DNA from: Roseivivax sp. THAF197b | GTDB taxonomy: Bacteria; Pseudomonadota; Alphaproteobacteria; Rhodobacterales; Rhodobacteraceae | Assembly: GCF_009363255.1 (NCBI RefSeq) | Contig: NZ_CP045318.1 | Location: 3,585,501 to 3,649,500, forward strand | Direction of reading: 5' to 3' | Length of the DNA: 64,000 nt | In this document: positions 1-64,000 of the stretch, in pieces | Position numbering within the stretch: the stretch's first letter is position 1 | How the letters are laid out: every line of letters starts with the position of its first letter | Notes under the pieces: generated by a model | The model's database searches: none | Seen by the model: the letters and a program-made list of their open reading frames with translations, nothing else | What the model was told of the DNA's origin: nothing | Made by a program: the position numbers and the translations under genes

Positions 1-10
1 GTAGGTGATT

Positions 11-58
11 ATTGGTCGGAGTGGCAGGATTCGAACCTACGACCCCTGCCTTCCGAAG
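11..58 (-). repeat. tRNA-Pro 3' fragment, left attachment site
   Basis: On the minus strand this reads as the anticodon-loop-to-CCA part of a tRNA-Pro. It aligns with 10338-10385 over 48 positions with five differences. Exact blocks are 15 bp (11-25, acceptor and CCA) and 13 bp (39-51). Four of the five differences are two compensated base pairs in the T stem. Upstream of the anticodon loop (59 onward) there is no D arm or 5' acceptor strand, so this is not a complete tRNA. It is the att copy left at the far end of the island. Confidence 0.8.
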
Positions 59-115
59 GCTAGGGAAATATTTTTCCTGAGCACTCGGCTTGTGACCCAT
101 GCATACCTTTCCGGT

Positions 116-145
116 TTGATTTTTCAATAAAAATAGTGTTTTAAT
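116..145 (+). promoter_or_regulatory. putative integrase promoter
   Basis: A TTGATT box (116-121) and a TTTAAT box (140-145) are separated by 18 bp in an AT-rich stretch. Transcription would start near 152, about 75 bp before the integrase ATG. The leader would contain the repeated GTGCTTCCT motifs, so integrase binding could feed back on its own expression. Motif match only. Confidence 0.4.
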
Positions 146-199
146 AGGAAATGATCATTGTTGTGGGCACACCCCCGTTTTCCTCTCTTTACCGGCCCC

Positions 200-219
200 G
201 TGCTTCCTATGTGCTTCCT
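200..219 (+). repeat. paired direct repeat, probable integrase arm-type sites (left)
   Basis: Two copies of GTGCTTCCT (200-208 and 211-219) lie with an 11 bp period directly before the integrase start. The same arrangement (GTGCTTAC-TAT-GTGCTTAC) plus an inverted copy occurs at 10273-10306 just inside the right end. Short repeats near both att sites of a tyrosine-recombinase element usually bind the arm-binding domain of the integrase. The assignment is inferred from position and symmetry. Confidence 0.55.
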
Positions 220-227
220 GTAGCGAA

Positions 228-1508
228 ATGACCCCAGATCGACTGACCAAGACGGTAGTGGACAAGCTCGAACCACGTGAAAAAGAGTACTTTGTCTGGT
301 GCGGCAAACTGGCGGGCTTTGGCGTCCGGGTCTGGCCAACAGGCCGAAAGGTCTTCGTAGTGCAGTATCGTGCTGGAGGCAGGGACGCCCCAACTCGCCG
401 CAAGTCCCTCGGGGTCTTTGGCACCGTCACCACCGACGAGGCCCGCAAAACTGCAGAATCGTACCTCGCGTCCGCACACCTCGGAAACGATCTGGTTGGG
501 GAAAAACGACAGGCACGGGGAGAAATGACCGTGGGCCAGCTCTGCGACGACTACATCAAGCACGGAATGACGACCAAGAAGCCCAGCACTATCAAGACGG
601 ACCTTGGGCGGATTAACGGACACATTCGACCGCTGATCGGGAAGAAGAAAATCAACTCCCTTACCCGACGCGACGTTGAACAGCTTTTGCGGGACGTTGC
701 AGTAGGCAAGACGGCTCGGGACACACGCACCGTAAAGGGCCGTTCGATCATTAAAGGCGGCAAGGGCACTGCGACGCGAACCGTTCGGCTGCTAGGCGGC
801 ATGTTTACCTACGCGTTGAACCACGGTTTGGTAGAAACCAACCCATGCGCAGGAGTGAAGGTCTTTAAAGATGGGTCAAAGGAACGGTTCTTGCGTCAGA
901 TCGAGTTGGATAACTTGGCCAAGACACTTGAAGAGGCCGAGACCACCGGCTTGCCTTGGACGCTAAGAACCGAAGCCAAGGCCAAACACCGACCGAATGA
1001 AGAACACATGCGCGAAATTATGTCGCCTCATGTGACCGGTGCAATCCGTCTGCTCTTGCTCACTGGGTGCCGCCTTCGCGAAATCCTGCATCTTCGCTGG
1101 AACGAGGTGGATTTGGAGCGCGGCTTACTGAACCTTCCCGACAGCAAGACCGGACGTAAGACAGTCTACCTGTCGAATGCCGCAATTCAGGTCTTGGAGC
1201 GCCTTCCCCGCGCGGGAGTCTATGTTGTCGCGGGTGACAACCCATGCAAGCCGCGAGCCGACCTAAAACGTCCTTGGAAACGAATTTCGGAACACGCCGG
1301 GATCGCAGATGTCCGCATCCACGATCTACGGCGCACGTTCGCGTCAATTGGCGCCGCACAGGGTTTAAGCCTTCAAGTCATCGGTAAGCTCTTGGGCCAC
1401 AAATCTGCGGAAACAACAGCCAGGTACGCACACTTGACCGAAGACCCTTTGCGGCGAGCGTTGAATGACATGTCCGTCAGCTTGCCGTTTGGGAAAGGCG
1501 ACGATTAA
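228..1508 (+). CDS. site-specific tyrosine integrase, P4-type
   Basis: This 426-residue tyrosine recombinase is probably responsible for integration into and excision from tRNA-Pro. The N-terminus (about 1-75) is the Arm-DNA-binding (DUF4102-type) domain with LTKTVVDKLEP and GFGVRV motifs. A SAM-like core-binding domain spans about 95-190, followed by the catalytic domain. The catalytic set is visible: Arg282 in TGCRLREIL, His365 and Arg368 in HDLRR, His391 in LGHKS and Tyr400 in ARYAH. The start at 228 gives the N-terminus usual for the family, although no clear Shine-Dalgarno precedes it. It lies next to the left att fragment, with the repeated arm-like sites overlapping its leader. It appears intact and functional. 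Confidence 0.95.
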   Translation: MTPDRLTKTVVDKLEPREKEYFVWCGKLAGFGVRVWPTGRKVFVVQYRAGGRDAPTRRKSLGVFGTVTTDEARKTAESYLASAHLGNDLVGEKRQARGEMTVGQLCDDYIKHGMTTKKPSTIKTDLGRINGHIRPLIGKKKINSLTRRDVEQLLRDVAVGKTARDTRTVKGRSIIKGGKGTATRTVRLLGGMFTYALNHGLVETNPCAGVKVFKDGSKERFLRQIELDNLAKTLEEAETTGLPWTLRTEAKAKHRPNEEHMREIMSPHVTGAIRLLLLTGCRLREILHLRWNEVDLERGLLNLPDSKTGRKTVYLSNAAIQVLERLPRAGVYVVAGDNPCKPRADLKRPWKRISEHAGIADVRIHDLRRTFASIGAAQGLSLQVIGKLLGHKSAETTARYAHLTEDPLRRALNDMSVSLPFGKGDD

Positions 1509-1649
1509 ATATAATATTTCTCTTTTTCAATGCCTTACGTCGAAAATCGAAAAAAGTTCCCAGAACCGGACGAGAAATTGGCTCCAAAAATGTATAAATC
1601 AGGGTCACGAGGAGCGTGGCATTCCAACAAGCAAAGGGAATGACTTAGC

Positions 1650-1862
1650 ATGGACCTCCATCTTAGGCCATACGAAGCCGTCAAATATATCAGCTCGACC
1701 TATGGCTTTCGCTACAGTCCCAGGTATCTCGCCAAGCTTCGGAGTATTTCGGTGATCGGCCCGAAGTACGTCAGGCACGGCGGGCGGATATACTACCGTT
1801 CGAGTGATCTTGACGAATGGGTAGCTCAGCGCACCCAAAGTCGTCGCTCAACCTTGGAATAA
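1650..1862 (+). CDS. small HTH protein, AlpA/excisionase-like
   Basis: This 70-residue protein has the layout of MerR-type helix-turn-helix (HTH_17) excisionases and AlpA regulators. A recognition helix lies around residues 22-32 (SPRYLAKLRS), followed by the typical IYYRSSDLDEWVAQR segment, where the family normally has a wing and a helix choosing between columns such as YRxSDLDxW. AAGGGA lies about 10 bp upstream of the ATG. It sits right behind the integrase, the usual place for a recombination directionality factor. Its role in excision, or as a regulator of the following genes, is inferred. Confidence 0.65.
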   Translation: MDLHLRPYEAVKYISSTYGFRYSPRYLAKLRSISVIGPKYVRHGGRIYYRSSDLDEWVAQRTQSRRSTLE

Positions 1863-1908
1863 ATCTGACAATATACCAATATAATCAATAACTTAATGAA
1901 ATGAAATG

Positions 1909-1966
1909 TTGACACCCCCTGTAGGTCTGGTTTGTTATATAAGGTGAAGGTCACCTGGCCTTCACC
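1909..1966 (+). promoter_or_regulatory. promoter with dyad operator
   Basis: A consensus TTGACA (1909-1914) is followed 18 bp later by TGTTAT (1933-1938) in a TTATATAA context. Directly after it comes a perfect 8 bp inverted repeat, GGTGAAGG (1943-1950) and CCTTCACC (1959-1966), spanning the likely transcription start. This resembles a repressor operator controlling the small ORF and the recombinase-like gene downstream. The small HTH protein just upstream is the obvious candidate regulator, but that link is inference. Confidence 0.45.
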
Positions 1967-1996
1967 ATGACGCCAACCAACAGAAAGGGTCTCGTC

Positions 1997-2206
1997 ATGG
2001 AAGACTACAATGACAGCTTCATCCTTATTCCCGCCAAAACTGGCGGAGGCGCACTGGTGCGCCACAGCCAGATCGCCGGGGGAAGAGCCAACGGCGCCGA
2101 CGGTGCCATTGTGTATCTCGCCTGCGGACCATCCGTCTACACGACCGCCACAATTCCACAGTTGGCGATATTGTTGGATGCGCAGGAGGCAGACATCCGC
2201 GCGTAA
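1997..2206 (+). CDS. hypothetical small protein of the island
   Basis: I do not recognise this 69-residue protein. The ATG at 1997 is preferred because AAAGGG (1984-1989) lies seven bases upstream. An in-frame ATG at 1967 directly abuts the operator-like dyad and would leave no room for a ribosome site. The sequence has a glycine- and alanine-rich middle (TGGGALVR, GGRANGADGA) and an acidic C-terminus (LLDAQEADIRA) with no clear membrane segment or metal motif. It ends nine bases before the next ORF opens, so it is likely co-transcribed with the degenerate recombinase. Confidence 0.5.
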   Translation: MEDYNDSFILIPAKTGGGALVRHSQIAGGRANGADGAIVYLACGPSVYTTATIPQLAILLDAQEADIRA

Positions 2207-2230
2207 TCCGCAAGGATGGGGAGGCTCGAA

Positions 2231-3319
2231 ATGACGGGCCTTCCGACATCCTTTCACCTAACCGACGAGTGGATACGCTCACTACCCACCCCAACAAAGG
2301 AGACACGGATTTTCGATACCGAATGCAGGTCACTCCTAGTTCGGTGCAGGCCAAGTGGTTCAAAATCCTTCTATTTCCAGTCTTACGAATGGTCCAATCC
2401 TAAGTCCATGGATTGGAGTCAATTTTACTACGCAATCGGCTCCGTTCGAAAGCTTACCGTTTCGGAGGCGCGAATAATCGCACGCAGGGCGGAGAAAATT
2501 CCATCACTCTTAGACCGTGAAGCACGTGTTTCTCGGAAAGCTCCTCTAGCGGATATAATCAAAATGTATATGAGCGAAGGAATGGAAGGAAGACGAGGCA
2601 TTTGCTTCTCAGCACACACAGCGCATCTATCCGTGAAATACCTGATGCGTCACCTCCCCAAGATAATGGGAAGCCAAAGATTATGTGATTTGTCGCAAGC
2701 CGATCTCATGGAGTACTTTGAGCGGCTCAATATGCATAGCCCCACCGAAGCCGAACACGCACACAAGAAAGCTAAGGCGTTTCTGTACTGGTGTGCAAGC
2801 GCGGGAATAGTGAAAGCAAATCCGCTCACGAAAACCAAGCTTCCCAAAGCCAGTCGAGGTACACGCCGCGATATTTCTTTCACTGAAATTGCAAAAATTT
2901 ACCTGGCAACCCAGGAAATAGATAACGTTTCCGCCAGGCTTGTCCGGTTTTCCATAATCACCGCGTGCGATTTTAAGAGGGCACGCAACGCGAAAATCAT
3001 CGACGTTTGCGGAAGAATACATAGATGGCACCCATCGAACTGGCCTGCGATTCCGAGATCAACTCGGAACCTAATTGACCTTTCAAACGAATATGATTGG
3101 TGCTTTCCCTCGCCAAGAAATCCCCGCAGGCCGATCCATGTCTCAAAGGAGTTCATGGCAAGGCTAGCGGAAGAGGCCAGATTGCCTTTTACCCTATATG
3201 CGCGCGACCTCGTAAAATCTACACAGCACTTCGCGTTCAAAAAAGCTAGCCTAGAAGAGTGGGAAAGCTGCCTCGAAGACGAATGCAGAGAATTAAGAGG
3301 TGACGACGTTGTGCCCTGA
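2231..3319 (+). CDS. tyrosine-recombinase-like protein lacking catalytic residues
   Basis: This 362-residue protein has an integrase fold outline. The N-terminal 85 residues resemble an Arm-binding domain (FDTECRSLLVRCRPSGSKSF, then AIGSVRKLTVSEAR), and a core-binding segment follows at about 100-215. The C-terminal region aligns only weakly with a catalytic domain. The box I arginine is absent (TACDFKRARN), the HxxR box appears as ARDLVKST with both residues replaced, and no second His box or catalytic Tyr follows. The ATG at 2231 has GGGGAGG at 2218-2224; the upstream in-frame ATG at 2216 lies inside that site. It may be a DNA-binding accessory or regulator, or a decaying gene. Base use is AT-richer than the integrase at 228. 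Confidence 0.6.
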   Translation: MTGLPTSFHLTDEWIRSLPTPTKETRIFDTECRSLLVRCRPSGSKSFYFQSYEWSNPKSMDWSQFYYAIGSVRKLTVSEARIIARRAEKIPSLLDREARVSRKAPLADIIKMYMSEGMEGRRGICFSAHTAHLSVKYLMRHLPKIMGSQRLCDLSQADLMEYFERLNMHSPTEAEHAHKKAKAFLYWCASAGIVKANPLTKTKLPKASRGTRRDISFTEIAKIYLATQEIDNVSARLVRFSIITACDFKRARNAKIIDVCGRIHRWHPSNWPAIPRSTRNLIDLSNEYDWCFPSPRNPRRPIHVSKEFMARLAEEARLPFTLYARDLVKSTQHFAFKKASLEEWESCLEDECRELRGDDVVP

Positions 3320-3927
3320 GAATGTCATCCTTGGTGTGGGTTTGCTCGTTCGAACAAGAAAACTCATAAAGAAACAGCCGAGAAACACTCAAGAAATACT
3401 GGCTCCGCTGCATGGACCAGGACAACCAGTAATATGCCGAAACGCGCTAAAGAAACGGATGCAATTTCGAGAAACAGACATCTCGCTCTACCCGGTTTGG
3501 GCAAACGAGATGCTTAGCGCGGCGGCTTGTATTGCCCACACAGTGGGAAACGAGAGTCCGAGTATGGAAGCAAGGTAACGAAGTAAAAAATGCTCCCCCA
3601 AAATCCTGCCAGGGGAAAAACGGAATCGATGCAGAAGGACTTTTTTGAATTATTAACATTTCTGTATGTCAAGAAATCTGCATAGGCATGATGCTTGTGC
3701 GATATCCAGTGAATGAATGTTCCTATGCTGGGAGTCGAGAGGCTTACTGGATTATTTAAGAGGAGCTCCCGGCGAACCTCAAAAAACCCAACAACGACAG
3801 AAAATCAAAGGATCAATCTCGGAAAAATTAACATCTTATCATTCCTTATATGAAAGTGAATGAAAAGAAAATCTCAGGAAATAGTAATGTCCTACACAAT
3901 GTAAATATGCATTGATACATGCAGGAT

Positions 3928-4113
3928 ATGAATGCCAAGACCCAGGACTATCTCAGGAAACTATCACTTACCCATTTCAGCAGGGAGACGCTGAAGGTCT
4001 GTCCGGGATGCATGTCTCGGACAGACCACTTTCAACTGGCCTCATTATCACCAATCTGCCAGTCTGCGCGGCAATGGCGAGCAGCCTACGGCCCCAAGAA
4101 TAAAGCAATCTGA
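3928..4113 (+). CDS. possible small protein, unrecognised
   Basis: This 61-residue frame starts MNAKTQDYLRK and contains a CPGC pair and a basic C-terminus (YGPKNKAI). AGGA lies too close to the ATG for a normal ribosome site, and a second frame of similar length overlaps it. The strong dyad at 3996-4027 falls inside. It could be spurious and is reported only because nothing else occupies this stretch. Confidence 0.2.
   Translation: MNAKTQDYLRKLSLTHFSRETLKVCPGCMSRTDHFQLASLSPICQSARQWRAAYGPKNKAI
3996..4027. repeat. 13 bp inverted repeat with palindromic loop
   Basis: The left arm GGTCTGTCCGGGA (3996-4008) pairs with TCTCGGACAGACC (4015-4027) with 12 of 13 matches, around the loop TGCATG. There is no T run on either side, so a Rho-independent terminator is unlikely. 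It could be a protein-binding dyad or the end of a lost element. Confidence 0.5.
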
Positions 4114-4190
4114 TCAAACAGCTTCAACGCTGGGGCAGGCGAGCGTCACGCTGCGGCAGTAGCGAAACGATGCGGACAAAGGGGCAGAAT

Positions 4191-5804
4191 GTGTCACGAC
4201 TTACGGACTTGATCGCGCAGGCCAAGGCGAAAGATGCCGATCTAGGGAGAGAGCTGGAGCGGGAGTTCAAGGCCTACACGAACAGGCGGGCCTTTGGCCT
4301 CAACTTCGAACGACATCGGCCTGAGAGCGTGGAGCTGCCAGGGCGACCGATCCGTAAGGGCGACAAGGTCCGTATCCTACCGCCGCGTGGCGAGACGAAG
4401 AAGGGAGATCTGCGGCTCTGGAAGGTGCGCAGCCTGTCTGGCAAAGGGGCCGAGCGCGTGGCCCAGGTTGAGCTGATCGGCGGAGTGGAGCCGGAGACGC
4501 AGGAGGTTGCGGTGGCCGATCTGATCGTGGTCGCGGAGTTTCGCGACTATATCTACCCCGGCCTCGTTAGCACCGGAAAGGTCGAGCGCGGCAGCACCGA
4601 CTGGCGTAGGGAAACCAGGCCTAACGGATTCTATCCTCTACATATCTCACTCACTGATGGAAAACTTGTGTCGGTAGGAGAACCACTCCCGCTAGAAACC
4701 GAAAGGCAATCGTATCAAGCTCCTGAAGGTACATTTGCTGTCTGGCCCCTTGATCCGAGTGGTGAAGACAGCCGATGGCAAATTTCACCGGAAAGACTTC
4801 GCAAGCAACTTGATGACGGCACAGCCGCGCTAAAGGATGCTGACCCAAAGACTGGCTCCGCATCTGTTATCTATCTGAAATCTGGCGACATTAGGCGGGT
4901 CGAAAGTGGAGAGTTGAAGGTGGTCGGAAGGAGTGATGATGGCCGGATCATCACTGAGGCAGGAGAACGTGCAGCTCGAAAGGCCAAGACCATGTGGACG
5001 GTGGGTGCGCATGACGCGAGCGCCCACGGTACGGCGCTTCTCAGCCGTTTCGTGCCAACCCGAAAATTCCCATTTCCGAAATCGCTATATGCGGTGGAAG
5101 ACGCAATTCGCTTTTTTGTGTCACGCAAACCTGACGCAACTATCCTGGATTTTTTCTCAGGCTCGGGAACAACAGCCCATGCTGTTATGCGCCTCAACCG
5201 TCAGGACGGAGGCAACCGGCAGTGCATTTCAGTCACCAACAACGAAGTAGCAGCGGAAGAGCAAGCCAAGCTCCGAAAAGATGGCCTTCGCCCCGGCGAT
5301 CCTGATTGGGAACAATGGGGAATCTGCGACTACATTACCAAACCCCGGATCAAGGCCGCGATCACTGGCAAGACGCCAGACGGTGAGTTTATCCAAGGGG
5401 ACTACAAATTCACCGACGAGTTCCCAATGGCCGAAGGCTTTGAGGAAAACGCTGAGTTTTTCACCCTCACCTATGAAACTCCGGTGGCCGTCAGCCACAA
5501 CCGCGCCTTCGCTCGGATCGCCCCGCTTCTGTGGATGCGGGCGGGTAGCGAAGGGCGGCGGATTGATAAGGAACCAACGGAAGGCTGGGAAGTGGCCGAT
5601 ACCTACGGCCTTCTGACCAATCTCGACCGCGCCGCCTCCTTCTGCACCGAGATCGCCGTCAAAGGCGGCATCCGCATCGCCTATGTCGTTACCGATGACG
5701 AGCGGCGATTTCAGGCCGTCACACGGGAATTGCCCGCTGGGGTTGAGCCTGTGCGCCTGTACGAATCCTACCTAACCAATTTCCGCTTCGCGATGGGGCG
5801 CTGA
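4191..5804 (+). CDS. type III restriction system Mod subunit with in-frame loss of DPPY region
   Basis: This is a Mod-type DNA adenine methyltransferase of a type III system. GTG at 4191 is chosen because the family starts SRLTDLIAQAKAKD and AAGGGG lies just before it; an upstream ATG at 4170 adds seven extra residues. Residues 1-134 match the N-terminus up to IYPGLVSTGKVERG. Intact relatives then continue through a TVINGEN segment and the DPPYNTG catalytic motif. Here the sequence jumps at about 134/135 (nt 4590) straight to a WRRETRPNGFYPL-like segment. The AdoMet-binding motif is present at about 320-328 (DFFSGSGTT), as is the full C-terminus ending YLTNF. At 537 residues it is roughly 150-200 shorter than I expect for the family. 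It is probably unable to methylate. The central part is AT-richer, as recognition domains often are. It lies three bases before res. Confidence 0.85.
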   Translation: MSRLTDLIAQAKAKDADLGRELEREFKAYTNRRAFGLNFERHRPESVELPGRPIRKGDKVRILPPRGETKKGDLRLWKVRSLSGKGAERVAQVELIGGVEPETQEVAVADLIVVAEFRDYIYPGLVSTGKVERGSTDWRRETRPNGFYPLHISLTDGKLVSVGEPLPLETERQSYQAPEGTFAVWPLDPSGEDSRWQISPERLRKQLDDGTAALKDADPKTGSASVIYLKSGDIRRVESGELKVVGRSDDGRIITEAGERAARKAKTMWTVGAHDASAHGTALLSRFVPTRKFPFPKSLYAVEDAIRFFVSRKPDATILDFFSGSGTTAHAVMRLNRQDGGNRQCISVTNNEVAAEEQAKLRKDGLRPGDPDWEQWGICDYITKPRIKAAITGKTPDGEFIQGDYKFTDEFPMAEGFEENAEFFTLTYETPVAVSHNRAFARIAPLLWMRAGSEGRRIDKEPTEGWEVADTYGLLTNLDRAASFCTEIAVKGGIRIAYVVTDDERRFQAVTRELPAGVEPVRLYESYLTNFRFAMGR

Positions 5805-5807
5805 GAC

Positions 5808-8414
5808 ATGAAGTTTACGCTTATCGACTATCAGGCCCAAGCCGTGGCCGACGTGTTGGACAACATGAAAAAGGCGCGGGTGTTCTGGCAAGATCACGAC
5901 ATGAAAACCGCCTTCTCCCTCGCCGCCACCACCGGCTCCGGTAAGACGGTCATGGCCGCCGCTGTGTTCGAAGCGCTGCTGTTCGGCAATGATGAATTGG
6001 AATTCGAGCCAGACCCCGGCGCGGTCGTGATCTGGTTCAGCGATGACCCTTCGCTAAACACGCAATCAAAATGGCGCTTGCAGGAGGCCTCCGACAAGTT
6101 GACCATTTCCGATCTTGTGACGGTCGAGAACACCTTCAACCGGGAAACCCTGGAAGCCGGGAAGATCTACTTCCTCAACACGCAAAAGCTATCCAAGAGC
6201 AGCCTTCTGACACGCGGACATGACCCGGACGACGACAGCCTGGAGACAGCAGATGGGCAGAAAATCATGCCCGACATGCGCGCGTTCACCATCTGGGATA
6301 CTATCCGCAACACCATCGAAAACCCCGACTTGACGCTCTACCTCGTGCTGGACGAAGCGCACCGGGGCATGAAGGCTGATGGCGGGGTTGCCGGAGCCTC
6401 CGGTAGGCAGACTATAGTCAAGCAGCTCATCAACGGCTCAGGCGGCACGCCCGCCATTCCGATTGTCTGGGGTATCTCCGCCACCGTTGACCGCTTCAAC
6501 AAGGCGTTGAAGGACATGCAGGGGCGCACCACGTTGCCGCATGTTCAGGTGGACGCCGGGCTGGTTCAGGCATCGGGCCTCTTGAAGGACACGATCACGA
6601 TGGACGTACCCGACGAGGTCGGGGATTTCGAAACCGTGCTTTTGCGCCGTGGGGCCGACAAGCTTCGCGAGATCACTGAGGCCTGGGCAGGTTATGCGTA
6701 CGAACAAGGCGACGGGAGTAAGGTTCAGCCGCTCTTGGTGCTGCAAGTGCCTGACGCACCAAACCCCAAAGATATTGGAAAATGGCTGGACATCATCCTT
6801 GAGCGGTTTCCCGATCTTCCCGAGGACAGCATCGCCAACGTGTTCGGGGAGCATAAAACCGAGACCTTTGGCCGTCACACCGTTCCCTATATAGAGCCGC
6901 AGCGGGTCCAACAGGACGCTTGGGTACGCATCCTGATAGCCAAGAACGCGATCAGCACCGGTTGGGACTGCCCCCGCGCCGAAGTGATGGTTTCGCTTCG
7001 CGCCGCGTCTGACAGGACGCACATCACGCAGCTCTTGGGTCGGATGGTACGTACCCCGCTCGCGCGGCGGATTTCGGGCAATGACCGCCTGAACGCTGTC
7101 GATTGTCTCCTACCCCATTTCAACAAAGAGACCGTCACAGCGGTTGTCGATGAACTGATGAAGGGCGGCGAGAGTGGCGAAGAACTACCCGGTCGCCGCG
7201 TCCTGATCAATCCGCGCGAAATGAAACCGAACCCGGCAATTCCTGAAGAGGTTTGGGAAAAGCTGACTTCGCTACCCTCTCAGACCTTGCCAAAGAAGCA
7301 GGCCAGACCGGTGAAACGACTGACCGCTTTGGCGCATGAACTGGCGATGGACGACCTTCTACCTGATGCCGGGAAGAAGGCACACGAAGCGATGCACGCC
7401 GTTCTGGACGCCTCGGTGGAAACATATGCAACCAAGATCACCGAAGCCCGCGCATCCGTCTTAACCGTCGAAGGGAAAACCCTTTCAGCGGACACGAAGA
7501 CGCGGGAAATGTCGTTCGATGACTTTGTTGAAGCTGCCGACTATGCGGTTATCGAAGATGCATACAAGCGAGCCGGACGGGCCATTAGTCCTGACCTGGC
7601 CACGACCTACGCAGAGCATTTGGCTGGGGGCATGGAAGACCAAGAGGACGAGGAAGAAGCACTGATCGAAGCACACACGATCATCGCAGCAATCGGATTG
7701 GTGCCGAAGATCAAAGACGATTTGGAGGCAGAAGCCGAGAAACTGGCGAGGGAATGGCTGGGAACCCACAAGGGTGCGATCAAGGGCCTCACTGATGAAA
7801 GGCAAGAAGCCTATCGCCAGATTCGGGAAATGAGCACGGACCCGCTCCCGGTCGAAATCGCCCGGCCACATATGTGGCTGCAACCGACAACAGCGCGTGA
7901 ACCGAACGGCAAGGAATATGACCTTGAACGGTTTGAAGGCCACTTGCTTTGCGACGAGGACGGCCTTTTTCCTGATGCTTTCAATTCGTCTTGGGAACCT
8001 GCTGTTTTACGGGCTGAGCTTCAGAAGGAAGGGAGCATCGGCTGGTACCGGAACCCAGCGCGCGCAAGCCAGGATTCTTTGGGGGTTGTATATGAGGAGG
8101 CAGGGGAAAACCGATTGGTCCGCCCGGACTTCATTTTCTTTGTGCAGATGGAAGATGGCAGCATCGCCGCCGACTTGATCGACCCACATGGGGACCATCT
8201 CGCAGATGCCCTGCCGAAACTTAAAGGGCTGACGAAATATGCTGCCAGGAATCTGGAGACCTTCCGACGCATGGAGGCGATCACGAAACTGAAAAAGACC
8301 GGAACTTATCGGATGCTCGACCTGACTAACGAGGAAGTGAGAGAGGCTGTCGAGGCCGCAACGAGTGCCGAAGAACTTTACGGTAGCCCGATGGCCGAAG
8401 ACTACGTTGTATAA
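5808..8414 (+). CDS. type III restriction system Res subunit (helicase/nuclease)
   Basis: This 868-residue SF2 ATPase is the restriction partner of the Mod gene just upstream. Motif I is TTGSGKT (GSGKT 43-47), the DEAH box is at 182-185, motif III is GISAT near 225, and motif VI is QLLGRMVR near 410. A long helical region follows. Near the C-terminus a PD-(D/E)xK-like segment starts at RPDFIFF (Asp774) and continues ADLIDPHGDH, fitting the endonuclease domain of Res proteins. The reading frame is complete and shows no damage, in contrast to Mod. Type III Res normally needs Mod for target recognition, so its activity in this strain is uncertain. Confidence 0.9.
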   Translation: MKFTLIDYQAQAVADVLDNMKKARVFWQDHDMKTAFSLAATTGSGKTVMAAAVFEALLFGNDELEFEPDPGAVVIWFSDDPSLNTQSKWRLQEASDKLTISDLVTVENTFNRETLEAGKIYFLNTQKLSKSSLLTRGHDPDDDSLETADGQKIMPDMRAFTIWDTIRNTIENPDLTLYLVLDEAHRGMKADGGVAGASGRQTIVKQLINGSGGTPAIPIVWGISATVDRFNKALKDMQGRTTLPHVQVDAGLVQASGLLKDTITMDVPDEVGDFETVLLRRGADKLREITEAWAGYAYEQGDGSKVQPLLVLQVPDAPNPKDIGKWLDIILERFPDLPEDSIANVFGEHKTETFGRHTVPYIEPQRVQQDAWVRILIAKNAISTGWDCPRAEVMVSLRAASDRTHITQLLGRMVRTPLARRISGNDRLNAVDCLLPHFNKETVTAVVDELMKGGESGEELPGRRVLINPREMKPNPAIPEEVWEKLTSLPSQTLPKKQARPVKRLTALAHELAMDDLLPDAGKKAHEAMHAVLDASVETYATKITEARASVLTVEGKTLSADTKTREMSFDDFVEAADYAVIEDAYKRAGRAISPDLATTYAEHLAGGMEDQEDEEEALIEAHTIIAAIGLVPKIKDDLEAEAEKLAREWLGTHKGAIKGLTDERQEAYRQIREMSTDPLPVEIARPHMWLQPTTAREPNGKEYDLERFEGHLLCDEDGLFPDAFNSSWEPAVLRAELQKEGSIGWYRNPARASQDSLGVVYEEAGENRLVRPDFIFFVQMEDGSIAADLIDPHGDHLADALPKLKGLTKYAARNLETFRRMEAITKLKKTGTYRMLDLTNEEVREAVEAATSAEELYGSPMAEDYVV

Positions 8415-8698
8415 TTTGAGCTACTTAGTGAGGATTTGTGGCCCAATCTGACCCAATCCAGTCTCCTAGGAAAACGTTCTAGAGACGAGCCAACCGAGCG
8501 AACCAATGCGCTCTCTATCGGATGATTGGCAGCGTTCTAATTCCCTGTAAACCAACCAAACTCAAACTGAGTTGCTCCTCTATAGGCTTCGCGCTAGCGT
8601 ACAAGACTCGACATGAAAAAAATGTGTTCACATATATGTCAGCCATGCTACTCTGACACCAAATGTGGTGGTAAGCCACTAGGCAGGGCAGTTAGAGC

Positions 8699-9085
8699 AT
8701 GATCACTGACGCGGCAAAGTCAGCCTTTTCTTACGCGAGAAGGCTATCCCCGATTTTTGTCGCTAAGCGACCGGGTGGAGACGCCGATATTCGAGTAGGA
8801 TACTACGGCCAAGTCGGTCCGTCCGCCACAAACCGGGTTCTATCTTTTCAAGGAAGCCTTTCCCATGAGCTGGGGATAACTTCAGTTATGCAATCCATTG
8901 AGGACGGATGCTTCGAGTGTACTTTCAGCATTGGCGGGTCGCAAGAAGCCCAGAGATTGTCAGGGTTGATTGAGCAAGGTCAGTTCGACAGCCTGGCATA
9001 TAGGTACCGCATTCTGTTTGTTCGGTTTCTAACAGACCCCGATCTTGACGAGGTCCATTTCGAGCGGGATAGTCTTTTTCGCTAA
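8699..9085 (+). CDS. unknown protein paired with phosphorylase-like gene
   Basis: This 128-residue soluble protein has no domain I recognise. Visible features are a basic N-terminal helix (SAFSYARRLSPIF), a GGDADIRVGYYG segment and an acidic C-terminus (DPDLDEVHFERDSLF), compatible with a small alpha/beta fold. It follows 284 bp of non-coding DNA that may hold its promoter (TCGACA near 8608 and TATATG near 8633, weakly spaced). It ends 16 bp before the phosphorylase-like gene, so the two are almost certainly one transcript. By analogy with other two-gene defence modules it could be a sensor, inhibitor or co-factor of the enzyme; this is inference. Confidence 0.6.
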   Translation: MITDAAKSAFSYARRLSPIFVAKRPGGDADIRVGYYGQVGPSATNRVLSFQGSLSHELGITSVMQSIEDGCFECTFSIGGSQEAQRLSGLIEQGQFDSLAYRYRILFVRFLTDPDLDEVHFERDSLFR

Positions 9086-9101
9086 GAGGTGGAGAGCAGA
9101 A

Positions 9102-10088
9102 ATGGCAGTCAAAAAGCGCGATGTTTCCGCGCAAGAGGAATACGACATCGAAGATTGCGATGTCCTGATCTTTACCGCGATTGAGGATTTAGAAGCCCAC
9201 GCTCTCACAAACCACCTAAAGCGAGTGGGAGCCGTCTACAAAGAACAGACAAAGGCGGAGCGCCTGAAAGACCTGCACCGGTGGAGTCTTCCAAGAAATC
9301 ACGATGTACCAGAGCTCCGTTTGCTTACGCGATGTTTGCAAAGAGCTGGAAACGGGTATTCTGGAATCGAGCTTTCACATCTTCTACACACCCAACACAG
9401 GCCAAAGCTTGTGGTTTTCTGCGGAATCGGTGGTTCATTGGACGTGAAAGAAGCTCAGCTAGGGAATGTAATTGTATCGAGCAATGTCAATTGGAAGGGG
9501 TTCGACAAAATATCAGGTGATAGCGTTTCTAAGGAAATGCGCAAAATATCCCTTGATGAGCATCCAGTAAACGAACGCCTTCAGAACCTTGTTAAGAGCT
9601 TCATCAGGGACAACAACGCTGCAACGGACGCAGAGGCACCTGCACGCGGTTTGTTCAAAACCGATAGGGATTCAGGATTCTGGTCGGCCTCCGAGCGCTG
9701 GCTTGGGACAGCAAAAGCTGATGCAGACTTGCGGCCTGACATCGAAAATTTTGAGGTTCATCAGTACTATGACCGCGTGAAGCCAATTGTGCGGTTGGGC
9801 AAGGTCATGTCTTGGGACTTTGTACTAAATAAAAAATCTATCCGAGAAGAGGTTAAGAATGACGACAAAGAATTCTTGGTCGTGGAAATGGAGACTGGAG
9901 GGATGGCGCTAGCGGCTCGCCGGGCGCGAGAGCACTTTCGGGATTCGATGACGGAAGTGATGGCCGTGCGAGGGATTTCAGACCTCTGCAACAAAAAGAC
10001 CGACGATGTTTTTCGCGAACTTGCCGCGGATCATGCCGCTGCGTTTTTGATCGGATTTTTGCAGTCTGGCTACGATGAGGAGTTTTGA
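9102..10088 (+). CDS. nucleoside phosphorylase/nucleosidase-superfamily protein, possible defence effector
   Basis: This 328-residue protein has the marks of the PNP/MTAN superfamily: an N-terminal beta strand DVLIFTAIEDLEAHAL, the glycine motif CGIGGS at 107-112 followed by QLGNVIVSS, the ribose-binding VEMET at 261-265, and VRGISD at 289-294 with the Asp expected to act on the base. The ATG at 9102 follows GGTGGAG; an upstream in-frame ATG at 9045 would overlap the previous gene. The superfamily cleaves N-glycosidic bonds of nucleosides, and some members are effectors in bacterial anti-phage systems that destroy ATP or other nucleotides. Placement beside a restriction system at the end of an integrative island supports a defence role, which remains unproven. 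It is not a housekeeping mtnN: it is longer and the sequence is divergent. Confidence 0.75.
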   Translation: MAVKKRDVSAQEEYDIEDCDVLIFTAIEDLEAHALTNHLKRVGAVYKEQTKAERLKDLHRWSLPRNHDVPELRLLTRCLQRAGNGYSGIELSHLLHTQHRPKLVVFCGIGGSLDVKEAQLGNVIVSSNVNWKGFDKISGDSVSKEMRKISLDEHPVNERLQNLVKSFIRDNNAATDAEAPARGLFKTDRDSGFWSASERWLGTAKADADLRPDIENFEVHQYYDRVKPIVRLGKVMSWDFVLNKKSIREEVKNDDKEFLVVEMETGGMALAARRAREHFRDSMTEVMAVRGISDLCNKKTDDVFRELAADHAAAFLIGFLQSGYDEEF

Positions 10089-10118
10089 CAGACTGCTCTT
10101 ACTCACCAAGGAAAACCC

Positions 10119-10188
10119 GCTTGTTTCCCTCGGAGCCACCTCCGCCGCGCGTGTGAGGGGCGCGAAGGCGGCTCCGAGGAAAACAAGC
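10119..10188 (+). terminator. long hairpin after phosphorylase-like gene
   Basis: Arms of 19 nt (10119-10137 and 10170-10188) pair with one mismatch, with further GC pairing inside (CCGCC with GGCGG). It begins 30 bp after the stop codon of the phosphorylase-like gene. No T tract follows, so a classical Rho-independent terminator is not certain. It may instead be an element-end structure or an RNA-stabilising stem. Confidence 0.45.
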
Positions 10189-10272
10189 TCTCTTAGGTAT
10201 CTCTACCTCTATCTATCTTAGGCGGCGGCGGGCATCAGATTCGACCTGAGATCACCCGAATTTACCTCTGCC

Positions 10273-10306
10273 GTGCTTACTATGTGCTTACCGCCACAGG
10301 AAGCAC
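10273..10306. repeat. probable integrase arm-type sites (right)
   Basis: GTGCTTAC occurs at 10273-10280 and 10284-10291 with the same 11 bp period as the left pair, and an inverted AGGAAGCAC at 10298-10306 matches the left motif exactly on the other strand. The cluster is about 35 bp inside the tRNA-Pro 3' end. Together with 200-219 it gives both island ends the same motif set. Confidence 0.55.
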
Positions 10307-10339
10307 ACCCGCAGATTTCAGCTAAGTCATTGATTTAAT

Positions 10340-10416
10340 TGGTCGGAGTGGCGAGATTCGAACTCACGACCCCTGCCTCCCGAAGACAGTGCTCTACCAG
10401 GCTGAGCTACACTCCG
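10340..10416 (-). tRNA. tRNA-Pro(CGG)
   Basis: This is a complete 77 nt tRNA on the minus strand with encoded CCA. The acceptor CGGAGTG/CACTCCG pairs fully. The D arm is GCTC/GAGC, the anticodon stem CTGTC/GGCAG holds loop TTCGGGA (anticodon CGG with G37), and the T arm is GTGAG-TTCGAAT-CTCGC. Its 3' half is the right att site of the island, so part of the gene may come from the element. Confidence 0.95.
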
Positions 10417-10461
10417 ACCGTGCTGCGCCGGATATCCAAAGCGCATGCCTTTGGCAAGGGG

Positions 10462-11427
10462 TCACGACCCGTTCGGAGGCCGGATTCGTGCGAGTCGCAG
10501 CAGCGTGTCGATGCGCGGCGATGTGCCGGGGTCGAAGCGCGTGCGTGTACGGCTCACCGGCCGGTACACCGATGCCGATGTCCGGCCCTCACGCACCACG
10601 ATATACAGCCCCGATGCGATAATGATGCCCGCGCCCAGAAGCGTCGGACGGTCCAGCGTTTCGCCGAACAGCAGCGTGCCGAAGATCGCGGCCCAGAGGA
10701 TCTGCGAGTATTGCATTGGCGCGACGATGACCGCCTCGCCCCTACGGTAGGCCTCGATCATCAGCGCGGCTGCGACGAATCCCAGGATCGCGAGACCACC
10801 GTTCAGCGCCATAGCCCCGAGCGGCATCGGCACGTAGACGAAGGGCAGCATAGCCCCCATGACCACGAAATTCCCGAGCATCGGATAGAGCAAAAGAACC
10901 GCGCTGCGCTCGTCCTGGCCGATCTTGCGCGAGATGAGCGAGGACAGCGCCGACCCGAAGGCCGCGGCCAGCGCCGCCAGATGCGCCAGTGACAAGTCGC
11001 TGGTGCCCGGCCGCAGGACGACCAGAACGCCCACCATGCCTGCAATGACCGCCATCCAGCGCCTGAGGCGCACGCGCTCTCCCAGGATCGGGATCGACAG
11101 GATGGTGATGAACAGCGGGGCCGCGAAGATGATCGCGTAGACCTGCGCCAGCGGCAATGTCGAGAAGGCGTAGAAGGCGGATCCGCCGGTGATGACGGCC
11201 GACAGCGTGCGCAGCGCCACCCACCAGGGATGCAGCGGGCGCAAATGGCCGGGCGTTGCATCGCGGATCAGCATGAGCGCCACGAGCGGGAAACCGAAGA
11301 GAACGCCGAAGAACAGGATCTGGATCGGGCTGTAGTCGACGCCCAGCGCCTTCACGACGACGTCATGCGTGGCAAAGACAGCGAATCCCAGCAGCCCGAA
11401 AAGCGCGCCGGTCACGTTCGGTCCCAT
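10462..11427 (-). CDS. DMT-superfamily (EamA) transporter
   Basis: This 321-residue inner-membrane protein has ten predicted hydrophobic helices in two EamA repeats. The first repeat contains the typical ALFGLLGFAVFATHDVVVK start and PILGERVRLRRW end. The second repeat ends with the parallel FGETLDRPTLLGAGIII. It is probably an exporter of a metabolite or amino acid; the substrate cannot be read from sequence. The C-terminal 30 residues are cytosolic and basic. It is the first core gene beyond the tRNA-Pro island boundary and lies downstream of leuB on the same strand, separated by about 100 bp with a hairpin. Confidence 0.9.
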   Translation of the reverse strand: MGPNVTGALFGLLGFAVFATHDVVVKALGVDYSPIQILFFGVLFGFPLVALMLIRDATPGHLRPLHPWWVALRTLSAVITGGSAFYAFSTLPLAQVYAIIFAAPLFITILSIPILGERVRLRRWMAVIAGMVGVLVVLRPGTSDLSLAHLAALAAAFGSALSSLISRKIGQDERSAVLLLYPMLGNFVVMGAMLPFVYVPMPLGAMALNGGLAILGFVAAALMIEAYRRGEAVIVAPMQYSQILWAAIFGTLLFGETLDRPTLLGAGIIIASGLYIVVREGRTSASVYRPVSRTRTRFDPGTSPRIDTLLRLARIRPPNGS

Positions 11428-11488
11428 GCTCCCGATCCTTCATCCTGGCGCGCGTGAGGTCACGCACAGGCCTAACGCCGGGAGGCGC

Positions 11489-11515
11489 GGGATGGCAAGG
11501 CATGGCTGCCATCCC
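11489..11515 (-). terminator. hairpin between leuB and EamA gene
   Basis: A perfect 9 bp stem, GGGATGGCA (11489-11497) with TGCCATCCC (11507-11515), lies just past the leuB stop. There is no long T run, so its efficiency as a terminator is uncertain. Confidence 0.45.
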
Positions 11516-11529
11516 GAATTGGCATGGCG

Positions 11530-12633
11530 TCAGAGCGACGCGTCGAGCTTGGCGATGATCGCGTCGCCCATATCGGCGGTCGAGACGGGCTGCACGCCTT
11601 CCTCGCCCAGAAGATCGGCAGTGCGCAGACCGTCGGCCAGAACCGCTTCGACCGCACGCTCAAGCCGTTCGGCCTCCGCGCCCTGATCGAAGGAATAGCG
11701 CAGCGCCATGGCAAAGCTCAGGATGCAGGCGATGGGGTTCGCCTTGCCCTGACCCGCAATATCGGGCGCGGAGCCGTGCACGGGCTCGTAAAGCGCCTTG
11801 GGTCGGCCATTGGACATCGGCGCGCCCAGCGAGGCCGAGGGCAACATGCCGAGCGATCCGGTCAGCATCGCCGCGAGATCGGACAGGAGGTCGCCAAAGA
11901 GGTTGTCGGTCACGATCACGTCGAACTGCTTGGGCCAGCGTGTGAGCTGCATCGCGCCTGCATCGGCATACATATGCGTCAGCTCGACCTCGGGGTAATC
12001 CTGCGCGACCCGCGTGGCCACCTCGCGCCACAGGATGCCCGACTCCATGACGTTGGCCTTCTCCATGGAGCAGAGCTTCTTGCCGCGCTTCATGGCCAGG
12101 TCGAACGCCGCGCGCACGACGCGGTCGATCTCGCTTTCGGTGTAGCGCTGGGTGTTGATGCCCACCCGCTCATTGCCTTCCTCGAAGATGCCGCGCGGTT
12201 CGCCGAAATAGACGCCCGAGGTCAGCTCGCGCACGATCATGATGTCGAGGCCAGAGACCACATCGCGCTTCAGCGATGAGAAATCCGCCAGCGCGTCGAA
12301 GCATTGCGCCGGGCGCAGGTTGGCGAAAAGGTCCATCTCCTTGCGCAGGCGCAGCAGGCCGCGCTCGGGCTTCACCGAGAAGTCGAGGTCGTCGTATTTC
12401 GGGCCACCCACGGCGCCAAGCAGGACCGCGTCCACTTCCTGCGCCTTGGCCATCGTGTCGTCATGCAGGGGCGTGCCGTGGGCATCATAGGCGCAGCCAC
12501 CGACCAGATCCTCGCTGACGTCGAACGGCATGTCGCGCTTGGCGCCCAGCCAATCGATCACCTTGCGCACCTCTGCCATGACTTCCGGGCCGATCCCGTC
12601 ACCGGGCAGAATGAGAAGCGAAGGCGTGGTCAT
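11530..12633 (-). CDS. leuB: 3-isopropylmalate dehydrogenase
   Basis: LeuB oxidises and decarboxylates 3-isopropylmalate to 2-oxoisocaproate with NAD, the third step of leucine synthesis. The 367-residue sequence shows the [11 protein letters not shown] start and the isocitrate/isopropylmalate dehydrogenase signature around [19 protein letters not shown]. The ATG at 12633 has AAAGGA eight bases upstream; an in-frame ATG at 12642 sits directly against that site and is unlikely. It is on the same strand as leuCD but separated from them by two other genes and a terminator, so it is probably transcribed on its own. Confidence 0.97.
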
Positions 12634-12712
12634 GGCATGCATCCTTTGTATGTCTGTCGTTCAGGTTCGCCTAAGCAAACCCGCGGATGCCGTCAAGAAA
12701 CGGTGGGCCCGA

Positions 12713-13795
12713 TCAGCCGGGAGGCGATGGCGCGTAACCTTCATGGGACGCGCCCCTCTGCGGCCGGGCGATGTCGATCCAGACCGCCCCATGGGGACCG
12801 GTTGCTGCACCTGGGGTGCGCGTACCTGCCTCTGTCAGTTCGAGATCACGGGACGGCAGCACGTAGCTCAACCTCAATGCCCCCAGCGTTTCGGGCCACA
12901 GCGCGGATGCCGCGCCGGGATGCGGATCTGTCAGGCGTGGATGATCCAGAAGCGACCGGATCGCCGCGCGCCGCCCCTCTCCGCGCGCCGGGTCGAGATT
13001 GGCATCGCCGAAGATCACGAACGGGCCGGTGGGCGGCGGGATCGCGAGGCGTCCATCCAGAAGATACCCCCAGAACGCGATCTCGTCGTGGTTGCGCAGA
13101 CCATTGCGATCCTCGGGCCCGTCGAAGATCGGTGGTGTTGCGTGAAACGCCATGAGCGTGATCCCCCCGTCGCCCTGCCCGGCCTCCAGCAGCCAGTGCC
13201 CCGCACTGGAGAGGCGTTGCACACCGCGTCCCGGATCGTCTTCGGGCATCCGGGATTCCGGCACGGCCTCCCACAACATATCGCTCGCATCCGCGATCAG
13301 GCGCAGTGGCCAACGCGAAAGCACGGCCATGCCGCCTTCGCCCGCATACCAGCCATAGCCCTGCGCATCGCGCGGCTCCGCCAGGGCGCCATTGCCGTCC
13401 ATGTCGCGCCCGGTTCTCATGCCGGTATTCGGCAGGCGCGCGAAGAGTTCCGGATAGGGCACCGCAAGGCGGTCATTCAGCGCGGACAAGGCCGCGAGCC
13501 CCTGATCGTAATCGATATCGGTGAGCAGAAGGATATCCGCATCCAGCGCATCGATCTCCGCGATGGCGGCGGCGAGGTCCGCATCCTCGGCGCGCATGAG
13601 ATCGCGCAGCAGAAGTCCGGGGCCCTTGCGGGTCAGCGGCACATGCCACGTGGCTATGCGCAGGGTTTCGGCCATGAGCGATGGCGCGGAGGCGAAAAGA
13701 CCGATGACAGTCGCCGCGACAAGCGCGGTCAGGCGGGCTGCAAGACGTCCGATTGGGCGTAGGCGCGGCGGCGCTTTTCCTCGATCAGGTCGCAA
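12713..13795 (-). CDS. endonuclease/exonuclease/phosphatase-family protein
   Basis: This is an EEP-fold hydrolase with an N-terminal secretion signal (TALVAATVIGLFASAPSLMA), followed by ETLRIATWHV and LLLTDIDYD typical of the first metal-binding strands. Later motifs are FVIFGDANLDP and a C-terminal LRLSYVLPSRDL. The family includes phosphodiesterases and nucleases; here export suggests an extracytoplasmic role. The start is unclear: the signal peptide overlaps the end of the upstream gene. TTG 13795 and GTG 13804 keep the signal, ATG 13675 loses it, and none has a good ribosome site. It is probably translationally coupled to the membrane-protein gene at 13729. Confidence 0.8.
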   Translation of the reverse strand: MRPDRGKAPPRLRPIGRLAARLTALVAATVIGLFASAPSLMAETLRIATWHVPLTRKGPGLLLRDLMRAEDADLAAAIAEIDALDADILLLTDIDYDQGLAALSALNDRLAVPYPELFARLPNTGMRTGRDMDGNGALAEPRDAQGYGWYAGEGGMAVLSRWPLRLIADASDMLWEAVPESRMPEDDPGRGVQRLSSAGHWLLEAGQGDGGITLMAFHATPPIFDGPEDRNGLRNHDEIAFWGYLLDGRLAIPPPTGPFVIFGDANLDPARGEGRRAAIRSLLDHPRLTDPHPGAASALWPETLGALRLSYVLPSRDLELTEAGTRTPGAATGPHGAVWIDIARPQRGASHEGYAPSPPG

Positions 13796-14562
13796 ACCCG
13801 CCACAGGGCGATGCCGCGCATGACCAGGGATGTCGGCAGGAAGGCCCATGCGGTCATCGTCCAGATCAGGGTCTGGGGGTCGTCCAGTGGCAGGCTGATC
13901 CCCATCGAGAAGGCCACTGACATCAGCGCCGGGATCAAGAATGGCAGCAAGAACCCTAATGCCACGTTAATGTTGGCATCCCGCTTCAAGCGGTAGATCA
14001 CATCGCCCCCCGCCGTCGGATCGAAAAGCGGCAGGTTGATCCAGACATTGAAGGCGCCCTTGCGGATCGGCCAGCGCATGATGCGGATCAGCGGCACGAA
14101 GATAGTCAGCGCGATCATCGCCAGCGTCAGGCTGAGCCCGGCCATTGCGCGGGCGGTGACCATGTCCGCGCCGCCCATCGACTCGGCCCCGGTAAGCGCC
14201 ACGAGCCGCACCGGAGAGAACGGCACATCGAGCGCGAGGCCCAGAGTATGGCCGAGCGTTGCGATCACGCCGCTCTGCGCGCCGGGCGTGACCGCCTCCC
14301 GCATGAGAAGCGACAGCGCGAGCAGCATCGAGAATAGCACGATGAACCGAACACGGTTGAAAGGCGGGGCGGAGCGGAATTCGATGAAGCTGGGGCTGGA
14401 GCTGGCATATTCGCTGAAGGTCAGCATGCCCGCGATGATCGCGGCGAACATCAGCACCGACGAGCCGTCCTGCGATCCCTGCGGCAGCAGAAGCGCCGGC
14501 ATGACCACTGTAAAGGCCATCATCAGAGCACGAAGCCCCGCGCTGAAGACGCGTTTGATCAC
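13729..14562 (-). CDS. multi-spanning membrane protein, unknown function
   Basis: This 277-residue protein has about six hydrophobic helices (for example LMMAFTVVMPALLL, VLMFAAIIAGMLTF, IVLFSMLLALSLLM, LSLTLAMIALTIFVPLI) and a basic C-terminal tail. I do not recognise the family. GTG at 14562 (VIKRVFS) is chosen because the N-terminal extension in the longer open frame reads as non-coding and overlaps the leuD terminator; GAGGGCAGG precedes the GTG. It stands between leuD and leuB and overlaps the start region of the EEP-family gene, so these two probably form a unit independent of leucine synthesis. Confidence 0.7.
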   Translation of the reverse strand: MIKRVFSAGLRALMMAFTVVMPALLLPQGSQDGSSVLMFAAIIAGMLTFSEYASSSPSFIEFRSAPPFNRVRFIVLFSMLLALSLLMREAVTPGAQSGVIATLGHTLGLALDVPFSPVRLVALTGAESMGGADMVTARAMAGLSLTLAMIALTIFVPLIRIMRWPIRKGAFNVWINLPLFDPTAGGDVIYRLKRDANINVALGFLLPFLIPALMSVAFSMGISLPLDDPQTLIWTMTAWAFLPTSLVMRGIALWRVCDLIEEKRRRAYAQSDVLQPA

Positions 14563-14880
14563 GAACCTGCCCTCGTTGCCAAGCGGGCGCGATACATGGC
14601 CGCGTCCTCGTCCCGGCACTTTGTCGCCGATACCGGCGTTTGCCTCTAATTTGCCCAATTCTTGCCGCCTTTCGGACAAGTGCTCAAGATCGGGAACCGG
14701 AATGACACCGAAATGCGGCCCATTTCGGGTAAGTCTGGTGCGAAATTGCATCGAACGTCGGACGATAGCTTGGCCGCATTGGGTGCGGCCCCAAGATGTT
14801 GTGGGCCAAAGAAAAACGGCCGCTAGCGCGAAGCTGCGGCCGTTCATAATCGTTAACGCCCGGCGCGGGCCGGGGCGCGA
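14563..14880. other. intergenic region between leuD and membrane-protein gene
   Basis: It contains the leuCD terminator (14811-14844) and then about 250 bp that must hold the promoter of the membrane-protein/EEP unit on the minus strand. I see no convincing ORF here. Confidence 0.6.
14811..14844 (-). terminator. Rho-independent terminator of leuCD
   Basis: On the minus strand AACGGCCGC pairs with GCGGCCGTT (arms at 14836-14844 and 14815-14823), followed by a run of T (complement of 14812-14816). It lies 37 bp past the leuD stop codon. Confidence 0.85.
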
Positions 14881-15486
14881 TCAGACCCAGGGACGCTCTT
14901 GCGCCATCTTCTCCTCGAAGGTGTCGATCGCCGCGACCTTCTCGAAGGTCAGGCCGATATCGTCCAACCCTTCGAGCAGGCAGTGCTTTTTGAACTGATC
15001 GATTTCGAAGGACATGGTGTCGCCGTCGGAGGTGGTGATCGTCTGCGCTTCCAGATCGACGATCATGCGGGCGTTGGCCCCCTTCTCCGCGTCCTGCATC
15101 AGCACATCGACCTGCTCTTGCGGGAGCGTGATGGGCAGAATGCCGTTCTTGAAGCAGTTGTTGTAGAAGATGTCGGCAAAGCTCGGCGCCACGACGCAGC
15201 GGATGCCGAAATCCTTGATCGCCCAGGGCGCGTGCTCGCGCGAGGAGCCACAGCCGAAATTGTCGCCCGCGATGAGCACCTCGGCGTCGCGATATTGCGG
15301 CTTGTTGAGCACGAAGTCGGGGATCTCGTTGCCGTCCTGGTCGTAGCGCATCTCGTCGAAGAGGTTCACGCCGAGGCCGGTGCGCTTGATGGTCTTCAGG
15401 AACTGCTTGGGGATGATCATGTCGGTGTCGACATTCACGAGCGGCAGCGGCGCCGCGATCCCGGTGATCTTTTCGAATTTGTCCAT
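14881..15486 (-). CDS. leuD: 3-isopropylmalate dehydratase small subunit
   Basis: This 201-residue swivel-domain subunit works with LeuC to isomerise 2- to 3-isopropylmalate. It shows [35 protein letters not shown] and [10 protein letters not shown], all typical of LeuD. The ATG at 15486 has AGGAG seven bases upstream and gives the usual family length; the longer open frame is not needed. It follows leuC by 84 bp with a strong intercistronic hairpin and is followed by a terminator. Confidence 0.97.
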
Positions 15487-15515
15487 ATCGATTCTCCTGC
15501 GGAGCAGCTCTTCGA

Positions 15516-15554
15516 GCCCTGGCGGCCTGTCTTCGCGAGGACGCCCGCCAGGGC
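15516..15554. repeat. intercistronic inverted repeat, leuC-leuD
   Basis: GCCCTGGCGG (15516-15525) and CCGCCAGGGC (15545-15554) form a perfect 10 bp stem between leuC and leuD. No T tract follows, so it may stabilise the leuC message or lower downstream expression rather than end transcription. Confidence 0.6.
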
Positions 15555-15570
15555 GGAAGAGCAAGCCGGG

Positions 15571-16974
15571 TTACATCAAGTCGCGCACATCGGTCAGACG
15601 ACCGGTCACCGCCGCCGCCGCGGCCATCCCGGGCGACATCAGGTGCGTCCGGCCACCGCGACCCTGACGTCCCTCGAAGTTGCGGTTCGAGGTCGACGCG
15701 CACCGCTCGCCCGGCGCCAGCTGGTCGGGGTTCATGCCGAGGCACATCGAACAACCCGCAAGACGCCATTCAAAGCCCGCATCGATAAGCTTCTGCGCGA
15801 TGCCCTCTTCCTCGGCCTGCGCGCGCACGAGGCCGGATCCCGGCACGATCATCGCCCGCAGACCTTCCTTGACCTTCCGGCCCTCCATGATCTTCGCCAC
15901 TTCGCGCAGATCCTCGATGCGACCATTGGTGCAGGAGCCGATGAAGACGGTATCGATCTCCACATCCTTGAGCTTGGTGCCGGGCGTCAGGCCCATATAG
16001 TCGAGAGACCGCTTCGCCGCCTCCACCTTGCCGCCGGTGAAGGCGTCGGGCGCGGGCACTTCGGCGTCGATGGGCAGCGTATCCTCGGGCGACGTGCCCC
16101 AGGTTACGGTCGGCGCGATCTCCTCGGCCTTGAGGGTCAGCACCTTGTCCCAATGCGCGTCATCGTCCGAGTACAGCGTCTTCCACCAGTTCAGCGCAGC
16201 CTCCCACTGGGCACCTTTCGGCGCGTGGGGACGGCCCTTCACGTACTCAAAGGTCGTCTCGTCCGGCGCGATCAGACCCGCGCGCGCACCGCCCTCGATC
16301 GCCATGTTGCAGATCGTCATGCGGCCTTCCATCGACAGATTGCGGATCGCCTCGCCGCAATATTCGATGACGTAGCCCGTGCCGCCCGCTGTGCCGGTCT
16401 TGCCGATGATCGACAGCACGATGTCCTTGGCGGTCACGCCCGGCGCGAGCTTGCCAGTCACCTCGACCTTCATGTTCTTCGACTTGGTCTGGATCAGCGT
16501 CTGCGTGGCGAGCACATGCTCGACCTCGGACGTGCCGATGCCGTGCGCCAGCGCGCCGAACGCGCCATGGGTCGCGGTGTGACTGTCACCACAGACGATG
16601 GTCATCCCTGGCTGGGTCCAGCCCTGTTCGGGCCCGATGATGTGCACGATGCCCTGCCGCACGTCGGAGACGGGGTAGTAATGCACTCCGAATTCTTTGG
16701 CGTTCTTGTCGAGGGCCTCGACCTGAATGCGGCTTTCTTCATTTTCGATCTTGGCGTCACGGCCCTGGGTCGTGGGCACGTTGTGATCGGGAACGGCGAT
16801 GGTCTTCTCGGGTGCACGCACCGTGCGGCCCGCCATGCGCAGCCCTTCGAAGGCCTGCGGGCTGGTCACTTCGTGGACGAGGTGACGGTCGATATAAAGA
16901 TGCGTGGTGCCGTCTTCGGCAGCATGGACGACATGGGCGTCCCAGATTTTGTCGTAGAGCGTTTTTCCGGCCAT
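15571..16974 (-). CDS. leuC: 3-isopropylmalate dehydratase large subunit
   Basis: This 467-residue aconitase-family subunit carries the 4Fe-4S cluster. Cluster cysteines are in [12 protein letters not shown] and in CSMCLGMN near the C-terminus, and the N-terminal [16 protein letters not shown] and [15 protein letters not shown] are standard for LeuC. It forms an enzyme with LeuD, encoded just downstream. The 600 bp upstream are free of clear genes and presumably contain the promoter; I see no leucine-codon leader peptide there. Confidence 0.97.
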
Positions 16975-17590
16975 GGGGGATCCCCAGATATGTGAATGAT
17001 GTGAGACGGATCATCGAAGCGCCCGCGCCGAGCCTCGGAAACGCGAGGCGCGACCGCGGCGCGCGGACTTATAGGCCTGCGAGCACCGTGTGGCGGATGG
17101 CACCGAAGAAGCGCTCGTTCAGGCGCACCCGGTCGTCGAGGTCGATCACGCGTGTCATGGCGTGGCCATAGCCTGTCGCAGAGAGTCTCGCAAGGCCGCT
17201 GGCATGCTGCGGCGCCGCGCGCTGCGGCCTTGCCGAGGCGTCTACACGCAATCGCGGAGCAATCCCGGCATCATCCCGGCCCTGTGCAATCTGGTCGCAG
17301 TCAGAGTGCCAGCCATTGGAAACCAGACGCGCTGCCTCTATGCCGAAGGCAATTCATTCATTTGGTATGCGCGTGTTCAGTCCTCTCAATCTCGTTAATG
17401 GTATTTTGATCCTCGTCATCCTCGTCTCGCTCGCGGCTGTAGTCTCGAGCGGGCGCGTCTCCGGGCCGGAGCATCTCGATATCGGGTTCGCCGTGACGGA
17501 GGTGTGACGCGTTCTTGCTTGCCGTCTGCCTTGATCAGTGCATCCTCGTTGAAATGAACGGATCAAATGCACGCCCCGTGACGGCTTCCC
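16975..17590. other. intergenic region between leuC and mscS-family gene
   Basis: This region separates divergent units. A 29-codon frame on the minus strand (17069-17155) precedes leuC, but it lacks the clustered leucine codons of an attenuator leader. A possible small membrane-protein frame (17340-17507, plus) is listed separately. Otherwise I see no gene or RNA. Confidence 0.5.
17340..17507 (+). CDS. possible small single-span membrane protein
   Basis: This 55-residue frame has one strong hydrophobic stretch (VNGILILVILVSLAAVV) after a short basic N-terminus and a soluble tail ending FAVTEV. An internal ATG at 17370 would give 45 residues. Neither start has a clear Shine-Dalgarno. It lies upstream of the mechanosensitive channel gene on the same strand, about 80 bp away. 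The hydrophobic composition makes it worth keeping, but it may be chance. Confidence 0.35.
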   Translation: MPKAIHSFGMRVFSPLNLVNGILILVILVSLAAVVSSGRVSGPEHLDIGFAVTEV

Positions 17591-18916
17591 ATGTCCTCTG
17601 ACGACGCCTTTTCCGAGATCCTCGCGATCTTCGCCACGCTTCTGGGCGAGCTGCAGCTTTTCGCGCAAGGCCTGTTGAGGCCCTGGAACGCCTACCAGAT
17701 TGCCATCGCGATCGGGCTGTTCTGTCTGGCCTTCCTGCTCGACCGGGCGATTGCGCCCCGCGTTTACGAATGGATGCGGAGCCGCGAGGGCTGGCCGAAA
17801 TGGCGCATGCGGCTCTTCGTGGTCCTACAGCGGCGCATCCGGATGATGCTGTTCGTCGTGCTGATCTGGACCACCGTCTGGATCATGCGCGAGGTCACCT
17901 GGCCGTCGCGGTCCTACATCCTCGGCATCGTGGCCGAGCTTGCCACCGCCTGGCTGTTCATCGCCATCGCGACCCGGCTCATCGGCAACCCGGTGATGCG
18001 CAGCGTGGTCCGCTACGGCGCCTGGATCTGGGTCACCTTGTCCATCCTGGGACTGACGGACGCGACCCGCACCGCGCTTGATTCGGTGGGTGTCAGTTTC
18101 GGGGAGAGCCGTTTGACGCTGTGGCTGGCGCTGCAGGCGCTGGTGCTTCTGGTGCTGATGTTCGTGGCGGCGCGGTTCCTGTCCATCACCTCTGCCGCGC
18201 GGATCCGGGCGAACGAAGACATCTCGCCGTCCATGCAGGTGCTGGCGATCAAGTTTCTGCAGGTGCTGCTTTATGGTGCGGCCTTCTTCATCTCGCTGCG
18301 GCTGGTGGGCGTGGACCTCACTGGCCTCGCGGTCCTGTCGGGTGCGATCGGCGTGGGCCTCGGTTTCGGTCTGCAGAAGGTCGTCTCGAATCTCGTCTCG
18401 GGTGTGATCCTGCTGCTCGACCGCTCGATCAAGCCCGGTGACGTCATCTCGCTCGGCGAGACCTTCGGCTGGATCAATTCGCTGGGCGCGCGCTACGTCT
18501 CGATCACCACGCGGGACGGCAAGGAATACCTGATCCCGAACGAGGACCTGATCACCGGACAGGTGGTGAACTGGTCGCATTCCAACGATTTCGTGCGGCT
18601 CGATATCTTCTTCGGCACGGCCTACGGCGACGACCCGCATCTGGTGCGAAAGATCGCCGTGGAGGCCGCCTCGAAGACGTCCCGCGTCCTGTCCGAAAAA
18701 CCCGCCGTCTGTCATATCGTGGGCTTCGGCGACAGTTCGGTCGATTACATCCTGCGCTTCTGGATCAAGGATCCGACGGGCGGTCTCACGAATATTCGGG
18801 GCAACGTGTATCTGGCGCTTTGGGATGCGTTCCAGGAGCACGGCATCTCGATCCCGTTCCCGCAGCGGGAGGTGAAGGTGCTGGAGGGCTCGGTGCTGGG
18901 GCGGTCCGAGGGGTAG
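17591..18916 (+). CDS. MscS-family mechanosensitive ion channel
   Basis: This 441-residue inner-membrane channel has an extra N-terminal membrane domain of four to five helices, followed by the pore-lining segment (GLAVLSGAIGVGLGFGLQKVVSNLVSG) and the beta-domain LLLDRSIKPGDVISLG and LIPNEDLI motifs typical of MscS. The C-terminus ends in an alpha/beta domain with GISIPFPQREV. The family releases solutes on hypo-osmotic shock. The gene is followed by a REPIN-like inverted repeat and then the convergent arfB. Confidence 0.93.
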   Translation: MSSDDAFSEILAIFATLLGELQLFAQGLLRPWNAYQIAIAIGLFCLAFLLDRAIAPRVYEWMRSREGWPKWRMRLFVVLQRRIRMMLFVVLIWTTVWIMREVTWPSRSYILGIVAELATAWLFIAIATRLIGNPVMRSVVRYGAWIWVTLSILGLTDATRTALDSVGVSFGESRLTLWLALQALVLLVLMFVAARFLSITSAARIRANEDISPSMQVLAIKFLQVLLYGAAFFISLRLVGVDLTGLAVLSGAIGVGLGFGLQKVVSNLVSGVILLLDRSIKPGDVISLGETFGWINSLGARYVSITTRDGKEYLIPNEDLITGQVVNWSHSNDFVRLDIFFGTAYGDDPHLVRKIAVEAASKTSRVLSEKPAVCHIVGFGDSSVDYILRFWIKDPTGGLTNIRGNVYLALWDAFQEHGISIPFPQREVKVLEGSVLGRSEG

Positions 18917-18946
18917 GACGGGCAGGCGTTTGGGTTGTCCGGGGTG

Positions 18947-19024
18947 TGGTGGGTTTTCACCCACCCTACGAGGCCGGATTTCCAGAGTTACGCCCATCGC
19001 CGTAGGGTGGGTGAAAACCCACCA
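18947..19024. repeat. REPIN-like perfect inverted repeat
   Basis: Two 24 bp arms (18947-18970 and 19001-19024) are exact reverse complements separated by 30 bp. Each arm also contains its own smaller palindrome, GGTGGGT and ACCCACC around TTTTC. This nested design is that of paired REP sequences. It lies between the convergent mscS-family and arfB genes, the usual place for such units, and could also act as a bidirectional terminator. Confidence 0.8.
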
Positions 19025-19032
19025 TCGCCTCA

Positions 19033-19452
19033 TCAATCCGGATCAACCTTCCCCCTCAGCGCCTTCTTCTCACCCGCGATCTTCTTCGCCTTCAACCGCC
19101 GCTTCTTCGCGCCAAGGGTGGGCCGCGTCGGGATGCGTTTCTTCGGCTTCTCGAAGGCCTTCGCCACAAGCTCGGCCAGCCGGTCACGGGCGATTTCGCG
19201 GTTACGGGCCTGGCTGCGCGTCTCGTCGACCTGCAGGACGAGCGCGCCCTCCTTCGTCCAGCGCCGCCCCGCGAGCCGCCTCAGCCGCGCTTTCACCGGG
19301 CCGGGCAGGTTCGGCGAGCGTTCTGCCTCGAAGCGCAGCTCTACGGCTGAGGAGACCTTGTTAACGTTCTGTCCGCCCGGCCCGGAGGCGCGGATGAACT
19401 GCTCCGTCATCTCCCAATCCTCGATCGAGACCTTGTCGTTGATCTTCAGCAT
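19033..19452 (-). CDS. arfB: alternative ribosome-rescue factor ArfB (peptidyl-tRNA hydrolase)
   Basis: This 139-residue codon-independent release factor frees ribosomes stalled without a stop codon. The GGQ motif is at 26-28 in ASGPGGQNVNKVSS, and the C-terminal tail is lysine/arginine-rich (KPKKRIPTRPT, KKRRLKAKKIAGEKK), as needed to enter the empty mRNA channel. The ATG at 19452 follows GGAAGGAAGG; the TTG at 19467 in the longer frame is unlikely. It is convergent with the mscS-family gene across the REPIN-like repeat. Confidence 0.95.
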   Translation of the reverse strand: MLKINDKVSIEDWEMTEQFIRASGPGGQNVNKVSSAVELRFEAERSPNLPGPVKARLRRLAGRRWTKEGALVLQVDETRSQARNREIARDRLAELVAKAFEKPKKRIPTRPTLGAKKRRLKAKKIAGEKKALRGKVDPD

Positions 19453-19474
19453 GCGCCTTCCTTCCAACCCACAA

Positions 19475-19504
19475 TATAAAAGGGCCGCCCCTGAGGGCGA
19501 CCCT
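19475..19504 (-). terminator. Rho-independent terminator
   Basis: A GC stem (19481-19490 with 19495-19504, one mismatch, loop CTGA) is followed on the minus strand by TTTAT. It ends the short transcript that carries the micro-ORF at 19575-19631 and possibly the VUT transporter upstream. Confidence 0.7.
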
Positions 19505-19574
19505 TCGAGAATGTGGAGGCGATACCGGTTAGGTATTCACCAATCCGGACGGTCATCCGCCTGTAGGGGCTGCC

Positions 19575-19631
19575 CTAGAGAAGGGCCCTCCGAACTGTTC
19601 CGACACCTCTCTCCAATGCTTCTCTCGACAC
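19575..19631 (-). CDS. micro-ORF with near-perfect anti-SD complement
   Basis: This is an 18-codon frame starting GTG (19631) with peptide VSREALERGVGTVRRALL. Upstream, 19631-19648 reads on the plus strand exactly like the 3' tail of 16S rRNA (CTGGATCACCTCCTTTCT), so the minus-strand mRNA has an 18-base complement to the anti-Shine-Dalgarno region with AGGAGG seven bases before the GTG. A terminator follows about 70 bases after the stop. A leader peptide, small regulatory mRNA or micropeptide gene would fit. I cannot assign a function. Confidence 0.5.
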   Translation of the reverse strand: MSREALERGVGTVRRALL

Positions 19632-19711
19632 TGGATCACCTCCTTTCTCTATGTTGCTCAATGAGGTTAGCCTGACAGACTTTTCCTCGGACGCAAAACA
19701 AAATCTTGTGG

Positions 19712-20341
19712 TCAGGCGACCGCGCGCGTCGATAGAGCCCAAGAAACGATCAGACGGAACGGAATGAGCGCGACCAGAGCGAGGCTCAGCTTGACCATCC
19801 AGTCTGCCACGGCGAGCGACACCCAAAGCGGCACGACCGGGCCTGCGCCCAGAAGCGGCAGCATCTCTCCGGCCCAGCTCACATCATTGGCCGGTTCGAT
19901 GAAGCTCAGCGCGCCCGAAAAGGCGATGGTGAAGAAGAGCGCCGTGTCGACCGAGGAGCCCACCAGCGTCGAGGCGAGCGGCGCGCGCCACCAGCGGCCT
20001 TCACGCAAGCGGTCGAAGATCGCCACGTCCAGAAGCTGCGCGGTCAGGAAAGCGAGGCCGGACCCGATGGCAATGCGCCAAGTCACGAGCGGGCCGAATT
20101 CGCCCATGATCTGCGTGCCGATGAAGGAACAGGCGACGCCCACCAGAAAGCCCACGAACACGACGCGGCGCGCGGCCGACTTGCCGTAGAGGCGGTTCAT
20201 CAGGTCGGTGACCAGGAAGGCGATGGGATAGGTGAACGCGCCCCATGTCAGCCATTGGCCGAAGAGGAACTGCACGAGGATGTTGGAGGCGAGAACAACG
20301 GCCGCCATGGCAAGAATGCCGGGAAGATAAGCGCGGGTCAT
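19712..20341 (-). CDS. VUT-family (YhhQ) queuosine-precursor transporter
   Basis: This 209-residue membrane protein has five to six helices. The sequence shows the family features: ASNILVQFLFGQWLTWGAFTYPIAFLVTD, the following NRLYGKSAARRVV loop, GLAFLTAQLLDVAIFDRLR and GSSVDTALFFTIAF. Members import queuine or preQ precursors used to modify tRNA anticodons. The ATG at 20341 opens a clean N-terminal helix. It stands alone on the minus strand, followed by the micro-ORF region. Confidence 0.9.
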   Translation of the reverse strand: MTRAYLPGILAMAAVVLASNILVQFLFGQWLTWGAFTYPIAFLVTDLMNRLYGKSAARRVVFVGFLVGVACSFIGTQIMGEFGPLVTWRIAIGSGLAFLTAQLLDVAIFDRLREGRWWRAPLASTLVGSSVDTALFFTIAFSGALSFIEPANDVSWAGEMLPLLGAGPVVPLWVSLAVADWMVKLSLALVALIPFRLIVSWALSTRAVA

Positions 20342-20436
20342 GACAACTTTCCCGTTTTTGCAAGGTTGCGGGGACTTGGTCCCGGACCATCCCGGGACAA
20401 GCGCGGCGCTTAGACCGAACGCCGCGCGCGCGCAAG

Positions 20437-21321
20437 TTATTCCGTGACGCGGTATTCCACGAATTCGGTGCGCTGGAAGAAGTTGAAATTGTCGTCCGAG
20501 ATCATCGTCAGCCGGATCGCGCCCGTCTCGTCGCGCCAGGCCGCAATGCCTTCGAGATTGTCGAATGTGCCGAAATCGCTTTCCAGAAGAATGCGTTCGG
20601 ACACGATCATGTCCTCGACCATCTGCAATTGACGCACGCGGCTGCGGAAGCCGAAACCGTTGAATTCCCGCTCCAGCAGGTAAAGCGCGCCATCAGGGCC
20701 GAAATCCGCCCCTACGGGCAGAAAGCCCCCATGCCGCACGATATCGAATGGCTGTGTCCAGCGCCCCCGGTCGAGCTTCCAGACCGGGAAAGGCTGGGGC
20801 AGCGCGCCTGAGCGTTCGGGCAGCGTGTAAAGCGCGCCATCCGCGTCGATGGCCAGAGCCTCCAGCCCCGAATTGTTCCCGAGGCTCGCAAAGGCGGGCG
20901 GTACGGGCAGCGCGGTGACGCCCTTGTCGCCATAGGCCCAGAGGCGCGGAAATTCGCCCTCATAGCTGATGACCCGCGTGCCGGACGGGCTGATCGCGAG
21001 GCCCTCGGCATCGCGCTCCTCCTCGGGCAAGGCCGCGCCTGTGGGCGATGTCAGGGGCTCGACCGGCCCCGCGGTGATCCCGGTGATCGTCGTTCCTTCC
21101 CGCGCGATCCGACCCGCAACGATGCCGCCGCGGTCGCTGATCGCGATGAAGGCCGCGCCGTCGGCCGACAGTTCCAATCCGGAGAACCCGCCGAAGGTCT
21201 CGCCGGGCATGGACCAGGTGTAGCGCGACAGGAAACCGCTGCCCGCGTCAGGCTCGGCCGCGCAGGCGGGCAGCACTGCCAGCAGAAGGGCGCTCAGCGC
21301 GCCGAGAGAACGGACGTGCAT
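20437..21321 (-). CDS. esterase-like activity of phytase family protein (exported)
   Basis: This 294-residue exported beta-propeller-like protein has a signal peptide ([21 protein letters not shown], possibly a lipobox at the Cys). The body has repeated strands such as [55 protein letters not shown] and [13 protein letters not shown], the pattern of the phytase-like esterase family (PF13449). ATG 21321 is chosen because it gives the signal peptide; the longer frame runs into mepA. It overlaps the mepA stop by 28 bp, so translation is probably coupled. Confidence 0.85.
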
Positions 21322-22241
21322 TGCGCAGGCAGATCGGCGAGGGTCAATTCGCGTTTGGGCTTGGGCGTCGGCGCAGGTGCGTTCGGATCGGGCGGCGGCG
21401 GGTTCAGGATATTGTTCACCCATTGCTGCGCATCGGCGCAGCCATCGCCCGGCGGCGGCGGGGTCTGATCGACGCAGCCTGTAGCCCCTGCCGGGCAGTT
21501 CAGCCGCACATGGAAATGGTAGTGATGCCCGTACCAGGGCCGGATCTTGTTGAGCCAGGCGCGATTGCCGGTCTCTTCGTTGCACATGCGCACCTTGGCG
21601 CCGGGGAAGACGAAGATGCGGGCCACGCGCGGGTCGGAGGCCGCGGCTTTCAAGATCTCGTGATGGGCGCGGGTCCAGTTGTCGTTAGTATAGGCCCCCT
21701 TGGCCCGGCGCAGCGAGATCGACGAGATGCTTTCACGCTCCGCTTCCGACAGGTTCAGCCGGTCCGCGGGCAGCATCCAGAAATCCGCATCGAGACCGAT
21801 CTGGTGGCTCGCATGCCCGGTCAGCATCGGCCCGCCGCGCGGCTGGCTGATATCGCCGACATAAATACCGTTCCATCCGGGCTGGGTCGCCGCGAAGCGG
21901 GACAGGTCCTTGATGAAGTCGATCATGACGGGCTGGCCCCAGTTGCGGTTCCGCGACAGGCGCATTGCCTGCCAGGTCGGTCCCGTCTCGGGGAGTTGCA
22001 CGTTCCCGCCGGCACAGCCCTTGGCATAGGAGCCGTAGGGCTTCGAGCTTTGCGCAGAGGCGCGCTGTTCGCTGCCGAAAAGCTGCTTGGCACTGCGCGA
22101 CGAAAGCACCGCCGGGATGGAAGCAGGCGCGGTCGCTTCCGGCGCTCCGGGATTGGCGTTGCGCGCAGGCGGCGCATCTTCGCCACCACATCCCGTCAGC
22201 AGAAGGGCGGCAAGGGCGAGGCTGGCAAGGGGTCGGATCAT
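21294..22241 (-). CDS. mepA: penicillin-insensitive murein endopeptidase
   Basis: This 315-residue LAS-type zinc peptidase cleaves D-alanyl-meso-diaminopimelyl crosslinks in peptidoglycan. A lipoprotein signal is visible ([10 protein letters not shown]). The catalytic part shows [14 protein letters not shown] and, later, [15 protein letters not shown], the two histidine clusters of MepA. The C-terminal part is proline-rich ([23 protein letters not shown]), probably a flexible linker. It overlaps the MFS gene upstream by ATGA and the phytase-like gene downstream by 28 bp. Confidence 0.93.
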
Positions 22242-23569
22242 ACTGCTCGATCTCCGTCGGGTTTCACCCAGCGTAACAACAGAAGGCCGATCCCGAAAAG
22301 AAGAATAAGGGGGCTGACACCAACTTGTTGTGATCCGCTGATCCAGGTGACGAAACCGATCAGCATCGGCGCGAGAAACGAGGTCGCCTTGCCCGCCAGC
22401 GCATAAAGGCCGAATCCTTCGGTCATGCGGGTCTCATGGGCCTGCCGGACCATCATCGTGCGCGATGCGGCCTGCAAGACACCGCCTGCCGCCCCGATCA
22501 CCACGCCGAAGACGTAAAAGGCGATGTCGGGCAGGTTCGAGCCTTCAGCGACGGGAATGAGGAACACCTGCTCCCGGCTGACCAGCACGATGGAGATCGC
22601 AACCGCCGTCAGCGCGAGGATACAGACCGTGATTACCGGCTTCGGCCCGTGCCGCATATCCGCCTTGCCGCCCAGCCACGCGAATAGCGCGCCTGAGATG
22701 ATCGCGATGATGCCGAAGATACCCACGTCGACCACGCTCCACCCCAGCACTCCGGCGGCGTAGATGCCGCCGAAGGCATACATCCCGTTCAGCGCATCCC
22801 GGTAGAACATGGACGCGCCCAGATAGGAGAAGAGCGACGGGTAGCGCGGCAGCGTGCGGATCGTGCGGCCCAGATCGCTCAGCGCCTTCTTCACCGCGCC
22901 GGGCGGGGCCGGTTTCGCGCGGGGATCGCGCACCCAGACGAAAAACGGGATCATGAAAATCGCGAACCAGATCGCGGTCAGCGGCCCGACAAAGCGCGTG
23001 CCCTCGCGCGCCTCCGGGTCCAGACCGAAAGGCGGTGTCATCCCGACGAAGGTGCGCCCGCTCGAGGCACTCTCGGCGAAGAAGACAAGCATGATGACCA
23101 GCGTGATCAGCCCGCCGACATAGCCGAACGCCCAGCCATTGCCCGAGATGCGTCCGATCTCTTCGCGCGGGCCGAGATCTGGCAGCATTGCATTCGTGAA
23201 GATCGTGGCAAATTCCATGCCGACGAGACCCAGCGCGAAGAAGAAGAGCGTGGCATAGAGGTTGAAATCGTCGGGGGCCGCGAACCACAGCATCCCGGAT
23301 CCGACCACATAAAGGCCCGAGAACAGCCAGATCCAGCGGATTCGATTGCCGCCGGTATCGGCGATGGCCCCCAAGACCGGCGCCAGCAGCGCAATCGCGA
23401 TGCCCGCGAAGCCGATGCCGAAGGCCCAGGCGGTCTGCGCTGCTGCGCCATCGACCATGAGCTCTTTCACGTAAGGTGCGAAGATGAAGGTGATCAGCAG
23501 CGTGTTGTAGGGCTGGCTGGCCCAATCGAAGAAGAACCAGCCCCAAATCCGTTTGCGCGTCTCGGTCAT
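22238..23569 (-). CDS. MFS transporter, UMF1/Atg22 family
   Basis: This 443-residue twelve-helix permease starts with the family signature WGWFFFDWASQPYNTLL. Other typical segments are MEFATIFTNAMLPDLGPREEIGRISGNGWAFGYVGGL and GAAGGVLQAASRTMMVR. The substrate is not known for most bacterial members; amino-acid or peptide export has been suggested for relatives. It is the first gene of a three-gene overlapping set (MFS, mepA, phytase-like), which hints at a cell-wall-recycling context. Confidence 0.92.
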   Translation of the reverse strand: MTETRKRIWGWFFFDWASQPYNTLLITFIFAPYVKELMVDGAAAQTAWAFGIGFAGIAIALLAPVLGAIADTGGNRIRWIWLFSGLYVVGSGMLWFAAPDDFNLYATLFFFALGLVGMEFATIFTNAMLPDLGPREEIGRISGNGWAFGYVGGLITLVIMLVFFAESASSGRTFVGMTPPFGLDPEAREGTRFVGPLTAIWFAIFMIPFFVWVRDPRAKPAPPGAVKKALSDLGRTIRTLPRYPSLFSYLGASMFYRDALNGMYAFGGIYAAGVLGWSVVDVGIFGIIAIISGALFAWLGGKADMRHGPKPVITVCILALTAVAISIVLVSREQVFLIPVAEGSNLPDIAFYVFGVVIGAAGGVLQAASRTMMVRQAHETRMTEGFGLYALAGKATSFLAPMLIGFVTWISGSQQVGVSPLILLFGIGLLLLRWVKPDGDRAV

Positions 23570-23664
23570 GCCTGCCCCGTTGCCATCCCCGCGCGATCAA
23601 ACGCCGCGCTGGCGGGTAACGCAAGCGAAGTTACGCGCCAAGGCTCCGGCGCGGACGCCGTGGC

Positions 23665-24198
23665 TCAGGACATTGGCGGCCAGGGGCGCTGGCTCTCCGC
23701 TGCAGACCAGGCCTCGATCCAGTCCGGCAGGTCGGGCGAGACCGGATCGTAGCCCAAGGCCTCGGCCACGGTCGCGCAGGGCACGATGCCGTTCTTGTCG
23801 GTCACCGCAGCCCGGAAGAGCGCGTGGCTCGCGCAATCGCCGTTTGTCTTCCACATGGATTGTTCGAGATACATGAAACGCGCATCCCAGCCTACCATGC
23901 GCGAGCGCATCTCGATCCGGTCGAACATGCGCACCCGGCGGCGATACCGCACCGACGAGCCTGCGATGGTCAGTCCCCAGGACCGCTCCCGCATGATCGG
24001 TATCAGCCCGCTGCGCGACGCCATCGGGATCCGGCCCAGATCGTAGATTGTCAGGGTCCGCCCGTTATTGAGCTCCCACCACATGTCGAGATCCCAGGGC
24101 CAGCAGATGTGATGCGACACGTGATCCTCACCCAGCGCAATCGGCGCGGCCTTGCGGAAACGGAACATCTCTTTGGCAAGACGGAGAAAGGGATACAT
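23665..24198 (-). CDS. acyl-CoA thioesterase-family (hotdog) protein
   Basis: This 177-residue protein has a 4HBT-type hotdog pattern: HICWPWDLDMWWELNNGRTLTIYDLGRI near the N-terminus, in place of the DxDxxxHxNN of the family, and a beta-rich VRYRRRVRMFDRIEMRSRMVGWDARFMYLEQSM core. It is probably a thioesterase acting on an acyl-CoA of unknown chain. ATG 24198 follows AGGAG at seven bases; the longer frame has no support. It is a single gene convergent to nothing, with yggT reading away upstream. Confidence 0.75.
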   Translation of the reverse strand: MYPFLRLAKEMFRFRKAAPIALGEDHVSHHICWPWDLDMWWELNNGRTLTIYDLGRIPMASRSGLIPIMRERSWGLTIAGSSVRYRRRVRMFDRIEMRSRMVGWDARFMYLEQSMWKTNGDCASHALFRAAVTDKNGIVPCATVAEALGYDPVSPDLPDWIEAWSAAESQRPWPPMS

Positions 24199-24335
24199 GC
24201 GCGGGCTCCTTTTGTCCGCGACGTCGCAAGGTGCGCCGGGAACGTCAACCACGAACGCCGCGGCACTTGCCCTTGGCGGCCCCCGCGCTTACCTCTGGCC
24301 GAACATTCGGACGTAGACCCTGAAGGACAAAGCCC

Positions 24336-24629
24336 ATGCAATCGCTGTTCCAGATCCTGATGCTGCTTTTGGACGTGGTATGGTTCTTCATCATCGCGCA
24401 TGTGATCATGAGCTGGCTGATCAACTTCCAGGTCCTGAACCTGCGACAGCCGCTGGTCGCGCAGATCTGGGACGGTCTGAACCGCCTGCTGGAGCCTGCC
24501 TATTCGCGCATCCGCCGCTTCCTGCCGCAGATGGGCGGCCTCGATCTGGCACCTCTTGTGGCTCTGATCGGCATCTATGCGCTGCGGATCATCCTCGCCA
24601 ACAATGCCGGTCTGTTCTACGGCTACTGA
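24336..24629 (+). CDS. YggT family membrane protein
   Basis: This 97-residue protein has two helices (LFQILMLLLDVVWFFIIAHVIMSWLI and LDLAPLVALIGIYALRIIL) bracketing an NRLLEPAYSRIRRFLPQMGGLD loop, the defining YggT motif. The family is linked to osmotic stress and membrane protein organisation; its function here is unproven. AAGGAC precedes the ATG. It stands alone before recQ. Confidence 0.9.
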   Translation: MQSLFQILMLLLDVVWFFIIAHVIMSWLINFQVLNLRQPLVAQIWDGLNRLLEPAYSRIRRFLPQMGGLDLAPLVALIGIYALRIILANNAGLFYGY

Positions 24630-24747
24630 TGTCCCGCGAGACGGCACACTGATCGCAGCGGTGCAAAAGACGGTTAAGTCTTGTCCCCCGATTCCTAGTA
24701 TGAGACCCTGCATCAAAGAGCAGATATAGAAAAAACAGGGTCTCCCC

Positions 24748-26802
24748 ATGCCTCGCGACCTCTCCGGCGCTGATGCGTTGTTGCGTGACGTCTTCGGCTA
24801 TGACGCCTTCCGCCCCGGGCAGGGCGAAATCGTGGATGCGGTGGCCGACGGCTCCGATGTGTTGGCGATCATGCCCACGGGCGGCGGCAAATCGCTCTGT
24901 TTCCAGCTTCCGGCACTGATGCGCCCCGGCCTGACGGTCGTGATCTCACCGCTCATCGCGCTGATGCGCGACCAAGTGCGCGGCCTGCGCGAGGCGGGCG
25001 TCGCCGCTGGCGCCCTGACCTCCGGCAATACGTCCGAGGAAAACGACGCGGTCTTCGATGCGCTCCATGCGGGCGAGCTGAAGCTGCTCTACCTTGCGCC
25101 CGAACGGCTGGCCTCCGGTGGCACGGCCCGCGTGCTGTCCCAGGCGGGCGTGACCCTGATCGCCGTGGACGAGGCCCATTGCGTCAGCCAGTGGGGTCAT
25201 GATTTCCGTCCGGATTACCTGCGCATCGGCGCGCTTCGCCGCGAACTCGATGTCCCCGTTGCGGCCTTCACCGCCACCGCCGACGAAGAGACCCGCGCCG
25301 AGATCATCGAGCGGCTGTTCCCCGGGGCCCAGCCGCAGGTCTTCCTGCGCGGCTTCGACCGTCCCAACATCCATCTGGCCTTCGCGCCGAAGGACAGCCC
25401 GCGCAATCAGATCCTGGCCTATGCCGCCGCGCGCAAGGGCCAGTCGGGCATCGTCTATTGCGGAACGCGTGCGAAGACCGAAACGCTTGCCCAGGCGCTG
25501 CGATCCGAGGGGCACGCGGCGCGCGCCTATCACGGCGGCATGGAGGCCGAAGAGCGCCGCGCGGTCGAGACCGCCTTTGCGCAGGAAGATGGTCTGATCG
25601 TGGTGGCGACGGTCGCCTTCGGCATGGGCGTCGACAAGCCCGATATCCGTTGGGTCGCCCATGCGGACCTGCCCAAATCCATCGAGGCTTATTACCAGGA
25701 GATCGGACGCGCGGGCCGCGATGGCGCGCCCGCCGAGACGCTGACGCTCTATGGTGCCGATGATATCCGGCTGCGACGCGCGCAGATCGACGAAGGCCTC
25801 GCCCCGGCGGAGCGGCGCGTGGCTGATCACGGTCGGCTCAATGCGCTTCTGGGCCTTGCTGAAGCGCAGACCTGTCGGCGCGCCACGCTTCTGGGGTATT
25901 TCGGTGAAACGCTCGAAGCGCCCTGCAAGCATTGCGATCTCTGCGACCGCCCGCCCGAGACGTTCGACGGCACCGAAGCCGTCCGCAAGGCGCTGTCGGC
26001 GGCGCTGCGCACGGGCGAGAATTTCGGCGCGGGCCACCTGATCGACATCCTGCGCGGCAACGAAACCGACAAGGTGCGGCAGCGCAACCACGATCAATTG
26101 CCGACCTTCGGCGTCGGACGCGACCTCAACCAAAGCCAATGGCAGGGCGTCTTCCGCCAGATCATGGGCTTCGATCTGATGCGGCCCGATCCCGAACGGC
26201 ATGGCGCGCTGGTGATGACCGATCGCGCGCTGCCGATCCTCAAGGGGCAGGAAAGCATCCGTCTGCGGCGCGACGTGGTGGACCGTCGCGCCGTGCGCGC
26301 CCAGCCCAAGGCACTGGTCAGCGAGGAGGACGCGCCGCTGCTGTCCGCGCTCAAGGCCAAGCGCCGCGCATTGGCCGAAGCCGCATCCGTCCCGGCTTAC
26401 GTGATCTTCAACGACCGGACGCTCATTGAGATGGCCGAGACGCGGCCGCAGACGCTGGACGACATGGCAGGAATTTCCGGCGTCGGGGCGAAGAAGCTCG
26501 ACCGGTACGGCGCCGATTTCCTGGCCGTGATCGCGGGCGAGGCCGAGGCGCTGCACCCCGCGCGCCGCAAGCTCGCGGGCCGCGCGGCAGGCTCGCTCTA
26601 CGACCGGCTCCTTGAGGCGCAAGCGGCGTTGGTGCGCGGGCCCGAGGGCACGGACAAGCCGCTGTCGTGCTCCGCCGCGCAACTGGCAAAGATCGCCGAG
26701 GCGCGCCCATCGAGCGATGCGGCCCTGGCCCGGTTTCTCGATGACAAACGGCAGGAACGCTTCGCGGCGGCCTTTCTGGACGTGCTGACGAACGCGGCAT
26801 AA
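24748..26802 (+). CDS. recQ: ATP-dependent DNA helicase RecQ
   Basis: This 684-residue 3'-5' helicase functions in recombinational repair and replication-fork processing. The Walker A PTGGGKS is at 43-49, DEAH at 141-144 with the aromatic-rich HDFRPDY loop, and later SIEAYYQEIGRAGRDG forms motif VI. A zinc-binding RQC region has four cysteines around CRRATLLGYFGE and CKHCDLC. An HRDC domain ends the protein (LIEMAETRPQTLDDMAGI...GAKKLDRYG). The frame is complete. It lies 99 bp before yaaA in the same direction. Confidence 0.97.
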   Translation: MPRDLSGADALLRDVFGYDAFRPGQGEIVDAVADGSDVLAIMPTGGGKSLCFQLPALMRPGLTVVISPLIALMRDQVRGLREAGVAAGALTSGNTSEENDAVFDALHAGELKLLYLAPERLASGGTARVLSQAGVTLIAVDEAHCVSQWGHDFRPDYLRIGALRRELDVPVAAFTATADEETRAEIIERLFPGAQPQVFLRGFDRPNIHLAFAPKDSPRNQILAYAAARKGQSGIVYCGTRAKTETLAQALRSEGHAARAYHGGMEAEERRAVETAFAQEDGLIVVATVAFGMGVDKPDIRWVAHADLPKSIEAYYQEIGRAGRDGAPAETLTLYGADDIRLRRAQIDEGLAPAERRVADHGRLNALLGLAEAQTCRRATLLGYFGETLEAPCKHCDLCDRPPETFDGTEAVRKALSAALRTGENFGAGHLIDILRGNETDKVRQRNHDQLPTFGVGRDLNQSQWQGVFRQIMGFDLMRPDPERHGALVMTDRALPILKGQESIRLRRDVVDRRAVRAQPKALVSEEDAPLLSALKAKRRALAEAASVPAYVIFNDRTLIEMAETRPQTLDDMAGISGVGAKKLDRYGADFLAVIAGEAEALHPARRKLAGRAAGSLYDRLLEAQAALVRGPEGTDKPLSCSAAQLAKIAEARPSSDAALARFLDDKRQERFAAAFLDVLTNAA

Positions 26803-26901
26803 ACGTCGGCTGTCGCACCGCGGTCTTTTCCCGTCCGCGCGGCTGGCCTACATCGTCGGACAACCAAGTATGCCCCCGAAACTGCCCCAAGGAGCCGCCC
26901 G

Positions 26902-27684
26902 ATGCTGATCGCGATTTCCCCGGCCAAGCGCCTCGACTGGTCCGAGCGCGAAACCGACATGACCGCCCCCGTTTTCGAGGAGGATGCGCAGCGCCTCGCC
27001 AAGACCATGCGGAATCTCAGCCTGAAGGATCTCAAGGCGCTGATGGATCTGTCGGACGATCTGGCGAAACTCAACCGCGACCGCTTCCGCGACTTCTCGG
27101 ACGCGCCCGAGGCGGATGCCGTGCGCCCCGCAGCACTCGCCTTCGCGGGTGACACCTATCAGGGGCTCGAGGCGGCCTCCCTCGATCCCGAGGAGATGGA
27201 TTGGGCGCAGGACCATCTGCGCATTCTTTCGGGCTTATATGGCGTGCTGCGTCCGCGCGACGCGATGCAGGCCTACCGGCTGGAAATGGGATCGAAGCTC
27301 AAGACCCGCCGCGGCAAATCGCTGTACGATTACTGGGGCGATCAGATCGCCAAGGCGCTAAAAGCGCAGGCCGATGCCATCGGCACGGCGACGCTGGTCA
27401 ATTGCGCAAGCCAGGAATATTTCGGCGCCGTTCCGGAAAAGGCGCTGGAACTTCGGGTGATCACCCCGCAATTCATGGAAGACAAGAACGGCACGCCGAA
27501 GATCGTGAGCTTTTACGCCAAGAAGGCGCGCGGCGCGATGGCGCGGTTCATCGTGCAGAACCGTCTGACCGATCCGGATGCGTTGAAGGATTTCGACCTG
27601 GGCGGCTATCGCTACCGCGAGGATCTGTCGGAGCCCGACAAGCCGGTCTTCCTGCGCAGCGAAGACGCCGCTCGCGCCGCTTGA
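26902..27684 (+). CDS. yaaA: peroxide stress protein YaaA
   Basis: This 260-residue YaaA/DUF328 protein lowers free iron and protects DNA from oxidative damage in other bacteria. The N-terminal MLIAISPAKRLDW and the segments FAGDTYQGLEAASLDPEEMDWAQDHLRILSGLYG and LVNCASQEYF are diagnostic. An acidic patch and a C-terminal YRYREDLS are also typical. It follows recQ on the same strand and is convergent with the hybrid histidine kinase gene 28 bp away. Confidence 0.93.
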   Translation: MLIAISPAKRLDWSERETDMTAPVFEEDAQRLAKTMRNLSLKDLKALMDLSDDLAKLNRDRFRDFSDAPEADAVRPAALAFAGDTYQGLEAASLDPEEMDWAQDHLRILSGLYGVLRPRDAMQAYRLEMGSKLKTRRGKSLYDYWGDQIAKALKAQADAIGTATLVNCASQEYFGAVPEKALELRVITPQFMEDKNGTPKIVSFYAKKARGAMARFIVQNRLTDPDALKDFDLGGYRYREDLSEPDKPVFLRSEDAARAA

Positions 27685-27712
27685 AGCCACAACAGGGCCT
27701 CCGCGCCATCGC

Positions 27713-30253
<2,541 letters not shown>

Positions 30254-30396
30254 GGATGCCCTTTCGGTCAAGCCCGCCCATCTGCACCCGAAGCTCTGAA
30301 AAAGTGCTTAACGCGGGACGGACGGGATTGAATCCTTGCCCGATTAAGACCGCGCATGCGACGCTCCCTGGGTCGTGTTGATCAAGGAGCGATGCC

Positions 30397-33300
30397 ATGC
30401 GGGCCGTTTTCGTCGCGGGGCTTGCCGCCCTTCTGAGCCTCCCCATCGGTGCATCGGCCGACCTGCCCGAGCGCCGCAGCGTCGTCACCAACGACATCGA
30501 TTATCCCGGACGCGATCTGCAGCCGCTCTTCGAGACCACGCTGGAGGCCTGCGAACGGGTCTGCCTGAACGATCCCGATTGCGGCGCCTTCACCTTCAAC
30601 GCCCGCGCGGGCGCCTGTTTTTCCAAGACCGGTGCAGGCGAAGCGGTGCCCTTCGACGGGGCCATTTCGGGGCGGGTGATCAACGCAACCAACGCCGATA
30701 TTGCCCGCGCCGACGCACGCGCCGGCGATCTGGACTTTCTGACCGAGGCGGAGCTTGATGCGGCGGAGGCGCAGGCGCGCGGCCTTGGCCTGCGCTATCG
30801 CGGCGGACAATGGAGCGTCGATGCGCTCCTGCGTGCGGCGGAAGATGCAGAGGCGCGGGGCAATCTGCAGGCCGCGACCGATTGGATTGCGACAGCCGTC
30901 GCCCAGGACGACAGCGCGATCCTCTGGCTCAGCCTTGCTCACCGCGCGCGACTAGCCGCGAACGAGGCAGGGCGGAACCGGGCGGCAAATCGCACGACCG
31001 CGCGGCAGGCGGCGATCAACGCCTATCTGCGCGCAGGGCCCGACGGGCTGCGCGCCACCATCCTTCAGACCTTGGCGCATGCGCTGGAAGATACCGGCGA
31101 TGGCCGGCTCGCGATCTCGGCCTTGCGTCTGGCCGAAGGTCTTTCGCCCAATACCGAGATCACCGCCAGCCTCGACGAGATGATCGGGAAGTACGGCTTC
31201 CGCATCACTGAAACCCGGGTTGAAAGCGATAGCGCGGAGCCGCGCATCTGCGCCGTATTCTCAGAGCCCTTGCGCCAGGCGGGGCAGGATTACGCGGCCT
31301 ATGTACAGCTCCCCGATCCCCGCCTCGCGGTCACTCCGGGCGAACGCGATCTCTGCGTTTCGGGCCTCAGCCATGGCGAGCGATATCGCCTGGTCTTTCG
31401 CGCGGGCCTTCCCGCCGCGTCGGGCGAGACGCTGATCCGGGATGTTCCCGTCACGCAATACGTGCGCGACCGGGCGCCTTCTGCACGGTTCCCGGGCCGC
31501 GCCTACGTGTTGCCGCGGACCGATGCGGCGGGCCTGCCGGTCGAGACGGTCAACACCGCGCATCTCGATCTGACGCTGCGCCGGGTCAGCGAAGCCGCGC
31601 TTCTGCGGGTCGTTCAGCAGGATCTGTTTGCGCGCCCGCTCTCGGCCTGGGACGAGGAGGAGCTGGCCGCGACTCTGTCGGAGACCGTCTGGGAAGGGCG
31701 CGTTGACATCGACACAAGCCTGAATGCCGAGGTCACCACGCGCATCCCGATGGAGGGGCCACTGACCGATCGCGCCCCCGGCATCTACGCGCTTGCCGCC
31801 CGTGTGCCGGATGCGGACCCCTATGACGATCCGACCGCGATGCAGTGGTTCGTCGTCTCCGATATCGGTCTCACCACGCTTTGGGGGTCGGACGGGCTGA
31901 CCGTGATCGCACGAGGCTTGTCGGATGCGCTTCCCCTCGAAGGGCTCGACCTGTCGCTGATGGCGACCTCCATGCGCGAGCTGGGCAAGGTGGTGACCAA
32001 CGCCGAAGGTGTCGCGCGCTTCCCCGCCGGTCTGACCCGCGGCAGCGGCGCCGCGGCACCCGCCTTGCTGGTCGCGGAGATGGCGGGCGACATGACCTTC
32101 CTGTCGCTCGACGGTCCGGCCTTCGATCTGTCGGATCGCGGCGTTGCGGGACGCGAAGCGCCGGGGCCGATGGATGTCTTCCTCACCACGGAGCGCGGCG
32201 CGTACCGCGCGGGCGAGACCGTGCACATGACGGCGCTCATGCGGGACGCGAAAGCGGCGGCGATCTCCGATGTGCCGCTGACCGCCATCCTGACCCGGCC
32301 CGACGGGGTGGAGCATGCGCGGCAGGTCTCCACCCAGGATCGCGCGGGCGGGCATGTTCTGGCCTTTCCGCTGTCTGAGGCTGTGCCGCGCGGAACATGG
32401 CAGCTTGCAGTTCACGCCGATCCCGACGCCCCCGCGCTGGCCTCCCGGGCCCTGTTGGTCGAGGATTTCGTGCCCGAGCGCGTGGATATGGACCTGTCGC
32501 TGCCGGACGGCGCCATCGACCCAATAGCGCCGCCGAGCCTCTCCGTGCAGGTGGATTACCTCTTCGGGGCACCGGGGGCGGATCTGCCGCTTGAAGGCGA
32601 GGTCCGGCTGAGCGGGCAGCGCAGCCTCGACGTCCTGCCCGGCTATCTTTTCGGCCGCCATGACGCGGAAAGCGCCACGCGGACCGAAAGCCTGCCCGGC
32701 AATCTGCGCACCGATGCTGGCGGGGCCGCGGAACTGCCCCTTCCCCTGCCCGAGAGCGATCTGACCGACCGGCCCCTGGAGGCGACGGCGATCCTGCGCG
32801 TCCTCGACGGTGCCGCCCGCCCGGTGGAGCGGCGCATCGCTCGGCCCGTCAGACCGGCAGGCCCGGTGATCGGCATCCGCGCGCTGACCGACAGCACCAT
32901 TCCCGAAGGCACAGAGGCGCGGTTCCGCGTGCAGGGCTTCAGCCCCGATCTGTCCCCGGCGCCCATGAGCGCCGAATGGACCCTGAACCGGGTCGAGACG
33001 CGCTACCAATGGTACGCGCTTTACGGCAATTGGAACTGGGAGCCGATCACGACCCGCAGCCGCGTCTCGGGGGGCACGATCACGCTGGGCAGCGATCCTG
33101 TGGAAATCACCGCACCGCTCGATTGGGGGCGCTACGAGCTGGTGGTGGAGCGGACGGACGGCACCTATACCGCCTCCTCCGTCACGGTCGATGCAGGCTG
33201 GTACGCGCCTGCCGGTGCGGCGGAGACGCCCGACATGCTGGAGCTGTCCCTCGACCGCGAAAGCTACGGGCCCGGCGATACCGCGCAATTGCGCCTTATT

Positions 33301-35805
33301 CCGCGTCGTGCCGGGCGCGTCCTCGTCTCCGTTTTGACCGAACGGGTTATTGCCCTGTCGGCCCATGAGGTGCCCGAGGGCACGAGCGTGATCGCGCTGC
33401 CGGTGACCGAGGAATGGGGCACCGGCGCCTATGTGACCGCGGAACTTCTAAGCCCGCTCGATGAGGCCGAGGGGCGCAATCCCACCCGCGCGCTGGGGCT
33501 CGCCCATGCCTCCGTCGCCCCGGGCGCACGGCAGCTCGATGTCAGTATCGACGCGGTTGCGGAGGCCATGCCGCGCGGGCCGCTCGATGTCACGGTCCGC
33601 GTGCCAAACGCGGGCGCAGGGGCGGCCCATGTCACCCTTGCCGCCGTGGATCAGGGCATTCTGAACCTGACAGGCTTCGAGACGCCGGATCCCGCCGGGC
33701 ATTACTTCGGGCAGAAACGGCTCGGGGTCGAGATCCGCGACCTCTACGGACGTCTGATCGACGGGCAAACCGGCGCGCTGGGGCGCATCCGCTCCGGCGG
33801 GGACGCGATGGGCCGGATGGAGGCGCAAAGCCCCCCGCCGACCGAAGCGTTGCTGGCGTTTTTCGAAGGTCCGCTATCGCTCGACGAGGCCGGAGAGGCG
33901 CGCGTCACGCTGGATCTGCCCACCTTCAACGGGGAAGTGCGGCTGATGGCGTTGGCCTGGACCGATACGGCCGTGGGTGCGGCCGAGGCCGAGGTTCTCG
34001 TGCGGGATCCGGTCGTTCTGCAAGCAGCGCTGCCCCGCTTCCTGGCGCCTGGGGATGCGGCGCGCCTTTCCCTCGATCTGACCCATGCCACGGGACCGGC
34101 AGGCGACATCACGCTGGCTGTCACCGCACCTGGTCTGGAGATCGACACGAGCGCCCTCCCCGCCGCGGTCACGTTGTCCGAAGGCGCGACCCGGCGGGTC
34201 AGCCTGCCTCTGTCGGCCGGAGCGCCTGGCGATCACGAGATCACCGTCACGATGACGACGCCGGATGGCACGCGGCTTGTGAAGACCCTCGCCCTTGGCG
34301 TGCGCCGGAACGATCCCGTCACATCGGAGACGCGGCGCATCACGCTGGGCGCGGGCGAAAGCTTCATCCTCGATGATGCGCTGTTCGCCGGGTATACCGG
34401 ACAGCCCGAGCTGCTGGTCTCCGCAGGCGCATTCGCGCGGTTCGATGTGCCGGGGCTTTTGCGCGGGCTCGACCGCTATCCCTATGGCTGCACGGAACAG
34501 GTCACATCGCAGGCCATGCCGCTTTTGTCGCTGGGACCGGTGGCAGACAGCCTCGACATGGTTCCGCCAGAGGGGCTCAATGCCAAGATCGGCGCGGCGA
34601 TCGAGACTATCCTGGCGCGGCAGGCCCCGAACGGGGCGTTCGGTCTGTGGCGCGCGGGATCGGGGGATGGCTTCCTTGACGCCTATGTGACCGATTTCCT
34701 GTCGCGCGCCCGCAGCGCGGGGCATGACGTGCCGGAGCGCGCCTTCGAATCCGCACTCGACAACCTGTCCAACCGCATCGCCTATGCGCCCGATTTCGAC
34801 CGGGGCGGCACGGATATTGCCTATGCGCTTTACGTGCTGGCCCAGGAAGGACGCGCCTCCATGGGTGATCTGCGCTACTATGCCGACGAGAAGGGCGATG
34901 CGCTGGCCACACCGACGGCGCAAGCGCAGCTTGGCGCAGCGCTTGCAGCCTATGGAGATCAGCCGCGCGCGGATCGCCTGTTCAGCCTTGCCGCAGCACG
35001 GATTGCAGCGGTTGCCACGCCGGAGCGCGGCGGCAGGCGGGACGATTACGGCTCGACCCTGCGCGACACCGCCGCCTTCGTGACCCTGGCGCGCGGGGCC
35101 GGGAGCACGGCGCTGGACTTGGACGCGCTGACCAACAGGCTCGCAACGCCGGGCCGCCCCCTGTCGACGCAGGAAAGCGCCTGGACACTGGCCGCCGCCG
35201 AGGCGCTTGTCGCGGATCCCGTTGCCTCGGGCCTTTTTGCGGATGGTGCGCCGGTCGAAGGCCCCTACCTGCGCCGCCGTGCGCCCGGGCTTCCCGCACA
35301 AGTCCTGACGACGGAACGGGCGACACTTCTGACCCTCACAACGCTCGGCGTGCCCGAGGTGGCGCCCCCGGCGGGCGGCTATGGATATGCGTTGGAGCGG
35401 GCCTATTACCGCCTCGACGGCACGCCCCTGACAGGACAGGTCGCGCAGGGCGACCGGCTGGTCGCGGTCCTGACCATTCGTCCGGCCGAGGAGACGCCTG
35501 CGCGGTTGATCGTCGATGATCCGCTGCCCGCAGGGTTCGAGATCGACAACCCCGCGCTTCTGCGTGCCGGTGACATCGCGGCCCTCGACTGGCTTCAGAC
35601 CGCCGAGACGGAGAGCGCCGAATTCCGCACCGACCGTTTCATCGCGGCTATGGATTGGCAGGGCGCGGAGCCATTCCGCCTGGCCTATATGGTGCGCGCG
35701 GTCTCGCCCGGGGACTTTCACCATCCCGCGGCGCTGGTCGAAGACATGTACCGCCCGGAATATCGCGCCGTGACCGCGACGGGCCGCATGTCGGTCGCCG
35801 AGTAG
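30397..35805 (+). CDS. alpha-2-macroglobulin family protein with N-terminal PAN domain
   Basis: This 1802-residue exported protein has a signal peptide (MRAVFVAGLAALLSLPIGASA). Residues about 25-100 form a PAN/apple-like domain with paired cysteines (LEACERVCLNDPDCGAFTF...CFSK). A large array of macroglobulin beta domains follows, with MG-type DVFLTTERGAYRAGETV. The thioester motif CTEQ starts at Cys1365 within a YPYGCTEQ context, so the protease-trapping thioester is intact. In bacteria these proteins guard the periplasm and are paired with PBP1C, which lies four bases downstream here. Confidence 0.95.
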   Translation: MRAVFVAGLAALLSLPIGASADLPERRSVVTNDIDYPGRDLQPLFETTLEACERVCLNDPDCGAFTFNARAGACFSKTGAGEAVPFDGAISGRVINATNADIARADARAGDLDFLTEAELDAAEAQARGLGLRYRGGQWSVDALLRAAEDAEARGNLQAATDWIATAVAQDDSAILWLSLAHRARLAANEAGRNRAANRTTARQAAINAYLRAGPDGLRATILQTLAHALEDTGDGRLAISALRLAEGLSPNTEITASLDEMIGKYGFRITETRVESDSAEPRICAVFSEPLRQAGQDYAAYVQLPDPRLAVTPGERDLCVSGLSHGERYRLVFRAGLPAASGETLIRDVPVTQYVRDRAPSARFPGRAYVLPRTDAAGLPVETVNTAHLDLTLRRVSEAALLRVVQQDLFARPLSAWDEEELAATLSETVWEGRVDIDTSLNAEVTTRIPMEGPLTDRAPGIYALAARVPDADPYDDPTAMQWFVVSDIGLTTLWGSDGLTVIARGLSDALPLEGLDLSLMATSMRELGKVVTNAEGVARFPAGLTRGSGAAAPALLVAEMAGDMTFLSLDGPAFDLSDRGVAGREAPGPMDVFLTTERGAYRAGETVHMTALMRDAKAAAISDVPLTAILTRPDGVEHARQVSTQDRAGGHVLAFPLSEAVPRGTWQLAVHADPDAPALASRALLVEDFVPERVDMDLSLPDGAIDPIAPPSLSVQVDYLFGAPGADLPLEGEVRLSGQRSLDVLPGYLFGRHDAESATRTESLPGNLRTDAGGAAELPLPLPESDLTDRPLEATAILRVLDGAARPVERRIARPVRPAGPVIGIRALTDSTIPEGTEARFRVQGFSPDLSPAPMSAEWTLNRVETRYQWYALYGNWNWEPITTRSRVSGGTITLGSDPVEITAPLDWGRYELVVERTDGTYTASSVTVDAGWYAPAGAAETPDMLELSLDRESYGPGDTAQLRLIPRRAGRVLVSVLTERVIALSAHEVPEGTSVIALPVTEEWGTGAYVTAELLSPLDEAEGRNPTRALGLAHASVAPGARQLDVSIDAVAEAMPRGPLDVTVRVPNAGAGAAHVTLAAVDQGILNLTGFETPDPAGHYFGQKRLGVEIRDLYGRLIDGQTGALGRIRSGGDAMGRMEAQSPPPTEALLAFFEGPLSLDEAGEARVTLDLPTFNGEVRLMALAWTDTAVGAAEAEVLVRDPVVLQAALPRFLAPGDAARLSLDLTHATGPAGDITLAVTAPGLEIDTSALPAAVTLSEGATRRVSLPLSAGAPGDHEITVTMTTPDGTRLVKTLALGVRRNDPVTSETRRITLGAGESFILDDALFAGYTGQPELLVSAGAFARFDVPGLLRGLDRYPYGCTEQVTSQAMPLLSLGPVADSLDMVPPEGLNAKIGAAIETILARQAPNGAFGLWRAGSGDGFLDAYVTDFLSRARSAGHDVPERAFESALDNLSNRIAYAPDFDRGGTDIAYALYVLAQEGRASMGDLRYYADEKGDALATPTAQAQLGAALAAYGDQPRADRLFSLAAARIAAVATPERGGRRDDYGSTLRDTAAFVTLARGAGSTALDLDALTNRLATPGRPLSTQESAWTLAAAEALVADPVASGLFADGAPVEGPYLRRRAPGLPAQVLTTERATLLTLTTLGVPEVAPPAGGYGYALERAYYRLDGTPLTGQVAQGDRLVAVLTIRPAEETPARLIVDDPLPAGFEIDNPALLRAGDIAALDWLQTAETESAEFRTDRFIAAMDWQGAEPFRLAYMVRAVSPGDFHHPAALVEDMYRPEYRAVTATGRMSVAE

Positions 35806-35809
35806 CGCC

Positions 35810-37819
35810 ATGCGCGCGCTTCTCGTCCTCGCATTGGCGCTGTGGTCACTGGCCTTTGCCCACGACCGGGCGGAGGACTGGATCGCGGCAACGACGCTGC
35901 CGCCGCTGATCCCGGAGGTCGGCGTCGAGATCCGGGACCGTGATGACAGGCTCCTGCGCGCCTTCACCATGGGCGACGGACGTTGGCGGTTGGCAACATC
36001 GCTGGATGCGGTCGATCCGGACTTCATCGCGATGCTCATCGCCTATGAGGATCGCCGCTTCCACCAGCATCGCGGCGTCGATCCCCTTGCCCTTCTGCGC
36101 GCAGCAGGCCAGGCGATGCGGCATGGGGGCATCGTCTCGGGCGGCTCCACGTTGACGATGCAGGTGTCGCGGCTTCTGGAAGACAGCGGCACTGGCGCAT
36201 GGCGGGGAAAACTGCGGCAGATGCGCGTGGCCCTCGCGCTGGAGCGGCAATTGTCCAAGGACGACATCCTGAGCCTTTACCTGCACCTCGCCCCTTATGG
36301 CGGAAATATCGAAGGCCTGCGCGCGGCGTCACTGTCCTGGCTCGGAAAGGAGCCGCGCCGCCTGACCCCGGCCGAGGCGGCCCTTCTGGTAGCACTTCCT
36401 CAAGCCCCCGAAGCCCGCCGCCCCGACAGACATGCCGAGACCGCCCGGACGGCGCGGGATCGGGTGCTGGCGCGGATGGAACGCGCGGGCCTCCTGTCGC
36501 GGAAAGCCGCGGATTCCGCCCGCCGCGATGCCGCCCCGACCGCGCGCCATGCGATGCCGTCTCTTGCGCCACACCTGACCACCCCGCTGGCAACTGGCCC
36601 CACACGCCAGCGCCTCAGCCTCGACGCGGGGCTTCAGGCCCGTCTGGAACGGCATGTCGCGCGCTACATGGCCGGGCGCGATCCGTCTCTTTCGTCCGCC
36701 CTGATCGCCGCCGATCACCACACGGGCGAGATACTGGGATATGTCGGCGCGCCGGGCTATGCCGCCGGACCCGGTCGGCACTACGTCGACATGGCGCGCG
36801 CGATCCGCTCGCCCGGCTCCACGCTCAAGCCGCTGATCTACGGGCTGGCCTTCGACCGGGGACTGGCCCATCCCGAGACGCTTCTGTCGGACCGCCCCGT
36901 GCGCTTCGGCACCTATGCACCGCAGAATTTCGACGGGCTTTATCGCGGTGATGTCACCGCGCGCGAGGCACTGCAGCTGTCGCTGAATATCCCCGTCCTG
37001 CATCTGACGGAGGCGATGGGCCCGGCCCATCTGATGGCCGCGCTGCGCGCTTCCGGTCTGCAGCCCGCGCTCGGATCGGAGCCGGGGCTTGCCACGGCGC
37101 TTGGCGGTCTGGGCCTCAGCCTGCGCGATCTGACCCAGCTTTACGCGATGTTCGCCGCCGGTGGGACGGCGCGACCGCTGACCATCGCGCCGGACGACAC
37201 AGCACCGGGCCCGCGCATCCTGTCCCCGCGCGCGGCCTGGCAGGTGGGGCACATCCTGTCGGACATCCCGCCGCCCCAGGCCTCCGGCACACCGGGTGCG
37301 GTCGCTTACAAGACCGGAACCTCTTACGGGCACCGGGATGCCTGGGCGCTTGGCTTTGACGGCAAATACGTGGTCGGCGTCTGGATCGGGCGCGCGGACG
37401 GCACGCCGGTGCCGGGGGCGTTCGGCGGCGACACCGCAGCACCGCTTCTGTTCGAGGCGCTGGGTCATCTGCGCGGCACGGCGGTGCCTCTGCCGCCACC
37501 GCCTGCCGATACGCTGCTCGTGTCCAATGCCGAGCTGCCGCGCCCGTTGCAGCGCTTCGCGGATCGCGGTCGACCGACGCCGAAACTCGTCATCGCCTTC
37601 CCGCCGGATGGCGCGGTGCTGGAGGGGGCGGACGCCCTTCCGGTGAAGCTGACCGGCGCGGTCCCGCCCTACACGCTTCTGTTGAACGGCGCGCCCGTGG
37701 CCACTCGGCTCAGGACGCCGCAGACGATCCTCAAAGCCGCGCCACAGGGATATTCCGTGCTGTCGGTGATCGACGCCGCCGGCCAGGCCGCGCGGGCGTC
37801 GATCCTCGTTCAGGACTAG
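35810..37819 (+). CDS. pbpC: penicillin-binding protein 1C
   Basis: This 669-residue bifunctional peptidoglycan synthase has a short N-terminal membrane anchor (LLVLALALWSLAFA). The GT51 domain contains catalytic Glu80 in AYEDRRFHQHRG and GGSTLTMQ. The transpeptidase domain has Ser337 in SPGSTLKP, SLN, and KTGT at 501-504. A C-terminal BiPBP_C domain (LLNGAPV, YSVLSVIDAAGQAA) completes the PBP1C layout. It follows the alpha-2-macroglobulin gene by four bases, a conserved pairing thought to couple envelope defence to wall repair. Confidence 0.97.
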   Translation: MRALLVLALALWSLAFAHDRAEDWIAATTLPPLIPEVGVEIRDRDDRLLRAFTMGDGRWRLATSLDAVDPDFIAMLIAYEDRRFHQHRGVDPLALLRAAGQAMRHGGIVSGGSTLTMQVSRLLEDSGTGAWRGKLRQMRVALALERQLSKDDILSLYLHLAPYGGNIEGLRAASLSWLGKEPRRLTPAEAALLVALPQAPEARRPDRHAETARTARDRVLARMERAGLLSRKAADSARRDAAPTARHAMPSLAPHLTTPLATGPTRQRLSLDAGLQARLERHVARYMAGRDPSLSSALIAADHHTGEILGYVGAPGYAAGPGRHYVDMARAIRSPGSTLKPLIYGLAFDRGLAHPETLLSDRPVRFGTYAPQNFDGLYRGDVTAREALQLSLNIPVLHLTEAMGPAHLMAALRASGLQPALGSEPGLATALGGLGLSLRDLTQLYAMFAAGGTARPLTIAPDDTAPGPRILSPRAAWQVGHILSDIPPPQASGTPGAVAYKTGTSYGHRDAWALGFDGKYVVGVWIGRADGTPVPGAFGGDTAAPLLFEALGHLRGTAVPLPPPPADTLLVSNAELPRPLQRFADRGRPTPKLVIAFPPDGAVLEGADALPVKLTGAVPPYTLLLNGAPVATRLRTPQTILKAAPQGYSVLSVIDAAGQAARASILVQD

Positions 37820-37832
37820 GGCGGATTCGCGG

Positions 37833-39011
37833 TCAGAGCCGCTCGATCGCGATGGCGATGCCCTGCCCGCCACCGATGCACATGGTGATCAGGCCGATCT
37901 TGCCGCCCACGCGCTCCAGCTCGTAAAGCGCCTTCACGGTCAGAATGGCACCCGTCGCACCCACCGGATGGCCAAGCGCGATGGCGCCGCCATTGGGGTT
38001 CACCTTCGCGGGATCGAGGCCGAGGCCCTTGTTCACCGCCAGTGCCTGCGCCGCGAAGGCCTCGTTCGATTCGATCACGTCGAAATCACCCGCCGAAAGG
38101 CCGGTCCGCGCCATGAGCGCCTCGACCGCCGGGACCGGGCCGATGCCCATCACCTCGGGGCGGACGCCCGCATGAGCATAGCCCAGCACGCGGGCCAGAG
38201 GCTTCGCGCCCTTCGACTGGGCGGCCTCCGCCGTAGCGAGGATCAGTGCCGCAGCACCATCATTGATGCCCGAGGCATTGCCCGCGGTGACGCTGCCGTC
38301 CTTCTTGAAGACCGGCTTCAGCCCGCCCAGCTTTTCCAGCGAGGTCTGCTTGGGATGCTCATCGGTTTCGAACGCCACCGTGTCGCGCTTCACGCGCACC
38401 TCGACCGGCGTGATCTGTTCCTTGAACCGACCCTCGGCGATGGCGCGGGCCGCGCGTTCCTGGCTCTCCATGGCGAAGGCATCCTGCGCCTCGCGAGAGA
38501 TGTCATGCTCGTCCGAGACATTTTCGGCGGTGACGCCCATATGGCCGGTGCCGAAGGGGCAGTTGAGCGCGCCCAGCATCATGTCGAGCGTGCGGATGTC
38601 GCCCATCTTCGAGCCCCAGCGCTGGTCCGGCACGATGTAGGGCGAGCGCGACATGCATTCCGCGCCGCCCACCAGAGTTACGTCGCAATCGCCCATGCCC
38701 AGCGCCTGCACGCCCGACACGATGGCCTGCGCGCCCGAGCCGCAGAGCCGGTTGACGTTCATCGCGGGCACGGTGTCCGGCACGCCCGCCTGCATCGCGG
38801 CGACGCGGCTGAGATACATGTCGCGCGGTTCGGTATTGATGACATGGCCGAAGAAGACCTGGCCCACATCGCCGCCCTCAAGGCCTGCGCGCTCCAGCGC
38901 GGCTTTCGACGCGGCGGCGCCGAGGTCGATTGGCGGCGTTCCGGCAAGGCTGCCCCCGAAGGTGCCGATGGCCGTGCGCGCGCCCGACAGAATGACGATG
39001 TCCTTGTCCAT
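37833..39011 (-). CDS. acetyl-CoA acyltransferase (beta-ketothiolase)
   Basis: This 392-residue biosynthetic-type thiolase has the active-site Cys in NVNRLCGSGAQAI, a central NEAFAAQALA, and the C-terminal CIGGGQGIA. His lies in GGAIALGHPVGATGA. It condenses or cleaves acyl-CoAs by Claisen chemistry; PHA or butyrate-type metabolism or beta-oxidation are possible, and no partner genes clarify which. ATG 39011 follows GGGAG. The gene is convergent with pbpC, only 13 bp from its stop. Confidence 0.93.
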   Translation of the reverse strand: MDKDIVILSGARTAIGTFGGSLAGTPPIDLGAAASKAALERAGLEGGDVGQVFFGHVINTEPRDMYLSRVAAMQAGVPDTVPAMNVNRLCGSGAQAIVSGVQALGMGDCDVTLVGGAECMSRSPYIVPDQRWGSKMGDIRTLDMMLGALNCPFGTGHMGVTAENVSDEHDISREAQDAFAMESQERAARAIAEGRFKEQITPVEVRVKRDTVAFETDEHPKQTSLEKLGGLKPVFKKDGSVTAGNASGINDGAAALILATAEAAQSKGAKPLARVLGYAHAGVRPEVMGIGPVPAVEALMARTGLSAGDFDVIESNEAFAAQALAVNKGLGLDPAKVNPNGGAIALGHPVGATGAILTVKALYELERVGGKIGLITMCIGGGQGIAIAIERL

Positions 39012-39127
39012 GATGCTCTCCCTTTCAAGCTGCCTTCGCGACTATGCGCCCCGCACCCGTTCGCGCAAGGCACAACGTGTCGTCACGAACGGGACCGTCT
39101 GCGCCACGCCGCGTCTGGATTGCGGAA

Positions 39128-40444
39128 TCAATCCCCGAGCAGGAAGAGCGTGATGGAGGGGAAGGCCACCAGAAGACCGACGCGGATGAGGTCCGAGGAG
39201 ACGAACCACATCACCGCGCGATAGGTGGCCGACATCGGCGTTTCGCGGTCCATCGAGTTGATGATGAAGAGGTTCATGCCGACCGGTGGCGTGATCAGCC
39301 CAACCTCCACCACAATGAGCACGAGGATGCCGAACCAGATCGCCATATGCTCCGCGGACATGCCGAAATCGAGGATCGAGATCACCGGAAAGAAGATCGG
39401 AATGGTCAGCAGGATCATCGACAGGCTGTCCATCAGGCACCCGAAAACGAGGTAGAAGAGCAGGATCATCAGCAGCACGGTCATCGGCGCGAAGCCCTGT
39501 CCCACGACCCAGTTCGACAATTCCTGCGGTACTTGGCTCAGCGCGAGGAACGAATTGTAAAAGCCTGCGCCCAGCACGATGAAGAAGATCATCGCCGTCG
39601 CGGTGGCGGTCTGGATGATGCTTTCGCGGAAGACGCCCCATGTGAGGTTGCCCGAGAAGAGCGCGGCAATGCCGGTGCCCGCAGCCCCCACCGCGGCCCC
39701 TTCCGTCGGGGTGAACCAGCCCAGATAGATACCGCCGACGACCAGCAGGAAGACCAGAAGCACCGGCCAGACCTGTGCCAGCGCGCGCATGCGCTCGGCC
39801 ATGGGCACCGGGTCGCGCGAGCCCGCCGCATCGGGATGGACCCGCACATAGATCGAGATCGTCAGGATGTAGCCGATGGCCGCGAGGATGCCGGGGATGA
39901 AGGCCGCGAGGAACAGCTTGGCGATGTTCTGCTCGGTCAGGATCGCGTAGATCACCAGGATCACCGAGGGTGGGATCAGGATGCCGAGCGTGCCGCCCGC
40001 CGCGAGCGTTGCCGTCGAAAAGCCCCCGGAATAGCCGTAGCGCTTTAGTTCGGGCAGGGCGACGCGGCTCATCGTGGCCGCCGTGGCAAGCGAGGAGCCG
40101 CAGATCGCGCCGAAGCCCGCGCAGGCGCCGACAGCGGACATGGCGACCCCGCCCTTGCGGTGGCCAAGCCACGATTCAGCCGCGCGGAACAGCGATTGCG
40201 ACATGCCCGACAGGGTCGCGAATTGCCCCATCAGGAGGAACATCGGGATGATCGTCAGCGAGTAGCTGGAGAAGGTCGAATAGGTCTCGGATTTGAGCTT
40301 GGACAGGAACATGTTCGGCGTGCCGATCACCAGCCATAGCCCGCCCATCCCGCAGAGCAGCATCGCAAGCCCGATGGGCGCGCGCAGGAAGATCATCAGC
40401 AGGAGGACGGGAAAGCTCAGGAATCCCAGTTCGAGATTGCTCAA
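39128..40444 (-). CDS. dctM: TRAP transporter large permease (DctM)
   Basis: This 438-residue membrane subunit with about twelve helices mediates secondary uptake with its small permease and binding protein. It begins with FLSFPVLLLMIFLRAPIGLAMLL and contains FATAATMSRVALPEL-type and GGTLGILIPPSVILVIYAI motifs of DctM. TTG at 40444 overlaps the dctQ stop codon as TTGA, so translation is coupled; the longer frame runs into dctQ. It closes a dctP-dctQ-dctM operon. Confidence 0.95.
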   Translation of the reverse strand: MSNLELGFLSFPVLLLMIFLRAPIGLAMLLCGMGGLWLVIGTPNMFLSKLKSETYSTFSSYSLTIIPMFLLMGQFATLSGMSQSLFRAAESWLGHRKGGVAMSAVGACAGFGAICGSSLATAATMSRVALPELKRYGYSGGFSTATLAAGGTLGILIPPSVILVIYAILTEQNIAKLFLAAFIPGILAAIGYILTISIYVRVHPDAAGSRDPVPMAERMRALAQVWPVLLVFLLVVGGIYLGWFTPTEGAAVGAAGTGIAALFSGNLTWGVFRESIIQTATATAMIFFIVLGAGFYNSFLALSQVPQELSNWVVGQGFAPMTVLLMILLFYLVFGCLMDSLSMILLTIPIFFPVISILDFGMSAEHMAIWFGILVLIVVEVGLITPPVGMNLFIINSMDRETPMSATYRAVMWFVSSDLIRVGLLVAFPSITLFLLGD

Positions 40445-41055
40445 TGGTCGGCCCTCTGTTCCTCGGGCATATAGCGGCCACCGGTGATCAGCCCCGCCAC
40501 CCGTGCGCCCGCGCAATAGGCCGCAACGACAGAGGCCACGACGGCACCCGCGAGGCTCAGCGCATAGGCCCACCAGATCGGGAATTGCAGCAGGAAGGTC
40601 GTCTCGCCGTAGCGCATCTTGTCCTGCATGCCCTGAAACAGCCGCCAGGTGATGAGGAAGATCGTCAGCGTCAGCACGACCTCCCAGAACGTCCGCAGAA
40701 AGCGGTTCGCCCGGCTGGGCATCATCTGGGTGAAGACATCGACCGTGGCATGGGCGGAATAGAGCTGACAGATCGGCAGGAAGGCAAAGATGGCGAAGGC
40801 GACACCGGCCTCAACGAGTTCGAAATCGCCCGTGATCGGCCCCACGCCTGCCGCGATCAGCGCCTCGGCGAGACCTGGCGCAAAGCCTGTCAGAAAGGCC
40901 GAATGCCCCAGCGTGTTGAGACCCCGTCCCAGCACCGAGGCGCAGGTCAGGATGACCAGCGCCACGAGCACGACACCGCCGATCAGCGCCATGAGGCGGG
41001 CCAGACGGTCGATCAGCGCCATGAGGCGGGCCAGACGGTCGATCAGCGCGAGCAT
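40441..41055 (-). CDS. dctQ: TRAP transporter small permease (DctQ) with duplicated N-terminal segment
   Basis: This 204-residue four-helix membrane subunit links DctP to DctM. The DctQ core (LTLTIFLITWRLFQGMQDKM...FPIWWAYALSLAGAVVASVV) is normal. The N-terminus contains an exact tandem repeat of ten residues, ALIDRLARLM, arising from a 30 bp duplication (40981-41040). ATG 41055 follows GGGGGAG; a TTG six bases upstream is worse placed. It overlaps dctM by TTGA and follows dctP by about 80 bp. Confidence 0.92.
   Translation of the reverse strand: MLALIDRLARLMALIDRLARLMALIGGVVLVALVILTCASVLGRGLNTLGHSAFLTGFAPGLAEALIAAGVGPITGDFELVEAGVAFAIFAFLPICQLYSAHATVDVFTQMMPSRANRFLRTFWEVVLTLTIFLITWRLFQGMQDKMRYGETTFLLQFPIWWAYALSLAGAVVASVVAAYCAGARVAGLITGGRYMPEEQRADH
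40981..41049. repeat. 30 bp tandem duplication inside dctQ
   Basis: 40981-41010 and 41011-41040 are identical, and the first nine bases of a third copy follow at 41041-41049. The unit is a multiple of three, so dctQ stays in frame with ten added residues. The pattern is that of replication slippage on a short repeat. Confidence 0.95.
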
Positions 41056-41133
41056 GTCCAAACTCCCCCGGGGTCTCCGAAAACCAGAAGGGCGCGATCA
41101 GAGCCGCGCCCTTCCAACCGCGTCTGCGGCGTC

Positions 41134-42168
41134 TTATTTGGTGTTGGCCTCGATCAGCTCGAGCGACCGGGCGCGCAATGCGGTGCCGTCCATGCCGCGC
41201 TCGTCCATCTCCGCGATCCAGCGGTCGATGGTGGGCTGCGCCGCCTCGCGCCATTTCGCCGCCTCTTCCTCCCCGATCTCGATGATGTTGTTGCCCGCAT
41301 CGACCGCCATCTGCCGCGACGGGCCGTCATCGGCCTGCATGGTCTTGCCCGCGAGGCCCGAGAACTCGAGCCCCGACTCGGCGTCGATCACCGCTTTCAG
41401 ATCATCCGGAAGCGCGTTGTATCGATCCTTGTTCATCGCGAAGATGAAGGCGGTGGTGTAAAGCGCAGGACTGCCGAGCTCGGTGTGGTTCTGCACGAGC
41501 TCCGGCACCTTCAGGGCGGCGGTCACCTCCCATGGGATCACCGCGCCGTTCACCACGCCCTTCGACAATGCCTCCGGGATCGCGGGGACCGGCATGCCGA
41601 CAGCCGTGGCGCCCAGATCCTCGAACATCTGCGTGGTCACGCGGGTGGGGCCGCGCAGTTTCATGCCGTTCAGGTCGCCAAGTTCCTCCACCGGCTCGTC
41701 GGTATGGATCACGCCGGGACCGTGGACCCAGACACCGAGGACTTTGAAATCTGCGAAGTCCTGATCCATCATCGTCTCTTCGGCGAGCTGCCAATAGGCG
41801 CGGCTGGCGGCTTCGGCATCGGTCATGGTGAAGGGCAGTTCGAAGACCTCGGCGCGCGGGAAGCGACCGGGCGTATAGCCCGCGACGGTCCAGGTGATAT
41901 CGGCAACCCCGTCGATCACCTGGTCGATCAGCTGCGGCGGCGTACCCCCGAGCTGCATCGCGGGATAATGCTCGATCTCGATCCGGCCGTCAGAGGCTTC
42001 CATGACCCGTTCCATCCACGGGATCAGGATGTTCTTGGGCACATTGGCCTGCGCGGGCAGGAACTGGTGCATGCGCAGCGTGACGTCCTGTGCAAGCGCG
42101 GCGCTGCCTGCTCCTAGGCCGAGCGCGAGCGTCGCGGCGCCCGCGAAAAGTCTGCGAGTGATCTTCAT
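41134..42168 (-). CDS. dctP: TRAP transporter solute-binding protein (DctP)
   Basis: This 344-residue periplasmic receptor has the signal peptide MKITRRLFAGAATLALGLGAGSAALA. The mature part shows the DctP pattern, VTLRMHQFLPAQANVPKNILIPWMERV, with the conserved arginine near GMKLRGPTRVTTQMFEDLGATAVGMP. Ligand is usually an organic acid; it cannot be named here. It is first in the dctPQM operon. Confidence 0.95.
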   Translation of the reverse strand: MKITRRLFAGAATLALGLGAGSAALAQDVTLRMHQFLPAQANVPKNILIPWMERVMEASDGRIEIEHYPAMQLGGTPPQLIDQVIDGVADITWTVAGYTPGRFPRAEVFELPFTMTDAEAASRAYWQLAEETMMDQDFADFKVLGVWVHGPGVIHTDEPVEELGDLNGMKLRGPTRVTTQMFEDLGATAVGMPVPAIPEALSKGVVNGAVIPWEVTAALKVPELVQNHTELGSPALYTTAFIFAMNKDRYNALPDDLKAVIDAESGLEFSGLAGKTMQADDGPSRQMAVDAGNNIIEIGEEEAAKWREAAQPTIDRWIAEMDERGMDGTALRARSLELIEANTK

Positions 42169-42384
42169 TTCATCCTCCCTTGGATGGCCCTTTTCCTGCC
42201 GCGCTATACGCGGTGCGAGCCTCTATCGTGCATTGATGCCGCAGGACGGAATGAAGTGCAATTGCCGCGATATCTTTCGCAACTGCCCGTCGGTGAGTCC
42301 CGACGCACCCCGCCCCGACGGCCAGCAACGCACGTGTAGCACAATGTGCCGCAACCATGCGGCACAAAGGCTGAGCGCCGTCCA

Positions 42385-45042
42385 TCAGAACCGTTCGAGC
42401 AGTCGCTCCAGGTATTCCAGCTCTTCTTCCGGACGCTCGCCTTCGCCCGAACGGCGGCGGATTTCGTCCAAAAGCTCGCGCGCACGGCGATACACATCCT
42501 CGCCGCCCAGCATCTGCTCGTCAGAGCCGATCTGTCCGTTCGTGCCGGCCGAGCGTCCCAGCGGATCGCGCTGCTGACCGGGGTCAGACCCTTCGGCCTG
42601 ACCTTGCTGGCCCTGCTCACCCTGTTGGCCCTGCTGCTCGGCCAAAGCTTCGCCCAGGTTGCGCATGCCTTCGCGCAGCGCTTCCATGGCTTCGGATTGC
42701 CGGTCGATGGCGCCTGCAAGGTCATTCTCGCGCAATGCGTCCTCGGCCCCTTCCATGGCGCCTTCGGCCCGGTCGAGCGCTTCGCCCGCCGCGCGTCCGC
42801 CCTCGGTGCCCTGCCCCGGCAGGTTCTGGCGCTGGCGGTTCAGCTCATTGCGCAAGGCACGTTGCCGTTCGGCCAGGTTGTCTTCGAGAGATTGCTGTCC
42901 GCCCTGACCCTGCTCGCCCTGTTGCTGGCCTTGACCCTGGCCCTGCCCCTCGCCGGGCTGGCCTTCGCCGCGGCCCTGTTGCTGGCCCTGGCCCTGCTGT
43001 TGCCCTTGCTGGCCCTGCTGACCTTCCTGGCCGGGCTGGCCTTGCCGGTTCTGACCGGGATTGAACTGCTCCTGCAGGTCGCGGAAGGCCTGATCGGATA
43101 GGTCCTGCTGTTCGCGCAGCGTCTCGCCCAAACCCTCCATCGCCTGCTGGCCGGGGCTGGGCTGGCCCTGTCCCTGCCCTTCGGTGATGCGCATGTTCTC
43201 CATCATTTCCTGAAGCTCCTGGAGCGCCTGCATGGCCTCGGCCATGCGGCCCTCCTCCATCAACTCCTGGATGCGGTCCATCATCTCCTGCAGGTCGTTC
43301 TGGGACATCTGCATGCCGTCCTGCGGCATGTTCTGCGCGTTCTGGTCGCCATTCTGTTCGTTCTGGCGGCGCTGCTCCTGCGCGAGCTGACGCATGAAAT
43401 CATCCGTGGCGCGGCGCAGCTCCTGCATCAACTCGGCGATCTCGTCCTCGGACGCGCCGTTGCGCATGGCCTCTTCCAGCCGTTCCTGCGCGCGGCGCAA
43501 CCGTTCACGGGCATCGTCGAGGTCCCCCTCTTCGAGCACCAGCGCCAGATCCCACATCGCCTGAGCCAGTTCATCCCGCGTCGCGTCATCGAGCCCGGTC
43601 TCGAGATTGGCCTCGAGCCTGCGCAGGATCGTGCGGAAGCGCAGGTAATGCGAGGATTGCCGGAACAGACCCTCCGGCTCATAGCTGATCGCACGAAGAA
43701 TGAGCGCGACGTCGCGGGCATTTTCGCGGTTCCAGAGCAGAGCCTGACGCTCCTCGATCAGTGCAGCGGCCATCGGCTCGAAGAACCGACGTCCGGGCAA
43801 TGTCAGAACGTCTGGCGCGGCCGCCCCCGTCTGACCTGCGGCATCGGTCACTTGCAGCGAAATCTCGACGGGCAGGTTGGCCCAGGGATGTTCCGAGAAG
43901 TTTCCGACGAGCGCCTCCTCAAAGTCCGACCTGTCGCCCGCGAGCGGCAGCGGCAGCATGACCTCGATCGCGGGGCGCGCTTCGGGCTCCATCCGGCGTC
44001 CATAGCGCCGATCCACCGCGTCCAACGCAAGCTCGATCCGGGCAGAGCCGCCGGTGACCGCGTAATCGTCACTGGCGGTGAAGGGCAAGGACACGGCACC
44101 GTCGTATTTCACGTCGAATGGGCCCGCGCGCGCCACGTCAGGCGTCTGGTCCGGCGTTACGGTAAATTCCCAGGCGCGCCCGCCCGGCCCGTCGATGGCC
44201 ACGCGGCCCGATTGGGCAACCACGAAGTCCTGCGCCGTGGCCGTCGCGCCCTCGGCCGCGCTGTCATCCGCACTGTCGGTATCGGCGGTCAGCGGGTTGC
44301 CGGAGACCGTTTCGGTCACGGATAGATCGCCGGGTGTGCCGTAGAGCCTGAGCGTGACGGTCGCCCCGGCGGGCACCGACAGCGCGGGATCGGTAATGTC
44401 GTTGAGATAGACCGCAGGCAGGCGGGTATAGGCGGGCGGTTCCATCCAGCCTTCCCAGCTTGGTCCGCTGGCAAGCTCCGATCCGCCGCCCGGCCCCATG
44501 CCCGTGACGGATGATACGCGCATGACCGACCCGAAAAGAAGCGCCACCGACAGAGCCAGCAAGGCGGCATAGCGCAGCGCATAGGGGTCCTGTTCCGAGG
44601 TCTTGAGATCCGGCTCCACCGCGCGGGCCTCGGCCAGCCGGGCGCGCATCCGCGTCTGATGCGCCTGCCACACGGCCTGGCTTGCCGCATCGCCGGAGCC
44701 AATCGCCTGATTGTCGAGCGCTGTCGCGATGGGCCGCCCCGGCATCGTCGCGTCGAGCCGCATGATCGCGGCCTCCTGCGTGGGCCAGCGGAAGCGGCGT
44801 GCGCCCCACCATCCCGTCCAGAGGAGCGCGCCCAGCGCCACGAGGCCCGCGGCCCACACGGCCTCCACCGCAACGAAGTCCTGCAGGCCCAGCATCAGCG
44901 CGGCGACAACGGTGATAAGGACCGACCAGAGTGGCCAGAAGCAGCGCACCACCCGCTCGGCCAGAAGCCCGGCGCGCGTCAGGGCTGCGGGACGCTTCAC
45001 CTGCGCCAGCACTTGGGTCGGATCGCTCATCTGATCGGCCAT
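42385..45042 (-). CDS. TIGR02302 family protein (DUF4175), membrane-anchored, Gln/Gly-rich
   Basis: This roughly 885-residue alphaproteobacterial family has unknown function. Two N-terminal helices (FWPLWSVLITVVAALMLG and a second near 55-75) and one near residue 180 anchor it. A beta-rich middle part (MEPPAYTRLPAVYLNDITD, LPLPLAGDRSDFEE) is followed by helical repeats and a long low-complexity tract rich in Gln, Gly and Pro before a final acidic helix (EEELEYLERLLERF). Start is ambiguous: GTG 45045, ATG 45042 or ATG 45030. It follows lysA by about 40 bp and is the last gene of the argH-lysA run. Length and layout are typical of the family. Confidence 0.85.
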   Translation of the reverse strand: MADQMSDPTQVLAQVKRPAALTRAGLLAERVVRCFWPLWSVLITVVAALMLGLQDFVAVEAVWAAGLVALGALLWTGWWGARRFRWPTQEAAIMRLDATMPGRPIATALDNQAIGSGDAASQAVWQAHQTRMRARLAEARAVEPDLKTSEQDPYALRYAALLALSVALLFGSVMRVSSVTGMGPGGGSELASGPSWEGWMEPPAYTRLPAVYLNDITDPALSVPAGATVTLRLYGTPGDLSVTETVSGNPLTADTDSADDSAAEGATATAQDFVVAQSGRVAIDGPGGRAWEFTVTPDQTPDVARAGPFDVKYDGAVSLPFTASDDYAVTGGSARIELALDAVDRRYGRRMEPEARPAIEVMLPLPLAGDRSDFEEALVGNFSEHPWANLPVEISLQVTDAAGQTGAAAPDVLTLPGRRFFEPMAAALIEERQALLWNRENARDVALILRAISYEPEGLFRQSSHYLRFRTILRRLEANLETGLDDATRDELAQAMWDLALVLEEGDLDDARERLRRAQERLEEAMRNGASEDEIAELMQELRRATDDFMRQLAQEQRRQNEQNGDQNAQNMPQDGMQMSQNDLQEMMDRIQELMEEGRMAEAMQALQELQEMMENMRITEGQGQGQPSPGQQAMEGLGETLREQQDLSDQAFRDLQEQFNPGQNRQGQPGQEGQQGQQGQQQGQGQQQGRGEGQPGEGQGQGQGQQQGEQGQGGQQSLEDNLAERQRALRNELNRQRQNLPGQGTEGGRAAGEALDRAEGAMEGAEDALRENDLAGAIDRQSEAMEALREGMRNLGEALAEQQGQQGEQGQQGQAEGSDPGQQRDPLGRSAGTNGQIGSDEQMLGGEDVYRRARELLDEIRRRSGEGERPEEELEYLERLLERF
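42885..43070 (-). repeat. low-complexity Gln/Gly repeat within TIGR02302 gene
   Basis: On the coding strand CAG, GGC and CAA codons repeat in QGQ, GQQ and GQG runs, giving a disordered linker. The repeat is at codon level and the region is not a CRISPR or tandem-repeat array of another kind. Confidence 0.8.
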
Positions 45043-45081
45043 CACGGCTCCAAAAATTGGGGGGCCGTGAGACGGATCACA

Positions 45082-46347
45082 TCACAGCCATTCGGGAATG
45101 CTATCGCGCGAAATGATTTCGTCAAAGTTTGGCCGCGCCCGGATGACGGCATGGTGATCGCCTTTCACCAGAATCTCCGGGATGAGCGGGCGCGTATTGT
45201 ACTCGCTCGACATGACCGCGCCGTAGGCCCCCGCCGAGCGGAAGGCGACGAGATCGCCTGCTTTCAGCTCGGGCATGGGCCGCGCCTTAGCAAAGGTGTC
45301 GCCCGATTCGCAGACCGGGCCGACCACGTCGTATTCCGTGCGCTCATGCGCGGGCGCGGGCTCGACCACCGGCACGATGTCGTGCCACGCGTCATACATG
45401 GCGGGGCGAATGAGGTCGTTCATCGCAGCATCGAGGATCAGGAACCGCCGCCCCTCGCCCTCTTTCACGTAGATCACGCGGGACAGGAGGATACCCGCAT
45501 TCCCGGCGATGAGCCGCCCGGGCTCGATCTCGATCTCGCAGCCCAGATGACCGACCGTCTTCTTGATGAGCGCGCCATATTCCGTGGGCAGCGGCGGTGC
45601 GCTGTTCGACCGCTCATAGGGAATTCCCAACCCGCCGCCCAGATCGAGGCGCTGAATGTCGTGACCGTCGGCGCGCAGCGTCTCGGTCAGCTCCGCCACT
45701 TTCAGATAGGCCGCTTCGAACGGGGCAAGCTCGGTCAGTTGCGATCCGATATGCACGTCGATGCCCACGACCTCGATGCCCGGCAGCGCCGCGGCCTCCG
45801 CATAGACCGCGCGCGCCTTCGAGATCGGGATACCGAACTTGTTCTCGGACTTTCCGGTGGCGATCTTCGCATGGGTCTTGGCATCGACATCCGGGTTCAC
45901 CCGGATGGTGATCGGCGCCGAGACGCCCATTTCGGCGGCGACCCGGCTGATCAGGCGCAGCTCAGGTTCGCTTTCCACGTTGAACTGGCGCAAGCCCCCG
46001 GTCAGCGCCTGACGGATTTCCGCTTCGGTCTTCCCGACGCCTGCGAAGACGATCTTCTCGGGCGCGACACCGGCGGCGATGGCCCGCGCATACTCCCCGC
46101 CAGACACCACGTCCATGCCCGCGCCCAGCGCGGCCAGCGTCTTCAGGATCGCCTGATTGGACGCGGCCTTCATCGCGTAACACACCAGATGCGGCAGGCC
46201 ATCGAGCGCTTCGTCGAAAAGCCGGTAATGCCGCTCAAGCGTCGCGGTGGAATACACGTAAGCCGGCGTGCCGACCTCCGCCGCGATCTCCGAAAGCGAC
46301 ACGTCCTCGGCGCACAGCACGCCGTCTTTGTAGTCGAAATGATCCAT
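45082..46347 (-). CDS. lysA: diaminopimelate decarboxylase
   Basis: LysA decarboxylates meso-diaminopimelate to lysine using PLP. The 421-residue sequence has the PLP lysine in CYAMKAASNQAIL, VNPDVDAKTHAKIATGKSENKFG, DVHIGSQLTEL, a CESGDTFAK active-site cysteine and SAGAYGAVMSSEYN near the end. It lies in the argH-lipoprotein-DUF2834 run on the same strand, after a 207 bp gap with two hairpins, so it may also have its own promoter. Confidence 0.97.
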   Translation of the reverse strand: MDHFDYKDGVLCAEDVSLSEIAAEVGTPAYVYSTATLERHYRLFDEALDGLPHLVCYAMKAASNQAILKTLAALGAGMDVVSGGEYARAIAAGVAPEKIVFAGVGKTEAEIRQALTGGLRQFNVESEPELRLISRVAAEMGVSAPITIRVNPDVDAKTHAKIATGKSENKFGIPISKARAVYAEAAALPGIEVVGIDVHIGSQLTELAPFEAAYLKVAELTETLRADGHDIQRLDLGGGLGIPYERSNSAPPLPTEYGALIKKTVGHLGCEIEIEPGRLIAGNAGILLSRVIYVKEGEGRRFLILDAAMNDLIRPAMYDAWHDIVPVVEPAPAHERTEYDVVGPVCESGDTFAKARPMPELKAGDLVAFRSAGAYGAVMSSEYNTRPLIPEILVKGDHHAVIRARPNFDEIISRDSIPEWL

Positions 46348-46482
46348 GGCAGAGGCCCCGCTCAGAGTTCCCCGCTCCTCTACCCGAGCCCAAAGGCGGA
46401 AAGAACCCCCGAAATCCCACGCAACATGGGGCTTAGGCGCGCAGCCCTAATGCGTCACTGTCCGATATGTCGCGCGGGGTCC

Positions 46483-46526
46483 GGGGCAGAGCCCCAGCTG
46501 CCCGATGATCGAGACGATCATTCGGG
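46483..46526. repeat. two adjacent hairpins between DUF2834 gene and lysA
   Basis: GGGGC/GCCCC (46483-46487 and 46491-46495) makes a short hairpin. CCCGATGATCG (46501-46511) with CGATCATTCGGG (46515-46526) makes a longer one with a single bulge. No T tract is seen, so partial termination or an intergenic repeat family are both possible. Confidence 0.45.
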
Positions 46527-46554
46527 CCAGACATGGGCGCGCTTGCGCGCTCCG

Positions 46555-46872
46555 TCAGGTAACGGGGCGCGAGCGCAGATACAGGTAGAGCGGCAATCCG
46601 CAGCTGACCCCGATGCAATAGGTCGCGGGAATCGCCAGAAGCGCGGACCAGTTGCGCCGGACGGCCACCTCCGCGATTACCCAGATCGTCAACGTGATCG
46701 CCGCGATGGTCAGGTCCCAGGTCAGCCCGGTGGTCGAATCATTCACGTACCACGCGTCGATGAGCTGCCCGAGTGACCAAACGTTCGCCGCCATGTAGGA
46801 CAGGAAGTAATACATCGGATGCACCGCACCCCAAAGCGCGAGTGCGAGCCAGACAAACCTCAGACCATGCAT
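46555..46872 (-). CDS. DUF2834 family membrane protein
   Basis: This 105-residue protein has three hydrophobic helices (FVWLALALWGAVHPMYYFL, LTWDLTIAAITLTIWVIAEVAV, ALLAIPATYCIGVSCGLPLYLYL). The N-terminal LWGAVHPMYYFLSYM and the central DLTIAAITLTIWVI fit DUF2834, whose function is unknown. The ATG at 46872 touches the stop codon of the small lipoprotein upstream, so it is part of the same transcript. Confidence 0.8.
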   Translation of the reverse strand: MHGLRFVWLALALWGAVHPMYYFLSYMAANVWSLGQLIDAWYVNDSTTGLTWDLTIAAITLTIWVIAEVAVRRNWSALLAIPATYCIGVSCGLPLYLYLRSRPVT

Positions 46873-47076
46873 TCAGAATCCGATCCCGACAGTGACATTG
46901 CCGCGCGTCTGCGAGATCGCGCCGCCCACGCGGACACCGTTCGATCCAGCCGATACGCTGACTGAAGTTGTAGTCTGGGGCGGCGGCGGGCCAAGCGCTT
47001 CTTCGAAGGGATTGGGCTCGGGCTGCGTGCATCCCGCAGCCACCAGGAGAAGCGCGCTTGCCGCGGCGTGTTTCAC
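46873..47076 (-). CDS. small lipoprotein, 67 residues
   Basis: The sequence starts [16 protein letters not shown], a clear lipobox with Cys16, then PEPNPFEEALGPPPPQTTTSV and a beta-strand-like VSAGSNGVRVGGAISQTRG tail. GTG 47076 overlaps the stop of the preceding tiny lipoprotein as GTGA. Function is unknown. The downstream gene begins next to its stop codon. Confidence 0.7.
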   Translation of the reverse strand: MKHAAASALLLVAAGCTQPEPNPFEEALGPPPPQTTTSVSVSAGSNGVRVGGAISQTRGNVTVGIGF

Positions 47077-47219
47077 CGCGAGCTTACCCCGATGGACGCG
47101 CTTCCCGTAACCGAAATCCCGATGGGCGGCTCTTCCTGAGCGGGATCGGGCCGTTCCGGTGCGCCATCCGCACCGCAAGCGGCCAGCAGCAAAAAGGCAA
47201 GGCAGGCCAGAGGTCTCAT
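47073..47219 (-). CDS. tiny lipoprotein, 48 residues
   Basis: This is a 48-residue frame, [19 protein letters not shown] then a Pro/Glu-rich linker and [14 protein letters not shown]. The lipobox LLAAC gives a mature lipid-anchored peptide of about 34 residues. The ATG at 47219 overlaps the argH stop as ATGA and its own stop overlaps the next gene as GTGA, so it sits inside a fully coupled run. Alphaproteobacteria often carry a small lysA-linked lipoprotein in this position (the LptM-like family); the linkage and lipobox fit that, but assignment is inferred. Confidence 0.75.
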
Positions 47220-48607
47220 TCCAGGATCTCCTTCCAGCGGGCGATCTGTGCCCGCACCTGATCGGGCGCGGTGCCGCCATAGGAGATGCGGCTCGCCACG
47301 GAATTATGCACGCCGAGGACGTCGAAGACAGCCTCGGTGATGCCATCGTGAACCGATGTCATATCAGACAGGCTCAGATCCGGCAGGTCGCAGCCCTTCT
47401 TCTCGGCCAGCGCCACCAGCGCGCCCGTGACGTGATGCGCGTCTCGGAAGGGCAGGTTCAGCTCGCGCACCAGCCAATCCGCAAGATCGGTCGCGGTCGA
47501 GAAGCCCGACGAGGCCGCGGCCTCTAGCGCAGGCACGTTCGCGGACATGTCCCGCACCATCCCGTCCATCGCCGCCAATGCCAGCAGCCAGTTATCGGCC
47601 GCATCGAAGACCTGCTCCTTGTCCTCCTGCATGTCCTTGGAATAGGCGAGCGGCAGCCCCTTCATCACCAGCGTCAGCGCCACGTTCGCACCGAAGATCC
47701 GCCCGATCTTGGCGCGGATCAGCTCCGCCGCATCGGGGTTCTTCTTCTGCGGCATGATCGACGAGCCGGTCGAGAAGCGGTCTGACAATGTCACGAAGCG
47801 GAACTGCGCGGAGGACCAGATCACCAGTTCTTCGGCCATGCGCGACAGGTGCACCGCGCTGATCGAGGCGATCGACAGGAACTCGAGCGCGAAGTCCCGG
47901 TCCGACACGGCGTCCAGCGAATTGGCCGCGGGCCGGTCGAAGCCCAGCGCCTCCGCCGTCATGTGCCGGTCGATCGGGAAGCCCGTGCCCGCCAGCGCGG
48001 CCGCCCCGAGCGGGCTTTCGTTCATCCGCGCGCGGGCGTCGCGCACGCGGGACAGATCGCGGCCGAACATCTCGACATAGGCCATCATATGATGGCCCCA
48101 AGTCACGGGCTGCGCCGTTTGGAGATGGGTGAAGCCCGGCATGACCCAATCCGCACCCGCCTCGGCCTGGGCGAGGAGCGCGCGCAAGAGCGCGAGGAGC
48201 TGCTCTTCCGCCGCATCCAGCTGATCGCGCACCCACAGCTTGAAATCGGTGGCGACCTGATCGTTGCGCGACCGGCCCGTATGCAGCCGCCCCGCGGGCT
48301 CGCCGATCAGCGCCTTCAGACGCGCCTCCACGTTCATGTGAATGTCTTCTAGCGCCGTGGAAAATTCGAACGTGCCGCCTTCGATCTCTGACAAGACGGT
48401 GAGCAAGCCTTCCCTCATCGCCTCCGCGTCGCTAGGTTTCACGATGCCCGTGGCAGCCAGCATGGCGGCATGGGCCCTCGATCCGGCGATGTCCTGCGCC
48501 GCCAGCCGCTTGTCGAACCCGATCGAGGCATTGATCGCCTCCATGATCGCGTCAGGTCCAGCGGCAAAGCGGCCACCCCACATCTGGTTCGAGGTCGTAT
48601 CGGACAT
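47216..48607 (-). CDS. argH: argininosuccinate lyase
   Basis: ArgH releases fumarate from argininosuccinate in the last arginine step. The 463-residue sequence has [11 protein letters not shown] at the start, the ASL signature [12 protein letters not shown], and [13 protein letters not shown] 48607 gives the family N-terminus; the longer open frame antisense to the thioredoxin gene is noise. It leads a long overlapping run with the small lipoproteins and DUF2834, and starts only 24 bp from the divergent TlpA-like gene. Confidence 0.97.
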
Positions 48608-48631
48608 TCCCTGGCCTTCCCTGGAGGAGAC

Positions 48632-49216
48632 ATGATCAAAGCTCTTGGCGCGCTCGTCTATACCGCCGCACTCTCGCTTGCAATTCCGGCGGCTGCCGAG
48701 ATTACCGCGCTGGCGGACCTGCGCGACGGCGACATGAAAAAGCTCAACCTGCATTCCGAGGCGAAAGATGTGGGCGATGCCGACTTCCAGACCTTCGACG
48801 GCGATCCCATGAACCTGTCCGATTACGCAGGAAAATGGACGCTGGTGAATTTCTGGGCCACCTGGTGCGCGCCATGCCGCAAGGAGATGCCGCAACTTTC
48901 GGAGCTGCAGGCGGAACTCGGCGGCGACGCATTCGAGGTCGTGACCATCGCCACGGGCCGCAACCCGCCCCCCGCGATGGAGGCGTTTTTTGCAGAGCCC
49001 GATCCCGACCGGCCCGAGATCAGCATCGACAACCTGCCGCTGCACCGCGATCCCGGATCAACCCTGGCGCGCCAGATGGCCGTTCTGGGCCTGCCGATCA
49101 CGGTCCTGATCAATCCCGAGGGCAAGGAGGTGGCGCGACTGACGGGAGACGCCAACTGGGCCTCCGACGAGGCGAAGGCGATCCTGCGGGCGGCCATCGA
49201 ACAGACGCCCGGCTGA
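48632..49216 (+). CDS. TlpA-like thiol:disulfide oxidoreductase
   Basis: This 194-residue periplasmic thioredoxin-fold protein has signal [22 protein letters not shown]. The redox site WCAPC has Cys79 and Cys82 within [14 protein letters not shown]. The conserved cis-proline is in [16 protein letters not shown] 48632 follows GGAGGAGA. Relatives reduce cytochrome c or cuproprotein thiols. It is divergent from argH and ends in a strong terminator. Confidence 0.92.
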
Positions 49217-49240
49217 TCGCGCGGAAATTGTCCGAACGGA

Positions 49241-49265
49241 AAAGCCCGGCCAAAAGCCGGGCTTT
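49241..49265 (+). terminator. Rho-independent terminator after TlpA-like gene
   Basis: AAAGCCCGGC (49241-49250) pairs with GCCGGGCTTT (49256-49265) and continues into TTTTC. The A run on the left arm would also make it usable from the minus strand for the extensin-family gene. Confidence 0.9.
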
Positions 49266-49306
49266 TTCTTGCGTTGGAGAAAGACCCGCCCCGGCGGACA
49301 CCCCTA

Positions 49307-50239
49307 TCACGGGCCGCAATAGGACCCGCTGCGATACTGCGCCGTATCGAAGTGAAAATGATCCTGGTGGAAGCGATCCGAATCCGGCCCGAGCGTGGTG
49401 CCGAAGATCCCGCAGGCGCCCTTGTACATCCGCCGCAGGATGGGCCCCTGGTTCGCGCTGCGATAGCCCCCGAGCACGACCATCTGGGAGCCATCACGCA
49501 GCTGGATCGCGGAGATATCGATCGCGCGGCCCTTGCCATGCTCGGAGATTTTCGCGCCCGGCAGGTTGTTTCGGGTCCGGCAGGAATAATGCGCCGCGAC
49601 CCGAAGTCCGGACACGCCCCCGCCTGTATTGCCCACCGCAGGCCGCACCGCGCGATTGAGCCAGGCTTTCGTGGCCCGCGCGGTGGAACAATGCAGGAGC
49701 GACGGCTGGCTCAGCCGCACACCGTCGATCGCACGCACTTCGACCGCATCCTCGATGCCACAGCCTCGGATGCGCCCCGGCACGAAGCCCACATATTCGC
49801 CCTGGATATCCGGATCGCCGCAAAGCGCGCCGCGATCCCGTTCGACCTGCTGTGCCATGGCTTTCTGTACAAGGCTCTGCGTGCGCCTGGCAGGCCGCAG
49901 GGTCTGCGCCACGGCAAGCCGACTGGCCGCGGCGAAGGCCCGGATATCGCGACCCTCATAGCCCGGAAATTCCTCCAGCGGTTCGGCGCGGGGAATGGGC
50001 TCCAACCGGGCGAACTTCTCGCGAAGCTGCGCGGCGATCACGGCCTCGGTCAGGTCCGGGCGCAGTTGCGGGCGGATCTCTGCCGAAGGGGCCGCCGATG
50101 CGGCGGCGGGCGCAGGCGCCGAGACCGCGACAGGCACGGCGCCGGTGTCGCGTGCAACGGGGCGGAATGAGCTGTCAGGAGCGGCCAGAGCCGGGATCGC
50201 GAGAAGGGAAACCAGAATAATCGCAACCGCTTGTCTCAT
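49307..50239 (-). CDS. extensin family protein (exported)
   Basis: This 310-residue exported protein has signal [19 protein letters not shown] and an Ala/Pro-rich linker. The C-terminal extensin-like domain (PF06904) shows SLLHCSTARATKAWLNRAVRPA, SEHGKGRAIDISAI and FHQDHFHFDTAQYR, the last resembling an M15/LAS peptidase zinc motif, so a murein hydrolase role is plausible. ATG 50239 overlaps the stop of the dehydrogenase gene as ATGA. Confidence 0.85.
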   Translation of the reverse strand: MRQAVAIILVSLLAIPALAAPDSSFRPVARDTGAVPVAVSAPAPAAASAAPSAEIRPQLRPDLTEAVIAAQLREKFARLEPIPRAEPLEEFPGYEGRDIRAFAAASRLAVAQTLRPARRTQSLVQKAMAQQVERDRGALCGDPDIQGEYVGFVPGRIRGCGIEDAVEVRAIDGVRLSQPSLLHCSTARATKAWLNRAVRPAVGNTGGGVSGLRVAAHYSCRTRNNLPGAKISEHGKGRAIDISAIQLRDGSQMVVLGGYRSANQGPILRRMYKGACGIFGTTLGPDSDRFHQDHFHFDTAQYRSGSYCGP

Positions 50240-51162
50240 CTTTCCACCTTCACACGCCCGAAATCCGGCGCCTCCGTATCCTGACCCGCCTCGATGATAC
50301 CCCGGCGGATGGCGCGGGTGCGGGTGAAATAGTCGTGAAGATGCGCGCCATCGCCTTTGCGGATCGCCCGCTGCAAGGCGAAGAGCTCTTCGGTGAAGCG
50401 GCCGAGGATCTCGAGCGTCGCATCCTTGTTGGTCAGAAAGACATCGCGCCACATGGTCGGATCGGACGCGGCAATCCGGGTGAAGTCGCGAAAGCCCGTG
50501 GCGGAATACTTGATGACCTCGCTCTCGGTCACGCGACGCAGATCGTCAGCCACGCCCACCATCGTGTAGGCGATGAGGTGCGGCGTATGACTGACAACGG
50601 CGAGGACGAGATCATGGTGGTCCGCATCCATTTCGTCGACCAACGCGCCCAGACCTTCCCAGAAGGCGCGCAGGCGCGCGACCGCCTCCGGATCGCTGCC
50701 CTCGACCGGTACAAGAAGGCACCAGCGGTTGTCGAACAGCGTGGAAAAGCCCGATTCGGGGCCGGAATGCTCGGTCCCGGCCATTGGATGGCCGGGAATG
50801 AAATGCACGCCCTCGGGGATATGCGGGCCGACCTGCGCAATCACGTCCTTCTTGACCGACCCGACATCCGTCACGGTCGCGCCGGGCTTCAGGTGAGGCG
50901 CGATGGTTTCCGCCACCGCCCCCATCACGCCGACAGGCACGGCCAGCACCACCAGATCGGCGTCGCGCACGGCCTCTTCGGCGCTGTCGCAGACCGTGTC
51001 GCACAATCCGATCCGGCGTGCCGTCTCCCGCGTCTCTTCGGAGCGCGCATAGCCTGTCACATGACCCGCGAGACCGCCGCGCTTCATCGCCCAGAACATC
51101 GAGGACGCGATCAGGCCGAGGCCAATGAGCGCGACCCGGCCGTAGATTGGCGTATCGCTCAT
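50236..51162 (-). CDS. prephenate/arogenate dehydrogenase family protein
   Basis: This 308-residue TyrA-type NAD(P)-dependent dehydrogenase of tyrosine synthesis has the Rossmann motif [12 protein letters not shown] near the N-terminus, the catalytic His in [15 protein letters not shown] and a helical C-terminal domain ([13 protein letters not shown]). It could act on prephenate, arogenate or both. No chorismate mutase or ACT domain is fused. ATG 51162 overlaps the hisC stop as ATGA. The hisC partner may supply the transaminase activity for arogenate. Confidence 0.92.
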
Positions 51163-52244
51163 CGCTCGCCCGCTTTGAACAACCCGATGCAATGCGCGAC
51201 GCGGCGGCAGGCGGGCTCGTCGCCCACGGTGATACGCAGCGCCGAAGGCAGGCCGTAGCCAGACACGCGGCGCACGATCAGGCCCTGTTTCTGCAGGTAG
51301 AGATCGCAAGCCGCCGCCTCTTCGGGCGAGGAGAGCCGCGCGAGCACGAAATTCGCGGTCGACGTGTCCGACGGCACGCCATGCTCCATCAATGCCTCCG
51401 CGAGCCAGGTCCGCAGGCGCGTGTTCTCCGACCGCGACTTCTCGACATACTCGCGATCCCGGATGGCGGCCTCTGCCGCGGCGAGCGCCACGTTCGACAG
51501 ATTGAAAGGCCCGCGCACGCGATTGAGCACATCGATGATGGCTTTCGGCGCATAGCCCCACCCCACGCGCAGGCCGCCCAGCCCGTGGATCTTCGAGAAG
51601 GTGCGCGTCATCACCACGTTCTCGCGCATCTCCACGAGCTTCGCGCCGCCGTCATAGCCTTCCACGTATTCCGCGTAGGCGCCGTCGAGAACGAGGATCG
51701 CCTGCGGCGGAAGCCCCTCGGCCAGACGCTCGATCTCCGCGAGACCGACCATGGTGCCCGTGGGGTTGTTCGGGTTGGCCAGGAAGACGAGCTTCGTCTT
51801 CTTGGTGCAGGCCGCGAGGATCGCATCCACATCCGTGACGCGCTCTTTCTCGGGCACCTCGACGGGCTTGGCACCTGCGACCTTGGCCGAGATCCGGTAC
51901 ATGGCGAAGCCGTGCTCGGTATGGATGACCTCGTCATTCCGCTGCGTGTAGGCCTGGCAGAGGAAGTGAATGATCTCGTCCGAACCCACGCCGCAGATGA
52001 TCCGCTCCGGATCGAGGCCGTGGACCTCCGCTATGGCGGCGCGCAGGTTCGCGTGATCTGCGGACGGGTAGCGATGCAATTCATGCGACGCACGGCGGAT
52101 CGCCTCGCGCGCGACCTCGGGCGGCCCGAACGGATTTTCGTTCGAGCTGAGCTTGACCACGTTTGCCACGCCCTCGACGGCGGATTTCCCGCCCTCGTAC
52201 AGCGCGATGTCCATGATGCCGGGTTTCGGCGCAATCTTCGTCAT
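51159..52244 (-). CDS. hisC: histidinol-phosphate aminotransferase
   Basis: This 361-residue PLP aminotransferase of fold type I shows [22 protein letters not shown], and the PLP lysine in [18 protein letters not shown], followed by RGPFNLS. It makes L-histidinol phosphate and, in organisms with this gene order, often also handles aromatic amino acids. It overlaps the following dehydrogenase by ATGA. Confidence 0.95.
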
Positions 52245-52479
52245 GTCTCAGGCTCCCATTGCGTCCGGCTATAGCGGCCCCTCCGCCCCGTGAAAAGCAC
52301 CAAGGTCCGGGCCGGATCGCCGCAGCCATGAAGCGGATGCGAGGATGCCGCAATACTTCCCGATTGTTTCGATAGCCGGGACAAAGGGATTGGCGATCTT
52401 CCGCAGCGTTGCCCGTCATTCGGCCGCGCATCCGTGCCGGGTGCGGCCTACGAGCTGGCGCTCGCGGTCAGTCAGACGC

Positions 52480-53772
52480 TCAGACCACGACCTCCTGCCG
52501 CTCCTGTGCGCCCACGTCGAAGACCCGTTTGTAGCGGTCGATCTGCGCATCCGGGCCCATCGCCTTGTTGGGATTGTCCGAAAGCTTCACCGTCGGCTGG
52601 CCCTCTGCCTTTACCGCCTTGCAAACCAGCGAGAAGGGAGCCAGCCGGTCATCCGGGGTCAGCCCCCGGAAATCGTTCGTCAGAAGGGTGCCCCACCCGA
52701 AGGAGACCCGGACCCGGCCCGTGAACTGGCGGTACAATTCCTCGATCTTGGCGACATCGAGCCCGTCGGAGAAGATGATGAGCTTGCCCGTCGGATCCTC
52801 GCCCCGCGCCTTCCACCAGCGGATCGCTGTTTCGGCCCCGGTTGCGGGATCGCCCGAATCGATGCGGATGCCGGTCCAGCCCGCAAGCCAGTCCGGCGCG
52901 CGGTTCAGGAAGCCTTCCGTGCCGTAAGTGTCGGGCAGGATGATGCGCAGGTTGCCCTCATGCTCCTCCTGCCAATCGTTCAACACGTCGTAAGGGGCCT
53001 GCGCCAGCGCCTCGTCATCCTTGGCAAGGGCTGCATAGACCATCGGCAATTCATGCGCGTTGGTGCCGATCGCCTCGAGATCGCGGCTTTTCGCGATGGC
53101 GCAGTTCGACGTGCCGGTGAAGCGCTCGCCCAGACCTTCATACATCGCCTGCACGCACCAATCCTGCCAGAGGTAGGAATGCCGCCGCCGCGTGCCGAAA
53201 TCGGCGATGCGCAGATCGTCGATCTTCTTCAGCCGCTCGATCTTTTCCCAAAGCTTCGTCATGGCGCGCGCGTAGAGCACCTGCAGCTCGAACCGCCCCA
53301 TATCGTTCAGCACCGCGCGCCCGCGCAGCTCCATCAGCACGGCGAGCGCGGGAATTTCCCAAAGCATCACTTCGGGCCAGGCGCCCTCGAAGGTCAGCTC
53401 GTATTGATCGCCCACCCGCTCCAGGTGATAGGGCGGCAGGCGCAGGTTCTCGAACCAGTCCATGAAATCGGGCCGGAACATCTGCCGCTTGCCGTAGAAG
53501 GTATTCCCCCGCATCCAGGTCGACTCGCCCCGCCGCAGGGACAGCGACCGAATGTGGTCGAGCTGTTCGCGCAGCTCCCCCTCGTCGATCAGCTTGGCGA
53601 GCGGCACATGGTCCGAGCGATTGATCAGGCTGAACGTGACCTGCGTGTTGCGATGATTGCGAAACACCGACTGACACATCAGCAGCTTGTAGAAATCGGT
53701 ATCTATGAGGGAGCGGACGATCGGATCGATCTTCCACTTGTGGTTCCAGACGCGGGTGGCGATATCGACCAT
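52480..53772 (-). CDS. pncB: nicotinate phosphoribosyltransferase
   Basis: This 430-residue enzyme converts nicotinate and PRPP to nicotinate mononucleotide in NAD salvage. The phosphorylatable histidine lies in DFGTRRRHSYLWQDW. Other family segments are RSLIDTDFYKLLM at the start, GTSNCAIAKSRD, and RIDSGDPA. It is at the end of a pncA-unknown-pncB run on the minus strand, spaced nine bases from the unknown gene. Confidence 0.96.
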   Translation of the reverse strand: MVDIATRVWNHKWKIDPIVRSLIDTDFYKLLMCQSVFRNHRNTQVTFSLINRSDHVPLAKLIDEGELREQLDHIRSLSLRRGESTWMRGNTFYGKRQMFRPDFMDWFENLRLPPYHLERVGDQYELTFEGAWPEVMLWEIPALAVLMELRGRAVLNDMGRFELQVLYARAMTKLWEKIERLKKIDDLRIADFGTRRRHSYLWQDWCVQAMYEGLGERFTGTSNCAIAKSRDLEAIGTNAHELPMVYAALAKDDEALAQAPYDVLNDWQEEHEGNLRIILPDTYGTEGFLNRAPDWLAGWTGIRIDSGDPATGAETAIRWWKARGEDPTGKLIIFSDGLDVAKIEELYRQFTGRVRVSFGWGTLLTNDFRGLTPDDRLAPFSLVCKAVKAEGQPTVKLSDNPNKAMGPDAQIDRYKRVFDVGAQERQEVVV

Positions 53773-53781
53773 GAGACTTCC

Positions 53782-54354
53782 TCAGATTCCGAGAACCGCT
53801 TTTCGGAGCTCTGGGTACATCACCCAGACAAAAGCTCCTGTCTCGGCCCGCGCGGGTCCGGCTTGCGCAATTACACCCGTTTGCACATCGTCGGCTCGAA
53901 TGGTGGACGTCGGGGCAGAAACGCCCAAGACTTCGGCTATTTCGCGCCCCAGGCGCCCATAGAGCGCATTCGCCGTTTCGAAGCTATCGTATCCACCGGC
54001 ACGCGCGATCTCGCCGGCTGTCAAACCCACATCATCACTCTTCGCGTGCGCCACAAGCATATCCAATTTGGCGCCCTCGGGTTTGAGCACCTCTAAAGCT
54101 TCAGCGTATTCCTCCACTGTAGGGATCAGAAAATCGATATTTTCAGCCCGGCGTCTCGCTTTCGCTCTTTCGCGATGCCTTTCATCGAGAATTTGTTTGA
54201 GCGTTTGCAAAGCTTCGTCCGGTGTCGCGCCGGTGGCATCGGCTATCTGCCCTTTTGACTTAGTATTCTTCCGGTACGCAAGCGCACGCGCTTCCCCACC
54301 TGAATTTCCGTAACGGATCAAATATCGACCGTACTCAATCATTTCTACCTTCAT
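53782..54354 (-). CDS. unrecognised protein wedged between pncA and pncB
   Basis: This 190-residue soluble protein starts MKVEMIEYGRYLIRYGNSG. A basic helix-rich centre (ILDERHRERAKARRRAEN) is followed by a C-terminal segment, AGGYDSFETANALYGRLGREIAEVLG. That segment resembles the helical module often found N-terminal to HNH-type restriction nucleases; here no nuclease domain follows. Base use is clearly AT-richer than pncA and pncB. It overlaps pncA by ATGA, so it is well inserted into the operon. Function unknown. Confidence 0.6.
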   Translation of the reverse strand: MKVEMIEYGRYLIRYGNSGGEARALAYRKNTKSKGQIADATGATPDEALQTLKQILDERHRERAKARRRAENIDFLIPTVEEYAEALEVLKPEGAKLDMLVAHAKSDDVGLTAGEIARAGGYDSFETANALYGRLGREIAEVLGVSAPTSTIRADDVQTGVIAQAGPARAETGAFVWVMYPELRKAVLGI

Positions 54355-54944
54355 TCCAGCACGACCCCCGCCGCCGCCATCTCGTCCATGGCCGCGCCAA
54401 GCGATCCATCGAGGTCGATCCCCCTGCACAGGTCCTCCCTCAGCGTGACGTCGAAGCCCAGCTTGCGCGCATCGAGGGCCGAGAATTTCACGCAGAAATC
54501 CGTGGCCAGCCCGACCATCGTCAGCCGCGTGATCCCGCGCGTACGCAGGTATCCCTCAAGCCCCGTCGGCGTTTCGTGATCGTTCTCGAAAAACGCCGAA
54601 TAGCTGTCGATCGCGCGGCGAAAGCCCTTGCGGATGATCAGATCGGCGCGGTCGGTTTCGAGCCTGGCATGAAATGCGGCCCCCTCGGAGCCTTGCACGC
54701 AATGATCCGGCCAAAGAACCTGCGGCCCGTAAGGCATCTCGATCATCTCCATCGGTGCCTTGCCCGGATGTTGGGACGCGAAAGACGAATGCCCCGCCGG
54801 GTGCCAATCCTGCGTCAGGATCACCGCGTCGAACTCCGGCATCAGCGCGTTGATGGGTGCGACGATCTCGTCACCCCCCGCCACGGCCAGCGCGCCGCCG
54901 GGGCAGAAATCGTTCTGAACATCGATGACGATCAAGGCCTGCAT
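54351..54944 (-). CDS. pncA: nicotinamidase
   Basis: This 197-residue enzyme hydrolyses nicotinamide to nicotinate for NAD salvage. The catalytic triad is visible: Asp8 in ALIVIDVQNDF, Lys in IIRKGF, and Cys in LATDFCVKF. The metal site is TQDWHPAGHSSF. ATG 54944 follows AAAGGAGG. Operon with the wedged unknown gene and pncB. Confidence 0.96.
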   Translation of the reverse strand: MQALIVIDVQNDFCPGGALAVAGGDEIVAPINALMPEFDAVILTQDWHPAGHSSFASQHPGKAPMEMIEMPYGPQVLWPDHCVQGSEGAAFHARLETDRADLIIRKGFRRAIDSYSAFFENDHETPTGLEGYLRTRGITRLTMVGLATDFCVKFSALDARKLGFDVTLREDLCRGIDLDGSLGAAMDEMAAAGVVLE

Positions 54945-55048
54945 CCGCGCCTCCTTTCCGCAATTGCCGCCCAAGGTGGCGCGGCGCACGCCCGAGGACA
55001 AGCCCCACCCCTTGCGCGGGCGCCCCCGGCTGCATTATCTCGCCCGGC

Positions 55049-55960
55049 ATGTACACCGTCGCAGCCCTCTATCACTTCACGCCCTTCGCGGATCCGGACG
55101 CCCTGCGCCCGGACATGATCGCCTTGGGCGAGGCGGAGGGGATCACCGGCACGCTTCTTGTCGCGGGCGAAGGCATCAATGGAACGGTCGCCGGTCCGAA
55201 GCGCGGCATCGACCGGATGGTGGCGCATATCTGCGCCCTGCCCGGCTGCGCCGATCTCGAAGTGAAATATTCCACGGCACAGGACCGGCCCTTCGCCAAG
55301 CTCAAGGTCCGCCTGAAGAAAGAGATCGTGACCATGGGCCGGCCGGGCGTCGACCCGCGGGCGCGAACTGGGCACTATGTCGACCCGGCCGATTGGAATG
55401 CGCTGATCGAAAGCCCGGATGTGGCCGTGATCGACACCCGCAACGATTTCGAAGTGGCCATCGGCACCTTTGAAGGCGCCGTGAATCCCGAAACCGAAAG
55501 CTTCCGCGACTTCCCCGCCTGGTGGGAGCGCAACAAACACCGCTTCCACAACAAGCGGATCGCGATGTTCTGCACCGGCGGCATCCGGTGCGAGAAATCG
55601 ACCAACTGGCTTTTGGAACAAGGCGAGGCCGAGGTGTATCACCTCAAGGGCGGTATCCTGAAATACCTCGAAGAGGTGCCCGAGGCCGACAGCACCTGGC
55701 AGGGCGCGTGTTTCGTCTTCGACGAACGCGTCTCGGTAGAGCACGGTCTCCGCGAAGGCCCGCACCTTCTCTGCCGGGCTTGCCGCCGCCCGATCCTGCC
55801 CGAAGACCGCAACCGCCCCGAATATGAACAGGGCGTCGCCTGTCATCTTTGCGTCCACGAGACGGGCGAGGAGGACAAGATCCGCTTTCGCGAGCGTCAG
55901 AAGCAGATCGCCCTCTCGAAAGCGCGGGGTGAGCGGCACTTGGCGGGCATGGACGACTGA
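55049..55960 (+). CDS. trhO: tRNA uridine-34 hydroxylase, rhodanese family
   Basis: This 303-residue TrhO (YceA) protein performs O2-dependent 5-hydroxylation of U34 in tRNA. An N-terminal acylphosphatase-like domain (AEGITGTLLVAGEGINGTVAG) is followed by a rhodanese domain with active Cys in MFCTGGIRCEKSTNWL and a Cys-rich C-terminus (CRACRRPI, CHLCVHETGEE). It is divergent from pncA. Confidence 0.95.
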   Translation: MYTVAALYHFTPFADPDALRPDMIALGEAEGITGTLLVAGEGINGTVAGPKRGIDRMVAHICALPGCADLEVKYSTAQDRPFAKLKVRLKKEIVTMGRPGVDPRARTGHYVDPADWNALIESPDVAVIDTRNDFEVAIGTFEGAVNPETESFRDFPAWWERNKHRFHNKRIAMFCTGGIRCEKSTNWLLEQGEAEVYHLKGGILKYLEEVPEADSTWQGACFVFDERVSVEHGLREGPHLLCRACRRPILPEDRNRPEYEQGVACHLCVHETGEEDKIRFRERQKQIALSKARGERHLAGMDD

Positions 55961-56049
55961 CACCCCGCATCTCGGGCGACCGCAGAGTCCCGCGTCACCG
56001 TTTCGAGCGCCCCGCCCTGTCACGTTCGGACCGGAAATACTCCGGTGGT

Positions 56050-56068
56050 TTGGAGGCCGCGCCTCCAA
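56050..56068. terminator. hairpin between convergent trhO and regA
   Basis: TTGGAGGC (56050-56057) pairs with GCCTCCAA (56061-56068) around CGC. It sits in the 154 bp gap between two convergent genes and is a reasonable bidirectional terminator, though without a T run. Confidence 0.4.
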
Positions 56069-56114
56069 TGCAGCGCGACGGGCCTCGATGGCCCGGCGTG
56101 ATGCACCCCCGGCT

Positions 56115-56654
56115 CTAGCGCGGCGAGCGTTTCGCCAAGATGCGCTGCAGGGTCCGGCGATGCATGTTCAGACGGCGCGCGGTCTCGGACACGTTGCGGT
56201 CGCACAATTCGTAAACGCGCTGGATATGCTCCCAACGGACGCGATCCGCCGACATCGGGTTGTCGGGCGGCGGCGGCAATTCCTCTTCCGTGGCCAGAAG
56301 CGCATTGACGATATCCGTCGCATCCGCGGGCTTCGAAAGGTAATCCGTGGCGCCGATCTTCACCGCGGCCACGGCCGTTGCGATCGCGCCATATCCCGTG
56401 AGCACGACGATCCGCGAATCCGGACGGCGCTCGCGCAGCGTCTCCACGATGTCGAGCCCGTTGCCATCCTCGAGCCGCAGGTCGATCACGGCATAAGCGG
56501 GCGGCCGCGCCGTCGCGATGGCAGAGCCACCCACGACAGAGCCCGAGGTTTCCACCTCGAAGCCACGCTTTTCCATGGCCTTTGCCAGCCGTCTCAGAAA
56601 CGGCTCGTCATCATCGACAAGCAACAGCGATTTGTCTTCGCCCAGCTCCTGCAT
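56115..56654 (-). CDS. regA: redox response regulator RegA/ActR/PrrA
   Basis: This 179-residue response regulator of the global redox system has REC residues LLVDDDEPFL, phospho-Asp58 in VIDLRLEDG and Lys in LSKPADA. A proline linker (LPPPPD) precedes the Fis-type HTH (CDRNVSETARRLNMHRRTLQRIL). In relatives it controls photosynthesis, respiration and nitrogen and carbon fixation genes. SenC upstream is in the same direction; regB diverges. Confidence 0.96.
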   Translation of the reverse strand: MQELGEDKSLLLVDDDEPFLRRLAKAMEKRGFEVETSGSVVGGSAIATARPPAYAVIDLRLEDGNGLDIVETLRERRPDSRIVVLTGYGAIATAVAAVKIGATDYLSKPADATDIVNALLATEEELPPPPDNPMSADRVRWEHIQRVYELCDRNVSETARRLNMHRRTLQRILAKRSPR

Positions 56655-56749
56655 CTCCGCAACCTCATGTCATTCGTCGGATCGCATCCGAATGCAGGAA
56701 GTTAGTGCGGCCTCCTTAACCGTCAATTGGCCCGAGCCTGGCCCGGATA

Positions 56750-57364
56750 TCAGGCGGCTTCGGCGAAACAGGCAACCCGGTCGGCCATTTCGGTGGAGGA
56801 CAATTCGCGGCGGAAATACTCGACGAACCCTTCGCCCGGCATCAGCAGATAGGTGAAGGTCGTGTGGTCGACGATGTAGAACTCGTCCTCGGGGTTTTCC
56901 GGCACCCGGTAGAAGACGCGGAACGCATCTGCCGCAGCCTTGACCTGTTCGGGCGTGCCCGTGAGACCGATCATGTCGGGATGCATCGCCTCGGCATAAG
57001 CGCCGACCTGTTCGGGCGTATCGCGCGCCGGATCGACCGATACGAAGACCGGCGTTACGTCGATCCCGCGCTCGGCGAGGATGTCCACGGCCTCGGCATT
57101 GCGCGCCACGTCGAAGGGGCAGACATCCGGGCAGAAGGAATAGCCGAAATACAAAAGCACCGGTTCGGTCACGATATCGGCATCGCTCACGGTGACGCCC
57201 GCGCTGTTCACCAACTCGAACGGGCCGCCGATATCGCCCGCGACAGCGCCGGATCGGCAGGCCGCGAAGGTCTCCGCATCGCCCCGGAGCGTCGACCAGA
57301 ATGCCGTGATCGCGATGAGAGCCGCGAGGCCGATACCCGCCACGATGACCATTGCCCAGCGCAT
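56750..57364 (-). CDS. senC: SCO family protein SenC/PrrC
   Basis: This 204-residue membrane-anchored copper chaperone for cytochrome oxidase assembly has anchor MRWAMVIVAGIGLAALIAITAFW. The copper motif CPDVC has Cys78 and Cys82, and the partner His is in FYIVDHTTFTYLL. ATG 57364 follows GGAG. In the RegB/RegA locus it is often proposed to pass a redox signal to RegB. It is separated from regB by 83 bp. Confidence 0.95.
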   Translation of the reverse strand: MRWAMVIVAGIGLAALIAITAFWSTLRGDAETFAACRSGAVAGDIGGPFELVNSAGVTVSDADIVTEPVLLYFGYSFCPDVCPFDVARNAEAVDILAERGIDVTPVFVSVDPARDTPEQVGAYAEAMHPDMIGLTGTPEQVKAAADAFRVFYRVPENPEDEFYIVDHTTFTYLLMPGEGFVEYFRRELSSTEMADRVACFAEAA

Positions 57365-57447
57365 TTGCCGCTCCTTCGTTCAATTGCCGTTTGTCCTGCA
57401 GGGTCGTATCACTTGCCACCGAAGCCGCAAGAGACAGGTTGGCGCAT

Positions 57448-58851
57448 ATGGCACAGCCCGACATATGGACGTTTGACGAACGTCGCCGCTCGAACTGGAT
57501 CCGGCTGCGCACGATGATCCTGTTGCGCTGGTTCGCGGCCGCGGGCCAGCTGACCGCGATCATCGTCGCCGACACGCTCTACAACCTCGATATGCAGACC
57601 GGGCTCTGCTTCCTTGCCGTGGGCGTGGCCGTGATCGGCAATCTGATCGCGATGTTCATCTTCCCCGAGAACAAGCGGCTGTCGGAGACCGAGAACCTGC
57701 TCATGGTCCTCTTCGATATCCTGCAGCTCGCGTTCCTGCTGTTCCTCACCGGCGGCCTGCACAATCCCTTCTCGCTTCTGCTGCTGGGCCCCGTCACGGT
57801 GTCGGCGGCGGTGCTGCCGCTGGGCCGCACGGTGTTTCTCAATGCCCTCGCCGTGCTGCTCGTGACCGGGCTGGTCTTCTTCCACGTGCCACTGAAGACC
57901 GAGGATCAGCAGGTTCTGCGCATTCCCGACCTCTTCATCTTCGGACAATGGGCGGCGATCACCATCGCGATCATCTTCATCTCGATCTATGCGCGGCGGA
58001 TCACCACCGAGATGCACGGGATGAACGACGCGCTGGCGGCAACGCAGATGGCGCTCGCGCGGGCGCAGAAACTCAACGATCTGGGCGGTGTCGTCGCCGC
58101 GACGGCGCATGAGCTGGGCACCCCGCTTGCCACGATCAAGCTGACCGCATCCGAGCTCGTCTCGGATCTGGAGAACGCGCCGGAGCAGCGCGAGGACGCG
58201 GCCCTCATTGCCGAGCAGGCGGACCGGTGCCGCGATATCCTGCATTCGATGGGCCGTGCGGGCAAGGACGATCCCCAGATGCGGCAGGCCCCCCTGACCG
58301 AGGTCATCCGCGAAGCCGCCGAGCCGCATGAAAACCGCGGCAAGGTCATCCATATCGAGGAGCGGCCCGGTCCGGGCGAGGTGGCCGACCCTCTGCCGCC
58401 GCAGATCCTGCGCCGTCCGGAAATCATTCACGGCCTGCGCAACCTCGTGCAGAACGCCGTCGATTTTGCCCGTGCCACGGTCTGGATCGAAGCCAGCTGG
58501 GACAATGATCTGATCACCGTGCGGATCATCGACGACGGACGCGGCTTCCCGCCCCACCTGATCGGGCGCATCGGGGATCCCTTCATGCGCCGCCGCCGCA
58601 GCGAGCGGGACCGCCATCTCCGTCCGGGCTACGAGGGGATGGGGCTGGGCCTCTTCATCGCCAAGACGCTTCTTGAACGCAGCGGGGCCGAGCTCAGCTT
58701 CGCAAACGGGTCCGACCCGCTCATGCCCGCCTCGCGCGGACGGTCGCGCCGCGGCGCCATCGTGGAGGTGGTCTGGAAAAGCGGCGCGATCACGGTCTCC
58801 GACACGACCGCACGCCGCCCGCTGGGACAGAATCCGCTCATTGAAAGCTGA
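57448..58851 (+). CDS. regB: redox-sensing histidine kinase RegB/PrrB/ActS
   Basis: This 467-residue sensor kinase has six transmembrane helices. The quinone-binding GGxxNPF motif is at 102-108 (GGLHNPF), the H-box is His221 in ATAHELGTPLATI, and the redox-sensitive Cys261 is in EQADRCRDIL (equivalent to Cys265 of Rhodobacter). HATPase boxes are LRNLVQNAVDFA, DDGRGFP and GMGLGLFIA. ATG 57448 gives the usual N-terminus; the longer frame enters the senC promoter. Confidence 0.96.
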   Translation: MAQPDIWTFDERRRSNWIRLRTMILLRWFAAAGQLTAIIVADTLYNLDMQTGLCFLAVGVAVIGNLIAMFIFPENKRLSETENLLMVLFDILQLAFLLFLTGGLHNPFSLLLLGPVTVSAAVLPLGRTVFLNALAVLLVTGLVFFHVPLKTEDQQVLRIPDLFIFGQWAAITIAIIFISIYARRITTEMHGMNDALAATQMALARAQKLNDLGGVVAATAHELGTPLATIKLTASELVSDLENAPEQREDAALIAEQADRCRDILHSMGRAGKDDPQMRQAPLTEVIREAAEPHENRGKVIHIEERPGPGEVADPLPPQILRRPEIIHGLRNLVQNAVDFARATVWIEASWDNDLITVRIIDDGRGFPPHLIGRIGDPFMRRRRSERDRHLRPGYEGMGLGLFIAKTLLERSGAELSFANGSDPLMPASRGRSRRGAIVEVVWKSGAITVSDTTARRPLGQNPLIES

Positions 58852-58956
58852 GGAAAAAGGCTTTCAGCGGCACATCTTAACGCTTTCTTAACCTGCCAGG
58901 CGCAACACTCTCCGAGCGTCCGCGATGATATCGACGGGCGGTTTGGAAGGAACGAC

Positions 58957-60465
58957 ATGGCGCTGGAGACATGGCTTGCTATCCTCATCGGGATCGGGCT
59001 CGGCTCGGTCCTCGCGCTGTTGCGCCATACGGCGTTTCCGAACCTGCTGGACGGCCTGTTCAAGCGGACCGGCACGCCAGACCTTGAGGAGCCGCTTTTC
59101 CTTGTCAGGGAGGCCCGCATCGTCGATGCCACGCCTGCGGGAAAACGGCTTCTGGGGGATCGTCTGGGAGAGACGTGGGAAGACCTGCGCACTGCGCTCT
59201 CCCCGATCTTCCCGGGCCTGCCTGCCGCGCCGCCCACACGCCCCTTGCGCCTGATCGCCGCAACCGCGGACGCGCCCGACCTGCAATTGCGCCCGGATGG
59301 CGAACGATTGCGCATCGGTCTGACCGGTCCACCGCCGAAACTCAGCGCGAGCCTTTCCGCCTTGGGGGAGCTCTCCCAGCTGTCGCGTCTGCGCCGGGCT
59401 GCGGGCCTCGCCCCTTACCCGATGTGGCAGACGGATCCCGCGGGCGACATCCTGTGGTCCAATGAAGGTTTCGGAAAGCTCGCCGCGCTTGCGGAGGATG
59501 AGGTCCTCTTTCAGGTTACCGTCCCGGACGGAAAACCCGTTCTGCGGGAGCGGGTTCAGATCACCGCGCACCATCCGGATCTGCCGGAATGGTTCGAGGT
59601 CACAAGCGTGCGCGCAGCAAATACCTGGTTTCATTACGCGGTCGATATCGACGCCGTTGTCGAGGCGGAGACCGCGCGGCGCAACTTCGTCCAGACGCTC
59701 GCCAAGACCTTTGCACACCTGCCCATCGGACTCGCCATCTTTGACCGCAACCGCCAGCTGGTCCTGTTCAATCCGGCGCTTCTGGATCTCACGCAACTCT
59801 CCGTAGAATTCCTGTCCGGGCGGCCGAATCTGATGACTTTTTTCGATCAGCTACGCGAAAACCGGGTCATGCCCGAGCCCAAAAGCTATGACGGCTGGCG
59901 ACAGCAGCTTGCGGAGCTGGTCGCCGCCGCCACCAATGACCGGTACTGCGAAACCTGGAGCCTGCCGAGCGGACTGACCTACCGCATCGCAGGCCGCCCA
60001 CACCCTGACGGCGCTGTCGCCTTCCTGATCGAGGATATCAGTTCCGAAATCGCCCTGACCCGGCGCTTCCGGGCGGAACTGAACCTCTGTCAGTCGGTCA
60101 TCGACACGATGGGCGAGGCTGTCGCGACCTTCAGCGCCACAGGCGTCTTGACCTTCTGCAACGCGGGGTATCGCGGGCTTTGGGGCACCGATCCGGACAG
60201 TACCTTCGCGGATGTCACGGTGGTTGACGCAACCCGCCTCTGGCAATCGAGTTCGGAGCCTTGCGGCGTCTGGGCGGAGGTGCGCAGCTTCGTGACCAGC
60301 TTCGGCGCCCGCACCCCATGGCGCCAGGAGGTCCGGTTGACCGATGGCCGCAAGCTTTGCGTCCGTTGCGACCCGCTGCCCGGCAGCGCCACGCTTGTGC
60401 GCTTCAACGAGATGCCAAGCGACGCGATGGAACCGGCCCCGCCACGCACCGCACTGGTCGGATAG
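58957..60465 (+). CDS. PAS-domain membrane protein without output domain
   Basis: This 502-residue protein has one N-terminal helix (WLAILIGIGLGSVLALL) and several PAS-like modules, for example QTLAKTFAHLPIGLAIFDRNRQLVLFNPALLDL and the later LCQSVIDTMGEAVATFSATGVLTFCNAGY. No histidine kinase, GGDEF or other output domain follows. It lies 105 bp after regB in the same direction, so it may modulate RegB or act as an independent sensor adaptor. Confidence 0.75.
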   Translation: MALETWLAILIGIGLGSVLALLRHTAFPNLLDGLFKRTGTPDLEEPLFLVREARIVDATPAGKRLLGDRLGETWEDLRTALSPIFPGLPAAPPTRPLRLIAATADAPDLQLRPDGERLRIGLTGPPPKLSASLSALGELSQLSRLRRAAGLAPYPMWQTDPAGDILWSNEGFGKLAALAEDEVLFQVTVPDGKPVLRERVQITAHHPDLPEWFEVTSVRAANTWFHYAVDIDAVVEAETARRNFVQTLAKTFAHLPIGLAIFDRNRQLVLFNPALLDLTQLSVEFLSGRPNLMTFFDQLRENRVMPEPKSYDGWRQQLAELVAAATNDRYCETWSLPSGLTYRIAGRPHPDGAVAFLIEDISSEIALTRRFRAELNLCQSVIDTMGEAVATFSATGVLTFCNAGYRGLWGTDPDSTFADVTVVDATRLWQSSSEPCGVWAEVRSFVTSFGARTPWRQEVRLTDGRKLCVRCDPLPGSATLVRFNEMPSDAMEPAPPRTALVG

Positions 60466-60571
60466 ACCCGCACTTCACGCGCATGCAACACCACATCCGA
60501 ACCGGACCGCCACCGGGAAGGTCCCGCCGGGTTCCGCTTGCAGATGACGCGGTGGCGATTACTCTCGCCAC

Positions 60572-61045
60572 ATGCAATCCCGACATGCCTCTCTCGCGCT
60601 TCCGTCCCCGAACGCCACGGAAGATCTCGCCCGCAAGATCGGCGCCGAAATCGGTCCCGGCGACGTCATCTTGCTGTCCGGCGGGATCGGTGCGGGCAAG
60701 ACGCATTTCGCCCGCGCGTTGATCCAATCGCGGCTCTCGGAGCCGGAAGATGTCCCCTCGCCCACTTTCACTCTGGTGCAGGTCTACGAGACGGACGCCG
60801 GTGAGCTCTGGCACACCGATCTCTACCGTCTGGATCATCCGGACAGCGTGGTGGAGCTGGGCCTGCTCGACGCGTTCGAGACCGCCATCTGCCTTGTCGA
60901 ATGGCCGGAACGCCTGGGCGACATGACGCCCGAAAGCGCGCTGTCGCTGACCTTTTCGGACGGGCCGGATCCCGACACGCGCCACCTGTCCGCCGAGTGG
61001 CGCGATGCGCGCTGGGACGCGCTTTTCACAAGCGAGGCCGCATGA
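60572..61045 (+). CDS. tsaE: tRNA threonylcarbamoyladenosine ATPase TsaE
   Basis: This 157-residue ATPase subunit of the t6A37 tRNA-modifying complex has Walker A GGIGAGKT at 37-44, SPTFTLVQVYE and the conserved WHTDLYRLD. It overlaps amgK by ATGA, a gene order frequent in alphaproteobacteria. Confidence 0.95.
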   Translation: MQSRHASLALPSPNATEDLARKIGAEIGPGDVILLSGGIGAGKTHFARALIQSRLSEPEDVPSPTFTLVQVYETDAGELWHTDLYRLDHPDSVVELGLLDAFETAICLVEWPERLGDMTPESALSLTFSDGPDPDTRHLSAEWRDARWDALFTSEAA

Positions 61046-62028
61046 GCGTCGCCGATTTTCTGGCCTCCGCCGATTGGCAGGACGCCGACCGGGTTCCCAT
61101 CGCGGGCGATGCCTCGGCCCGGCGCTACACGCGACTGGTGCGAGGCGACGGGTCCAGCCGCATCCTGATGGAAGACCCGGACGGCGATGTCTTTCTCTTT
61201 TCACGGCTCGCCCGCTATCTCGCGGGCCTCGGCCTCAGCGCGCCCGAGATCTATGCCGGAGAGCCGGGTCTTCTGCTGCTCGAAGATCTGGGCGACGCCT
61301 CCTTCGCCATCTGCGCCACCCGCACGCCGGGCGATGAGGCGACGCTCTACAAATCCGCGATCGAGGCGCTGGCCCTCCTGCACCGCGCCAAACCGCCCGA
61401 GGGTTTGAGCACCGCCGATCCCGCAACGCTCGCCGCCATGACCGATCTGGCCTTCGATCAGTACCTGCCGGGTGCCACGGGCGAGACGAACGAAACCCGC
61501 AAGGCAGATACGATCGGGGCGCTGCAGGACGCGCTGACCCGACACACGCCCGAGACGCGTGTCACGATCCTGCGCGACTTTCATGCGGAGAACCTGATCT
61601 GGCTGCCCGACCGCTCCGGGGCCAGACGCGCCGGTCTTCTGGATTTCCAGGACGCGCTGGTGGGCCATCCGGCCTATGACATCGTCTCCCTGATCGAGGA
61701 TGCCCGGCGCGACGTGCATGAGGAAACACGCACCAGCACCATCCGGCACTACCTCGATCTGACCGGAATGACCGAGGAGGCGTTCAATGCCGCCCTCGCC
61801 GTGCAGGGCGCGGCCCGCAACCTGCGCATCCTCGGCGTGTTCGCCCGTCTCGCCGCCACGCGCGGCAAGCCGCATTACATCGACCTGATACCGCGGGTCT
61901 GGGGGCACCTGATGCGCGATCTCAGCCATCCCGCCTTGTCGTCCGTCGCGCCCCATGTCACCGAGGCGTTGCCCGCCCCGACCGCCGCACACCTCAGCCG
62001 ATTGAAAGCGCCATGCCCGACGCCGTGA
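61042..62028 (+). CDS. amgK: N-acetylmuramate/N-acetylglucosamine anomeric kinase
   Basis: This 328-residue aminoglycoside-phosphotransferase-fold kinase has GDASARRYTRL, LEDLGDASF, the catalytic HAENLI in LRDFHAENLIWL, and LLDFQDALVGHPAYDIVSLIEDAR. The neighbouring murU gene supports the peptidoglycan-recycling assignment (MurNAc to MurNAc-1-P). ATG 61042 is set by the ATGA overlap with tsaE. Confidence 0.85.
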   Translation: MSVADFLASADWQDADRVPIAGDASARRYTRLVRGDGSSRILMEDPDGDVFLFSRLARYLAGLGLSAPEIYAGEPGLLLLEDLGDASFAICATRTPGDEATLYKSAIEALALLHRAKPPEGLSTADPATLAAMTDLAFDQYLPGATGETNETRKADTIGALQDALTRHTPETRVTILRDFHAENLIWLPDRSGARRAGLLDFQDALVGHPAYDIVSLIEDARRDVHEETRTSTIRHYLDLTGMTEEAFNAALAVQGAARNLRILGVFARLAATRGKPHYIDLIPRVWGHLMRDLSHPALSSVAPHVTEALPAPTAAHLSRLKAPCPTP

Positions 62029-62678
62029 TGATCTTCGCCGCAGGTTTCGGCACGCGCATGGGCGCGCTGACCGCGAACCGGCCCAAACCGCTGATCGAGG
62101 TCGCGGGCCGCAGCCTTCTGGACCGCACGCTTTCGCTTGCGGCCCATGTGCCCCGGCGCGTGGTGAACGCGCATTACCTCGGGCATATGATCGCGGATCA
62201 CCTCGCCGGTCAGGACGTCACAGTGGTGCAGGAAGAGACCATCCTCGATACTGGCGGCGGGCTGAAGAACGCGGCATCAGTTCTGGGCGCAGGTCCCGTC
62301 TTCACCATGAATGCCGATGCGGTCTTTGCCGGACCGAACCCGCTGCGTGCGCTGGAGGCCGCCTGGCAGCCGGACCGGATGGATGCGCTTCTGCTCTGTG
62401 TGCCGTTGCCGCGCGCGATCGGGCGCAATGGGGGCGGAGACTTCGCCATCGGGGAGGATGGACGCCTCAGCCGGGGCGGCGCGCATGTCTATACCGGCGT
62501 TCAGATCGTGAAAACAGACGGCCTGTCCGACATTCATGAGGAGGCCTTTTCGCTGAACATGCTGTGGGACCGCATGGCCACCGAGGGGCGGCTTTACGGG
62601 TTCGAATATCCGGGACGCTGGGCGGATGTGGGTCATCCCGACGGGATCTCGCGCGCCGAGGAGATGCTCGCCACATGA
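62013..62678 (+). CDS. murU: N-acetylmuramate-1-phosphate uridylyltransferase
   Basis: This 221-residue nucleotidyltransferase has MIFAAGFGTRMGALTANRPKPLIEVAGR and MNADAVF typical of NTP-transferases. Adjacent amgK makes UDP-MurNAc synthesis in wall recycling the best role. It overlaps amgK by 16 bp and addB by ATGA. Confidence 0.85.
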   Translation: MPDAVMIFAAGFGTRMGALTANRPKPLIEVAGRSLLDRTLSLAAHVPRRVVNAHYLGHMIADHLAGQDVTVVQEETILDTGGGLKNAASVLGAGPVFTMNADAVFAGPNPLRALEAAWQPDRMDALLLCVPLPRAIGRNGGGDFAIGEDGRLSRGGAHVYTGVQIVKTDGLSDIHEEAFSLNMLWDRMATEGRLYGFEYPGRWADVGHPDGISRAEEMLAT

Positions 62679-64000
62679 TCTTCGACGACGCGCAATCCCC
62701 GCGCCTTTTCGCCCTGCCTCCGGGGGCGGATTTTCCGGCAGCGCTCGCGGCCGGGCTACGCGCGCGGTTCGCGGGTCACCCTGCCGAGGCGATTGCCCGC
62801 ACCGAATTGATGGTCAACACGCAGCGCATGAAGCGCAGGCTGGAGCTCATATTCGCCGAAGCCGGTTCGGGCTTTCTGCCGCGCATCACGCTGGTCACCG
62901 ACCCTGCCGATGCGCGTCTTCGCGCGCGCCTGCCGCGCCCGGTGCCGTCGCTGCGCAGGCGGCTGGAATTGACGGGTCTCGTCTCGGGCCTGCTCGACCA
63001 GGCGGAGGGGCTGGCACCACGCGCGGCCCTGTATGACCTCGCCGACAGCCTTGCCGGGCTGATGGACGAGATGCAGATCGAGAACGTGGCGCCCGAGACC
63101 ATCGCCGCGCTCGATGTCACGGACCAGTCGGGCCATTGGGAGCGCGCGCTGCAATTCCTGAAGATCGTGCAGCATTATTTCGACGCAGCCGGTCCGGCCC
63201 CCGATGCGGCAGCCCTTCAGCGCCGTGCGGTCGAGATGCGGATCGCGGATTGGCAGGACAACCCGCCCGAGCATCCCGTGATCGTCGCGGGATCCACCGG
63301 CTCGCGCGGGACCACCCATGCGTTGATGCTGGCCGTTGCGCGTCTGCCCCAAGGCGCGGTGATCCTGCCCGGCTTCGATTTCGACATGCCGCGTCATGTC
63401 TGGGACCAGCTGACCGATGATCTGCCGCGCAAGGATCACACCCAGCCCGGCGAGGATCATCCGCAATTCCGCTTCGCGCGGCTGCTGCGCGATCTCGGCG
63501 CAAGCCCGCCCGACGTGGCCGATTGGGGATATGGCACCGCCCCGGCGCCCGCCAGAAACGCGCTCGTGTCGCTGGCCCTGCGGCCTGCGCCCGTGACCGA
63601 CCAATGGTTGACCGAAGGGCCCGGCCTGCCGGATCTCAGCGATGCAACGCGGGAGGTGACCCTGCTCGAGGCGCCCGATCCGCGTCGCGAAGCCGTCGCC
63701 ATCGCCATGCGTCTGCGTGCCGCTGCCGAGACCGGGCAAAGCGCCGCGCTGATCACGCCCGACAGGAACCTCTCGCGGCAAGTGTCGGCCGCGCTGGATC
63801 GATGGGGGATCGTGGCGGACGATTCCGCCGGTCTGCCCGCGCAGATGTCACCGCCGGGACGCCTCATGCGGCAGGTCGCGCAGCTTCTGCACACGCCGCT
63901 GACCGCCGAAACGCTGCTTGCGCTGCTCAAGCATCCGCTCTGCCATGCGGGCGACGACCCGACCGAGGCACGCAGCGCCCATACCCGCGCCGTGCCCAAG
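62675..64000 (+). CDS. addB: double-strand break repair protein AddB, partial
   Basis: The first 442 codons of AddB run open to the right edge. The N-terminus MIFDDAQSPRLFALPPGADFP, the LVNTQRMKRRLELIF segment and the VIVAGSTGSRGTTHALM region fit the alphaproteobacterial AddB (UvrD-like nuclease/helicase subunit acting with AddA at broken ends). The C-terminal nuclease domain with its Fe-S cysteines lies outside the window. ATG 62675 overlaps the murU stop. Confidence 0.92.
   Translation, partial: MIFDDAQSPRLFALPPGADFPAALAAGLRARFAGHPAEAIARTELMVNTQRMKRRLELIFAEAGSGFLPRITLVTDPADARLRARLPRPVPSLRRRLELTGLVSGLLDQAEGLAPRAALYDLADSLAGLMDEMQIENVAPETIAALDVTDQSGHWERALQFLKIVQHYFDAAGPAPDAAALQRRAVEMRIADWQDNPPEHPVIVAGSTGSRGTTHALMLAVARLPQGAVILPGFDFDMPRHVWDQLTDDLPRKDHTQPGEDHPQFRFARLLRDLGASPPDVADWGYGTAPAPARNALVSLALRPAPVTDQWLTEGPGLPDLSDATREVTLLEAPDPRREAVAIAMRLRAAAETGQSAALITPDRNLSRQVSAALDRWGIVADDSAGLPAQMSPPGRLMRQVAQLLHTPLTAETLLALLKHPLCHAGDDPTEARSAHTRAVPK

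Follow-up and report, generated by a model that had tools for sequence, protein, structure and literature searches.

A Type III restriction-modification locus with an in-frame deletion in mod, most likely silent, on an integrative island of Roseivivax sp. THAF197b

The stretch of the Roseivivax sp. THAF197b genome analyzed here (64,000 nt, termed the window) carries a Type III mod-res locus in which 522 nt of mod are missing in frame. The deletion is real, as confirmed by the gene structure and the missing catalytic half. We put the probability at roughly four in five that this island-borne locus was recently inactivated by the deletion, and that it now neither restricts nor modifies DNA.

The mod open reading frame encodes 537 amino acids (P0001; window 4191-5804, + strand) from a GTG start, and an alternative ATG at 4170 would give a 544-aa product. 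The initial annotation had described this gene as a Mod lacking its DPPY segment in frame near nt 4590, with the AdoMet motif and the C-terminus kept, and had proposed an alignment to intact relatives. This alignment agrees with the description on each point: the protein aligns to residues 2-134 and then 307-711 of the 711-aa relative P0002, leaving a gap of 174 residues (711 - 537; 522 nt) that corresponds to about residues 133-306 of P0002, and both DFFSGSGTT and the complete C-terminus are retained (Table 1). The two matching stretches overlap by the residues R-G (nt 4587-4592), so the deletion edge can be placed only to within these two residues; in relatives, R-G is found at either end of the deleted segment. 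The deletion takes with it DPPYNTG, the remainder of the first half of the methyltransferase domain, and the lead-in to the target-recognition region. The other Mod relatives (119, among the matches listed) are 703-751 aa long, and in these the deleted segment holds 66 columns with a conservation of 97% or more. Among profile matches, PF01555 aligns to the window Mod over the later part of the profile alone (positions 136-208 of 221), and the PADLOC profile MTase_III (PDLC03645; 709 positions) is matched in two stretches (E 2.8e-205), of which the best spans positions 312-708, although the protein lacks the catalytic segment. Type III Mod descent, an adjoining res, and an AdoMet motif I placed after the recognition region are all seen at this locus, and the catalytic motif IV (DPPY/F) is absent from the ORF. 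Judged by its sequence, this gene is derived from Type III Mods yet lacks their defining catalytic motif, and it should therefore not be filed as a methylase.

Table 1. Features of the mod-res locus and of the island that carries it (window coordinates).
Feature	Position	Strand	Basis
att repeat, left end of island	11..58		repeat comparison
Tyrosine integrase of island, beside left repeat	228..1508	+	domain match
Mod N-terminal part, residues 1-134, colinear with 711-aa relatives	4191..4592	+	82% identity to P0002 residues 2-134
Deletion junction E-R-G-S, 174 residues/522 nt of the Mod family absent	4584..4595	+	alignment to relatives
Retained target-recognition region and the stretch after it, P0002 closest	4593..5147	+	alignment, identity by block
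Motif I (AdoMet) DFFSGSGTT, residues 320-328	5148..5174	+	sequence, partial PF01555 match
Mod C-terminal part, complete up to the stop	5175..5804	+	alignment to P0002
res, 868 aa, full length, begins 3 nt past the mod stop	5808..8414	+	ORF, alignment
Res Walker A TGSGKT	5931..5948	+	aligned Res
Res DEAH	6351..6362	+	aligned Res
Res nuclease motif P-D-F ... D-P-H-G, histidine replacing the usual lysine	8124..8192	+	aligned Res, fold comparison
att repeat, right end of island, inside 3' part of tRNA-Pro gene	10338..10385		repeat comparison, tRNA scan
tRNA-Pro (CGG), integration target	10340..10416	-	tRNA scan

The short form is rare among the relatives compared. Two similarity searches together supplied 239 proteins (120 of 7,997 and 120 of 6,670 matches listed, one of them shared), and [DNS]PP[YFW] is missing from two of these, the window Mod and P0060; among the 239 relatives listed, the cluster of P0001 is the only one without the catalytic segment. 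The second search used residues 1-388 as query, with a length rule admitting proteins of up to about 679 aa, and the deletion form was not found among the 119 further short relatives listed, all of which carry [DNS]PP[YFW] (counted anywhere in the protein). Other cases may be hidden beyond the 120 of 7,997 and 120 of 6,670 matches listed. P0001 represents 4 member sequences on 1 contig, and near-identical copies of the short Mod may exist among the other members. P0060 is a full-length Mod relative that reads GPPY for DPPY, and is perhaps another inactive methylase. An exact match to the 27-nt sequence across the junction was not found in viral contigs. P0002 matches 2/9 genomes of the genus, namely the source genome and, weakly, congener G008 (E 8.2e-12, residues 140-240), and 47/394 sampled genomes of the family at E 0.001 with the source genome included, ten of the 47 at better than 1e-50. 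In a leave-one-out comparison, the remainder of the window Mod deviates at 0/162 conserved columns (median of the other 119 listed, 1), so the deletion event is probably young; the same unchanged columns and kept reading frame would also appear if the short protein were under selection.

The res gene is complete, as had been annotated, and encodes a full-length 868-aa protein in which the helicase motifs Walker A and DEAH are present and the canonical PD-(D/E)XK motif with its lysine is absent. D-x-H occurs in 52/52 aligned Res proteins including that of the window, D-P-H in 51/52 of them, and D-P-H stands at motif III in 120/120 Res proteins among the matches listed, the window's own included. 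A lysine ten residues past D-P-H (K804) is conserved in 50/52 aligned Res, and may have taken over from the missing motif lysine. The lysine motif was read in five of eight Type III loci from other genomes (L121, L123, L126, L127, and L128); nothing convincing fitted the pattern in L124 and L125, and no Res was recognized in L122. Damage to Res was considered and rejected, as none is seen: in a leave-one-out count the protein deviates at 2/207 conserved columns (median of the others, 1), and 23/51 other Res deviate as much or more. PF27151 is listed for relatives of this Res. There was no PDB sequence match to Res at E 0.001, a profile of its C-terminal part gave nothing convincing against the PDB (best E 0.15), and no Pfam family was found for that part. 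None of the titles in the literature listings, PMC1913061 among them, concerns a Type III Res with histidine in this motif.

The initial annotation had reasoned that a Mod which still recognizes DNA and cannot methylate it would be harmful beside an active Res, and had offered a silent system, an altered function, or a Mod supplied in trans as possible outcomes. For EcoP15I, passages of PMC4490356 assign Mod residues 62-262 and 390-516 to a methyltransferase hub with the recognition domain between them, and describe a Mod that dimerizes via its NTD and MTase domains, contacts Res via its MTase domain and CTD, and holds the flipped target base with DPPY. On this layout, the window Mod has lost the pocket for the target base, roughly half of the hub, and the segment that leads into the recognition region. 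With its target-base pocket gone, the short Mod would be unable to methylate; with half of the methyltransferase hub missing, the normal Mod2Res complex would fail to form; and Res, lacking a working Mod, would be unstable or unable to find its sites. Res would then be harmless, and the cell neither modified nor restricted by this system. Type III restriction requires both subunits, Mod included, according to parts of PMC8259958, which also report two systems in which methylation by Mod depends on Res. In an excerpt of the review PMC3874151, Mod is said to positively regulate the amount of Res (Redaschi and Bickle), and protection from proteolysis by Mod is postulated as the cause of the higher amount. 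Because Mod is needed for restriction and is reported to stabilize Res, its loss would be expected to leave Res silent, not set free. The expected harm is thus not supported, the deleted half belonging, in EcoP15I, to the hub that dimerizes and touches Res, and silence emerges as the likeliest of the three states, given that restriction needs Mod. As to the premise, an inability to methylate is to be expected with DPPY absent, and continued DNA recognition is a weak proposition in view of the lost half of the hub, the lost lead-in to the recognition domain, and a poor structural model.

The predicted structure of the short Mod has a mean pLDDT of 61.5 and a pTM of 0.33. In ten-residue blocks, residues 261-300 and 401-460 average 26-45 pLDDT, and residues 141-250, which make up most of the remaining recognition block, average 78-92; in the model, this fairly well-predicted block counts against a loss of DNA recognition. 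The best Foldseek rows for the model are still the Mod structures 6k0w (E 2.8e-5) and 7dsu (E 9.4e-4), with TM-scores of 0.10-0.13. We count this block and these rows, the lack of decay in Res, and the kept frame with its unchanged conserved columns, which are also expected under selection, against a silenced locus. Foldseek rows for this low-confidence model also include chromo-barrel/tudor-like domains (e.g., 2eko, E 1.9e-3), which probably reflect the beta-rich block at the Mod N-terminus. A promoter/terminator scan did not find a forward promoter-like site.

These same features would suit a short Mod that still functions within an altered system, acting as a non-methylating recognition subunit that seats Res on DNA: the reading frame is kept, the conserved positions of the remainder are unchanged, residues 141-250 are modeled with fair confidence, and Res is full length with a nuclease motif that is non-canonical across the family (among the matches listed). 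We nevertheless consider such a role quite unlikely, since the short form occurs in no other relative among the matches listed, the methyltransferase hub is short by half, a recent loss accounts equally well for the unchanged remainder, and an in-frame result arises by chance in one of three cases. More speculative, and highly improbable in our estimate, is a complex in which the retained, non-methylating Mod would position the lysine-free (D-P-H) Res without self-marking, for binding, sliding, or signaling rather than for cutting. An assembly or sequencing error over an intact mod gene is very unlikely. An identical Res is recorded on two contigs (the longest of 3,876,119 nt) and the short Mod on one (3,794,303 nt), so mod may read differently in a second assembly; against an error, the window lies on a 3,794,303-base contig of a six-contig, 99.93% complete genome, the junction is exactly in frame, and in 51 intact relatives, although these are not closely related, the sequences up to 60 nt around one breakpoint have no exact word of more than 10 nt in common with those around the other. 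It is ordinary for the two breakpoint regions to share words of 6-10 nt (median 7 among the 51 relatives), and slippage on short repeats is not claimed as a cause. The supply of Mod in trans did not find support either. The genome search for a second copy that the initial annotation had suggested, run with P0002 as query at E 0.001, returned nothing beyond the two halves of the window mod, and of the three PF01555 matches in the genome, the two outside the window mod are of other kinds: a 369-aa protein looks like a CcrM-type methylase, and a 431-aa protein looks like a methylase with a ParB-like N-terminus. A second Mod was rejected on these grounds.

How the deletion arose is a separate matter, on which a variant compatible with the silenced locus bears. 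Compared with the 119 listed relatives, mod is a mosaic, its recognition block being nearest to a Mod lineage other than that of its flanks. Residues 135-320 are closest to P0002 (82-94%), and other Mods, e.g., P0060, P0020, P0048, P0092, P0046, and P0010, come closest over residues 1-130 and 321-537; over residues 1-66 and 67-130, the closest proteins (P0060, P0020, P0048, and others) reach 95.5% and 89.1%, vs. 89.4% and 73.4% for P0002. Exchange of recognition blocks is common in such Mods. The deletion may have arisen during or after such an exchange, and it is a tentative possibility that it is the by-product of one that failed, with the left crossover placed in the N-terminal part and not inside the conserved catalytic segment. 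The left-hand jump in identity coincides with the deletion junction, which suggests a failed exchange without proving it. GC3 also changes at the junction, from 0.76 on the left to 0.45 on the right, but the recognition block is normally lower in GC3 (mean N-TRD difference 0.17) and steps as large occur in 5/51 intact relatives, for which reason the step was rejected as proof of exchange. An exchange, being so common, may also predate the deletion, and the comparison covered 119 relatives only.

The mod-res locus lies on a 10.3-kb island bounded by two 48-nt repeats that are identical at 43/48 positions. The tRNA-Pro 3' ends of 8/8 congeners match the left repeat copy at 96-98%, as would be expected had the island carried in a tRNA end of its own. 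In congener G005, about 1.3 kb separates the left flank from the tRNA, so there is no island of 10.3-kb size at that site. A 367-aa ORF (window 2216-3319) gives a borderline match to an integrase arm domain (27.6 bits against a cut-off of 27), does not match the catalytic integrase domain, and is possibly a worn-out second integrase. Toward the right end, a 128-aa ORF (8699-9085) with no match in four libraries precedes a gene for a phosphorylase-superfamily protein (9045-10088, first ATG 9102) that matches PF01048 and, in PADLOC, Effector PN-superfamily and PDC-M60C; the related mod-res loci compared yielded neither of the two.

Loss of one partner beside an intact other also occurs in related loci. 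We surveyed 74 rows with a Mod match, some of them repeats of one locus or cut by sequence ends, and both genes are intact in 44 of these. Three loci pair a disrupted mod with a full-length res (865-868-aa frame): in L036 and L119, mod is interrupted by an ORF read as a putative transposase, and in L020 it lies in two frames, covering residues 1 to about 248-292 and then 335-711. The reverse, an intact mod beside a broken res, is seen in L038 and L043, so neither order of damage is favored. Partial mod genes with a full res at or near contig ends (L028, L042, and L100) were not counted as disrupted. L028 and L064, both from Ferruginivarius sediminum, hold two Mod halves at contig edges, split near residue 350, which may be one Mod, perhaps split by a mobile element. 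Compared with EcoP15I/EcoP1I and the Mod structures 4zcf, 6k0w, and 7dsu (Mbo45V), all three of which are matched by the intact relative P0002 in sequence, the window locus shares the mod-res pair, the beta-class motif order, and a Res with Walker A and DEAH; it differs in having a Mod without motif IV and without the first half of the methyltransferase domain, and a Res that reads D-P-H. In a Mycoplasma mycoides strain, as told in passages of PMC3498834, a frame-shifted mod goes with a lack of MmyCI activity and the strain is viable. That case is alike in its broken mod, whereas its frameshift is repeat-based and possibly reversible, in place of the large deletion found here. The modA11 and modA12 loci of Neisseria gonorrhoeae, in the portion of PMC2667262 that describes them, carry a 250-aa in-frame deletion in res. 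One Type III partner is likewise lost in frame, but there it is res, with Mod kept, and our literature search for an in-frame mod deletion found only such a res case.

The deletion in the window mod thus mirrors the Neisseria res deletions. The locus is a degraded Type III system, ordinary in kind and most likely silent, in which a full-length Res is tolerated next to a Mod that has lost its catalytic half. It is a clean natural example of the rule that restriction by Type III systems depends on Mod for more than methylation.
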